Part shown: in pieces, positions 1-33,525 of the stretch
How positions within the stretch are numbered: the stretch's first letter is position 1
Layout of the letters: every line of letters starts with the position of its first letter
Assembly: GCF_024449025.1 (NCBI RefSeq)
Contig: NZ_JAHLKM010000028.1
Span: 1-33,525, forward strand
Origin: Natronomonas aquatica
GTDB taxonomy: Archaea; Halobacteriota; Halobacteria; Halobacteriales; Haloarculaceae
Direction of reading: 5' to 3'
Length of the DNA stretch: 33,525 bases
Notes under the pieces: generated by a model
Seen by the model: only the letters and a program-made list of their open reading frames with translations
Database searches by the model: none
What the model was told of the DNA's origin: nothing
Translations under genes and position numbers: made by a program

Positions 1-78
1 ACCGAAGAGTTGCCGATCGAGTACGCGGTCGAACTCAACCGGCTGATCGAACTCGAAATGGAGGGCTCGCTCGGATAA
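1..78 (+). CDS. sufB: SufB, C-terminal end (partial)
   Basis: Only the last 25 codons are inside the window; the frame is open from base 1 and stops with TAA at 76-78. The tail reads EYAVELNRLIELEMEGS, which fits the C-terminal helix of SufB, the scaffold subunit of the SufBCD complex that assembles Fe-S clusters in the cytoplasm. The identification rests mainly on the next gene: sufD starts one base after this stop, the usual sufB-sufD order in haloarchaea. The two are almost certainly co-transcribed, with sufC presumably further left, outside the window. Confidence 0.8.
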   Translation, partial: TEELPIEYAVELNRLIELEMEGSLG

Positions 79-79
79 C

Positions 80-1345
80 ATGTCCACGCAGGTACACGCA
101 TCCATCGACGAAGCGACGGTCAGACAGATCTCCGAAGAGCTCGACGAGCCCGAGTGGCTCCTCGAGACGCGTCTCGATGCGCTTTCGGCGCTCGACGACA
201 TCGAGTTCCCGGACGTCATCCAGACGCCCGGCCGGACGTGGACGAACCTCGAGGAACTCGACTACGAGTCGCTGGTCGACCCGCTCGAGGCCGCCGAAGA
301 GAAAGACCAGGTCGGCCCCGAAGAGATCGACGTGCTGCCGTTCGCCGAGGCGATCGAGACCCACGGCGATCTCCTCGAGGAGTACTTCGGGAGCATCGTC
401 GACCCCGAGTCGAACTACCTGACGGCGCTGTCGACGGCGCTGTTTACGACCGGAACGGTCGTCTACGTCCCCGAGGGCGTCGACGCCGAGGACGTGACGA
501 TCCGGACGACGATGAACTCCCGGTCGCTTTTCAACTACACGCTCGTCGTCGCCGAGGAATCGTCGTCGGTGACGATCCTCGAACGTCAAGAGAGCGGTGA
601 GGAGAGCGTTGCGCCGGAGGCGCAACGAAACGAAGGCGGTGAAACCGCCGGAGTCGACGGGAACCGCTATTACAGCGGGATCACGGAAATCGCCGCCCAC
701 GAGAACAGCTACGTCCAGTTCGGGAACCTCCAGGATCTCGACGAGACGACCTACGTCTACTCGCTGCGTGAGGCCGACATCGACACCTACGCGACGGTCA
801 ACTGGATCGAGTGCAACGTCGGTTCGCATCTGAGCAAGGCGTCCGTCGAGAGCCACCTCAACGGCGACTCCTCGGAGTCGAAGATCGTCGGCGCCTTCTA
901 CGGCCACAACGACCAGCACTTCGACATCGACGCGCGGGTGTGGCACAACGCCGAGCACACGACGGCGGATCTGGTCACGCGCGGCGTCATCGACGACGTG
1001 GCCCGGTCGGTCTACGAGGGCGTCCAGCACGTCGGCTCGGAGGCGTGGGACACCAGTTCCTACCAGCGTGAGAACACGCTGATGCTTTCGGACGAGAGCG
1101 AGGCCGACGCCTCGCCGAAGCTCATCATCAACAACCACGACACCGAGGCCTCCCACAGCGCGACCGTCGGGCAGGTCTCGGCGACGGACATGTTCTATAT
1201 GACCTCCCGGGGGCTCAGCGACCGGCTGGCACGGAACATGCTCGTGGAGGGCTTTTACGTCCCGGTCTTCGAGGAGATCGAGGTCGAAGAGCTCCGTGAA
1301 GACCTCCGAAGTCGGATCCAGGATCGGCTGCAGGCCCGCGAGTAA
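80..1345 (+). CDS. sufD: SufD, Fe-S cluster assembly protein
   Basis: This 421-residue protein is a SufB/SufD-family subunit of the SufBC2D scaffold that builds Fe-S clusters, with ATP supplied by SufC. The C-terminal half carries the family's beta-helix core and signature stretches: SKIVGAFYGHNDQHFD near residue 265, then SSYQRENTLMLSDESEADASPKL and NNHDTEASHSATVGQ near 325-360, with the conserved His and Glu residues. The ATG at 80 follows the sufB stop by one base, so translation is probably coupled. Residues about 172-190 (bases 598-655) look like an insertion: two perfect DNA hairpins encode a polar stretch between LERQESG and VDGNRYYS that I would not expect in SufD. The frame is kept, so the gene is probably functional. 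Confidence 0.95.
   Translation: MSTQVHASIDEATVRQISEELDEPEWLLETRLDALSALDDIEFPDVIQTPGRTWTNLEELDYESLVDPLEAAEEKDQVGPEEIDVLPFAEAIETHGDLLEEYFGSIVDPESNYLTALSTALFTTGTVVYVPEGVDAEDVTIRTTMNSRSLFNYTLVVAEESSSVTILERQESGEESVAPEAQRNEGGETAGVDGNRYYSGITEIAAHENSYVQFGNLQDLDETTYVYSLREADIDTYATVNWIECNVGSHLSKASVESHLNGDSSESKIVGAFYGHNDQHFDIDARVWHNAEHTTADLVTRGVIDDVARSVYEGVQHVGSEAWDTSSYQRENTLMLSDESEADASPKLIINNHDTEASHSATVGQVSATDMFYMTSRGLSDRLARNMLVEGFYVPVFEEIEVEELREDLRSRIQDRLQARE
598..655 (+). repeat. In-frame palindromic insert in sufD
   Basis: Two perfect inverted repeats stand side by side. One has a 9-bp stem (607-615 with 619-627) around GGA. The other has a 6-bp stem (635-640 with 644-649) around GAA. Both have a three-base spacer and both are read through in frame. 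The encoded residues (roughly ESVAPEAQRNEGGETAG) sit in what looks like a surface loop. The same arm-3-arm design recurs at 4795-4839 and 6197-6304. Confidence 0.75.
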
Positions 1346-1386
1346 CGCGCGTCGCTTTTCGATTCGATTTCTTTTCGGCGACGGTG

Positions 1387-1686
1387 CTAACGTGCATAAC
1401 GGTCGATCTCTCGGTCGGTCTCCCGGAGGGTGAACGGGCCGATAGAGTGTGCTCGCTCGGTCACCGTCGCAACGGGAAGCACGTCGAAAGCCGTATCGAC
1501 CGAGTCGGAGTCCAAGAGCGCGACCCCGGCCGGACCCACGAGCGAGACACCGACGAGCGCAACAATAATCAGCCCGACGATACCGGTCGTCATGTATCGA
1601 CGGTCGGTGTCCAACAGGGGGTACAGCACGAACGTGTTCAGGGCCGAGCGCTCGCGCATCCTGTTTGCCGACTCGTCGTCCGACAT
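1387..1686 (-). CDS. Small membrane protein of unknown function
   Basis: A 99-residue protein starting MSDDESANRMRERSALN. One clear hydrophobic segment, rich in Gly, Val and Ile (about residues 33-60, TTGIVGLIIVALVGVSLVG), suggests a single membrane helix; the rest is charged and soluble. The frame is open nine codons further upstream, but the ATG at 1686 is preferred because a T-rich TATA-like element (about 1709-1716 on this strand) lies the right distance for a leaderless transcript. It converges on sufD, with 41 bases between the two stop codons. I do not recognise the family; no function is claimed. Confidence 0.7.
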   Translation of the reverse strand: MSDDESANRMRERSALNTFVLYPLLDTDRRYMTTGIVGLIIVALVGVSLVGPAGVALLDSDSVDTAFDVLPVATVTERAHSIGPFTLRETDREIDRYAR

Positions 1687-1804
1687 ACGTACCGACCCGT
1701 CGGGAGCGGACAAAAACGGCGCGGCGAGGGGAACTTCTTAAGTCGCCACGGTGCCGAGCCGTGAGTATGCCCGACGTACGATCCGCCGACCAAGGGGTGG
1801 GGCG

Positions 1805-2290
1805 ATGAGTCTCACACAGCCGGTCGCGTCGGACCACCAGCTCGCGCGATTGCTCCAGATAGGGATGGTGCTCGAGGAGGTCGTCGAGGCCCGCGCCCAC
1901 AACCACTACGAGGCGCTCGGCGACGACGAACTCGACGCCGAGATCGTCGCCCTGCTGGAGGACGCCGCCGAAGAGTCCGGCGAACACCGCCGACGGCTCG
2001 AGGCGCTCGTCGACGAACTCGACGCCGATCCGATCGCCTACGAGGAGATCGAACGGCTCGTCTCGGCCCGTTACGAATCGGACACGGACTTCGACGGCGT
2101 GCTGTACGATCAGCTGTGTAACGAAGAAACGGCCTACAAGTTCTACGACGACCTGATCGCCGCGATCGAGGGATCGGACATCGAGTTCACGATCGGTCGT
2201 GATCGCCTGCTCGCCGTCCTCGAGGAGATCAGAGCCGAAGAGCGCGAGGGCGTCGAGGAAGTCACCGAACTCATGGAGCGACGACGATGA
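1805..2290 (+). CDS. Ferritin-like domain protein
   Basis: A 161-residue, almost wholly helical acidic protein. Helices carry carboxylate/His patterns typical of the ferritin-like four-helix bundle: EEVVEARAHNHYEAL near residue 22, EESGEHRRRLEAL near 58, CNEETAYKFYDDL near 105, and EEIRAEEREGVEEV near 140. The E-x2-H spacing suggests a bound di-iron or manganese site. An upstream GTG at 1751 is in frame, but the TATA-like CTTCTTAAG at about 1733-1741 would place transcription start near 1763, so the ATG at 1805 is preferred. Its stop overlaps the start of the DtxR-type repressor, which suggests a metal-storage or metal-oxidation role under that repressor's control. Confidence 0.75.
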   Translation: MSLTQPVASDHQLARLLQIGMVLEEVVEARAHNHYEALGDDELDAEIVALLEDAAEESGEHRRRLEALVDELDADPIAYEEIERLVSARYESDTDFDGVLYDQLCNEETAYKFYDDLIAAIEGSDIEFTIGRDRLLAVLEEIRAEEREGVEEVTELMERRR

Positions 2291-2724
2291 ACACGCAGGC
2301 ACAATACCTCAAAACGATCTACCTCGTCCAGGAGGAAGCCGACGGCCCCGCCTCGACCGGCGCGATCGCCGACCGGGTCGGCGTCAGCCCGGCCAGCGCG
2401 AACGAGATGATCGGCAAACTCGAGGAGCGCGGGCTCGCCGACCACGAAAAATACAAGGGTGTTTCGCTGACCGACGAGGGGATCAGTCGGGCCCGTGACG
2501 CCCTGCAGACCTACTGTATCATCGAACGGTTCCTCTGGGAGGTGCTCGAAGTCGAGGACTTCCAGGCGGAGGCCCGCCAGCTCGAGAGCGTCATCGACGA
2601 GACGGTCGCCGAACGCCTCGATACGATCATCGACCGGCGGGACTGCTGTCCGGACTGTTTCGATGCCGAGACCGACGCCTGCGAGTTGCTCGAACTCGAG
2701 GTCCCCTCCGAACCGGCCGACTGA
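2287..2724 (+). CDS. sirR: DtxR/SirR-family metal-dependent transcriptional regulator
   Basis: A 145-residue protein with the DtxR/MntR/IdeR architecture. An N-terminal winged helix (residues 1-62) carries the recognition-helix motif VGVSPASANEMIGKLEERGL, followed by the metal-binding dimerisation domain (about 65-115, with YCIIERFLWEVLEVEDFQAEARQLE). The short Cys-rich tail (CCPDCFDAETDAC) is a feature of haloarchaeal members and could form a small metal knuckle. ATG overlaps the TGA of the ferritin-like gene by four bases (ATGA), so the two are translationally coupled. The likely role is Fe(II)- or Mn(II)-dependent repression of metal uptake and storage genes, possibly including its own operon. 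Which metal it senses cannot be read from the sequence. Confidence 0.9.
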   Translation: MNTQAQYLKTIYLVQEEADGPASTGAIADRVGVSPASANEMIGKLEERGLADHEKYKGVSLTDEGISRARDALQTYCIIERFLWEVLEVEDFQAEARQLESVIDETVAERLDTIIDRRDCCPDCFDAETDACELLELEVPSEPAD

Positions 2725-2788
2725 CTCCGGGAAGGCGATCCGAACGAAGGGTAACGCTATTGTGCGGGAAGGGCATACCGATCGATGC

Positions 2789-2861
2789 AGCCCCGTGGTG
2801 TAGCGGCCAATCATAGCGGCCTTTGGAGCCGTTGACGGCGGTTCGAATCCGCCCGGGGCTA
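2789..2861 (+). tRNA. tRNA-Gln (anticodon TTG)
   Basis: The cloverleaf can be drawn completely. The 7-bp acceptor stem pairs 2789-2795 with 2854-2860. The anticodon stem pairs 2816-2820 with 2828-2832 (one G-U) around loop CTTTGGA, giving anticodon TTG at 2823-2825. The T arm pairs 2837-2841 with 2849-2853 around TTCGAAT. The D stem is short, with a G-U and a mismatch, as often seen in haloarchaeal tRNAs. Base 2861 is the discriminator A; CCA is not encoded and there is no intron. Accessory DNA begins right after the 3' end. Confidence 0.95.
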
Positions 2862-2891
2862 TCTATCCTCCATTTGTATTACGTAAGCGAG

Positions 2892-3020
2892 CAAGACCGG
2901 GACGACATCATGGCGTACGAGGTGCTCGCCGACCAACGATACCTCGCCGACGACCGGTTAACCCTCACGGACGTGCGGATGTTTCCGACGCTGGTTCGCT
3001 TCGATGAGACCGTGAGCCCC
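2892..3020 (+). pseudogene. Fragment of a xi-class glutathione transferase (glutathionyl-hydroquinone reductase-like)
   Basis: Translation in the frame of 2910 gives YEVLADQRYLADDRLTLTDV followed by RMFPTLVRFDE. This is the conserved C-terminal helical segment of xi-class GSTs (YqjG/ECM4 family), where the consensus reads like LADQRYLxGDRLTEADxRLFxTLVRFD. Nothing recognisable as the N-terminal thioredoxin fold or the active-site Cys precedes it, because the frame runs straight into the tRNA. Downstream of the match the translation becomes unrelated. It is therefore a decayed gene fragment, about 40 residues of an expected 320 or so. Its position just 3' of the tRNA suggests it was cut off by integration or deletion at the tRNA. 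Confidence 0.7.
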
Positions 3021-3165
3021 ACCGTGCAGGGCTCACAACACGAACCCTACGAGGCCGAGATCGAGAGCGGTGGTAACGAACCCGAAAACGTCGACGCCTC
3101 CTGCACGCGTCATACGGCTGGGTGGGTACTACAGGTATATCGGCGAGATGTGTTCCTTCTTTCTA

Positions 3166-3852
3166 TCAGAGTCTGTCGAATTGGGTTCGCAAGAACTGAA
3201 TCAGGTCGTCGATGTTGTCCTCTGGGAGTTCCTTCTGTTGGAACACGCCCCTGAACGAGTCCGCGAACTCGTCGCTTTCGAGTTCCGCCAGCACGCGTTC
3301 GATTTGCTCGGCCAACTGGTTCGGATTCCCGCGATGGATGTGTTGTTCGATGCTGTCGAGATCTGCCTCGGCGCCGACGATCACCAGATCCCGTGCATCC
3401 GCGAGCCGACCGCTGTGGAGTTTGAGCGCGAACAGCAGTTCCGGCTCGGGAATCCGAGCCATCATGCCCTCCGCTACTTCGAGAGACTCGACGACGCTGT
3501 GTTCGTGGAGACAGCGGTACGACCATTCCGCATCAGTCTGCCGACAGCGAAGTGCGCCGACGAGTGCGTCAAATTCGACCGCGTAATCGCCAACCGGTTT
3601 TTCGTACCGGACGATTCGCCCCTCGTACACGTTTGCCACGTCGTTATCGAACGCTTTGCTGTACCCCAACTCGATGAGGAGGGCGTCGTACGCATCGCGT
3701 TCTGTTTCAGGGATCACCATATCGACATCAGTAGTGAACCGGGTCTGAAACGCCGAGATTGCCCATCCTCCGACGAGTACGTACGACAGTTCTTCGTCCT
3801 GTACGGCGCGGTGTGCGTCGATGAGTTCGGCTTGACGCTCTTGGAGGCTCAT
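3166..3852 (-). CDS. Nucleotidyltransferase, candidate AbiEii-like/DUF6036-type toxin
   Basis: A 228-residue protein with the minimal nucleotidyltransferase signature near its N terminus: VLVGGWAIS (residues about 26-34), then RFTTDVDMVI (about 38-47), supplying the GG and paired Asp residues of the pol-beta-type active site. A possible third acidic residue is in AVEFDAL near 92. The C-terminal part is helical and charged. It starts 10 bases after the stop of the HTH gene and forms a two-gene operon with it. That order (HTH protein first, nucleotidyltransferase second) is the arrangement of AbiE-type toxin-antitoxin systems, in which the transferase is the toxin. The assignment to toxin is by family and context. 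A simple metabolic or tRNA-modifying nucleotidyltransferase is the alternative. Confidence 0.7.
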   Translation of the reverse strand: MSLQERQAELIDAHRAVQDEELSYVLVGGWAISAFQTRFTTDVDMVIPETERDAYDALLIELGYSKAFDNDVANVYEGRIVRYEKPVGDYAVEFDALVGALRCRQTDAEWSYRCLHEHSVVESLEVAEGMMARIPEPELLFALKLHSGRLADARDLVIVGAEADLDSIEQHIHRGNPNQLAEQIERVLAELESDEFADSFRGVFQQKELPEDNIDDLIQFLRTQFDRL

Positions 3853-3862
3853 TATGGGTCGT

Positions 3863-4546
3863 TCAGTCGGCAGTCATCTGGTTATGATGACTCGCGTCGA
3901 TGTCGACGTCGTGTTCGTCGGCGATCATCTCCAACGCCGGTTCGTACGCCGGCCGGGTCTCCATCATCTGACTGACCGCGTCGTCCAACGGAATCACGGG
4001 ATTGCCGTCGACCCACTCGACGTCGATGTCCTTTGCCTGCGGGAACAAGACGTAGTGGACGCTCCCGTCAACATCGGCCGCGTCCGGGCGTTCTCCCAAA
4101 GTAGTGTCGACCCCGAACCGCTCGACGAACTCGATCCACCGATCGACGTCGCGCTCGTGAACCTCGATAAACACGGGGTAGTCGTCGTGGCCTCTGGCGA
4201 TCTGGAACCCCCCGTGCGTCCAGACGTAGGCGGCATCGATCTCCGTGTAGGCGAACTCCATCCCGGCGAAGTGGAGGATCACGTACGCGTCCTCCTGTGA
4301 AACTTCGTCGCGGGTGTACAACGTTCCCATCATCTCCTCGTAGCGCCGACGCATCTCGTAGTCACGGATTCGAACTCCGCTATCTGTATAACAGATAATT
4401 TCTTGGTCGTCCAATCGATTGATCCAGTCGTAGACCCACGAATACGATGTACCGATCTTATTCGAGATTCGGTTGATAGAATCCCCACACTGTGCCGACA
4501 AGACGATTTTCGCAGCGGTGGGATTCATGAAATCGGTTGTCGTCAT
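3863..4546 (-). CDS. HTH-domain protein, candidate antitoxin/regulator of the nucleotidyltransferase
   Basis: A 227-residue protein. Residues about 8-60 form a winged-helix/MarR-like DNA-binding region (AAKIVLSAQCGDSINRISNK, then SYSWVYDWINRLDDQEII). Residues 65-227 form an uncharacterised alpha/beta domain with aromatic-rich strands (AYVILHFAGMEFAYTEIDAAYV, YPVFIEVHERDVDRWIEFVE). Upstream and probably co-transcribed with the nucleotidyltransferase, 10 bases apart. The architecture (N-terminal wHTH plus a larger C-terminal domain, first gene) parallels AbiEi antitoxins, though I cannot show homology to AbiEi by eye. AT-rich stretches upstream of the start (about 4556-4575) could hold the promoter and an autoregulatory operator. 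Confidence 0.6.
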   Translation of the reverse strand: MTTTDFMNPTAAKIVLSAQCGDSINRISNKIGTSYSWVYDWINRLDDQEIICYTDSGVRIRDYEMRRRYEEMMGTLYTRDEVSQEDAYVILHFAGMEFAYTEIDAAYVWTHGGFQIARGHDDYPVFIEVHERDVDRWIEFVERFGVDTTLGERPDAADVDGSVHYVLFPQAKDIDVEWVDGNPVIPLDDAVSQMMETRPAYEPALEMIADEHDVDIDASHHNQMTAD

Positions 4547-4618
4547 CGTCCATCTAGTTATCTTGAACGAGATGATAACTGATGAATCTATCGGCGGATC
4601 CTGAATATAGAAAGAAAC

Positions 4619-4848
4619 GGTTTACAGGCGGTCGAGGCGAATGCCCCGATGCTTGCTCGTGGTCTTCAGGAGTTCGGTCTGGGAGGGGCCGAAGTGACGC
4701 CCGTGGGGACTGCGACCGCTGTGGGAACCGACGAAGACCGCCCTCCGTCGGTTCCTGCAAGTCGCGTCATCGAAACGGAAAGCCTCGGGGTCGTACGGAA
4801 ATCTTTGATTTCCGTGATGACGAGACGCTCTGCGTCTCGAACCACTTG
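4619..4848 (+). pseudogene. C-terminal remnant of an IS1341-type tnpB
   Basis: In the frame of 4649 the translation reads VEANAPMLARGLQEFGLG, then AEVTPVGTATAVGTD, then ASRVIETESLG. This follows the C terminus of haloarchaeal TnpB (IS891/IS1136/IS1341 type), where a D-x-N-A-A RuvC motif is followed by a GL-x-E-x-G helix and a tail like VTPVETAxPxDTxxxSAKRVVETGSP. Everything N-terminal to the last RuvC motif is missing, and the catalytic motif is altered. The tail is broken after ESLG by the hairpin cluster at 4784-4856. No tnpA or left end is visible, so it is a dead fragment. The rest of 4547-4919 holds only this remnant and the promoter region of the next gene. Confidence 0.65.
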
Positions 4849-4856
4849 ACCCCGAG
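4784..4856 (+). repeat. T-shaped nest of three perfect inverted repeats
   Basis: The outer arms of 9 bp (4784-4792 with 4848-4856) enclose two hairpins with three-base loops: 9-bp arms 4795-4803/4807-4815 around TTT, and 8-bp arms 4821-4828/4832-4839 around TCT. All three stems are perfect. As single-stranded DNA or RNA this would fold into a three-way junction. It interrupts the TnpB tail, and the inner hairpins have the same design as those in sufD and the histidine kinase. It could be a small palindromic insertion unit or an RNA-level terminator-like structure. Confidence 0.8.
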
Positions 4857-4883
4857 ACGGTTCACGCGTTTCACCGAGCCACA

Positions 4884-4893
4884 GGTATATACC
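4884..4893 (+). promoter_or_regulatory. TATA box of the histidine kinase gene
   Basis: GGTATATACC is centred about 31 bases before the ATG at 4920. This is close to the archaeal TATA-to-start distance and predicts a leader of only a few bases. Confidence 0.5.
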
Positions 4894-4919
4894 GATCCGG
4901 GCGAAAAACGGGTCATTAC

Positions 4920-6599
4920 ATGGCGTCGAACGACGACAGCCAGGGGCCTCCGGAGATCCCATCGGAACTCCCGTTCGAGCTGCTCCTGGCCGAGGCCCCG
5001 TTCGGCGTGCTCGTCATCGATTCGACCAGTACGATACGGTACACGAACGAGGCACTGACTGACACGCTCGGGTACGAGCCCGCGGCGCTCGTCGGCGAGT
5101 CGCTGACGCGGCTGATCCCCAGCCGGCTGCAGTCCTCCCATCTCGAGGCGTTCGAGGCGTACTTGGAGAGCGGTCAGCGCCACCTCGATTGGGATCAAAT
5201 CGAGCTGTCGGCGGTCCACAGCGCGGGCCACGAGGTCCCGGTCGTCATCGCCATCCAGGAGACGCCGACCGAAGACAAAGACCTCTTTACCGGTATCGTC
5301 GTCGACGTCTCCGAGCAGTCCCGTCTCGAACGGGAACTCGAAGCGAACGTCGACGTTCTGCACGAACTCTACGTGATCGCCTCCGATTCGACGCTGTCGT
5401 TCGAACAGCGCCGACAGAGCGTCCTCGAACTCGGCTGTCGCTACCTAGATCTCCCCTACGGGTTCGTCACCGAGATCACGTCCGCCGAGCAGACGATCGT
5501 CGACGCCGTCGGCGACCACGAACTCCTCCAGTCCGGCGAGACGTGCCCGATCGAGGAATCGTACTGCCGGCGGACGATCGAGGGGGACGGGTTCCTCGCG
5601 GTCGCAAACGCCGTCGAGGAGGGCTGGGAGGAGGATCGGGCCTACGAGCGGTTCGGGCTGGGAAGCTATATCGGCGGCAAGCTCGTCGTCGACGGGGGAC
5701 TCTTCGGGACGCTCTGTTTCGCCTCGCACGACCCCCGCGGTCGGCCGTTCTCCGACAGCGAACGGACGTTCGTCGAACTGGCGAGCCGGTGGCTGGGGTA
5801 CGAGATTCAGCAGCGCCGCCAGCGTCGGCAGCTCGAACGGCAGAACGACCGGCTCGATCGGTTCGCGAGCCGGGCCTCCCACGACCTCCGGAACCCGCTT
5901 TCGGCCGCGAAGGGACGGCTCGAACTCGCCCGTGAGCGACACGAGGGCGACGAGGACATCGAGGCGGCCCTCGAGGCGATCGCCGACGCCGACGCCCGCA
6001 TCGACGAGACCCTCGAGTTCGCCCGGCTCGGCGGGGCCGTCACCGATCCACAGCCGGTCGCCCTCGCCGAGGCCGCCCGGGTCGCGTGGGAGCGGGCCGG
6101 CGAGGCGACGGCGACGATGACCGTCGAGGACGACATCGAGATCCGCGGGGACCGCGATCGGATCGAACGGCTCCTCGAGAACCTGTTTCGGAACAGCGTG
6201 GAGCATGGCTCCACGAGCAGTCGGACACAGTCCGACGACAGCGTCGAACACGGTTCGACGAGCAATCGGCCGCAGGCCGATGACAGCGTGGAGCACGGCT
6301 CCACAGGCAGTCCGACGGAGTCCGACGACGCCGTCGAACACGCCGGAACCGGTGTCACTGTCCGGCTCGGCGGGCTTTCGGACGGCACCGGCTTCTACGT
6401 CGCCGACGACGGCCCCGGCGTCCCCGAAGACGACCGCGAGACGGTTCTCGGATCCGGCTACACGACGAGCGAGGAGGGCAGCGGCTTCGGGCTGGCGATC
6501 GTCACGGAGATCGCGGCCGCCCATGGGTGGGACGTCCGGGTCATCGAATCCGCCGCGGGCGGCGCGCGTTTCGAGATCGTCGACGTGACCGTGTCGTAA
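4920..6599 (+). CDS. PAS-GAF sensor histidine kinase with tandem-repeat insert
   Basis: A 559-residue soluble histidine kinase with no membrane segment, so it senses a cytoplasmic signal. The PAS domain is at about 20-140 (FGVLVIDSTSTIRYTNEA), and the GAF domain at about 150-298 (YGFVTEI, CPIEESYCRRTIEGD, YIGGKLVVDGGLFGTLCF). The HisKA helix follows with the phosphoacceptor in ASHDLRNPL near residue 321. The HATPase_c domain has its N box ENLFRNSVEHG near 420, G1 VADDGPGVPE and G2 GSGFGLAIV. Between the N box and the next strand (VTVRLGG) lie about 45 extra residues made of a repeated unit DD[SA]VEHGST-x-x-P-x-[SA], a copy-like expansion of the N-box end. No receiver gene is adjacent. The insert lies in or next to the ATP lid region and may alter kinase activity. 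Confidence 0.92.
   Translation: MASNDDSQGPPEIPSELPFELLLAEAPFGVLVIDSTSTIRYTNEALTDTLGYEPAALVGESLTRLIPSRLQSSHLEAFEAYLESGQRHLDWDQIELSAVHSAGHEVPVVIAIQETPTEDKDLFTGIVVDVSEQSRLERELEANVDVLHELYVIASDSTLSFEQRRQSVLELGCRYLDLPYGFVTEITSAEQTIVDAVGDHELLQSGETCPIEESYCRRTIEGDGFLAVANAVEEGWEEDRAYERFGLGSYIGGKLVVDGGLFGTLCFASHDPRGRPFSDSERTFVELASRWLGYEIQQRRQRRQLERQNDRLDRFASRASHDLRNPLSAAKGRLELARERHEGDEDIEAALEAIADADARIDETLEFARLGGAVTDPQPVALAEAARVAWERAGEATATMTVEDDIEIRGDRDRIERLLENLFRNSVEHGSTSSRTQSDDSVEHGSTSNRPQADDSVEHGSTGSPTESDDAVEHAGTGVTVRLGGLSDGTGFYVADDGPGVPEDDRETVLGSGYTTSEEGSGFGLAIVTEIAAAHGWDVRVIESAAGGARFEIVDVTVS
6197..6342 (+). repeat. Tandem repeat of palindromic units inside the kinase N-box region
   Basis: About three copies of a roughly 48-bp unit, each containing two inverted repeats with three-base spacers. 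Perfect arms are at 6197-6204/6208-6215, 6220-6226/6230-6236, 6242-6249/6253-6260, 6265-6271/6275-6281 and 6288-6294/6298-6304. A sixth, at about 6311-6328, is imperfect. The arms differ in sequence between copies while staying self-complementary, so pairing rather than sequence is conserved. Each unit keeps the reading frame and re-encodes SVEHGST or a near version. Confidence 0.88.
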
Positions 6600-6601
6600 G
6601 G

Positions 6602-6982
6602 TCAGCTCCGGGGGAACTCCTCGATCCGCTCGTGGACGTAGGCGGCCCACTCGTCGAGCGTCTCGTGCATCAGCTCGCGGGCCTCCTCCGGCGGCGTCGC
6701 GCGGTACTGGTAGACGTGGCCGCCGCTGTCCAGAAGCCGGCGCCGGCGGTCGGCTAATCCCTTCTCTATGAGCGTCGTCAGGCCGCGGTTGACGTTGCTC
6801 CGGTCGCGGTCGACGGCATCGGCGAGTTCGGCGACGGTGCTGTCCGGTGCGTCCAGAAGCTCCAGATACAGGCGTGCCTCGTGGTCCTGAATCCCGAACA
6901 CACACCGGAGTACCTCCTCGAGTCCCGGCTCCGAGCCGAGCATCAGATCGCGGAAGCGCGAGGGGTCCGGATCGGGTTCCAT
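6602..6982 (-). CDS. TrmB-family transcriptional regulator (helix-turn-helix)
   Basis: A 126-residue protein whose central part is the TrmB N-terminal winged helix: GIQDHEARLYLELLDAPDST, then VAELADAVDRDRSNVNRGLTTLIEKGLADRR. The residues after it form the wing and a short helical tail (PPEEARELMHETLDEWAAYV). It lacks the sugar-binding C-terminal domain of long TrmB proteins, like the many short haloarchaeal members. Converges on the histidine kinase with two bases between stop codons. A TATA-like TTTATCC about 27 bases before the ATG at 6982 (near 7005-7012) supports a leaderless start. Its targets are unknown; autoregulation or control of the hydrolase upstream of it is possible. Confidence 0.85.
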   Translation of the reverse strand: MEPDPDPSRFRDLMLGSEPGLEEVLRCVFGIQDHEARLYLELLDAPDSTVAELADAVDRDRSNVNRGLTTLIEKGLADRRRRLLDSGGHVYQYRATPPEEARELMHETLDEWAAYVHERIEEFPRS

Positions 6983-7033
6983 GAGTGTCCTTGGAAGCCG
7001 CGGGTGGATAAAGCCATCTGCCCCGACACAGGC

Positions 7034-7693
7034 TCAGTATCGGTCCTCCAGCCATCGGACCACGTCGGACACTTCGGCCGGCGTGGTCCCGTGGCCGACG
7101 TCGTAGGTCTCGAAGCGGACCTCGGCGCCGCCGTCCGCGAGCGTTTCGGCGGCATGTTCGGCCCGCCCGGGCGGGATCACCTGGTCGGCCGATCCACAGC
7201 CGACGAAGACCGGCTTTCCCGCGGCGTTTCCGGCGTCGTCTTCGTGCGATTCCGCGAGATAGCCGTTGAGCGCGACGACCCACCGATAGGCGTCGGGTCG
7301 CTCGAGGAGCGCGGCGAGGCTCGTGATCGCACCCTGGCTGAAACCGAACAGTCCGATCCGGTCGGGATCGAGACCGTGGGCCTCGACGGCCTCCCCGACG
7401 AACTCGTGGAGGCGATCGAGGCTCGAACGGAACCCATCCGGGTCGGGCTGGCTGGCGTGGAGACCGCCGGCCGAGAGATCCAACTCGTACCACGTGTAGC
7501 TGTCCGGGCCGCGCATCCGGTTCGGGGCCCGGACGCTCAGCACGTGAAGCTCCTCCGGCAACCGGGCGGCGATCGGGAGAAGGTCCCGCTCGTTTGCCCC
7601 CCGACCGTGGATCAAAACGACGGCCGGCGCGTCCGATCCGGCCGTCCCGGGACGGCTCCGGTGGTCGAGCGAAAGTTCCGTTGTGACATCCAT
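7034..7693 (-). CDS. Phospholipase/carboxylesterase-family alpha/beta hydrolase
   Basis: A 219-residue alpha/beta hydrolase of the phospholipase/carboxylesterase (YpfH/EstB-like) family. The oxyanion strand VVLIHGRGANERD is near residue 25, the nucleophile elbow GFSQG (Ser about 118) follows, the acid is in CGSADQVIP (Asp about 169), and the His is in DVGHGTTP near the end, so the catalytic triad is complete. No signal peptide is visible, so it acts in the cytoplasm on small carboxylic esters; the substrate cannot be predicted. A T-rich TATA-like element (CTTTTACTC on this strand, near 7714-7722) lies at leaderless distance from the ATG at 7693. The next gene on the same strand is the TrmB-like regulator, 51 bases on. 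Confidence 0.9.
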   Translation of the reverse strand: MDVTTELSLDHRSRPGTAGSDAPAVVLIHGRGANERDLLPIAARLPEELHVLSVRAPNRMRGPDSYTWYELDLSAGGLHASQPDPDGFRSSLDRLHEFVGEAVEAHGLDPDRIGLFGFSQGAITSLAALLERPDAYRWVVALNGYLAESHEDDAGNAAGKPVFVGCGSADQVIPPGRAEHAAETLADGGAEVRFETYDVGHGTTPAEVSDVVRWLEDRY

Positions 7694-7889
7694 AGCCGCG
7701 GTACGGTCGCGCCGAGTAAAAGCGGCCGGTATAGTAGCCGGTAGAAGTCAGTACAGATCCACTCGCGAGTGTCCGGCCTGCGTGGCTGTCGCTGGCCATC
7801 CTGCTGTGAGTAGTGTGTAAACAGTTCTACTGACTACTATAACCAGTGTGCTACGGGACCATTCTCCATGATAGTAATTACCACAGGAC

Positions 7890-7895
7890 TTATTA
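7890..7895 (+). promoter_or_regulatory. TATA box of the small zinc-finger gene
   Basis: TTATTA is centred about 28 bases before the ATG at 7921, the standard archaeal spacing for a transcript that begins at or within a few bases of the start codon. The 227-bp stretch between the two divergent genes holds nothing else I recognise apart from loosely related copies of a TAGTAGCC/GACTACTA-like motif. Confidence 0.5.
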
Positions 7896-7920
7896 GCGTG
7901 CTTATCGAACGCTATCGTGT

Positions 7921-8094
7921 ATGGCGACCGCAAACGAGAACGATATCTTCGACGAGTTCCTGCACGAGCGGGGTCACGACCACGAGGAAGCCTCCTGGGA
8001 AGAGGATTATAACAAGAAGCGCTGTCCGGACTGCGGTGGCCTCCACGACCTCGACGCCGCGACCTGTTCCGTCTGCGGCTGGCGGCCGAACTGA
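7921..8094 (+). CDS. Small zinc-finger protein, HVO_0416-like
   Basis: A 57-residue protein: an acidic N-terminal helix (NDIFDEFLHERGHDHEEASW) followed by a compact zinc ribbon CPDCGGLHDLDAATCSVCGW with two CxxC knuckles, the only four Cys in the protein. The order and spacing match the tiny one-domain zinc-finger proteins common in haloarchaea (the HVO_0416-type family). Role unknown; such micro-proteins are thought to mediate protein or RNA contacts. The ATG lies 26-28 bases after a TATA element, so the transcript is probably leaderless. A run of T follows the stop (8097-8102) and could act as an archaeal terminator. Confidence 0.85.
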   Translation: MATANENDIFDEFLHERGHDHEEASWEEDYNKKRCPDCGGLHDLDAATCSVCGWRPN

Positions 8095-8096
8095 CC

Positions 8097-8102
8097 TTTT
8101 TG
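8097..8102 (+). terminator. Oligo-T terminator after the zinc-finger gene
   Basis: CTTTTT comes right after the stop at 8094. Archaeal RNA polymerase terminates at T-runs in the non-template strand. The run is short, so it may be weak. Confidence 0.35.
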
Positions 8103-8190
8103 CGGCCGTCCCGTCCCCTGGACGGGCTTCGAAAGCATACGTTTCACCGGTCTCCGAGCAGCCGATACGCCCGCCGTCTCAAACACGTAT

Positions 8191-8196
8191 TTTATA
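8191..8196 (+). promoter_or_regulatory. TATA box of the helicase gene
   Basis: TTTATA lies 25-30 bases before the ATG at 8221. This spacing decides the start: the in-frame GTG at 8200 would lie upstream of the predicted transcription start. Confidence 0.6.
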
Positions 8197-8220
8197 CTTG
8201 TGGGCGGCATTACGCGAGTA

Positions 8221-10065
8221 ATGGCTGATTCCACCCACGTCACTCGGCTCTTCGGGGGACCGGGGAGCGGGAAGACGACGGCGTTACTCGACCGCGTCGA
8301 CGGGATGCTCGAGGACGGCGTCGAGATGCGTGACATCCTCGTCGTCTCCTACACCCGTGCGGCCGCCGCCGAGGTGCGCGAACGGCTGGCCGAACGGCTC
8401 GATCGCTCGCCCAAGTCGCTCCGGGGCAACGTCTGTACGATGCACGCGAAGGCCTACGAACTCCTGAACCTCTCGCGGGGCGACGTCGTCGGCGAGAACC
8501 ACAAGGAGACGTTCTGTGAGGAGTACGGCCTCGAATTCGAGGACGAGAACAAATCCGCCCGGCGACGGTCGGCCCGGTCGACGACGCTCGGCAACAAGAT
8601 CATCGCCACCTCCCAGTGGCTCCAGCGGACCGAACGCGACGTCGCCGACTGGTACGACGTCCCCTTCAAGTGGAACGAAGAGGAGGTCCGGCTCCCGCCG
8701 GAGATCGACGACCGCGCCCAGACCGGCAACAAGTACACGCCGACGTGGTCCTCCGACGACGACCGCGTCGACATCCCCGAGGCGATCCGCGCGTGGCGGA
8801 GCTACAAGGGCGAGGAGGGGATCGTCGGCTTCGCCGACATGCTCGAACGCGTCCAGCAGCGCTCTCTGGTCCCCAGCGTCGATCACCTCGTCATCGACGA
8901 GTTTCAGGACATCACGACCCTACAGTACGGGGTCTACGAGGAGTGGAAACCCCACGTCGAGTCGGTTCTCATCGCCGGCGACGACGATCAGGTCGTCTAC
9001 GCCTGGCAGGGCGCCGACCCGAACCTCCTTTTGGACGAGGGCGTCGACGACGACGTCGTGTTGCCCAACAGCTACCGGCTCCCCTCCCGGATCCTGAACG
9101 TCGTCAACACTCAGATCAGCCACATCGAGAAACGGCAGGACAAGGACCTCAAACCGCGCAAGCAGGGCGGCTCCGTCGAGGCCGTCCGGTCGCCGTCGAT
9201 GATCGATCTCGTCCGGAACGTTCGGATGACGATCGACGAGGACGAGGAGGGCAGCGTCATGTGTCTGTTCCGGGCCCGCTATCAGATGTTCCAGTTCATG
9301 GACGAGTTCATCGGCGAGGGGATCCCCTTCACCGCGCTGACCGACCAGCGGATGTGGACCGACCGGCTCCGGGGGTACGTCGAGGGGATCGAGGCGCTGT
9401 CCGACGGGGAGCCGATCGACGGCCTGCAGGCCAGACGGCTCGGGGAGATGCTCGCCGACAGCGCCTTCGGCACCGGCGAGCGGGACGACTATTTCGAGGC
9501 CCTGGAGGAACTGGAGGATGCGGAGGGCGTCGAGGACCTCACCGACCTGGAGGTCGATCCCGCGTTCGTCGACGACCACGCGCCCTTCGCCCCGGGGCCG
9601 GCCTCGGCGGCCGACATGCTCACCCGGGTTTCGAACTTCCAGGAGCGGTCGGTCGACGCCTATTTCAGCGGCGATTACCGCGGCGCCGATCCCGAGCGCG
9701 TCCGGCTGGGTACGATCCACTCCGCGAAGGGCCGGGAGGCCGATCACGTCTTCGTCGCGACCGACCTCACGGAGAAGGTCGTCGAGCAGATGGCCGCCTC
9801 CGTCGAGGATCCCGAGGCCGTCCCCGGCGTCACCGAGTTCACGAAGCGCTCGGATCCGGTGCCGACGATGACCGACAACGAACGGCGCGTGTTCTACGTC
9901 GGGATGTCCCGCGCCCGCGAACGGCTCGTGTTGCTTGAGGGCCTCGTCGACGGCGCGCCGACGCTGCCGATCGACGTGCTGTTGTACAACGAACTCGTCG
10001 ACAAGTCCCTGGAGGACGTCCTCGCCGAAGCCCAGGAACACGGCGAGGAACTCAAAGCGGACTGA
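8221..10065 (+). CDS. UvrD/Rep-family superfamily 1 DNA helicase
   Basis: A 614-residue ATP-dependent 3'-5' helicase of the UvrD/Rep/PcrA class. Motifs occur in order: Walker A GGPGSGKTT (residues about 12-20), Ia VVSYTRAAAAEVRERL, Walker B VIDEFQD (about 224-230), III GDDDQVVYAWQGA, IV SYRLPSRI, V RLGTIHSAKGREADHVF (about 500), and VI VFYVGMSRARERLVL (about 560). It is shorter than bacterial UvrD (about 720), lacking the long C-terminal tail, as is common in haloarchaea. Likely acts in nucleotide excision repair, replication restart or recombination control. The ATG at 8221 is 27 bases after a clear TATA box (leaderless). Stands alone; the next gene is 110 bases on. Confidence 0.95.
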   Translation: MADSTHVTRLFGGPGSGKTTALLDRVDGMLEDGVEMRDILVVSYTRAAAAEVRERLAERLDRSPKSLRGNVCTMHAKAYELLNLSRGDVVGENHKETFCEEYGLEFEDENKSARRRSARSTTLGNKIIATSQWLQRTERDVADWYDVPFKWNEEEVRLPPEIDDRAQTGNKYTPTWSSDDDRVDIPEAIRAWRSYKGEEGIVGFADMLERVQQRSLVPSVDHLVIDEFQDITTLQYGVYEEWKPHVESVLIAGDDDQVVYAWQGADPNLLLDEGVDDDVVLPNSYRLPSRILNVVNTQISHIEKRQDKDLKPRKQGGSVEAVRSPSMIDLVRNVRMTIDEDEEGSVMCLFRARYQMFQFMDEFIGEGIPFTALTDQRMWTDRLRGYVEGIEALSDGEPIDGLQARRLGEMLADSAFGTGERDDYFEALEELEDAEGVEDLTDLEVDPAFVDDHAPFAPGPASAADMLTRVSNFQERSVDAYFSGDYRGADPERVRLGTIHSAKGREADHVFVATDLTEKVVEQMAASVEDPEAVPGVTEFTKRSDPVPTMTDNERRVFYVGMSRARERLVLLEGLVDGAPTLPIDVLLYNELVDKSLEDVLAEAQEHGEELKAD

Positions 10066-10175
10066 GCGACGGGCACGGGTCCGGGGACGCGACACCAGTA
10101 GCTTGATTAGACCGCCCGCGCACTTGCTCGTATCCCGTCTCGACCGGCGCGAACCGGGAGACGGGAGGCGCACAC

Positions 10176-10688
10176 ATGACCTGGATCGACCAAGCGATCG
10201 ACGGACTCAAACGGACGAACATCGAGCTGATCGCGTACCTCCCCGATACGACGATATCGCCGCTCATCGAGGCGACACAGGACGATGACGCCTTCGAGAC
10301 GGTGCTCGTGACCAGAGAGGAGGCGGCCGTCGGCGTGCTCTCGGGCGCCTGGCTCGGCGGCAGACGCGGCGCCCTGCTGTGTCAATCGAGCGGGCTCGCG
10401 AACACGTTCAACGCTTTGGCCTCCCTGAGCGTCCCCGCCCGGCTCCCGTTTCTGGGGATCGTGACCCGACGCGGCGATCTGGGGGAGTTCAACCTCGCAC
10501 AGGTGCCCGCCGGGTACAACATGCCCGGGCTGCTCGATGAGCTGTCCGTCCGCAACCACTCGGTCCACGACGCCGAGGACGTCGACGACCGCGTGGAGAT
10601 GGCGGCCGAAAGCGCCTTCTCGACGGAGACGCCCTACGTCCTGCTCTTGGAGACGACTGTGACCGGCTACAAGGAGGAATCAAAGTGA
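10176..10688 (+). CDS. ThDP-dependent decarboxylase alpha subunit, ComD-like
   Basis: A 170-residue protein resembling the ThDP-enzyme pyrimidine-binding domain, as in sulfopyruvate decarboxylase subunit ComD or the N-terminal part of phosphonopyruvate decarboxylase. It carries the region VTREEAAVGVLSGAWLGGRR, in which the conserved Glu activates the cofactor, then LLCQSSGLANTFNALASL and PFLGIVTRRGDLGEFN. Its GTGA stop overlaps the start of the next gene, which supplies the pyrophosphate-binding half, so the two form one enzyme. In methanogens ComDE decarboxylates sulfopyruvate for coenzyme M synthesis. Haloarchaea are not known to make coenzyme M, so the real 2-oxo-acid substrate here is open. 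Confidence 0.8.
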   Translation: MTWIDQAIDGLKRTNIELIAYLPDTTISPLIEATQDDDAFETVLVTREEAAVGVLSGAWLGGRRGALLCQSSGLANTFNALASLSVPARLPFLGIVTRRGDLGEFNLAQVPAGYNMPGLLDELSVRNHSVHDAEDVDDRVEMAAESAFSTETPYVLLLETTVTGYKEESK

Positions 10689-11278
10689 CGGGGGAAGACG
10701 AACGCGACGACGGCGACGAAGGCCGGGCCGACCAGTTCGTCTGCACGGCGGCCGTCCTCGACGTTACCCCGGACGTCGTGGCCGTCTCGAACCTCGGGGT
10801 CGCCTCCTACGTCCTGGCGGGCGTCGCGGACCGCGAGCGGAACTTCTACCAGTGGGGCAGCATGGGCGTGACGACGCCGACGGGGCTCGGGCTGGCGCTG
10901 GCCGTCGACGATCCGGTCGTCGTCTTCGAGGGCGACGGCTCACTTTTGATGTCGCTGGGCGTGCTCTCGACGCTTGGCGCCGTCGATCCGCCCAACCTTA
11001 CGGTCGTCGTCTGGGACAACGCCATCTACGGTACGACCGGCGGCCAGCCGAACCACTCCGCCTCGACGGACTTCGTCGGCGTCGCCGAGAGCTGTGGCGT
11101 CCCCGCGACCCGCGTCCGAAGCGAGGACGCCTTCGAGGACGCCTACCGGGCGGCGACGGAGCGCGACCGGACCGAACTCATCGTCTGTGCGGTCGAGCCG
11201 GTCGATCCGGACACCCGCCCGCCGTTCGATTTCGCCCACATCAAACGGCGCGTCCGGGAGGAACTCGCCGGCGAGTAG
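10685..11278 (+). CDS. ThDP-dependent decarboxylase beta subunit, ComE-like
   Basis: A 197-residue protein with the ThDP pyrophosphate-binding fold. The GDG motif in FEGDGSLLMSLGVLSTL (residues about 79-95) is followed after about 20 residues by VWDNAIYGTTGGQPNHS, giving the Mg/diphosphate-binding GDG...N pattern. The first 20 residues are Asp/Glu-rich and unconserved in appearance. Start is GTG at 10685, overlapping the alpha-subunit stop by four bases, so synthesis is coupled 1:1. Together the two subunits equal one full-length phosphonopyruvate/sulfopyruvate decarboxylase. The pair has no neighbours that reveal a pathway. Confidence 0.82.
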   Translation: MTGEDERDDGDEGRADQFVCTAAVLDVTPDVVAVSNLGVASYVLAGVADRERNFYQWGSMGVTTPTGLGLALAVDDPVVVFEGDGSLLMSLGVLSTLGAVDPPNLTVVVWDNAIYGTTGGQPNHSASTDFVGVAESCGVPATRVRSEDAFEDAYRAATERDRTELIVCAVEPVDPDTRPPFDFAHIKRRVREELAGE

Positions 11279-11284
11279 CCCCCG

Positions 11285-11515
11285 TCACTCGCCGCTACGG
11301 ATATCCTTCAGCCGCCGGAGCCGTCCGACGGTCCGGTCGGTCAGCCGGACGTAGACGTACTCGCTGAGGGCGACGAGCCCGACCGCAGCACAGAGAAAGA
11401 GCGCGCCGAAGAGGTATCGCCCCTCGAGCAGGCTGGAGACGCCCACGATGCCGACGGGCCCGGCGACGACGAGCGTCGCCGCGAGCTGGAGCGTCCGGAC
11501 GATGCCGATGGCCAT
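11285..11515 (-). CDS. Small two-helix membrane protein
   Basis: A 76-residue protein with two hydrophobic segments (about 6-28, VRTLQLAATLVVAGPVGIVG, and 34-56, LFGALFLCAAVGLVALSEYV), then a basic C-terminal tail (RLRRLKDIRSGE), suggesting a hairpin with the tail in the cytoplasm. It is clearly related to the next gene on this strand (11531-11812): both share a core like TLQLAATLVVAGPVGIVGVSSLLEGR against TIGLFGTVVLAAPIGLLGVEFLLGDR. The two therefore look like a tandem duplication. Function unknown. The ATG at 11515 is 15 bases past the upstream gene's stop, implying an operon. Confidence 0.7.
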   Translation of the reverse strand: MAIGIVRTLQLAATLVVAGPVGIVGVSSLLEGRYLFGALFLCAAVGLVALSEYVYVRLTDRTVGRLRRLKDIRSGE

Positions 11516-11530
11516 ACCCGTCCTTTTCGT

Positions 11531-11812
11531 TCAGTGCTTATAGGTCTCCCCGTCCTCGTCCTCGCCCACTCTGTCCGCGTCGCCTTCGTCACCGTCGTCG
11601 GGTGCTTTGACCGCCACGTCGGCGACGGTATCGGCGACGATTCCCTTCAGGCTCGGTCGGAAGTAGCCGCCGGCGACGAGCGCGACGGCGATCACGAGGA
11701 AGCCGGCCCCGACGATCGGCCGGTCGCCCAGAAGGAACTCGACTCCCAGGAGGCCGATCGGCGCCGCCAGTACGACCGTCCCGAAGAGCCCGATCGTATC
11801 GAGCAGGTTCAT
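11531..11812 (-). CDS. Small two-helix membrane protein, paralogue of its neighbour
   Basis: A 93-residue protein starting MNLLDTIGLFG. Two hydrophobic segments (about 5-28 and 32-51) are followed by a hydrophilic, very acidic tail (DGDEGDADRVGEDEDGE) not present in the paralogue downstream. The frame is open far upstream, but the ATG at 11812 is chosen because it aligns with the paralogue's N terminus. Divergent from riboflavin synthase. Function unknown; small haloarchaeal membrane proteins of this kind carry DUF numbers, but I cannot assign one with certainty. Confidence 0.72.
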   Translation of the reverse strand: MNLLDTIGLFGTVVLAAPIGLLGVEFLLGDRPIVGAGFLVIAVALVAGGYFRPSLKGIVADTVADVAVKAPDDGDEGDADRVGEDEDGETYKH

Positions 11813-11938
11813 GCTGTATTGGCCTCCGAACCGGCGGAACGAAAAGGCGTTCGTCTCCGCTCCGCCTTCGGCCGTCGCGGCCGGCGTCCCCGACCCTGAT
11901 GACGACAGCCTTTCGGCCCCGCCGCTCCAACCCGGTGT

Positions 11939-12529
11939 ATGTTCACCGGGATCGTCGAGACGACCGGCGAGATCGTCGCTGTCGAGGACACGGCGGACGG
12001 ACGGCGGCTCCGCGTGGCTGCCCCCTTCGCCGACGAACTCGAGGGCGGCCAGAGCGTCGCAGTAAGCGGGGCGTGTCTCACCGTCGAGGCGTTCGACGAC
12101 GAGAGCTTCGAGCTGTTCCTCTCGACGGAGACGCTCGAACGGACGTACCTCGATAGCGTCGGGGTCGGCGACCGTGTCAACCTCGAACGCGCGCTGCCGG
12201 CCGACGGCCGATTCGACGGCCACTTCGTCCAGGGCCACGTCGACGGTGTCGCCGAGGTGACCGAGATCGAGCGGGTCGGCGAGGACTGGACCTTCGGCTT
12301 CTCGCTGCCGGCCGACCTCCGGCGCTACGTTGTCGGGAAGGGCTCGATCGCGATCGACGGGATCTCCCTGACCGTCGCCGACCTCCGGGAAGGGTCGTTC
12401 ACCGTCGCGATCATCCCCACGACTTATGAGTTGACGACGCTCTCCGAGAAGTCGGTCGGCGATCCGGTCCACGTCGAGGTCGACGTGGTGGCAAAGTATG
12501 TCGAGCGGTTGACCGAAGGGTATCGTTGA
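11939..12529 (+). CDS. ribE: Riboflavin synthase, bacterial (alpha-chain) type
   Basis: A 196-residue protein beginning MFTGIVETTGEI, the hallmark start of bacterial/eukaryotic riboflavin synthase (EC 2.5.1.9), which dismutates two 6,7-dimethyl-8-ribityllumazines to riboflavin in a homotrimer. Two homologous lumazine-binding barrels are visible: the first about 1-88 with SVAVSGACLTVE, the second about 90-187 with FVQGHVDG and SIAIDGISLTVAD. Most archaea use an unrelated small synthase (RibC type, related to lumazine synthase); the bacterial form is usual in haloarchaea and points to an old transfer from bacteria. I see no FMN riboswitch in the 126 bases upstream. The next gene starts 18 bases on. 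Confidence 0.95.
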   Translation: MFTGIVETTGEIVAVEDTADGRRLRVAAPFADELEGGQSVAVSGACLTVEAFDDESFELFLSTETLERTYLDSVGVGDRVNLERALPADGRFDGHFVQGHVDGVAEVTEIERVGEDWTFGFSLPADLRRYVVGKGSIAIDGISLTVADLREGSFTVAIIPTTYELTTLSEKSVGDPVHVEVDVVAKYVERLTEGYR

Positions 12530-12547
12530 GATCCGCGTTCTGAAGAG

Positions 12548-12922
12548 ATGAGTGAGAAACCGCGAGAGTACGACCGCGAGTACACAACGCGGACAGGAAC
12601 GACCATCCGACGGCGACTTGGCTACTCGCACAACCACGGCAAGGTGAAGCGGTTCGTAGTGCAACTGGAGTACCTGCACGAAGGGGACTGGACGCCAGTC
12701 GTCCGCTACGACCACGATCCCGAAAGCGACCACGGCCACGACGTGACCGACGAAGGCTTGCACATCGACGTGTACCGGGATGGCGAGAAGTACCGGCAGG
12801 AGTACGTCGCCCCGCCGATGCCGGCCAGCGTCGCGCTCGACTTCGCCGAAGACCATTTAGCGGAGAACACCCAACGATTCACAAGGAGATTCGAGGAATG
12901 GCACGAGATCAGGAAGCAGTGA
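12548..12922 (+). CDS. Haloarchaeal protein of unknown function (DUF7718-like), first gene of a pair
   Basis: A 124-residue protein with the recognisable haloarchaeal pattern YTTRTGTTIRRRLGYSHNHG, FVVQLEYLHEGDWTPVVRYDHD, and GLHIDVYRDGEKYRQEYV, ending in a charged helix (EDHLAENTQRFTRRFEEWHEI). It looks like a small alpha+beta fold with many His, Tyr and Arg. I believe it belongs to the family named DUF7718, but that is from memory. The second gene overlaps its last 25 bases. This pair sits between a housekeeping gene and an IS-end-like hairpin, with codon use less G/C-biased than its neighbours; both suggest mobility. Toxin-antitoxin or defence roles are possible but unproven. Confidence 0.65.
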   Translation: MSEKPREYDREYTTRTGTTIRRRLGYSHNHGKVKRFVVQLEYLHEGDWTPVVRYDHDPESDHGHDVTDEGLHIDVYRDGEKYRQEYVAPPMPASVALDFAEDHLAENTQRFTRRFEEWHEIRKQ

Positions 12923-13086
12923 GCGACGAAGAGTTAGAAACACTCTGTGAGGAAATGGAGGATCAACGCGAGGAACTACGCGAGGCGCTGGCAGAAGACC
13001 TCGGTGGGGAACCGGAGGATTACAACGCCGAGGAGTACCTCAACGACCGCGCTGGCGAGCCTGTGGCCGATGGCGGCGAATCTTGA
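12898..13086 (+). CDS. Small acidic helical protein, second gene of the pair
   Basis: A 62-residue, very acidic, predicted coiled-coil/helical protein (SDEELETLCEEMEDQREELR, then EALAEDLGGE) with a flexible end. It overlaps the end of the preceding gene by 25 bases in another frame. A Shine-Dalgarno-like AAGGAG at 12880-12885 precedes the ATG and supports reinitiation. The basic/acidic pairing with its partner would allow a direct complex. No family recognised. Confidence 0.6.
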   Translation: MARDQEAVSDEELETLCEEMEDQREELREALAEDLGGEPEDYNAEEYLNDRAGEPVADGGES

Positions 13087-13145
13087 CATCCTACGTCCGA
13101 CCGATCGGCTGTCTACCCCACGGCTTCAGCTGTGGGCTTTCCCCT
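13084..13145 (+). mobile_element. Solo right-end-like hairpin of an IS200/IS605 element
   Basis: TGACATCCT at 13084-13092 is followed at 13117-13136 by an imperfect 8-bp hairpin (arms 13117-13124/13129-13136, one G-U, loop TTCA), then CTTTCCCC. The same order (TGACATCCT, a GGCT..AGCC hairpin, GTGGGG, TTCCCCC) occurs at 33316-33352, at the end of an intact tnpB tail in the same orientation. No tnpB sequence follows here. It is read as the stranded right end of a lost IS200/IS605-family insertion. The remainder of 13087-13263 holds only this and the nmd3 promoter. Confidence 0.55.
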
Positions 13146-13231
13146 TGATATCGCTGTAACCCCGTTTCACCGGCGTTCGAAACTGCCAGTCCTAGTCGTC
13201 CCCACTCATACCGACCGCCACCACAACGGGC

Positions 13232-13239
13232 TTTTTAAC
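13232..13239 (+). promoter_or_regulatory. TATA box of nmd3
   Basis: TTTTTAAC is centred 28 bases before the ATG at 13264. This selects that ATG over the open frame that continues upstream to 13132 and predicts a leaderless message. Confidence 0.6.
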
Positions 13240-13263
13240 CGCCTCGGGCGGCTACCCCCGCCA

Positions 13264-14400
13264 ATGAGTTCCGGGTCACGGTCGGGGATGTTCTGTCCGC
13301 AGTGCGGCGATCCGATCGAACGCTCGCCGGAGATCGATCTGCCCGGCGGGCCGAGCGATCCCGACGCCGTGCTGTGTGACGACTGTTACTTCGAGGCCTT
13401 CGAGTTCGTCGACGCGCCCGAACGCATCGAGATACGTGTCTGCAGCCGGTGTGGTGCGCTCCATCGGGGCAACCGGTGGGTCGACGTCGGCGCGCGCGAT
13501 TACACCGACGTCGCGATCGAGGAGACCGCCGACCGGCTGGGCGTCCACGTCGACGCCGAGGGCGTCGAGTGGGGCGTCGAACCCGAACAGGTCGACCAGA
13601 ACACCATCCGGATGCACTGTCTGTTCACCGGCCGGGTCAGAGAGACCGATCTCTCGGAGGAGGTGACGGTCCCGGTCTATATCGCAAGAGAAACATGCGA
13701 CCGGTGCGGCCGGATCGCGGGCGATTACTACGCGAGCATCGTCCAGGTCCGCGGCACCGACCGGACGCCCACGGCCGCCGAAAACGACCGCGCGATCGAG
13801 ATCGCCGAGGCCTACATCGCCGACCGCGAGGCGACGGGCGACAGAAACGCCTTCATCACCGAGACGACCCGGACCGACGACGGCGTCGATATGAAGATCT
13901 CGACGAACCAGATGGGCCAGGGGATCGCAAAGCGGATCGTCGAAGAGCTAGGCGGGGCCGTCTCGGAGGCGCCGACGCTCGTCACCGAGGACGGCGACGG
14001 CAACGAGGTCTACCGTGTCACCTTTACGGTCCGATTGCCGCCCTACACGCCAGACGACGTGGTCGATCTCGACGACGGCGACGGGCCCGTCCTCGTGACG
14101 AGCGCCCACGGCAACCTGAAGGGGCGGCGGCTCGCGACGGGCGACCGCTACGAGGCCGACTTCGAGGAGGGGATCGCCCCCGACGCGCGCAAGATCGGCG
14201 AGCGGGCCGACGCCGAGCGGACGACGCTCGTCGCAATCGAAGACGAACACGCCGTCCAGATCCTCGATCCCGAGACCTTCGAGTCGAAGACGGTCCCCCG
14301 GCCGTCGTATCTCGATCCCGACGCCGAGTCGGTTCTCGCCCTCAAACACCGTCGGGGGCTGCACGTGCTGCCGGAGCCGGACGCCGCGGACGGGGGGTAA
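13264..14400 (+). CDS. nmd3: NMD3-family ribosome-associated protein
   Basis: A 378-residue archaeal NMD3. The N-terminal zinc region contains four CxxC pairs: CPQCG (residues about 11), CDDCYFE (39), CSRCGALHRG (61) and CDRCGRIAGDYY (about 144). The domains after it (residues about 160-230) form the eIF5A/translation-factor-like part, and the end is an OB/SH3-like C-terminal domain. In eukaryotes NMD3 is the export adaptor of the 60S subunit; archaea have no nucleus, so it is thought to act in large-subunit maturation or in blocking factor sites. Its codirectional neighbour taw2 starts 8 bases after the stop, giving a translation-linked operon. Confidence 0.9.
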   Translation: MSSGSRSGMFCPQCGDPIERSPEIDLPGGPSDPDAVLCDDCYFEAFEFVDAPERIEIRVCSRCGALHRGNRWVDVGARDYTDVAIEETADRLGVHVDAEGVEWGVEPEQVDQNTIRMHCLFTGRVRETDLSEEVTVPVYIARETCDRCGRIAGDYYASIVQVRGTDRTPTAAENDRAIEIAEAYIADREATGDRNAFITETTRTDDGVDMKISTNQMGQGIAKRIVEELGGAVSEAPTLVTEDGDGNEVYRVTFTVRLPPYTPDDVVDLDDGDGPVLVTSAHGNLKGRRLATGDRYEADFEEGIAPDARKIGERADAERTTLVAIEDEHAVQILDPETFESKTVPRPSYLDPDAESVLALKHRRGLHVLPEPDAADGG

Positions 14401-14408
14401 GCGCACCC

Positions 14409-15440
14409 ATGGCCGACAGGACCGACGATCTGGCGGCGATCGTCGAGAAACCGCGGGCCGAGACCGTGATCGAGTCGCTCCGCTCGGAGGGGGTCTACGA
14501 CGAGACCCGGCGTGTCGAGCCCCGCGACGGGACCCACGTGGCGATCCCGGTCACCGCAGTCCCCGACTCGACGGACGTCTCTGCCGTCCGCCGGATCGAC
14601 CTCCCGCGGCGGAGTCGGGGGCTGGAGGCGATCCTCCGTGAGCGTGGCGCCGACGAATCCGTCGCCGAGGCCGCGCCGTCGTCGTGGGCGGTCATCGGCA
14701 GCGTCGTTCTGGTCGATTTCGGCGACGTCTCGGCCCCCGGGACGCTCGCGGAAGCCGACCGAAAGACCGTCGGGGAGGCCCTGCTGACGTTGCACGGCAA
14801 CGCCGATACCGTCCTCGCACGCGGGGGGATCGAAGGGCAACGGCGGGATCCCTCGGCGGCGGTCGTCGCCGGCGTCGGCGAGACCGAGACCGTCCACGTC
14901 GAACACGGGACCGAGTACGCGATCGACTTCGCCGAAGTGATGTTCTCGCCGGGGAACAAAGCCGAGCGCGCCCGGATGGGCGAGGTCGTCGCCCCCGGCG
15001 AGCGCGTCTTCGATATGTTCGCCGGGATCGGCTACTTCACACTGCCGACGGCGAAGGCGGGCGCGACGGTGACCGCCGCCGAGATCGATCCCGACGCCTA
15101 CCGGCTTCTGGTCGAGAACGTCCGGCGCAACGGCGTCACCGACCAAGTCCGGACGGTATTGGGCGATTGCCGGGGCGTCGAGACGGTCGCCGACCGCGTC
15201 GTTGCGGGGTATTACGACGCCTACGAGTACCTCGACTCGGCGCTGGACGCGCTCGTTTCCGGCGGGATGTTGCATCTCCACGAGGCGACGCCCGAACCGC
15301 TGTTTCCGGACCGTCCCCTCGATCGGCTGACCGACGCGGTCAAAGCCGCCGATCGATCGCTCGAGGTGCGCGACACGCGGCGGGTAAAGAGCCACAGCGC
15401 GGGAGTCGTCCACGGGGTCGTCGACGCCCGGGTCGAGTAG
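14409..15440 (+). CDS. taw2: Taw2, tRNA-Phe aminocarboxypropyltransferase (wyosine pathway)
   Basis: A 343-residue class I SAM-fold enzyme of the Trm5/TYW2 group. Motif I is FDMFAGIGYFTLP (residues about 199-211), where GIGYF fits Taw2/TYW2 rather than the GVGPF of Trm5. Upstream VMFSPGNKAERARMG (about 177) also matches the TYW2 pattern. The next acidic strand is AAEIDPDAY and motif IV-like HLHEATPEPLF lies near 286. Taw2 transfers the aminocarboxypropyl group of SAM to the base made at G37 of tRNA-Phe. Residues 1-100 form the small N-terminal recognition domain. Operon with nmd3. A Trm5-type methyltransferase is the less likely alternative. Confidence 0.85.
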   Translation: MADRTDDLAAIVEKPRAETVIESLRSEGVYDETRRVEPRDGTHVAIPVTAVPDSTDVSAVRRIDLPRRSRGLEAILRERGADESVAEAAPSSWAVIGSVVLVDFGDVSAPGTLAEADRKTVGEALLTLHGNADTVLARGGIEGQRRDPSAAVVAGVGETETVHVEHGTEYAIDFAEVMFSPGNKAERARMGEVVAPGERVFDMFAGIGYFTLPTAKAGATVTAAEIDPDAYRLLVENVRRNGVTDQVRTVLGDCRGVETVADRVVAGYYDAYEYLDSALDALVSGGMLHLHEATPEPLFPDRPLDRLTDAVKAADRSLEVRDTRRVKSHSAGVVHGVVDARVE

Positions 15441-15510
15441 CGGGAGCTATACCCGGGAGCTGGTTCCGGCCCCGGGGCGGACCGCTCGGTCCCCGTCTCG
15501 GGCGAGGGGA

Positions 15511-15516
15511 TTATAT
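15511..15516 (+). promoter_or_regulatory. TATA box of a 27-residue peptide gene
   Basis: TTATAT lies 23-28 bases before the ATG at 15539. It is the only A/T-rich stretch in this GC-rich spacer, and it supports expression of the tiny ORF as a leaderless message. Confidence 0.5.
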
Positions 15517-15538
15517 GAAGTGAAAATGAAAAGCACGT

Positions 15539-15622
15539 ATGGACCGACAGAAACTCATGGCGATCTTCTTTGCGCTGTTGATGGCGATGTGGATGATCGC
15601 CACCGCCGCGACGCTGATCTAG
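15539..15622 (+). CDS. 27-residue hydrophobic membrane micro-peptide
   Basis: MDRQKLMAIFFALLMAMWMI continues with ATAATLI and stops with TAG. The peptide is a charged N-terminal cap (DRQK) followed by one 20-residue hydrophobic helix very rich in Met and Ala, ending at the membrane edge. A well-placed TATA box upstream and a sensible start make it a likely real gene despite its length. It could equally be the remains of a signal peptide of a lost secreted protein, since (D)RKK plus a Met/Ala-rich core also resembles one. No partner gene is evident. Confidence 0.55.
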   Translation: MDRQKLMAIFFALLMAMWMIATAATLI

Positions 15623-15734
15623 AGGCTCTCGGAGGTATCGGCTTGCGGGGCTCTCACCGATCGATTCCCGCCGAACAGAGACATCGGGGAAGACGGCCGT
15701 CGCGTTGGCCGACGACTCGAACCAGGCGATGGCG

Positions 15735-18056
15735 TCAGGTTTCGACGGTGCGTCGACCTGTTTCGCCCCGGACCTGGTCCGTCCACTTGAGCAGATACCG
15801 GTATACGGGAAAGAGGTAGTCCTCGATCTGTTCGGGGACGCTCGTCGAACTCGCGTAGACGAGCACCGGAACGCCGTCCAGTTTCGCCCGCTGGATCACC
15901 GAATCGGGGGTGCTTCCGAACACCCACTGGCGGAGCCGGCGGTCCCGCGAGGCGCCGATGACCAAAATTCCGCCTTCGCTTTTGGCTTTTTCGACGAGCC
16001 CCTCCCCGATACTCGCCGCGGAGACGTTGTACACGTGGAGGTCCGGAACGCTGTTTAATTCCGAGACGGTCCGGGCCGGATCCTCCGCCGTTTCCTCGCC
16101 GACCGGATCGACGGAGATGACGTTCACTTCGATCCCCTGCTCGCCGAGTTGCCGAACGAGCTTTGCCGCCGCCAGGTGATGGGGGCCGCCGCCCGCCCCG
16201 ATGTTTATCCGTTCGACGTCGGTCGTTCCGATCCCGCTCGCGAACACGACGTCGCACGGCGCCGTATACTCGACCTGCTTCGTGATCTCGTCGTTCTCTT
16301 CGGGGTAGCCCATGAGGATCAGATCGACACCGTCCGTCCGTGCCGACTGGAGAATATCGAAGGCGACGTCCCGGCAGGTGTGGCCCTCGACCGTGTACTC
16401 GACGCTCAGATCCTCGTTTTCGAGGACTTCCTCGATCCGTTCGACCCGCTCGCCTGCGACGTCGGCCATGACCTCGTGAGGGGTCTGATCGGGGATTTCG
16501 GTGACGGTGACCACCTCGATCAAGGGCTCTTTTTTTTGTCCGGCCGCAAGTAGCTCGGCCAGTCGGACGTGTGCGGGCGCGTTGTCGGGTCTGGCGATGG
16601 GAACCAGAACGCGGAAATACTCCCTGTCCGGTTCGACTGACCGTTCCGTTTCGGCCTCCTCTCCTCGGGCGGGTTCGGGGGGATACACCCGCCGGACCAG
16701 TTCGTCGATCTCCCGCTGTCCGCCCCACGCGAGATAGATACCCAACAGCGCGACGGTCAGGCCGACTCCGGTCACGACGCCGCGCCGGGGGAGGTTGTAG
16801 ATCAACCCGAGGTTCGCGAGGATCCCGAGTACGGGAACGACCGGCACACCCGGCACACGGAACCCCCGTTCGATGTCGGGAAACGCCCGCCGGTGGTAGA
16901 TCAACGCGCCGTTGACGATCGCAAGCGGCAAGAGCAGATTGAACGTCGCAAAGCCGGTAAGGACCGTTAGTCCGAGATTGATCGGAGCGATCCCGCCCTC
17001 GCTGGGGAAAAGGGCGATGAACACGACGATGAGCGTGACGATCGCCCCCGTCGCCGCCGTCACGCTCCAGAAGGGTGTCCGGAACGCGGAGTGGATCCGT
17101 GCGAATGCCCGCGGCGCCTGTCCCCGTCGGCCCATGAGCGATCCGATACTCGAGGCTGCGAGAATAGACGCGTTCGACGCCGACACCATCGAAAAGACCG
17201 CTCCGGCGACGATCAACGACCGGCCGATCGGGCCGAGAAACCCGGCTGCAACCTCGCCCATCGCCGTCTCGCCCTCCCGGGCGATGACTTCGGGCGGGAC
17301 CGTCGAGTTCGTCATCGCGACGATGACGAGCGCATAGAGGACGGTAACGGTGATGATGCTCGCGGCGATGGCTCGCGGCACCGTCTTCCGCGGTTCGATT
17401 ATCTCGCCCGCGCTGGCGGCGATCGCGGAGAACCCGAAGAACGTGATGAACGCGAGCGCGGCGATCGAGAGGATCCCGACGATATCGGTCGAAAACTGTG
17501 CGGTGAAATTCCCCACCGCAGTGGTCGGGCCACGGAAGGTGAACGCGCCGGCGATAAACGCGATGAGCACCGCGACTTTCGCACCCGAAACGAGCAGCTG
17601 GAACGTTCCGGACTCCTCGGTCCCACGGGCGTTCAATACACCCAGCAACACTGCCGCGAGTACCGCTGTCGACCCGTGTGGGAGCCACGCCAGTTGCTCG
17701 GGAAGTACGAACCTGACGAACCACTCGTCCATCGTCGCGAGATAGAACGCGGTCGTTCCGGTATACCCCAAAAAGAGCGACATCCCGATCCCGTAGGTCA
17801 AATACTCCCGGTCTTCGAAAGTGCGTGAGGTGAACAGATACCCCCCGCCGTTTTCGGAGTAGATAGACGCGAACTCCGAGTACGCCGCCGCCGTGATTCC
17901 GGCGATGACCGCCGCGATCACGAAGGCGATGACCGCACTGGAGCCGATCTCCGCGACCGCGGTCCCCGAAAGCGAGAAGATCCCGGCGGCGATCATGGTC
18001 CCGAGACCGATGGCGAACGCGATCTTGAAATCGAGCGTTCGAGTGTGTTCGACCAT
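15735..18056 (-). CDS. APC-superfamily amino-acid permease with two C-terminal UspA domains
   Basis: A 773-residue fusion. Residues 1-450 form a 12-helix amino acid-polyamine-organocation transporter: the helix-1 signature AFAIGLGTMIAAGIFSLSG, helix 2 VIAAVIAGITAAAYSEF, FITFFGFSAIAASAGEIIEP (helix 6) and ASNASILAASSIGSLMGRRG (helix 8). The cytoplasmic tail holds two universal stress protein domains, about 468-600 and 615-745. The second keeps the nucleotide-binding end motif (VIGASRDRRLRQWVFGSTPD); the first lacks it. The USP pair probably senses ATP/AMP-type nucleotides and gates transport. The AT-rich TTTAAATAAAAT near 18155-18170 (other strand) is a likely promoter, leaving a leader of some tens of bases. 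Substrate is unknown (cationic or neutral amino acids). Confidence 0.93.
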   Translation of the reverse strand: MVEHTRTLDFKIAFAIGLGTMIAAGIFSLSGTAVAEIGSSAVIAFVIAAVIAGITAAAYSEFASIYSENGGGYLFTSRTFEDREYLTYGIGMSLFLGYTGTTAFYLATMDEWFVRFVLPEQLAWLPHGSTAVLAAVLLGVLNARGTEESGTFQLLVSGAKVAVLIAFIAGAFTFRGPTTAVGNFTAQFSTDIVGILSIAALAFITFFGFSAIAASAGEIIEPRKTVPRAIAASIITVTVLYALVIVAMTNSTVPPEVIAREGETAMGEVAAGFLGPIGRSLIVAGAVFSMVSASNASILAASSIGSLMGRRGQAPRAFARIHSAFRTPFWSVTAATGAIVTLIVVFIALFPSEGGIAPINLGLTVLTGFATFNLLLPLAIVNGALIYHRRAFPDIERGFRVPGVPVVPVLGILANLGLIYNLPRRGVVTGVGLTVALLGIYLAWGGQREIDELVRRVYPPEPARGEEAETERSVEPDREYFRVLVPIARPDNAPAHVRLAELLAAGQKKEPLIEVVTVTEIPDQTPHEVMADVAGERVERIEEVLENEDLSVEYTVEGHTCRDVAFDILQSARTDGVDLILMGYPEENDEITKQVEYTAPCDVVFASGIGTTDVERINIGAGGGPHHLAAAKLVRQLGEQGIEVNVISVDPVGEETAEDPARTVSELNSVPDLHVYNVSAASIGEGLVEKAKSEGGILVIGASRDRRLRQWVFGSTPDSVIQRAKLDGVPVLVYASSTSVPEQIEDYLFPVYRYLLKWTDQVRGETGRRTVET

Positions 18057-18260
18057 TATCTAGATCACCATCGCGGGAACTGGACCGTCGATCGGTCGCT
18101 CCGATCGATTGATCCGCGTTTCACCGAACAACTTCATACCGGATGAATACCCGAATTTTATTTAAAAGTACTGACTATACTTGCGGGATGAAAATTTATA
18201 CCGCCTTTATTTCGGTTACTCAAACGCACCGTGTTCCCGTTGGAGTGCCGATGGCACGAA

Positions 18261-18268
18261 CCTATAAC
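18261..18268 (+). promoter_or_regulatory. Surviving TATA box of the broken Lrp-TrkA gene
   Basis: CCTATAAC is centred 27 bases before the ATG at 18292. The promoter and start codon of the pseudogene are intact although its coding part is not. Confidence 0.5.
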
Positions 18269-18291
18269 ACAGCCTGGCTCGCAGGACGGGT

Positions 18292-18821
18292 ATGAACGAC
18301 GGCGTCCGGCTCGACGACATCGACCGGCGGATCCTGTAATCGGCGGGCAGACGAATCCCCACGTCCCCGTGGTCGGGGAGGATACGGCCGATCTCCGGCA
18401 GATCGGGCGAGAGATCTCGAAGTACAGCGTCGAGATCAAAGACGAGTTCCTCGTTCAGCGTCAGATGCGGTTCCCCTACGATTCGTTCGGTCCCTCGGAG
18501 AGCCGGCGTGCGGACCCGCTGAAAGACTACATCAGCCTGCGCGGCCGGGCGGACGTCGTCGAGTTGACCGTACAGGAGAACGCTCCGATCGCCGGCCGAA
18601 CGCTGGAGGAAGCCACCCGGGACGGCGTTCTCGACGAGGACACGCTCGTCGTCGCGATCGAGCGCGACGAGACCGTGAAAACACCGCAGGGGGACACCGA
18701 GATCCGTCCCCACGATATCGTGACGGTGCTTTCCCCGGCGGGCGATCAACGGATCGTATTGCAGGCGTTTCAGGGACCGGAGATCTCGGGAGTCGGCGAA
18801 GACGGTGACGGGAGTAGCTGA
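18292..18821 (+). pseudogene. Broken Lrp/AsnC-type regulator with TrkA_C domain
   Basis: The ATG at 18292 opens MNDGVRLDDIDRRIL, the usual beginning of a haloarchaeal Lrp/AsnC protein, but a TAA follows at once (18337-18339). The remainder resumes in another frame: DTADLRQIGREISKYSVEIK, DEFLVQRQMRFPYDSFGP, then a TrkA_C/RCK_C domain (DYISLRGRADVVELTVQENA, through GDTEIRPHDIVTVLS) ending at 18821. The missing part is most of the winged helix and the Lrp sensor strand, about 100 codons, consistent with one internal deletion plus frameshift. TrkA_C domains bind c-di-AMP or similar ligands in other proteins. The divergent permease is its obvious former target. A truncated protein made from an internal start is possible. 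Confidence 0.75.
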
Positions 18822-18906
18822 TCTTCGTACACGCACAGAGAAGACAGACGCCGAACCCGACGGCCGTTTCAATACCCTTTTGGCCTCGGATCCAGTGTTC
18901 ATCGGT

Positions 18907-19299
18907 ATGGCAGACTTTCAGGTCATCGTCGGCGACGACGACGGGACCACCTACTCGTTCGAGGTCGACGGACAGGACGCAAACCGGTTCATCGGCCGAT
19001 CGATCGGCGAGACGGTCGACGGCGACGCGGTCGATCTCCCGGGGTACGAGATCGAGATCACGGGCGGCTCCGACCGGGCCGGCCGGCCGATGCACGGCGA
19101 GATCGACGGCGCGGAGACGAAGGCGATCCTCTCGACGGGCGGCGTCGGCTTCGACCCCACTGTCGACGGCGAGCGGAAACGCGTCACGGTCCGCGGCGCG
19201 GAGGTCTCCGAGGAGACCCGCCAGATCAACGCGAAGGTCGCGACCCGCGGCGAGGAGTCGATCGAGGAACTGCTCGGCGAAGACGGCGACGAGGAGTAA
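18907..19299 (+). CDS. rps6e: Small-subunit ribosomal protein eS6
   Basis: A 130-residue archaeal S6e: it begins MADFQVIVGDDDGTTYSFEV and has the conserved EITGGSDRAGRPMHG (residues about 58-72), GGVGFDPTVDGERKRVTVRG and the helix SEETRQINAKV. It corresponds to the N-terminal domain of eukaryotic S6 (about 250 residues) and lacks the phosphorylated tail, as in all archaea. A weak TATA-like element near 18869-18876 precedes it. The next gene begins six bases after the stop. Confidence 0.95.
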   Translation: MADFQVIVGDDDGTTYSFEVDGQDANRFIGRSIGETVDGDAVDLPGYEIEITGGSDRAGRPMHGEIDGAETKAILSTGGVGFDPTVDGERKRVTVRGAEVSEETRQINAKVATRGEESIEELLGEDGDEE

Positions 19300-19305
19300 C
19301 CCGTC

Positions 19306-19752
19306 GTGAGCGACGGTCCCGAAACGAGCGCCCTTCAGGGGGCGTTCTGCCGCGGGGAGCGCCCCGACGACGTCCTCATCTATCTCCACGAGGAGGGAAT
19401 CGGATCGATCGAGGACCTCCTCGAGATCGGCTCGCGCGTCGAGGACGGCGTCGTTCTGGTGTTACCCGGCGAGGAGGGCCGGGCAGCGTTCGAGCAGGCG
19501 ACGGGGCTCGGCGCGATGGATTTTGCGGGGATGGCGATGGACACCGACGGCGAGATCGACGCCGACTGTACGGGCGGGACCTGTCCCGACGCCCAGAACG
19601 GCGAGGACCACTACGTCAAGTTTCTCTTCGCCTTCGTCGAGGAAGAAAACGAGGCCGTCGGCGGGCTCTACGCCGAGGGCGACGTCCTCCACGGCTATGC
19701 CGCCTGCGCCTGCGGGACGACCTACTCGGAAAAACGCGTCATCGAGGCATGA
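19306..19752 (+). CDS. Haloarchaeal conserved protein (DUF5807-like)
   Basis: A 148-residue acidic protein, GTG start at 19306, six bases after rps6e and probably in its operon. Features: CRGERPDDVLIYLHEEG near residue 15, RVEDGVVLVLPGEEGRAAFE near 44, GTCPDAQNGEDHYVKFLFAF near 90, and a Cys-rich end YAACACGTTYSEKRV. I recall the RPDDV...DGVVLVLPGEEGR pattern from the family DUF5807; not certain. No catalytic motif visible. The co-occurrence with a ribosomal protein gene hints at a role in translation, nothing stronger. Confidence 0.7.
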   Translation: MSDGPETSALQGAFCRGERPDDVLIYLHEEGIGSIEDLLEIGSRVEDGVVLVLPGEEGRAAFEQATGLGAMDFAGMAMDTDGEIDADCTGGTCPDAQNGEDHYVKFLFAFVEEENEAVGGLYAEGDVLHGYAACACGTTYSEKRVIEA

Positions 19753-19783
19753 TCTCCACTCTCCGACGACAGTAACGCGACAG

Positions 19784-20938
19784 CTATCCGAGCGTTTCGG
19801 CGAGCGCGTCGGCGATGTGACCGCCCACCTCGGCTTTGTTTCCCTCCCGAACCGTCACGTCGTCCGGCCCGACGAGGAGAACGCGGGTCGTCTCGCTGCC
19901 CATCACGCTCGCGTCGTTGGCGACGACGAACGATAACTCCGCCCGCCGGAGCGTCTCGCGGGCCCGTTCTATCATCGCCTCGTCGTCGTCGCCCGCTTCG
20001 AGTTTGAAGCCGACGATCGAAAGCCCAGGGTACTCCTCGCGGACCGTATCGATGAGCTTCGGCGTCGGTTCCAACTCCAGCGTCAGCGACTGCCCCGAAC
20101 GGATCTTCTCGGGGGCGGTCTCGACGGTGTAATCGCCGATCGCGGCCGCCGAGACGAGCGCGTCGGCTTCCTCCGCGACCGACCGGACCGCATCGAGCAT
20201 CTCCGCCGCGCTTTCGACCGACAGGACGTCGGCGTAGGGCACGCGCTCCCCGTTGTGGACGAGTGTCACGTCGGCCCCGCGGACGTAGCAGGCCTTCGCG
20301 ACGGCGCGGCCGGTCCGCCCCGAGGCGCGGTTCGTGAGCACCCGAACCGGGTCGATCGCCTCGCTGGTCGGACCGCTCGTGACGACGACGTGGCGGCCGG
20401 CCAGCGGCCGTTCGCCGGCGGCGCGGGCGACCGCGAGGACGATCGCTTCCTCGCTTGCGATCTTGGCCTTTCCTTCCTCGAGTCTGGGGTCGACGAAGTC
20501 TATGTCCCACGATTCGAGGCGTTCGATCGCCTCGAGGACGCCGGGGTGGTCGTACATCGGCTCGTGCATCGCCGGCGCGATGACGACCGGCACGTCCGCA
20601 CCGAGCGCCGTCGTCGCGGTCGTCGTCACCGGCGTGTCGTCGATCGCGCCCGAGACCTTCCCGATCGTGTTCGCCGTCGCGGGCGCGAGCAACAGGACGT
20701 CGGCCCAGCCGTCGTATCCGCACAGCTCGACGTGTTCGACCGAGCCCGTGATCTCCGTCGTGACCGGGTTTTCGGTCGCGAACTCGACGGCCCACGGGTG
20801 AACGATGCCGCGTGCGGCGTCGGTCATCACTGCCCGGACCTCGGCGCCCTGCCTGCGGAGTTCGTGGGCCAACTCGACTGTCTTGACCGCCGCGATCGAG
20901 CCCGACACGCCCAACGCGACGTTTTCGCCCGCGAGCAT
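19784..20938 (-). CDS. coaBC: CoaBC, bifunctional phosphopantothenoylcysteine decarboxylase/phosphopantothenate-cysteine ligase
   Basis: A 384-residue bifunctional enzyme of coenzyme A synthesis. The CoaC half (about 1-180) is an FMN-dependent decarboxylase: VSGSIAAVKTVELAHELR, the catalytic-His region SVEHVEL (about 67-73), APATANTIGKVSGAIDD and PAMHEPMYDHP (the PAMN-type motif). The CoaB half (about 185-384) has VVVTSGPTSEAIDPVRVLTN, RASGRTGRAVA, AAIGDYTVE and KLIDTVREEYPGLSIVGFK. CoaB couples cysteine to 4'-phosphopantothenate. A TATA box (20960-20968 on the other strand) lies 26 bases before the ATG at 20938, so the message is leaderless. Divergent orientation with nothing else in its operon. 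Confidence 0.95.
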   Translation of the reverse strand: MLAGENVALGVSGSIAAVKTVELAHELRRQGAEVRAVMTDAARGIVHPWAVEFATENPVTTEITGSVEHVELCGYDGWADVLLLAPATANTIGKVSGAIDDTPVTTTATTALGADVPVVIAPAMHEPMYDHPGVLEAIERLESWDIDFVDPRLEEGKAKIASEEAIVLAVARAAGERPLAGRHVVVTSGPTSEAIDPVRVLTNRASGRTGRAVAKACYVRGADVTLVHNGERVPYADVLSVESAAEMLDAVRSVAEEADALVSAAAIGDYTVETAPEKIRSGQSLTLELEPTPKLIDTVREEYPGLSIVGFKLEAGDDDEAMIERARETLRRAELSFVVANDASVMGSETTRVLLVGPDDVTVREGNKAEVGGHIADALAETLG

Positions 20939-20959
20939 CGACGGACGTTCGATGCGACG

Positions 20960-20968
20960 ATATAAAAA
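20960..20968 (-). promoter_or_regulatory. TATA box of coaBC
   Basis: TTTTTATA on this strand is centred about 26 bases before the coaBC ATG, one of the clearest TATA elements in the window. Confidence 0.6.
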
Positions 20969-20987
20969 CTACCGTGGCTCCGGCCGC

Positions 20988-21509
20988 TCACCCGGTCGCG
21001 ATCCGCAACTCGACGTCGCGGGTCTCACCCTCCAGATCGGCGACGACGCGGCGGACGATGCGTTCGGCCTCGCTTTCGATCTTCGGTTTGATCTTCTCTA
21101 TGACCCACTCCAGGGAGACGAACAGCGGGAGGTCGATGCCCCCGTCGTCGACCGATTCGGAGGCGTACTCGACGACGAGCGTGACCTCCGTTTTCGGGTC
21201 GGCGTCTTCCCCGGGCGTTCCCTCCCCGATCGGTTCGACGAGCCACCGGCCGGCGGCGTCGATGTCCTCCGTCAGCCGCCACTCGATCCGTTCGGGGGGG
21301 TCGAGCTCGATCACCTCCGAGTGGGCCGTATACGTCAGCTTCCACCACGCGAACTCGAGTTCGTACTCCGTGCCGGTCCCGCCGTCGCCGAACTGCCGGA
21401 CCGACCGGAGGTATTCGGAATACTCCGCGTATTCCCGGAACCCGAGGAGGAACTCGTAGACCTCCGCCGGCGGGAGATACACGACCGTGCTCACTTCGAC
21501 CCGTCTCAC
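20988..21509 (-). CDS. SRPBCC/START-like lipid-binding fold protein
   Basis: A 173-residue protein of the polyketide cyclase/SRPBCC superfamily. It starts with the hallmark N-terminal strand-helix MRRVEVSTVVYLPPAEVYEF and continues YAEYSEYLRSVRQFGDG, ELEFAWWKLTYTAHSEVIEL, PPERIEWRLTEDIDAAGRWL and EVTLVVEYA, ending with the long helix WVIEKIKPKIESEAERIVRR. Start codon is GTG at 21509. The fold binds hydrophobic ligands; the ligand is unknown. Faces the ABC transporter gene, 165 bases away. Confidence 0.85.
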   Translation of the reverse strand: MRRVEVSTVVYLPPAEVYEFLLGFREYAEYSEYLRSVRQFGDGGTGTEYELEFAWWKLTYTAHSEVIELDPPERIEWRLTEDIDAAGRWLVEPIGEGTPGEDADPKTEVTLVVEYASESVDDGGIDLPLFVSLEWVIEKIKPKIESEAERIVRRVVADLEGETRDVELRIATG

Positions 21510-21674
21510 ATCCGTCCGTGGGGCGGATCGATCCTAAACGTTCCCCCTGCCTGCGGCGTCGGCGGTCGGACGTCGGCGATCAGCCAGCCTGCGGTGTCGC
21601 CGGCCAGACGCCGCCGGCCGTGCGCGATCGCCCGCGAGCGCGGGATCTTTGAGGCCGTACCCGCAACGTTTGGT

Positions 21675-23591
21675 ATGTCCGAGGACAAAGGCGGCTTCGA
21701 GGACGTCCGCGAGAGCCTCGATGGGCATCCGATCCGGAGCCTGCTCGCCTACGCCCGGCCCTACTGGATCCGGCTGACCGCCGGCGTCTTCACCTCCTTC
21801 TGTACGCGGTTCGCCAGACTCGTTCCGCCTATCGTCGTCGCGACGGCGATCGACCGCGTGGTGTTACAGTCGGGCGAGCCCGGCCTCCTCTCCGAGGTCG
21901 GAGTCGCCCCCGGCGGCGAGATCACCGGCGAGGCCGCCCGTATCGCGCTCTTAGAACAGCTCGTCGTCATCGCGGTGCTGGCGTATCTCGTCCGGTCGGC
22001 GACCCGGTTCGCCTCCCGCTACCTGCTCCAGTCGACCGCCCAGAAAGTCCAGCGGGACCTCCGGAACGACACCTACGACCACCTCCAGCACCTCTCGATG
22101 GACTTTTTCGTCTCACATCAGACCGGCGGCATGATGTCGATCCTCAACAGCGACATCAACCGCCTGGAGCAGTTCCTCAACACCGAGTTCCGCCAGCTGA
22201 TCCGCGTCGTCGCGACGGTCGGCGGGATCTCGATCGTGCTGTGGACGTACTCGCCGAAACTCGCGCTCGTTGCCCTCGCGCCCGTCCCGGTCATCGGCCT
22301 CGCGAGCGGGCTCTTTCTCGACTGGATCGAACCGCGGTACAAATCCATCCGGGAGACGGTCGCCCGGCTGAACACGCGACTCGAGAACAACCTCGGCGGA
22401 ACGGCGGTCATCAAGACTTTCAACCGCCACGCCTTCGAGCGCGGCCGGGTCGCCGCCCAGAGCCGGACCTACCACGACGAGAAGGTGGCCGCGCTGCGCA
22501 TCCGCCGGGCGTTCTTCGCCTCGCTCCGGCTGACGACCGGCGTCGTCTTCGTCCTCGTCCTCTATATCGGCGGGTCGGACATCATCGCCGGCGATCCCGG
22601 CGCGCTGTCGGCGGGTGCCTTCGCGCTTTTCTTCCTGTATCTCCGGCGGCTGTACTCGCCGATGCGCCGGGTCGGGAAGTCGGCCAACAGGTACCAGCTC
22701 GCGAAATCGAGCGCCGAACGGGTGTTCGGCCTGCTCGGCAAGGAGCCGACCGTGACCGAACCGCCGGACTCCCACGAGCCCGAATCCGTGACCGGCGACG
22801 TCGCCTTCGAGGACGTGACGTTCGGGTACGGCGGCCGCGATCCCGTGATCCGGAACGTCTCCCTCGAGGTCCCGGCGGGAACGACGATCGGACTCGCGGG
22901 CCCGACCGGCGCGGGGAAATCGACGCTTCTGAAACTGCTGCCCCGGTTTCACGACGTCGATTCGGGGTCGGTCCGCGTCGACGGCGTCGACGTCCGCGAG
23001 TACGGCCTCCGGGCGCTCCGTGAGGAGATCGCGATCGTCGAACAGAACCCCTACCTGTTTTCGGGCACGGTCGCCGAAAACATCGCCTACGGCGACCGGG
23101 CGGTGCTGGACGCCGAGTGGGACGAGGGGACCAACGTGACCGAAACAGAAGGTCGCGATCGGATCGTCGAGGCCGCGAAGGCCGCCGAGGCCCACGAATT
23201 CATCCGGGAACTCCCGGAGGAATACGACACGACCGTCGGCGAACGGGGTGTCAAGCTCTCGGGCGGGCAACGACAGCGGCTCGCTATTGCGCGGGCGCTG
23301 CTCAACGACCCGTCCATCATCGTCTTCGACGAGGCGACCTCCGACGTGGACACCGAGACGGAGGAACTCATCCAGGAGAGCCTCGATCGACTCATCGAGG
23401 ACCGGACCGCCTTCGTCATCGCCCACCGGCTCTCGACGATCCAAGAGGCCGACCGCATCGTCGTCATGGAGGACGGTGAGATCACAGAATCGGGGACCCA
23501 CGAGGACCTGCTCGATCTCGGCGGCGTATACGCCACGCTCTGGCGGTCACAGGCCGATTCGGACCCCCAGGTCCGCGTCCTCGAGGACTGA
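21675..23591 (+). CDS. ABC exporter, fused membrane and ATPase domains
   Basis: A 638-residue half-transporter of the MsbA/multidrug type. Transmembrane domain about 25-350, six helices including ARLVPPIVVATAIDRVVL, VVIAVLAYLVRSATRF and GLASGLFLDWIEPRY. The ATPase domain is about 385-625: Walker A GPTGAGKST (about 412), Q loop IVEQNPYLFSG, signature LSGGQRQRLAIARAL (about 530), Walker B IIVFDEATSD and the switch His in VIAHRLSTI. It would act as a homodimer. Between the Q loop and the signature lies an unusual polar stretch (DAEWDEGTNVTETEGRD). Substrate unknown; lipid or drug export is typical. The MFS gene follows 76 bases on with its own promoter. Confidence 0.95.
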   Translation: MSEDKGGFEDVRESLDGHPIRSLLAYARPYWIRLTAGVFTSFCTRFARLVPPIVVATAIDRVVLQSGEPGLLSEVGVAPGGEITGEAARIALLEQLVVIAVLAYLVRSATRFASRYLLQSTAQKVQRDLRNDTYDHLQHLSMDFFVSHQTGGMMSILNSDINRLEQFLNTEFRQLIRVVATVGGISIVLWTYSPKLALVALAPVPVIGLASGLFLDWIEPRYKSIRETVARLNTRLENNLGGTAVIKTFNRHAFERGRVAAQSRTYHDEKVAALRIRRAFFASLRLTTGVVFVLVLYIGGSDIIAGDPGALSAGAFALFFLYLRRLYSPMRRVGKSANRYQLAKSSAERVFGLLGKEPTVTEPPDSHEPESVTGDVAFEDVTFGYGGRDPVIRNVSLEVPAGTTIGLAGPTGAGKSTLLKLLPRFHDVDSGSVRVDGVDVREYGLRALREEIAIVEQNPYLFSGTVAENIAYGDRAVLDAEWDEGTNVTETEGRDRIVEAAKAAEAHEFIRELPEEYDTTVGERGVKLSGGQRQRLAIARALLNDPSIIVFDEATSDVDTETEELIQESLDRLIEDRTAFVIAHRLSTIQEADRIVVMEDGEITESGTHEDLLDLGGVYATLWRSQADSDPQVRVLED

Positions 23592-23667
23592 CGAGTGGAA
23601 TTCGATCCACGAGGCCGCCTCGTTGGACACCGCAACATTTACCGAAGGATCGGAAGAAGTGGCGACT

Positions 23668-24963
23668 GTGAGCTTGTTGCACGATCCGACCAAACGGCGC
23701 TGGCTCGGCTGGGGCGCGCTCGCGCTCGTGTTCCTGCTCGTCAATATCCACCGGCTCTCGACGGCGGTCCTCTCCGAGCAGCTGACGACCGACTTCACGA
23801 TCTCGGCCACCCAGCTCGGGACGCTGCACGCCTCGTTTTTCATCATCTACGCGTTCAGCCAGATCCCGGCCGGCGCGCTCGCGGATCGCTACGGCCCACG
23901 GTACGTCGGCTCGCTCGGCGCGACGGTACTCAGCCTCGGCGCGATCGGGTTCACCGTAAGCAGCGGCTATCCGGCCGCCCTCGCCTCGCGGGCGCTCGTC
24001 GGGCTCGGTAGCAGCGTGATCTTCGTGACGATCCTGCGGTTCTGTGCGAACTGGTTCCGGGTCGACGAGTTCGCGACGATGACCGGGCTGACTGCCGGGG
24101 GGGCGGCCGGTACCGGGGCGATCCTCGCGACGACGCCGCTTGCCGTCTCCGTCGAGTGGTTCGGCTGGCGTTCGACCGTGTCCGGTCTCGGCGTCGTGGG
24201 CTTTCTCGCCGCGGCCGCCGTCTTCGTTCTCGCACGACAGTCGCCGATGGCGGCCGGACTCGATCCGATCGAGGACGTCCCCGAACAGGACTCGGTCACG
24301 CTCGCCGAGACGGCCGGGTATCTCAAACAACTCGCGACCGATCCCGACCAGTGGTTGCTCTCGACCGTGTTCTTCTCGGGGATGGGGACGATCCTGACGG
24401 TGATCGGCCTGTGGGGCGTCCCGTATCTCGTCGCGGTGTACGACCTCGACGTCACGACGGCGTCGTATTTCACCTTACTCGGCTCGGTCGGAATCTTGGT
24501 CGGGGGGCCGGGCGTCGGCTGGCTCTCCGATCGGATCGGTCAGCGCTTCCTCCCGATGATCGCCGGCTTCGCCCTCTTCGTGGTCGTCCTCTCCGTGATC
24601 CCGATCCTCGGCTCGCCGCCGCTTTTCGTCGTCGCGCTCCTGTATCTCCTCATCGGCTGCTGTCTCGGCGTGACGATGCTCGCGTTGCCGATCATCAAAG
24701 AGCGGTACCCGACTGAGGCAAGCGGCGTCGCGACCGCGGTCGTCAACGGGGCCGGCTTCTTCGGCGCGACCGTCCTGCCGACGCTGATGGGTTTCGCGGT
24801 CGACAGATACCGGACCGGCGACGTCGTCGACGGCACGGCCGTCTACACCGAGTTCGGCTACCGGGTCGCCTTCGCGATCACCGCCGCCTTCGTCGGGGTC
24901 GCCCTCTGTAGTACGGTGGTGCTGTACGTCCGCCAGCGGCGTCGCGAGGCGTCCCCCCTGTAG
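23668..24963 (+). CDS. MFS transporter
   Basis: A 431-residue major facilitator with about 12 membrane helices and the loop 2-3 signature GALADRYGPRYVGSLG (residues about 69-84) and its repeat GWLSDRIGQRFLP in the second half. The start is GTG; 23659 and 23668 are both in frame, and a TATA-like ACATTTACC (23632-23641) puts transcription start close to both, so neither is excluded. 23668 (MSLLHDPTKRRWLGW) is preferred. Architecture is like the nitrate/nitrite or oxalate/formate antiporter branch, judged only by length and loop. Substrate unknown. Confidence 0.9.
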   Translation: MSLLHDPTKRRWLGWGALALVFLLVNIHRLSTAVLSEQLTTDFTISATQLGTLHASFFIIYAFSQIPAGALADRYGPRYVGSLGATVLSLGAIGFTVSSGYPAALASRALVGLGSSVIFVTILRFCANWFRVDEFATMTGLTAGGAAGTGAILATTPLAVSVEWFGWRSTVSGLGVVGFLAAAAVFVLARQSPMAAGLDPIEDVPEQDSVTLAETAGYLKQLATDPDQWLLSTVFFSGMGTILTVIGLWGVPYLVAVYDLDVTTASYFTLLGSVGILVGGPGVGWLSDRIGQRFLPMIAGFALFVVVLSVIPILGSPPLFVVALLYLLIGCCLGVTMLALPIIKERYPTEASGVATAVVNGAGFFGATVLPTLMGFAVDRYRTGDVVDGTAVYTEFGYRVAFAITAAFVGVALCSTVVLYVRQRRREASPL

Positions 24964-24975
24964 TACGCCGTCTCG

Positions 24976-26010
24976 TCACTTGATCGTCACGTGGCCGCTG
25001 TCCTCGTCGAGCGCGAGGTTCGTCGCGATCTCGGCGTTCCGAACCGCGTACTGGGCGGTCTGGCCCAGGCTGACGAGCACTTCCCGCACCCGGAGGAGGT
25101 CCTCGTTCGGCATCTCCTCTAGGTCCTCGAGGATCTCGATCTCGCGGTTGCGGATCTCGGCGAAGGCCTCCCGGGTCTCGATGGCCATGTCGTAATCGCG
25201 GTTGACCGCGGCCTGGACGCCGAGTTCGGTGAGGTCGTTCACCTGGTCGGTGAACTCCCTGATCCGGCGCATCGTCGCGCTGTCGACGTTGAGCGTGTGG
25301 CCCTCGGTCTCAAGGACGATCTCGGCGATGTCCTCGGCGTTGTCGGCGGTGAGTTCGAGGTTCTTCGCGATCGAGCGGTAGCCGATAAGCGGAAAACCCG
25401 AATCCAGCCCAACAGTGCGGGCGAGGTTCGGGTTCTGGTAGGCGGTGAAGATCAGCCGCAACAGCAACACGAAGATCTTGTTGGCCTGGCGTTCGCGGTT
25501 CAGCGCCCGCTGGGCCAGATCGGGGTTGCCGTGGGCAAGCGCCTTGATACCCTCGTTTCGCATCGTCGACCCCGTCGATTCGAGTCGCTCGAGGAGGTTA
25601 TCCAGCGTGAAGTCCTCGGGGTCGACCGAACAGCGGATCGCGATCCGCTCGGGCGTCTCCTCGATGACGCCCAGCCCCATCAACTGTGTCTCGGCGTTGT
25701 AGACGGCGTTGATCTGGGCGGAATCGAGCGTTCCCCCCTCCTCGACCTCGACGTGGATGATCCGCCGGCCGAGGACGTACTGGGCGACGATCGCCCGCTC
25801 GACGGAATCCGCATCGAGATTCTGTGCGTGGATGACCGCCTCGCTTTCCTCCTTCTGGACGGACTCGGGCATGACGGTGAGCGTCCCCTTGCTCCCCTCC
25901 CGGAGCGACACCTCGTCGCCCTTCTCGACGTCCTGGTCGCTCGCCCACTCGGCCGGCAGCGTCATCGCCAGCGTCGATGGGCCGAGCCGTTGTACCTTGC
26001 GTGTCTCCAT
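24976..26010 (-). CDS. AbrB-PhoU fusion, phosphate-uptake regulator-like
   Basis: A 344-residue protein. The N-terminal swapped-hairpin AbrB/SpoVT DNA-binding domain is METRKVQRLGPSTLAMTLPA, EWASDQDVEKGDEVSLREGS (1-50), followed by a linker and a PhoU-like helical domain (about 120-335) with two repeats (LLERLESTGSTMRNEGIKAL and LELTADNAEDIAEIVLETEG). Archaeal fusions of this kind are thought to sense phosphate status and control pst genes directly. No phosphate transporter genes lie nearby. The frame is open 26 codons upstream but a TATA element (26034-26044) selects the ATG at 26010 as leaderless. Converges on the MFS gene. Confidence 0.9.
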   Translation of the reverse strand: METRKVQRLGPSTLAMTLPAEWASDQDVEKGDEVSLREGSKGTLTVMPESVQKEESEAVIHAQNLDADSVERAIVAQYVLGRRIIHVEVEEGGTLDSAQINAVYNAETQLMGLGVIEETPERIAIRCSVDPEDFTLDNLLERLESTGSTMRNEGIKALAHGNPDLAQRALNRERQANKIFVLLLRLIFTAYQNPNLARTVGLDSGFPLIGYRSIAKNLELTADNAEDIAEIVLETEGHTLNVDSATMRRIREFTDQVNDLTELGVQAAVNRDYDMAIETREAFAEIRNREIEILEDLEEMPNEDLLRVREVLVSLGQTAQYAVRNAEIATNLALDEDSGHVTIK

Positions 26011-26033
26011 ATTACCATTATTGTTCTCTGCTA

Positions 26034-26044
26034 CCTTAATATTC
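26034..26044 (-). promoter_or_regulatory. TATA box of the AbrB-PhoU gene
   Basis: GAATATTAAGG on this strand is centred 27-29 bases before the ATG at 26010. It excludes the upstream in-frame ATG at 26088. Confidence 0.6.
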
Positions 26045-26173
26045 ACTATATGCGTGATTATTGTAGGACGAACAGTAATACTGTACAATGTCGGGGGCGA
26101 TCGACCGCCCGGAGTACTGGCTGGCGGTTACTGTGACGCAGCGCGGATACGGGAAACGAGAACGGAGCGCCGT

Positions 26174-27220
26174 TCAGTCGTCGTCCGCCGCCGCCGCCGC
26201 CGGTTCGCTTCGGGCGCCGCCGGCGTGGCCCTCGTGGGTGACGGCGTGGCGCAGCAGTTCCTCGGAGACCGCCGGCACGTCGGCGTCCGTGACCGGGCCT
26301 CGCTCCTCGATCTCCTCGACCGTCCGGGGGAACGCCCGCAGATCGTAGTGGTTGCCGATCCCACAGCGGGCGCCCTCGCCCATCGCCGTCGGGATCTGGT
26401 TGTGGCCGGGCGTGACGTCGCCGACGGCGTAGATCCCGTCGACGTTCGTACGGCCGTGGTCGTCGACTGCGATCGTCCCGTCGTCGTTGAGCTCGACGCC
26501 GAGCGATTCCGCGAGATCGGTGTTGTAATCCGAGCCGTACATCGGAAAGCCCCCGCGGTACTCCTCGATCGTCCCATCCTCGAAGACGAAGGCAGAGAGC
26601 CAGCCGTCGTCGTCTTTCTCCATACCGGCGATCTCCGCCTCGACGACGTCGATCGGGTGGTTCTCGAGCATCGTTTCGGTCTCGTCGGACCACTCCGGTT
26701 CCTCCCCCCGGGTGAGGATATCGACGTCCGACGTGAAGTTCAGCATGATCATCGCCACGTAGGCGGCGGAGTCGTCGGTTCCCATCACGTAGACCGGCTC
26801 GTCGACGAACATGTACGCATCACAGTGCAAACAGTAATGCAGCCCCATCCCCGTCCGGGGCAACGGCGGGTCGGGGCGCTCGTCGGAAAAGCCCGTCGCC
26901 AACACGACGTGTTCGCTCGTTATCTCGGTATCGCCGGCCGTCAGGCGGTACCCTTCCTCGATCGGTTCGATACCGGTCACGGTCCCCCGTCGGTAGTCGG
27001 CGCCGTAGGATTCGACCTGTTCTATCGCCGTCTCCAGGAACTCCTTCCCGGAGACGTCCTCGGTGACGCCGATGACGTTGTGGGTATCGAGCATCATCGC
27101 CGCCCGACCCCCACCTCGGTTGATCACCGCGGTCTCGTGTCCGAGCCGGGCCCCATACAGCGCCGTCGTTAGCCCGGCTGGGCCCCCGCCGACGACCGTC
27201 ACCTGGTAGTGCTCCGTCAT
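26174..27220 (-). CDS. Thioredoxin-reductase-like FAD oxidoreductase with degenerate NADPH site
   Basis: A 348-residue flavoprotein. FAD-binding VVGGGPAGLTTALYGARLG (8-26), redox centre CLHC (about 131-134, the CxxC of thioredoxin reductases) and the FAD end motif AVGDVTPGHNQIPTAMGEGA (about 282). At the second Rossmann motif, where classical TrxR has GGGDSA and HRRxxxR, this reads VMGTDDSAAYVAM and LTRGEEPEWSDE, so the NADPH site looks lost. Members with this change in archaea use other donors (reduced deazaflavin or ferredoxin). The tail is Ala/Asp-rich and probably disordered. Two starts (27223 and 27220) are adjacent; a TTAAGCC element near 27247-27253 (this strand) supports either. Function: dithiol reduction, partner not in the window. 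Confidence 0.85.
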   Translation of the reverse strand: MTEHYQVTVVGGGPAGLTTALYGARLGHETAVINRGGGRAAMMLDTHNVIGVTEDVSGKEFLETAIEQVESYGADYRRGTVTGIEPIEEGYRLTAGDTEITSEHVVLATGFSDERPDPPLPRTGMGLHYCLHCDAYMFVDEPVYVMGTDDSAAYVAMIMLNFTSDVDILTRGEEPEWSDETETMLENHPIDVVEAEIAGMEKDDDGWLSAFVFEDGTIEEYRGGFPMYGSDYNTDLAESLGVELNDDGTIAVDDHGRTNVDGIYAVGDVTPGHNQIPTAMGEGARCGIGNHYDLRAFPRTVEEIEERGPVTDADVPAVSEELLRHAVTHEGHAGGARSEPAAAAADDD

Positions 27221-27364
27221 CACCTAGTTGTATCGCTCCCAGCGGCTTAACTCCCCGGTCGGTCGTGTCCCGGCGGCGAAAAACCGATGCCGACCACGGT
27301 CGCAGCCACCGCCGTCCGGACGACGCGGGGCGAACAGGTCCGCCGGACTGCGAGGGTGTGACAC

Positions 27365-27373
27365 GATTTAACA
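27365..27373 (+). promoter_or_regulatory. TATA box that decides the start of the 27399 gene
   Basis: GATTTAACA is centred about 30 bases before the ATG at 27399. No A/T-rich stretch lies at the right place before the alternative ATG at 27468. Confidence 0.5.
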
Positions 27374-27398
27374 TGCTGAAGGGCAGGTGATATAAGTG

Positions 27399-28103
27399 AT
27401 GAGCGCGTATATCGAGGCGAACCACTCGCTTCAGGGGGACTGCCCCCGCTGTGGGACAGGGTACACTATGACCAGTCGCGTATACAGACTTCATTCGACA
27501 CTGGAACTGCAGCTCGAGGACGTCCACGAATTCTTCGACGAGTACGAGTTGCCCGTCGAGATCGAGGACGTCGAAGTAACGAGGCGAAACAACACTCTCA
27601 TCGTCAGCGCCGTTGCCGCCGAGAACAACATCTCGAAGTACACGCCGACCGCACAACTGAAGGCGAGTATCACGGAAAACCGGCTGTACGAGACCGAGGA
27701 CGGATGGCAGGAGACACCGCCCGAAAACCAGGAGGGCGGGGCGTCCGTCGGCGACGACGACGGTCCCCAGTGGGGGAACTTCGGCGACGGCGGCCAGATG
27801 CAAGAACAGGAACTGGAAGTGAACTCGAAGCTCGTCGAGTACGCCTGTTTCAAGGGCGACCGCGAGACGGTCTTACAGAACACGGCGCTTCAGTACCCCA
27901 TGTTCGAGGTGCTGTGTGGGCTCGCAAAATACGCTGATAAGGGGGCACTCACCGCGATCGCGGCTGTCGACGACGAACTCGAAGCCGTCCGGATCGTCGA
28001 CGGCGAAGAGCGGGCCGCAAGCGTCGAGGTCATCGACGACCCCCGGGAGCGCGAGTCCGAGAACACGGTCAACTGGCGCGACAACAAGTTCATTAGCGAG
28101 TAG
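27399..28103 (+). CDS. Haloarchaeal conserved protein of unknown function (DUF7110-like)
   Basis: A 234-residue acidic protein. Residues 1-24 include a possible metal knuckle CPRCGTGY, then the recognisable haloarchaeal core begins at MTSRVYRLHSTLELQLEDVH and continues with VEIEDVEVTRRNNTLIVSAV, KYTPTAQLKASITENRLYE, an acidic Gln-rich linker, and ELEVNSKLVEYACFKGDRET, VLQNTALQYPMFEVLCGLAK. Database members I remember start at MTSRVYRLH (27468), which would omit the knuckle. The TATA box position favours 27399. I have a memory of the DUF7110 name for this family but cannot check it. No function is known. Confidence 0.65.
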   Translation: MSAYIEANHSLQGDCPRCGTGYTMTSRVYRLHSTLELQLEDVHEFFDEYELPVEIEDVEVTRRNNTLIVSAVAAENNISKYTPTAQLKASITENRLYETEDGWQETPPENQEGGASVGDDDGPQWGNFGDGGQMQEQELEVNSKLVEYACFKGDRETVLQNTALQYPMFEVLCGLAKYADKGALTAIAAVDDELEAVRIVDGEERAASVEVIDDPRERESENTVNWRDNKFISE

Positions 28104-28471
28104 CCGACCCCACCTTGCTTTGCTCACCCTGATGAGTCGCTCGTGGAGGGTAGGGTTTTGCCGTCAGTTGTCACGGGGGAGGAAGGTCGTTTCTCGCCCA
28201 CGTCGGGCAGCGCAGGCGCACCAGTAGATGTGCGTGTAAATGGTGGGACGCTGGACGGCGACGGCTATCGGCCCCTCGCCGAAAGCTGATCGCAGGGAGT
28301 ACGGACCAAAGCTACTGAAAGGCAAAGCCGTTGACGAGCGTGGCTCTGCCAGTGGCCCCACCCCAACGAGCGAACCGCCTACTTCGCGACACAACGGGCT
28401 CGGCGACTCGGCGTACTCGGGGACTACTGAATGTGACGTAGTGTGCGGCGCTTTGGATGTCGGTCGTGACC
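28104..28471. other. 368-bp unassigned stretch with RNA-like secondary structure
   Basis: No convincing ORF on either strand; the open frames present look like GC-rich chance frames. The sequence carries inverted repeats: CGCAC/GTGCG (about 28208-28225), CGGCGA/TCGCCG (about 28256-28281), and GGC-AAA-GCC near 28320. It could be the remains of a degraded gene or mobile element, or a structured non-coding RNA. It does not show the conserved 3' sequences of archaeal RNase P RNA or the Alu/S domain landmarks of SRP RNA. Confidence 0.3.
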
Positions 28472-29041
28472 TCAGCTGTGACCGTCGTCGAGTATTTCGA
28501 GCAGTTCGGTTGCGGCTTCGTTGACCCCGCCGCTGTTCTCGACGAACTCGATCGGCGCGTTTTGATCGCGGGCGTACTCGAGCGCTGCCGACCGGTTGAG
28601 ATGCTGTTCGAACTCGATCGTTCGAGGGGAAGCAGGCTCTATATCCCGGTCACTCCGGTCGCGTCGATCGACGATCAGCGCCGGCTCGGCTTCGACAACG
28701 ACGAATAGATCCGGAGAAATTTCACTGAGGACGTCGTCAGGGAGGCCGTCGATAAACCCCTTGTCAGTGTCGACGGCCAAATGTGTCGCCAACAGGATGT
28801 GATCCCCCTCGGCGCGATCGGCAACAAACTCACCAGCTCGCCGCTGGAGGCGACGGATTTTCCGATGCGACACCGACGACAGCTCGTCACGATTTGTGGT
28901 AATATCGTGTGCAGCCGCTTGCTCGAGCATGCTGTCGCCGAAATTGATGAGCGTGTACTCCTCCGGGAGGTCTTTTCTGGCCGTCTGGCAGATACTCGAC
29001 ATTCCGACACCGGTAACGCCCGAAACAACCGTCACAGGCAT
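28472..29041 (-). CDS. Archaeal adenylate kinase-like NTPase
   Basis: A 189-residue P-loop protein laid out like archaeal adenylate kinase (AdkA). VTVVSGVTGVGMSSICQTAR forms the nucleotide loop (3-22), then NFGDSMLEQA (about 34), HILLATHLAVDTDKGFIDGL (about 82-101) as the Walker B/substrate strand, FVVVEAEPALIVDRR (about 113), and the LID-like RDRSDRDIEPASPRTIEFEQ. The loop reads GVTGVGMSS, so the P-loop Lys is absent; methanogen Adk also has a variant GVGSTT loop. ATG shares one base with the stop of the upstream DUF5789-like gene (TGATG), so translation is coupled. In an accessory neighbourhood this is likely a second copy, perhaps with a different nucleotide substrate. Confidence 0.75.
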   Translation of the reverse strand: MPVTVVSGVTGVGMSSICQTARKDLPEEYTLINFGDSMLEQAAAHDITTNRDELSSVSHRKIRRLQRRAGEFVADRAEGDHILLATHLAVDTDKGFIDGLPDDVLSEISPDLFVVVEAEPALIVDRRDRSDRDIEPASPRTIEFEQHLNRSAALEYARDQNAPIEFVENSGGVNEAATELLEILDDGHS

Positions 29042-29325
29042 CAGAAATGCACCTCCTCGTTTTCGTCTCCGACTGATGTCCCGCGGTCGTCGTAGAACTT
29101 CCGGCCAATGAACGCGTCGCTAACGAACGTTACGAGCGTATCGTAGAGTTCGTCGCTGGACCGGAAATTCTCCGTTTCAGTACGCTTGAGGACATCTGCG
29201 ATCGCTTCGGTTTGGCCGCTCGGCGCATCTAGGTCCGTATCGCCGACAGCGTTGACGACCGACTCTTTCGTTGCCGGAAAGTCTATTTCTCGGGCAAAGA
29301 GGTCTCGTGTCTCCGGGAGCCTCAT
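29041..29325 (-). CDS. DUF5789-like haloarchaeal protein
   Basis: A 94-residue protein starting MRLPETRDLFAREIDFPATK, with VVNAVGDTDLDAPSGQTEAI and SSDELYDTLVTFVSDAFIGR and then KFYDDRG. This fits a small helical haloarchaeal family I know as DUF5789 (recall, not checked). No catalytic motif. First gene of the pair with the adenylate kinase-like protein. A TATA element in the divergent promoter region (about 29345-29353) lies the right distance for a leaderless start. Confidence 0.7.
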   Translation of the reverse strand: MRLPETRDLFAREIDFPATKESVVNAVGDTDLDAPSGQTEAIADVLKRTETENFRSSDELYDTLVTFVSDAFIGRKFYDDRGTSVGDENEEVHF

Positions 29326-29344
29326 ATTCAGCTCTTACGCCGAG

Positions 29345-29357
29345 GTATATTATTATT
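29345..29357. promoter_or_regulatory. Promoter region of the DUF5789-adk operon
   Basis: TATATTATTATTA-type A/T block in a GC-rich background, centred about 25 bases upstream of the DUF5789-like ATG on the minus strand. A separate A/T-rich element at about 29467-29477 (AATTTAATAAA) precedes the divergent gene at 29506. The spacer 29326-29505 holds nothing else. Confidence 0.5.
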
Positions 29358-29505
29358 AATGATAAGAGAACTACTGGCGACGGCCGGGAGCCCTCCCGGC
29401 CACGAAATTACAGCAGTCGACTGCTCTATCTGTTCGAGGCGATCGTCGCCTATCGGATCCGGGCAGAATTTAATAAACTCCCGTAATAATCGTGATAACA
29501 GGTCT

Positions 29506-30060
29506 ATGGAAGAACTGGACCAAGTTCTGAAAAAGTACGCGACCAGTCAGGATCTCATGGACGAGATCCGATACGTCGCCGAATCATTAAGCATGGAGTT
29601 CGATAAGTGGGACGAACAGTATGTAAGTGGTCCAAGCCTGTATTTTCTGATCGTTGCCGAAACCGAGTTCGAAGAATACACCGACCCGCTCGGAGAAAAC
29701 ACCTGGCCGACCGATCGGTGTAAACTTGTTCACGACTCGTCTTCGGCTTTTCGGCGGGTTGCCGAAGACGTCGCATTCAGCCGGGATGGCGCTATCATCG
29801 TGACCGGTGATGGATCGGTTCAACGACAGATGGTTCGGGTTAGAAGCCCCAGTCATACCGAGGTGCCAGCTGTCGCGGAGCTTGAATACCCCGATTGGAT
29901 GGGAACCAAACACATGAGTGCCCTAGAAACATCGCTCCGGGAGAACGTGCTGTGGGCAATCACGCTCAGCGAAGAGGATGGTCGTGTCACCACGTATCTT
30001 GATGGCACATATCAGGACTACCCCCGGGATGAAATCGGTGGCCGGTGGCGGCCCGATTAA
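29506..30060 (+). CDS. Diadenylate-cyclase (DisA_N/DacZ)-like domain protein with altered RHR motif
   Basis: A 184-residue protein. Residues about 80-160 look like the DAC domain that makes c-di-AMP from two ATP: the DGA motif is in SRDGAIIVTGDGSVQRQMVR (about 91), and the second-motif segment is GTKHMSALETSLRENVLWAI (about 137), then TLSEEDGRVTTYLDG. In active enzymes the second motif is RHR (about GARHRAALG); here it is KHM, so catalysis may be lost or changed. The N-terminal region (EELDQVLKKYATSQDLMDEI) is helical. Essential DacZ of haloarchaea is longer (about 270 residues), so this is probably a paralogue. Divergent from the adenylate kinase-like gene. Confidence 0.65.
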   Translation: MEELDQVLKKYATSQDLMDEIRYVAESLSMEFDKWDEQYVSGPSLYFLIVAETEFEEYTDPLGENTWPTDRCKLVHDSSSAFRRVAEDVAFSRDGAIIVTGDGSVQRQMVRVRSPSHTEVPAVAELEYPDWMGTKHMSALETSLRENVLWAITLSEEDGRVTTYLDGTYQDYPRDEIGGRWRPD

Positions 30061-30198
30061 CTGCTCGTCTCCATCGGTTGAACGCAGCCCGGCAGTCAGT
30101 CTTCACAACAGCGTACCTCATCCGTGGCTATCAAGGGATATCCAACGTCGCTACCTGTGGCGTGTGAGATACACGCCCTATGTCTTGTACGCCAACCA

Positions 30199-30525
30199 AT
30201 GGAGACGACCATCGCCGAGCTTGACGGACTCATGTTAGCACGGCTAGAGGGTGAAGATCGAGTGTTCGAGGTAAGCTTCGAGTTAATCGACCCAACCGAC
30301 GTCACTCTCCGGTTCCTGCGGAACGGCAACCGCGTTGGAAGCATCTACAAAGACGACGGGACGAACCGAGCGATGGCACGGCTGACGACGGGACGTGATG
30401 GAACCGACTTTATCGGAATCGGGGTGCCCAAAGAGTTCGTTGCCGACCTGCTCGACACCGCGGTCGAGGCTGGCCGAGTCACTGAAAAGGGGGCGGTTGA
30501 GGGATACCGACTACGGGTGCTGTGA
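30199..30525 (+). CDS. Hypothetical protein, unrecognised
   Basis: A 108-residue acidic protein starting METTIAELDGLMLARLEGED, with alternating strands (VFEVSFELIDPTDVTLRFLR, FIGIGVPKEFVADLLDTAVE) consistent with a small alpha/beta fold. The start at 30199 is chosen over the in-frame ATG at 30124 because the added residues do not look protein-like. Codon use is less G/C-biased than in the core genes, in keeping with the accessory neighbourhood. No motif recognised. Confidence 0.5.
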   Translation: METTIAELDGLMLARLEGEDRVFEVSFELIDPTDVTLRFLRNGNRVGSIYKDDGTNRAMARLTTGRDGTDFIGIGVPKEFVADLLDTAVEAGRVTEKGAVEGYRLRVL

Positions 30526-31113
30526 GCGCTGTCAGTAGCTTCGGGTTCACTGAGCCACAATTCACTCCGAACCAGTGTCGAGTAGATCAAGTATCACCTG
30601 ATCCCATCTCCGGTTAATACAGCCTCTGGCTCTACATCTTGCACAGCTCTTCCTAACAGAATACCGAGAAGAATTGGACCGATCCTCTCACCGGCGCCCG
30701 CCACCGCAGGTGAAGGTGTTATACGCCGCGCGGTTGGATTTCTCGCCGGTCGTTTGCCTCCGCCCGATTGGCAGCATCCTCGAGTAGTGACTCCGATTCT
30801 GTATCAATCGCCTCGAACAACCATCCATTTAGGGCCGATCTTGACCTGTCTCTCGGCGGCGGCGACCCACGACGGATCAGCCGGTGCCGGGTGTATAGAA
30901 CCTCAGCCAAATCGTGCGTTCAGTTTCACGCTGGTCGATTGCCCTGTGGCCTGTTGACCGATGAGAAATCAACGTGTGGCCGCGTCCGGTAGTAAAAGTC
31001 GTGAACGTCTAATTAGCTCCCTTTCAGTTCGACCTTTTCGAAAATCGAACGCGATTGCTCTCGAGATCGTGTTCCATCCCGTCTTCTCCGAACACGACCT
31101 GTCTCTGTGCGTA
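30526..31113. other. 588-bp region without a supported gene
   Basis: The region has lower GC than the core. The minus strand carries a short protein-like segment (30719-30850): SRSALNGWLFEAIDTESESL, continuing LEDAANRAEANDRRE to a stop, preceded by an Arg-rich sequence that looks like chance. It may be the C-terminal end of a lost gene. Nothing else is recognised; no RNA gene or repeat stands out. Confidence 0.3.
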
Positions 31114-31830
31114 TCAGGGCATATCGTCGACGAGCGTGGCGAACAGTTGTGATTCGGCCCGTTGGAGCCGATACTGCAACGTTGACCGCGCAACATCTAG
31201 GCGCTCGCTGAGTTCAGTGATCGTACATTCCCGTGGCGTCTCGTAATAACCGTGTGCGACAGCTGCTTTGATCGCCTTCCGCTGGGCGTGTGAGAGTTCG
31301 GTTGCGGTGAGTGTCCCGGCTCGCCACCCATGCTGGCTCGTGACATGTTCGAGATCGAGTGTGACGCCGTCACGGAGTTCCGCATTGACCGCGTCGTAGA
31401 GCCTCCCAACGCCTGTGTCGTCCGGCATGAGTACGGTCCACTCGTAGGTGCTTCCGGTTCGCTCGGTCTCGAAGAGCACGCCTGAACCGACGTGTTCGAC
31501 AGCCAGGTACGGAATAGAGTGACAGCCATGGATCTCACGGCGGTGTGTGTACAGTACCCTGTACGTCGGTGCCCGGTCCAGCACCTCGTGGCTACGTTCG
31601 GTGTCGCAGCTGACGGCGTGACACTCGTTGCACCGACTTTCATCGACGAAGAGTTCCTCGATCCGGTCGAGGGCGCTCTCGGGGCCGAACAGGTTATCCA
31701 CGCGCCACATGTGTTCGGCTGTCGCCACACATGTCGTCGACAGTGCCTTCACATCCGGATGGTCGATGAACGCATCCACCAGCTTGTCCACACCGCGTTC
31801 ATACGACAGCGTGAAAACGAACTCCCGCAT
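31114..31830 (-). CDS. Bat/HTH-10-type transcriptional regulator
   Basis: A 238-residue protein in the family of haloarchaeal bacterio-opsin-activator-like regulators. The N terminus MREFVFTLSYERGVDKLVDA is the usual start of this class; the frame is open 18 codons further, but 31830 gives the conserved start. A middle sensor-like domain contains a CNECHAVSCDTERSHE cluster (about 90), possibly metal- or redox-responsive. The C-terminal HTH_10 (about 185-238) reads LSHAQRKAIKAAVAHGYYET, PRECTITELSERLDVARSTL, QYRLQRAESQLF. Converse neighbour dpsA is divergent, 212 bases away, making oxidative stress or starvation control of dpsA a plausible role, not shown by sequence. Confidence 0.88.
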   Translation of the reverse strand: MREFVFTLSYERGVDKLVDAFIDHPDVKALSTTCVATAEHMWRVDNLFGPESALDRIEELFVDESRCNECHAVSCDTERSHEVLDRAPTYRVLYTHRREIHGCHSIPYLAVEHVGSGVLFETERTGSTYEWTVLMPDDTGVGRLYDAVNAELRDGVTLDLEHVTSQHGWRAGTLTATELSHAQRKAIKAAVAHGYYETPRECTITELSERLDVARSTLQYRLQRAESQLFATLVDDMP

Positions 31831-32011
31831 ACACGCATCTTGGAACATACCAATATTATTCCTCCGATAATTCGATTTGCCCACTGTCCTCTATGCGTTA
31901 AAATCTCCCGTTTTAACCGCTCTACTTCGTTTCAAAAATATTAATGAGTGGATATCGTGTCATCCGGAGATATCCGGCGTGAGATTCTGCATATATCCGA
32001 ACAAAGTCCGA

Positions 32012-32019
32012 AGTTAATA
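32012..32019 (+). promoter_or_regulatory. TATA box of dpsA
   Basis: AGTTAATA lies 24-31 bases before the ATG at 32043, fitting leaderless transcription. A second T/A-rich stretch (31931-31950) in the same spacer may belong to the divergent regulator. Confidence 0.55.
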
Positions 32020-32042
32020 GCCCCCTTCTATCGTATACAGCG

Positions 32043-32588
32043 ATGGAGACAGAACCCACTACCGCCGACCGTACCGTACTACAGACTGCTGACGCACACG
32101 AAGCGAACCCGCTGGGGATCGATGAGGAAGCGGCTGCGGAGCTCGTCGTGACACTCAACGACTCCCTCGCTACCCTGCAGATCCTCGCCCGGCAGATTCA
32201 AAAGCACCACTGGAACGTCGAAGGGCCGGAGTTCCTCAGTATTCATGAATTCTTGGGCGATAGTTACGAGAACATAGAGGAGGCCACCGACGATCTCGCC
32301 GAGCGCATAACGGCACTCGGAGGCGTTCCCGTAGCAGGCCCGGAAGCAGCCATCGAGCGTAGCCTCGTTGCCTTCGAGGGCGAGACAGTGTACGACATCC
32401 GGTCGTCGATTGAGGCCGACCTCGCTGCCTACGAGACACTGGCGACGACACTCCGTGAGGACGCACTGCTTGCCCAGCAACTGGGTGACCTGGGAACAGC
32501 CGATCTCTTACAGGACATCCTCTCTGAAATCGAAGACGACGCCCACCACATCGACCACTTCCTAGAGGACGACACGCTCCAGCGGTAA
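32043..32588 (+). CDS. dpsA: DpsA, DNA-protecting ferritin-like protein
   Basis: A 181-residue Dps-family protein. The ferroxidase motif QKHHWNVEGPEFLSIHEF (residues about 54-71) and DDLAERITALGGVPV (about 84-98) give the inter-subunit iron site. Helical bundle throughout, and the His-rich end EIEDDAHHIDHFLED. It forms a 12-mer that stores iron and detoxifies peroxide under iron excess or oxidative stress. The N terminus (METEPTTADRTVLQTADAHE) matches haloarchaeal DpsA, which lack the Lys-rich DNA-binding tail. Divergent from the HTH-10 regulator; the start is set by the TATA box at 32012. Confidence 0.95.
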   Translation: METEPTTADRTVLQTADAHEANPLGIDEEAAAELVVTLNDSLATLQILARQIQKHHWNVEGPEFLSIHEFLGDSYENIEEATDDLAERITALGGVPVAGPEAAIERSLVAFEGETVYDIRSSIEADLAAYETLATTLREDALLAQQLGDLGTADLLQDILSEIEDDAHHIDHFLEDDTLQR

Positions 32589-32757
32589 CCGGACCGTTAC
32601 CACTGCGTCAACCGTCGGGATTCAAACGTACGGGATCATCTTGAGAGTCTGGAGATGGTACTCGAACACTGTGTGGAGCGCTGTGACGACAAGTGTGGGG
32701 GTCACAATCAGTACAGCCGGGAAGGTCCCAACCACCGTATTGCAGGGAGGTGAACTA

Positions 32758-32766
32758 TTATTTAAC
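32758..32766 (+). promoter_or_regulatory. TATA box of the CBS-pair gene
   Basis: TTATTTAAC is centred 25 bases before the ATG at 32787. The spacer after dpsA (32589-32757) shows nothing else. Confidence 0.55.
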
Positions 32767-32786
32767 ACGCTCTGTTAAAGTAGACC

Positions 32787-33182
32787 ATGGCTGATCAGAC
32801 TGTTGAGAAACTGATGAGTTCGCCGGTACTGACTGTTGCTCCGAACGACTCTGCCGCGGAGGTGGCCGATGCGATGAGAGAAGCCGGGGCCAACTCCGTC
32901 GTCATCATCGACGAGGAGTGCCACCCAGTTGGGATCCTCACATCGACAGATTACGTCACGATGACTTCGGACGCTGTCGATCCCCACCGGACGTCTGTAG
33001 ATGCCTTCGCGACGACCGATCTCATAACGACAAGACCGGATGAGACGATTGAAACTGCAGCGACGGTAATGACAACGCACAACATCAGCCACCTGCCAGT
33101 CGTCGATGACAACGGAGAGGCTGTCGGTATCATTACCACAACAGATCTGGCAGAATACCTGGCCAACCAAAGCGACGAATAA
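32787..33182 (+). CDS. CBS-pair protein
   Basis: A 131-residue protein made of two CBS domains: about 5-60 (VEKLMSSPVLTVAPNDSAAE, then VVIIDEECHPVGILTSTDY) and about 70-128 (FATTDLITTRPDETIETAAT, then HLPVVDDNGEAVGIITTTDL). The paired domains form one Bateman module that binds adenosine nucleotides (AMP, ATP, SAM or c-di-AMP type) and acts as a sensor; no effector domain is attached. Given the nearby diadenylate-cyclase-like gene, a c-di-AMP-binding role can be asked about but is inference. ATG at 32787, leaderless by its TATA box. Confidence 0.93.
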   Translation: MADQTVEKLMSSPVLTVAPNDSAAEVADAMREAGANSVVIIDEECHPVGILTSTDYVTMTSDAVDPHRTSVDAFATTDLITTRPDETIETAATVMTTHNISHLPVVDDNGEAVGIITTTDLAEYLANQSDE

Positions 33183-33207
33183 GTACGGGATAGCCCGTCA
33201 CTACCGT

Positions 33208-33321
33208 TCAGTCCTCGTTGAGCCGCCGCTCCATCGCTATCAAGTACGCTGCGGCGGCAGTATGGTCGTCGTGGTCTGCATAGTCAAGTCCAGCCTTTGC
33301 GCGTTTACAGCCGTCTGACAT
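33208..33321 (-). CDS. 37-residue protein encoded directly behind tnpB
   Basis: MSDGCKRAKAGLDYADHDDH continues TAAAAYLIAMERRLNED and stops with TGA at 33210-33208. It is a plausible small amphipathic helix-turn-helix-like hairpin (TPR-like AAAAYLIAMERRL). Its ATG is only 11 bases after the tnpB stop and is immediately preceded by GGAGG (33326-33322), a good anti-16S match but with zero spacing, so the match may be accidental. The tnpB end hairpin (33328-33343) lies between them. It may be a gene the insertion landed against, or a passenger of the element. Confidence 0.5.
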   Translation of the reverse strand: MSDGCKRAKAGLDYADHDDHTAAAAYLIAMERRLNED

Positions 33322-33327
33322 CCTCCA

Positions 33328-33343
33328 CACGGCTACAGCCGTG
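33328..33343 (-). repeat. IS200/IS605-type end hairpin at the tnpB 3' end
   Basis: 6-bp perfect arms CACGGC/GCCGTG around a 4-base loop, covering the tnpB stop codon. TGACATCCT at 33316-33324 (plus strand) follows it outward. This arrangement is typical of the right end recognised by TnpA or processed as the guide RNA (omega RNA) scaffold of TnpB. A relic with the same layout is at 13084-13145. Confidence 0.65.
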
Positions 33344-33525
33344 GGGTTCCCCCACTGGGGGTTGAACCCACGGACACGGAGCGGTTCGCAGGTTCGTCGT
33401 CACATTGGACGATGACCTGCGTTTCGGGCTGTGCCAGTACAGCCCCCACCTCGGACAGCGGTTTCGAGAACTTGCCCAAGGCTCGTTTACCGATATTCAG
33501 CGCACCGTTCTTGTCTGCGTTGTCG
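33333..33525 (-). CDS. tnpB: TnpB (RNA-guided nuclease of IS200/IS605 element), C-terminal part, cut by window edge
   Basis: The last 63 codons are visible: DNADKNGALNIGKRALGKFS, then KPLSEVGAVLAQPETQVIVQ, CDDEPANRSVSVGSTPSGGT and PRL, stop TAG at 33335-33333. The first element is the third RuvC motif with the catalytic Asp (ADKN), as in haloarchaeal IS1341-type TnpB. The zinc ribbon and earlier RuvC motifs lie to the right of the window. Intact as far as seen. TnpB is a guide-RNA-directed DNA nuclease that keeps the element in place; the guide RNA normally overlaps this 3' end and extends past it on this strand, here across 33208-33330. Confidence 0.88.
   Translation of the reverse strand, partial: DNADKNGALNIGKRALGKFSKPLSEVGAVLAQPETQVIVQCDDEPANRSVSVGSTPSGGTPRL

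Follow-up and report, generated by a model that had tools for sequence, protein, structure and literature searches.

The window analysed here, a stretch of 33,525 nucleotides from Natronomonas aquatica, carries a sufD gene, the remnant of a tnpB gene and a sensor histidine kinase gene, with nine short palindromes located within or beside them. The initial annotation had treated these palindromes, whose arms are separated by exactly three bases, as one class of possibly mobile elements. The features are listed below (HPE-1 is a working name).

80–1345, plus strand: sufD (SufBD core, Pfam PF01458)
605–652, plus strand: HPE-1 element in sufD, 48 bp and 16 codons (SVAPEAQRNEGGETAG), reading AG, 9-3-9 hairpin, AAACGAA, 6-3-6 hairpin, GGA; missing from congeners and recurring in about 25 other genes
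607–627: HPE-1 hairpin 1, arms CGTTGCGCC/GGCGCAACG, loop GGA; variable arms with Watson-Crick covariation
635–649: HPE-1 hairpin 2, GGCGGT-GAA-ACCGCC; conserved, one of six pairs varying, with compensation
4775–4865, plus strand: stretch from the 3' end of a tnpB element of IS605/IS1341 type, adjoining the tnpB remnant; two further genome copies, 98% and 89% identical, lie downstream of tnpB ORFs
4795–4815: tnpB 3'-end hairpin, compensated in copy L088 (ACGGAAGAC-GAA-GTCTTCCGT)
4821–4839: second tnpB 3'-end hairpin
4920–6599, plus strand: PAS-GAF-HisKA-HATPase sensor histidine kinase (Pfam)
6210–6344, plus strand: HPE-K repeat, three 45-bp two-hairpin units (45 codons) lying after the N-box and before the following beta strand, predicted disordered; assigned from an empty paralogue and pLDDT
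6197–6215: HPE-K hairpin CGTGGAGC-ATG-GCTCCACG, left arm formed by native N-box codons
6220–6236: HPE-K hairpin GTCGGAC-ACA-GTCCGAC
6242–6260: HPE-K hairpin CGTCGAAC-ACG-GTTCGACG
6265–6281: HPE-K hairpin ATCGGCC-GCA-GGCCGAT
6288–6304: HPE-K hairpin GTGGAGC-ACG-GCTCCAC
8200–10065, plus strand: UvrD-like helicase, HPE-1 site empty here (filled in G244 and L333)
11939–12529, plus strand: ribE, HPE-1 site empty here (filled in G077 and L337)

All nine palindromes were recovered by script exactly where they had been reported, with perfect arms (9, 6, 9, 8, 8, 7, 8, 7 and 7 bp in coordinate order) and a spacer of 3, and they are thus real. In the window, 27 spacer-3 palindromes with arms of at least 6 bp were counted versus 12.7 in dinucleotide shuffles, and other spacers likewise exceeded their shuffles; with arms of at least 8 bp, spacer 3 occurred seven times and the remaining spacers from 0 to 8 between 0 and 3 times each. 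Across 393 kb of the same genome, single spacer-3 palindromes were not enriched over spacers 2, 4 and 5 (73 versus 60, 72 and 64, respectively, for arms of at least 7 bp), and therefore both a genome-wide excess of them and a general arm-3-arm class were rejected. Tandem runs, defined as same-spacer neighbours with arms of at least 6 bp and a gap of at most 12, gave a different result: 12 spacer-3 neighbours were found in this genome versus about 1.8 expected (window included in the count), while any other spacer gave 0–4. An independent genome (G293, 400 kb) contained 13 versus 2.2 expected, with 0–3 for spacers 4–12; this sample comprised 20 stretches, three of them picked for holding kinases, and 5 of the 13 runs lie in one of those three. 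The supposed preference for spacer 3 holds for runs and fails for single palindromes, i.e., the non-random feature is the head-to-tail run.

HPE-1 consists of a 9-3-9 hairpin, an AAACGRA linker and a GGCGGT-GAA-ACCGCC hairpin, and has a stable fold. Across the sufD site, filled orthologues have 96 nt and empty ones 48 nt, exactly 48 nt apart; similarly, the kinase gene has 183 nt where an empty paralogue in the same genome has 48 nt, a difference of exactly three times 45 nt, which confirms that both inserts keep the reading frame. Most SufD orthologues, including congeners, are without the insert, whereas presence in all orthologues had been named beforehand as the result that would speak against insertion. 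The edges of the sufD insert are uncertain by 1–2 bases; its length is exactly 48 bp, with no clear duplication. Of the structure models, the one for SufD had low quality (mean pLDDT 48.8), and only the kinase model was used.

The linker and hairpin 2 of HPE-1 were found in 87 places in 68 of 292 haloarchaeal genomes, compared with one match for the reversed control; the search pattern fixed these two parts, and their seeming conservation is partly a product of the search. Matches L273 and L280 were discarded as chance, as were L281/L282, where a topoisomerase VI-like sequence had been read on the opposite strand. About 25 unrelated haloarchaeal genes, named via Pfam/NCBIfam, carry HPE-1 in frame, including topA, ileS, valS, metG, nadB, moeA, ribE and hutU. 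Of the 67 elements whose hairpin 1 could be recognised, 66 lie in ORFs of at least 200 codons with the same frame and orientation; four of the five alternative frames are stop-free as well in all 49 full-length copies, and stops therefore do not account for this bias. Clean 48-bp insertions were seen in sufD and topA, and the topA site has filled and empty alleles inside the same genera. Copies are few (mostly 1–5 per genome), fewer than expected of a vigorous transposon, and 1 of 124 genomes outside the class Halobacteria contained a match.

A second family of the same plan, HPE-2 (about 54 bp), was found in 84 of the 292 genomes, with 0 control matches. Its arms show 21 double changes versus 4.7 and no one-sided changes. 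HPE-2 is nested in the HPE-1 hairpin loop in topA of L355 and L357, and also in L372; another copy occupies a TnpB tail (L378). Insertion inside HPE-1 hairpin loops is direct evidence of mobility, and dispersal and the empty and filled alleles also support what the initial annotation had only supposed. A virus-borne origin was rejected, with the HPE-1 core in one viral contig and the HPE-2 core in none. The same applies to a plasmid-borne origin: the plasmid matches were one partial Streptomyces match and, in Halorubrum salinarum and Halolamina, hutU, which is an ordinary host gene.

The kinase and tnpB palindromes are a separate matter. HPE-K, with four further copies in other kinases of the same genome, has its own sequence and is restricted to the histidine-kinase N-box; its 15-residue unit is polar and the stretch has pLDDT below 50. 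All other copies of the tnpB hairpins in this genome lie towards the 3' end of tnpB genes or their remnants. They are part of that transposon's own 3' end. A single class for the three loci was rejected on these separate sequences and distributions. The idea that self-complementarity rather than a motif is shared describes the arms of hairpin 1, which vary freely, but not the linker and hairpin 2, which form a conserved motif.

We consider it likely that the sufD segment is a copy of HPE-1 as a dispersed, transposase-less mobile DNA element of the class Halobacteria, with HPE-2 built on the same plan and the kinase and tnpB hairpins standing apart. This reading builds on the dispersal among unrelated genes (about 25), empty and filled alleles that differ cleanly by 48 bp, one frame and orientation, nesting and Watson-Crick arm covariation. 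As a 48-bp element of two DNA hairpins in tandem, HPE-1 would insert without scarring the frame, and the persisting copies would be those whose sense frame gives a polar 16-residue peptide in a permissive loop; HPE-2 would enter hairpin loops, those of HPE-1 included. The DNA may move as a folded intermediate, single-stranded or hairpin, on which a trans-acting enzyme works, and an IS200/IS605-type Y1 transposase is a candidate for the latter. We infer this mobilising step, because the analysis identified neither a transposase nor an active copy, and neither a target-site duplication nor a target tetranucleotide was established for HPE elements. The arms would be held perfect, and rewritten in step, by in-hairpin template switching at replication and/or a structural need for mobility; where orthologous sites are filled, their differences may come from repeated insertion or from rewriting of the arms in place. 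The kinase repeat, of the same two-hairpin plan, would have spread only among histidine-kinase paralogues via tandem amplification and recombination. More tentatively, HPEs could represent a new class of minimal selfish two-hairpin DNA (about 50 bp) that moves, folded, into hairpin and permissive protein loops and templates arm from arm, so that arms drift while complementarity and frame are kept. If true, such elements would be an ongoing supply of disordered insertions in essential haloarchaeal proteins.

Arm variation bears on other explanations. In 31 aligned HPE-1 copies, 98.7% of cells are paired, with 79 double changes versus 20 in shuffles. Such covariation, together with a stable fold and location in housekeeping-gene mRNA, might reflect mRNA hairpins kept by selection for expression control. 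G.U pairs are tolerated under RNA selection, but hairpin 1 contains no one-sided (G.U) variants in these 31 copies, G.T occupies 2 of the 513 cells of a less strict set, and among HPE-K mismatches A.C is more frequent than G.T. The constraint thus seems to act on the DNA and not on an RNA structure. Moreover, the inserts are missing from most orthologues, and the sole Rfam match across the window's first 7.5 kb was a tRNA. A structured cis-regulatory RNA was rejected on the one-sided, G.T and Rfam results, and selection on mRNA hairpins is very improbable. Perfection is not absolute, and mismatches, G.G among them, show that some arms are in decay. Inter-gene recombination spreading a polar or disordered peptide of use to halophiles in particular, palindromic as a by-product of codon choice, would suit the single frame, the polar residues and the low pLDDT of the kinase insertion loop. 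It is nevertheless hardly credible: peptides change freely as HPE-1 arms shift (SEATESPR, GASSETTR, SATTESSR) while complementarity stays, and in HPE-K synonymous third positions covary in register (V3:S3 paired 127/150 versus 70 expected; E3:G3 108/150 versus 65), with no signal for off-register pairs.

Polymerase template switching (quasi-palindrome correction) in tolerant loops, with neither mobility nor a shared element, is improbable, although it explains the perfect arms, the double changes and the lack of one-sided variants. It homogenises arms and predicts spacer inversion on identical arms (PMC8604942, PMC8794818), of which a handful of cases were seen (GAA/TTC and GGA/TCC; three in HPE-1, one in the kinase set). 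As a mutational process rather than an element, it leaves unaccounted for the linker and hairpin 2 shared by about 25 unrelated genes, since palindromes that arise anew would not have 25 bp in common, and it would give neither tandem enrichment limited to spacer 3 nor loop-nested copies. As sole cause it is already refuted by the common sequence; as a maintenance process after insertion it may well operate. A narrower form of the mobile-element explanation, that HPEs are terminal-only IS605-type derivatives moved by Y1 transposases, like the PATEs of Haloquadratum, is possible but rather unlikely. HPEs have two hairpins and no visible inverted terminal repeats, the tnpB end in the window follows this two-hairpin plan too, a TnpB tail carries a copy of HPE-2, and 52-bp terminal-only PATEs, close to HPEs in size, seem mobile (PMC3119063). 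However, comparison by eye with the tnpB ends of this genome revealed a common plan but no sequence shared with HPE linkers or arms, and in this sample the HPE hairpins thus show no kinship to the near-terminal palindromes of IS605-type transposons; PATEs, whose ends resemble those of IS605, are not described as in-frame coding inserts (PMC3119063).

No earlier description of HPE elements was found in the literature. PATEs and SMR-A are likewise haloarchaeal, transposase-free and palindrome-based, and SMR-A insert into the palindromes of other elements, PATEs included, as HPE-2 does, but SMR-A are about 110 bp long with inverted terminal repeats (PMC3119063). MITEs have terminal inverted repeats and target duplication, whereas HPE-1 has two internal hairpins and ends that are not mutual inverted repeats; REP/RAYT elements are extragenic, whereas 66 of 67 HPE-1 elements lie within ORFs. 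PARCELs are palindromic coding repeats with tandem units like the kinase repeat, but they encode a 25-residue amphipathic domain (DUF285) in surface proteins, unlike the 15-residue polar kinase unit, which has no such Pfam match; their authors found none in the archaeal genomes then available (PMC2996958). Methanocaldococcus jannaschii and Wolbachia have palindromic inserts (cited in PMC2996958) that, compared by description, also have coding potential and belong to another lineage.

In-frame palindromic selfish DNA has so far been known mainly from Rickettsia, where dispersed palindromic elements (RPEs) insert in frame in unrelated protein genes, including metabolic ones, and add peptide; a 2024 review considered the same mechanism outside Rickettsia merely conceivable (PMC10969869). 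Here, two or more such families are present in a free-living archaeal class, in genes for tRNA synthetases, topoisomerase, cofactors and Fe-S assembly, and they account for abrupt 15–18-residue polar insertions distinguishing orthologous haloarchaeal proteins. Since one genus can have both filled and empty alleles, HPEs offer a clean natural test of how perfect palindromes persist, through template switching, selection or re-insertion. The likeness to Rickettsia elements, drawn earlier for all three loci, applies to the sufD segment, with its many host genes, single frame, clean empty sites and nested insertions, and not to the grouping. RPEs are about 100–150 bp long, a range that neither HPE family reaches, and reside in an obligate intracellular bacterium rather than in Halobacteria; given their GC-rich sequence and taxonomic range, HPEs are unlikely to be members of the RPE sequence family. 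Unlike RPEs, HPEs combine two tandem spacer-3 hairpins with covarying arms and nested copies.

The window corresponds to contig C32 in a 3.2 Mb haloarchaeal draft genome whose closest named relatives by SufD are Natronomonas. All nine palindromes that the initial annotation had claimed in sufD, a tnpB tail and a histidine kinase gene were found, perfect and correctly placed; the general class of arm-3-arm palindromes built on them does not exist, since across 393 kb from this genome single palindromes with spacer 3 are not favoured over those with 2, 4 or 5. It is tandem runs that are specific to spacer 3. Neighbouring spacer-3 pairs numbered 12 against 1.8 expected in the source genome plus window (other spacers, 0-4), a count biased by including the place of the original observation. 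A genome of another family, G293, gave 13 such pairs against 2.2 expected and 0-3 for spacers 4-12, in a sample that includes three stretches picked for kinases, one of which contributes 5 of the 13.

The sufD palindromes form an insert for which folding as single-stranded DNA predicts exactly two hairpins:

605-652, extra 48 bp in sufD: AG-CGTTGCGCC-GGA-GGCGCAACG-AAACGAA-GGCGGT-GAA-ACCGCC-GGA

The proposal of a clean presence/absence insertion was borne out, as the loop that runs from LERQ to RYY in SufD takes 48 nt in congeners and 96 nt in the window, a difference of exactly 48 nt. The segment is not common to all SufD orthologues: the loop is short in 80 and long in 15 of 95 parsed sequences, a set in which a few genomes are counted twice, and the long loops hold several insert types at nearly one and the same place.

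A second copy of this element (working name HPE-1) was a chance find, in frame, in the Dna2-like helicase gene of G293, where the linker and hairpin 2 are as in sufD and the hairpin-1 arms are different yet complementary. Of 292 haloarchaeal genomes, 68 contain the pattern of linker plus hairpin 2, at 87 places in all, whereas its reversal matches once; among 124 genomes of the phylum from outside the class Halobacteria, one has it, with one mismatch. Hairpin 1 is recognisable in 67 copies. Profile matches or clear flanks name these host genes, among others:

sufD, topA, Dna2-like helicase, NAD kinase, M20 peptidase, lysK
metG (two sites), ileS, valS, nadB, cbiC, cbiE, HhH-GPD glycosylase
hutU, MetE-like synthase, GH68 enzyme, GatD/asparaginase relative, acyl-CoA ligases
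argB/lysZ, nucS, GlcD-like dehydrogenase, moeA, ribE, UvrD-like helicase

One frame and orientation relative to the gene is kept in 66 of the 67 copies. In the 49 full-length copies, four of the five alternative frames stay free of stops throughout, and the bias is therefore due to selection on the peptide or to a directed mode of insertion. Filled and empty topA sites, with and without the element, differ by exactly 48 bp, and both states occur within genus g8 (G044, G045 and G098 filled; G026, G047 and G051 empty) and, as the same contrast between G110 and G109, within g23. The window itself holds two empty sites, in ribE and the UvrD-like gene. Two congeners carry different non-palindromic inserts at the same topA site (L361 of G019, L368 of G003), perhaps decayed elements.

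Across 31 aligned HPE-1 copies, standard pairs fill 98.7% of pair cells, a percentage raised by the choice of copies with 8 or more of the 9 pairs formed; this choice does not inflate the range of pair types or the lack of G.U. In the same alignment there are 79 double changes where shuffles give 20, and a covariation score of 0.456 compares with 0.105 (at most 0.13 in slid registers); hairpin 1 has zero one-sided changes. With the limit relaxed to 6 or more of the 9 pairs, the set yields 490 Watson-Crick cells, 2 G.T, 4 A.C and 17 other. At orthologous sites with flanks diverged by 10-20%, 29 positions are compensated and 11 one-sided, the pairs not being independent. The missing G.U points to a constraint acting on DNA rather than RNA.

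The pattern of a second two-hairpin family, HPE-2 (about 54 bp), was found in 84 genomes, with zero control matches. Its sites are in sufD, topA, a TnpB tail and other ORFs, and 18 of 23 analysed copies share one frame. In its second hairpin two stems flank tandem GA/GA mismatches that are kept, and each stem shows one or more compensated changes. An HPE-2 insert with two spacer-3 hairpins splits the HPE-1 hairpin-2 loop in topA of G139 and G087 (L355, L357), an arrangement repeated in L372 of G200. Lying within another element, the nested one is direct evidence of its own movement. The TnpB copy of HPE-2 (L378 of G277; KRVVEAGSPTLSERSEAQSASDHSSGQSPRED) is in the C-terminal tail of the reading frame. 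SEARSAS-type peptides precede the copies in L383, L384 and L397, suggesting that these entered an earlier HPE-2-like copy.

The other two loci, which the initial annotation had placed in one class with sufD, have to be separated from it. The first is the following:

4775-4865, tnpB tail, 91 bp, with two further genome copies, each 3' of a tnpB reading frame

The further copies are 98% and 89% identical, one with a compensated hairpin 1. The tail has its plan in common with HPE-1, not its sequence, and is best read as the tnpB element's own 3' end; the 3' region of such elements carries the guide-RNA scaffold. Between a tRNA gene and the tnpB remnant (3166-4546, minus strand) are two adjoining genes, of which one has a weak winged-helix match and the other none in Pfam; they might form a toxin-antitoxin-like pair.

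The kinase segment follows the N-box, ahead of the next beta strand, and exceeds the matching stretch of a paralogue in the same genome by exactly 135 nt (3 x 45); the structure model is confident around it, not within (pLDDT <50 at residues 133-176 of the modelled stretch). Such repeats occur in 5 of about 40 HATPase genes of the genome, this kinase included, and the motif GTNGARCAYGGNTCNAC in 199 of 292 genomes. The 150 matches listed show in-register pairing at synonymous third positions (127 against 70 and 108 against 65 expected) and no such pairing in shifted registers; the second hairpin of every unit varies in sequence and amino acids while keeping complementarity. Every copy read so far sits at one site, which marks the repeat as locus-restricted: its two-hairpin plan is like that of HPE-1, but it is not HPE-1. 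Adjoining units tend to alternate arms (GTGGAAC.. then GTCGAGC..; G250:C16:71183-71340, also G284, G112 and G192), as if identical neighbours were avoided.

The HPEs, dispersed, cleanly inserted, biased in frame, nested and covarying as DNA, may move as folded DNA through the action of a trans-acting enzyme, and template switching or the requirements of mobility could maintain their arms. Template switching predicts loop inversions on identical arms (PMC8604942, PMC8794818). These were seen as GAA/TTC in one orthologue pair, as GGA/TCC twice and, in the kinase set, as TTC/GAA; they match the prediction, yet the cases are few.

Other spacer-3 arrays occur in G293. Three exact 24-bp direct repeats, each with TGCGAC-AGA-GTCGCA and unrelated in sequence to HPE-1, lie at L142:12681-12744, and pairs or triplets of GTA-loop hairpins stand outside obvious genes (L136:18987-19026, L128:6295-6366), one group directly after an apparent tRNA gene. 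These GTA-loop hairpins may be non-coding relatives of the elements, or their donors.

A literature search turned up no account of palindromic elements inserted in frame in haloarchaea, which is no proof of novelty since most subscription journals lay outside its coverage. The suggested likeness to Rickettsia palindromic elements holds for behaviour, which is the same (PMC10969869); size, anatomy and host all differ, and membership is therefore not claimed. By lineage, the nearest described relatives are the haloarchaeal PATEs and SMR-A elements, the latter sharing with the present elements the habit of inserting in palindromes (PMC3119063).

Follow-up and report, generated by a model that had tools for sequence, protein, structure and literature searches.

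What are the three tandem 45-bp units that lie in frame (6198-6332) at the N box of a sensor histidine kinase (open reading frame 4920-6599) in the Natronomonas aquatica window, i.e., the whole 33,525-nt stretch of DNA analysed here, and by what route did they get there? The features concerned are collected in Table 1.

Table 1. Features of the kinase locus in the window
Feature	Position	Strand	Details and basis
Type D three-way-junction palindromic element: outer stem CTCGGGGTC/GACCCCGAG, HPa, TGATGA, HPb, AACCA	4784..4856	+	Sequence, fold, covariance model R2
Sensor histidine kinase, 559 aa, PAS-GAF-HisKA-HATPase_c	4920..6599	+	Translation; Pfam PAS_9, GAF, HisKA, HATPase_c
N-box helix coding sequence (..RLLENLFRNS), 5' of insert	6165..6197	+	Codon -1 (S/A) moves together with the element
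Unit 1 (VEHGSTSSRTQSDDS)	6198..6242	+	HP1 6198-6214 and HP2 6220-6236, both perfect 7-bp stems with 3-nt loops; covariance model 69.2 bits
Unit 2 (VEHGSTSNRPQADDS)	6243..6287	+	HP1 6243-6259 and HP2 6265-6281, both perfect; both arms unlike unit 1; 68.6 bits
Unit 3 (VEHGSTGSPTESDDA)	6288..6332	+	HP1 6288-6304 perfect; HP2 6310-6326 with one C.C mismatch; 60.8 bits
Native N-box end (VEHAG)	6333..6347	+	Matches VEHAG of the empty-site congener (L157)

The array was real: Tandem Repeats Finder gave a 45-bp unit in 3.3 copies at 6193-6342 with by far the top score of the window (174), and the open reading frame ran through it, in agreement with the tandem units of two palindromes each that had been reported in a preliminary description of this DNA. 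Each unit, hereafter type A, was laid out as HP1 (17 nt), a 5-nt spacer, HP2 (17 nt), and a 6-nt spacer. The hairpins of units 1, 2, and 3 read (i) GTGGAGC atg GCTCCAC, GTCGAAC acg GTTCGAC, and GTGGAGC acg GCTCCAC for HP1 and (ii) GTCGGAC aca GTCCGAC, ATCGGCC gca GGCCGAT, and GTCCGAC gga GTCCGAC for HP2; five of the six were perfect, the exception being HP2 of unit 3. The single-stranded DNA fold of 6180-6360 had z = -6.2, with 0/200 shuffles equally good, and hairpins with a stem of 7 and a loop of 3-4 numbered 22 over the whole window, compared to 8.8 after 3-mer shuffling. The sole match in an Rfam scan of the window was a tRNA gene (RF00005, 60.4 bits, at 2789-2861), with no structured RNA family at the array. 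The upstream palindrome CTGTTTCGGAACAG (N-box codons LFRNS) was dropped as a part of the element, because its two arms displayed no association in insert-bearing kinases (Fisher p = 0.58).

Type A units were gathered from haloarchaeal genomes, giving 149 distinct 45-nt units among the matches listed. HP1 was perfect in 125/149 of these and HP2 kept at least six of seven pairs in 139/149, while the synonymous-codon-shuffle means were 17 and about 17, respectively, in a control that recoded identical peptides with pooled codons and left relatedness in place; one unit per locus gave the same picture. An alignment of 60 unit sequences had 97.6% of its cells paired (84.4% when shuffled) and a covariation score of 0.359 (0.113 when shuffled; 0/500), which was destroyed by sliding the partner. 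The arms had thus changed together while pairing was kept during drift, as proposed earlier for this array, and this applied equally across the 149 units. The two variable pairs of HP1 connected third codon positions (Val-Ser and Glu-Gly) and were both synonymous, so protein selection cannot account for them; the matching of arms could reflect selection for a hairpin instead of templated correction.

Empty counterparts of the site were found in two gene families. Two congeners had orthologues of the window kinase (72% and 67% identical) that contained no insert, their sequences being RNAIEHC.. and RNAVEHAGED..; because these sites were empty, one of them with VEHAG, the native N-box end here was the last copy (VEHAG) with the SVEHGST copies added in front of it, which reverses the earlier reading of SVEHG as the normal end followed by copies. 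A Rieske-domain gene (L412-L432) was a second hot spot for kinase-type modules. In one genus, this gene was empty in 13/21 species (PCEDGVEAWINRC or a close form) and filled in 8/21, the inserts being kinase-type modules (A, B+A, or A+C) at the same codon. The empty Rieske locus L419 read GAGGACGGTGTCGA-AGCGTGG and differed from L412 by a clean 45 nt, the left border of the L412 insert being GACGGTGTCGA and its right border GACGGCGTCGA; the empty Rieske orthologues thus revealed a clean 45-nt insertion flanked by GACGGYGTCGA. The type A target resembled ACGSYGTCGA, with the motif on both sides of the insert, and occurred both in the kinase N box (..N-A-V-E-H-G) and in the Rieske protein (..D-G-V-E-A-W). 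HP1 of L412 was imperfect because its left arm was native (GTCGAG) and its right arm was of kinase type (GTTCCAC), and these mismatched arms suggest that the L412 insert is a recent arrival.

The covariance model found type A units in 107/116 haloarchaeal genomes (one genome per species). Among 59 matches fetched regardless of context, 58 lay at the N box of a histidine kinase, including a kinase of another class (L291), and one lay in frame in a Rieske protein; the search of haloarchaea suggested by the preliminary description thus recovered the same expansion widely. Type A was accordingly more restricted than a typical mobile element (58/59 sampled matches in one gene family), but its confinement to kinases was overturned by the Rieske-domain protein (Pfam PF00355) carrying it at L289/L412. 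A strict type A pattern was found in 0/164 genomes of the same phylum outside the order; viral carriage was rejected as a candidate, with 0 IMG/VR matches to a fixed-length type A pattern, and a plasmid search returned four haloarchaeal kinases and nothing new. The source genome had 40 HATPase_c genes, five of them with units; one congener with 39 HATPase_c genes had no unit by the covariance model, and several congeners carried other module types (covariance model plus protein search). Ns were seen within an assembled array at L210 (G112:C15, about 204 kb), and unit counts of draft genomes may therefore be wrong.

The kinase N-box slot also took type B (48 nt), C, E, and F modules, all of them hairpin-coded. 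The type C module (GSEDASEPSVADAPDDA; GGAAGCG agga CGCTTCC plus a second stem) was present in both kinases and the Rieske gene, with loci at L172, L178, L160, and L428-L431. More hairpin-coded modules (CGAGGGATC nnn GATCCCTCG and others) were seen at the kinase slot at L232, L234, and L102.

Type D was composed of a variable outer stem, an 11-bp hairpin, TGATGA, a 10-bp hairpin, and AACCA, its junction reading TGATGACGA (TCGTCATCA on the opposite strand). The window copy (R2 model match at 4791-4844, 45.3 bits; fold z -5.9) ended about 63 bp before the kinase start codon, with the core match ending 75 bp before it; a weak second match to the type D model (17 bits) was seen at 21807-21877. Type D was present in 111/116 haloarchaeal genomes, with up to 45 matches in a single genome, where some places were counted once for each strand, and it was often outside kinases with its hairpins kept there too. 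Its helices co-varied (92.4% paired; covariation 0.391 vs 0.131), and an Rfam scan of type D loci returned no family up to E 1. Type D was found in frame in an ornithine cyclodeaminase (TIGR00300) at L348 (G168:C40, about 298.2-298.3 kb), relatives of which at 75-86% identity had no type D. Copies inside kinases and the cyclodeaminase were 63 or 66 nt long (11/11 aligned copies), while 13/14 other aligned copies were 62 or 64 nt long. Within kinases, type D sat exactly between the arms of HP1, at its apex, and HP1 may thus possibly be what remains of the outer stem of a D-like element.

Units were shared within genomes more closely than between them. The best-unit identity over 62 within-genome kinase pairs had a median of 93% (80% between genomes), with only a small general rise of identity in the flanking codons of these pairs and the upstream edge of sharing at about codon -1 (per-codon resolution). 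Kinases only about 46% identical shared units as alike (0.88) as orthologues 85% identical (0.89), and permutation of genome labels over 15 paralogue pairs gave a maximum of 0.861 in 1000 trials vs 0.879 observed. In genome G274, one 45-mer was identical in two kinases and near-identical in an unrelated kinase class, the shared unit of the HDLRNP-type and HNLRN-type kinases differing by two compensated arm changes at most. Units so common to other kinases, together with their type in the unrelated Rieske protein, argue against the kinase having locally re-copied its own N box, the origin first suggested for the array.

Turnover was also evident among orthologues, where unit number ranged from 1 to 5. 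Kinases 93-97% identical upstream had 1, 1, and 4 units in one group and 1 vs 4-5 units overall, and a Halorubrum group of ten orthologues had 1-3 units; copy number, which the preliminary description had proposed to compare, thus differed between close relatives, the congeners being empty. An inverted hairpin loop is the trace left by strand switching or by exchange between inverted repeats, as known from quasi-palindrome mutation. The HP1 loop was inverted (VEHGST to VEPCST) in two independent arrays, G225 and G244 (L345 and L346), with a possible third inversion at L111, and HP2 loops occurred in both orientations (GCA 19/TGC 13 and TTC 13/GAA 11); the VEPCST loops are likely the footprint of hairpin strand switching.

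Judged from these sequence comparisons, the window array probably represents a palindromic element, mobile and protein-coding (type A, 45 nt = 15 codons), that is present here in three copies and was copied by hairpin-prone DNA synthesis. In two unrelated gene families, the site at a short motif either held the element in frame or was empty; paralogues shared the element in variable number, and its hairpins were kept. The copying route would be hairpin-prone DNA synthesis plus template switching, possibly enzyme-aided: a nascent strand would stall in a hairpin and then switch template, either (i) onto the opposite arm, leaving both arms matched or the loop inverted, or (ii) onto this short motif where it recurs in a different copy or gene, resulting in spread and tandem growth, and selection would then retain only in-frame, tolerated products. 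The N box would be favoured for two reasons: no other target recurs so often in the genome (about 40 HATPase_c genes here), and the N box leads into a surface loop that would tolerate a hydrophilic, disordered insert with little damage.

Movement by a dedicated enzyme, i.e., a hairpin-recognising single-strand transposase (Y1/RAYT-like) or an integrase targeting GTCGA-containing sites as for REP/REPIN, is the strongest alternative, though an unlikely one. It would fit the short defined target with flanking motif copies, the short-looped hairpins, and the placement of type D exactly at the HP1 apex, as bacterial REP dimers also lie inside target palindromes (PMC3733652), but the covariation of arms would then need another cause. 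Because type A was nearly universal (107/116), matching of presence/absence profiles cannot point to such an enzyme.

Ectopic gene conversion between kinase paralogues, combined with tandem slippage and acting on an element with no mobility of its own, is rather improbable as the full account. It could also produce the within-genome sharing, given units common to paralogues, N-box DNA conserved among them, and a variable tandem copy number; however, the flanks displayed no tract of extra identity, in one genome a near-identical unit was carried by kinases of two unrelated classes, and the modules in the Rieske protein, which has only about 11 nt in common with the kinases, are left unexplained by conversion between kinases.

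A selected protein feature, namely an acidic linker whose variable length tunes kinase activity or provides phase variation, appears a little less probable still. In an AlphaFold2 model built on a 34-sequence alignment, the insert (about residues 131-180 of the kinase core) was a loop with no secondary structure (pLDDT 51-61) running between the N-box helix (model residues 113-135) and the next strand (181-186), upstream of the G1 box, while the ATP lid was a separate segment after the G1 box. The AlphaFold check put forward earlier thus gave no folded domain and an insert that is likely disordered, though not proven so because the alignment was shallow, and the location at the ATP lid claimed with it had to be abandoned. 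An insert that is always in frame, copy number unlike between close relatives, and a predicted disordered loop adjoining the ATP-binding fold would suit a selected linker; against it stood synonymous covariation beyond protein selection, the same peptide type in the Rieske protein, many orthologues with no insert, and the placement of the insert elsewhere than at the ATP lid.

The non-Watson-Crick cells of 225 units were G.T in 27 and A.C in 44 cases (codon bias only partly controlled); as G.T, which is paired in mRNA, was no commoner than A.C, the constraint on the hairpins looks like one acting on DNA rather than on mRNA. A function of the hairpins in kinase mRNA (translation pausing, stability, or regulation) is the least probable reading, for although compensatory changes, synonymous ones included, are the usual mark of RNA structure, RNA-tolerated G.T was not in excess, orthologues freely gained, lost, and swapped units, type D hairpins were kept outside kinases too, and no Rfam match was obtained.

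The preferred reading of a mobile coding element was compared with known palindromic repeats. Rickettsia palindromic elements (RPEs), said to go back to Ogata (2000, 2002), and their Wolbachia relatives are reportedly short palindromes placed in frame in protein genes, tolerated in loops, and present also outside genes. Types A and D were like RPEs in being in-frame short palindromic insertions tolerated in loops, with type D apparently also outside genes, but differed from them in the archaeal host, a strong preference for one kind of site, units of 45/48 nt arrayed in tandem, and paired changes that preserve the hairpins; for RPEs, a loss of repeat identity over time has been described (PMC6649704). 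The haloarchaeal elements were hairpin-forming palindromes inserted in frame, had empty orthologues, and resided in unrelated genes (type A in several kinase classes and the Rieske gene; type D in kinases, ornithine cyclodeaminase, and elsewhere). This likeness concerns the working principle, and neither descent nor sequence homology is claimed.

REP/BIME and CGTC- or GTAG-tagged palindromes are dispersed hairpin repeats, some intragenic and some inside other palindromes (PMC3733652), and share these traits with the haloarchaeal elements; unlike them, type A was almost wholly coding and site-preferring, with 58/59 sampled matches in kinases instead of mostly extragenic dispersed copies. The text of that survey contained no word starting with 'halo'. 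PARCEL repeats, like type A, are tandem, palindromic, protein-coding, and spread within genomes, but they encode a 25-aa (75-nt) amphipathic domain in membrane or unknown proteins, with none in archaeal genomes (PMC2996958), while the units here were of 15/16 aa and hydrophilic, and the Pfam domains of the kinase were solely PAS, GAF, HisKA, and HATPase_c, with no PARCEL repeat (DUF285/TIGR02167 HMM). Nematomorpha mitochondria harbor perfect coding palindromes retained through change, for which template switching and conversion have been proposed (PMC6649704); these resemble the present hairpins in that retention, but they are long, scattered over conserved mitochondrial genes, and not described as mobile units with a target. 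No report of haloarchaeal coding palindromes was found in open-licence papers, including a census of archaeal two-component systems. As known coding palindromes of such kind come from bacteria and worm mitochondria, the archaeal family looks new.

A broader and more speculative proposal, less likely than not by a wide measure, is that haloarchaea carry a site-targeted hairpin-cassette system, in which modules A, B, C, D, and others would enter one short target common to a large paralogous family, would keep their exact structure through hairpin-templated synthesis or a dedicated hairpin enzyme, and would continuously remodel the kinase core loop. With the elements described here, coding palindromes, known from only a few lineages, would extend to archaea. 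Natural copies, with sites both filled and empty, are numerous within a single gene family and would make directly testable how small hairpin elements move and where matching arms come from (selection vs template switching). Length variation at the haloarchaeal N box would reflect mobile DNA, and not necessarily signalling adaptation.
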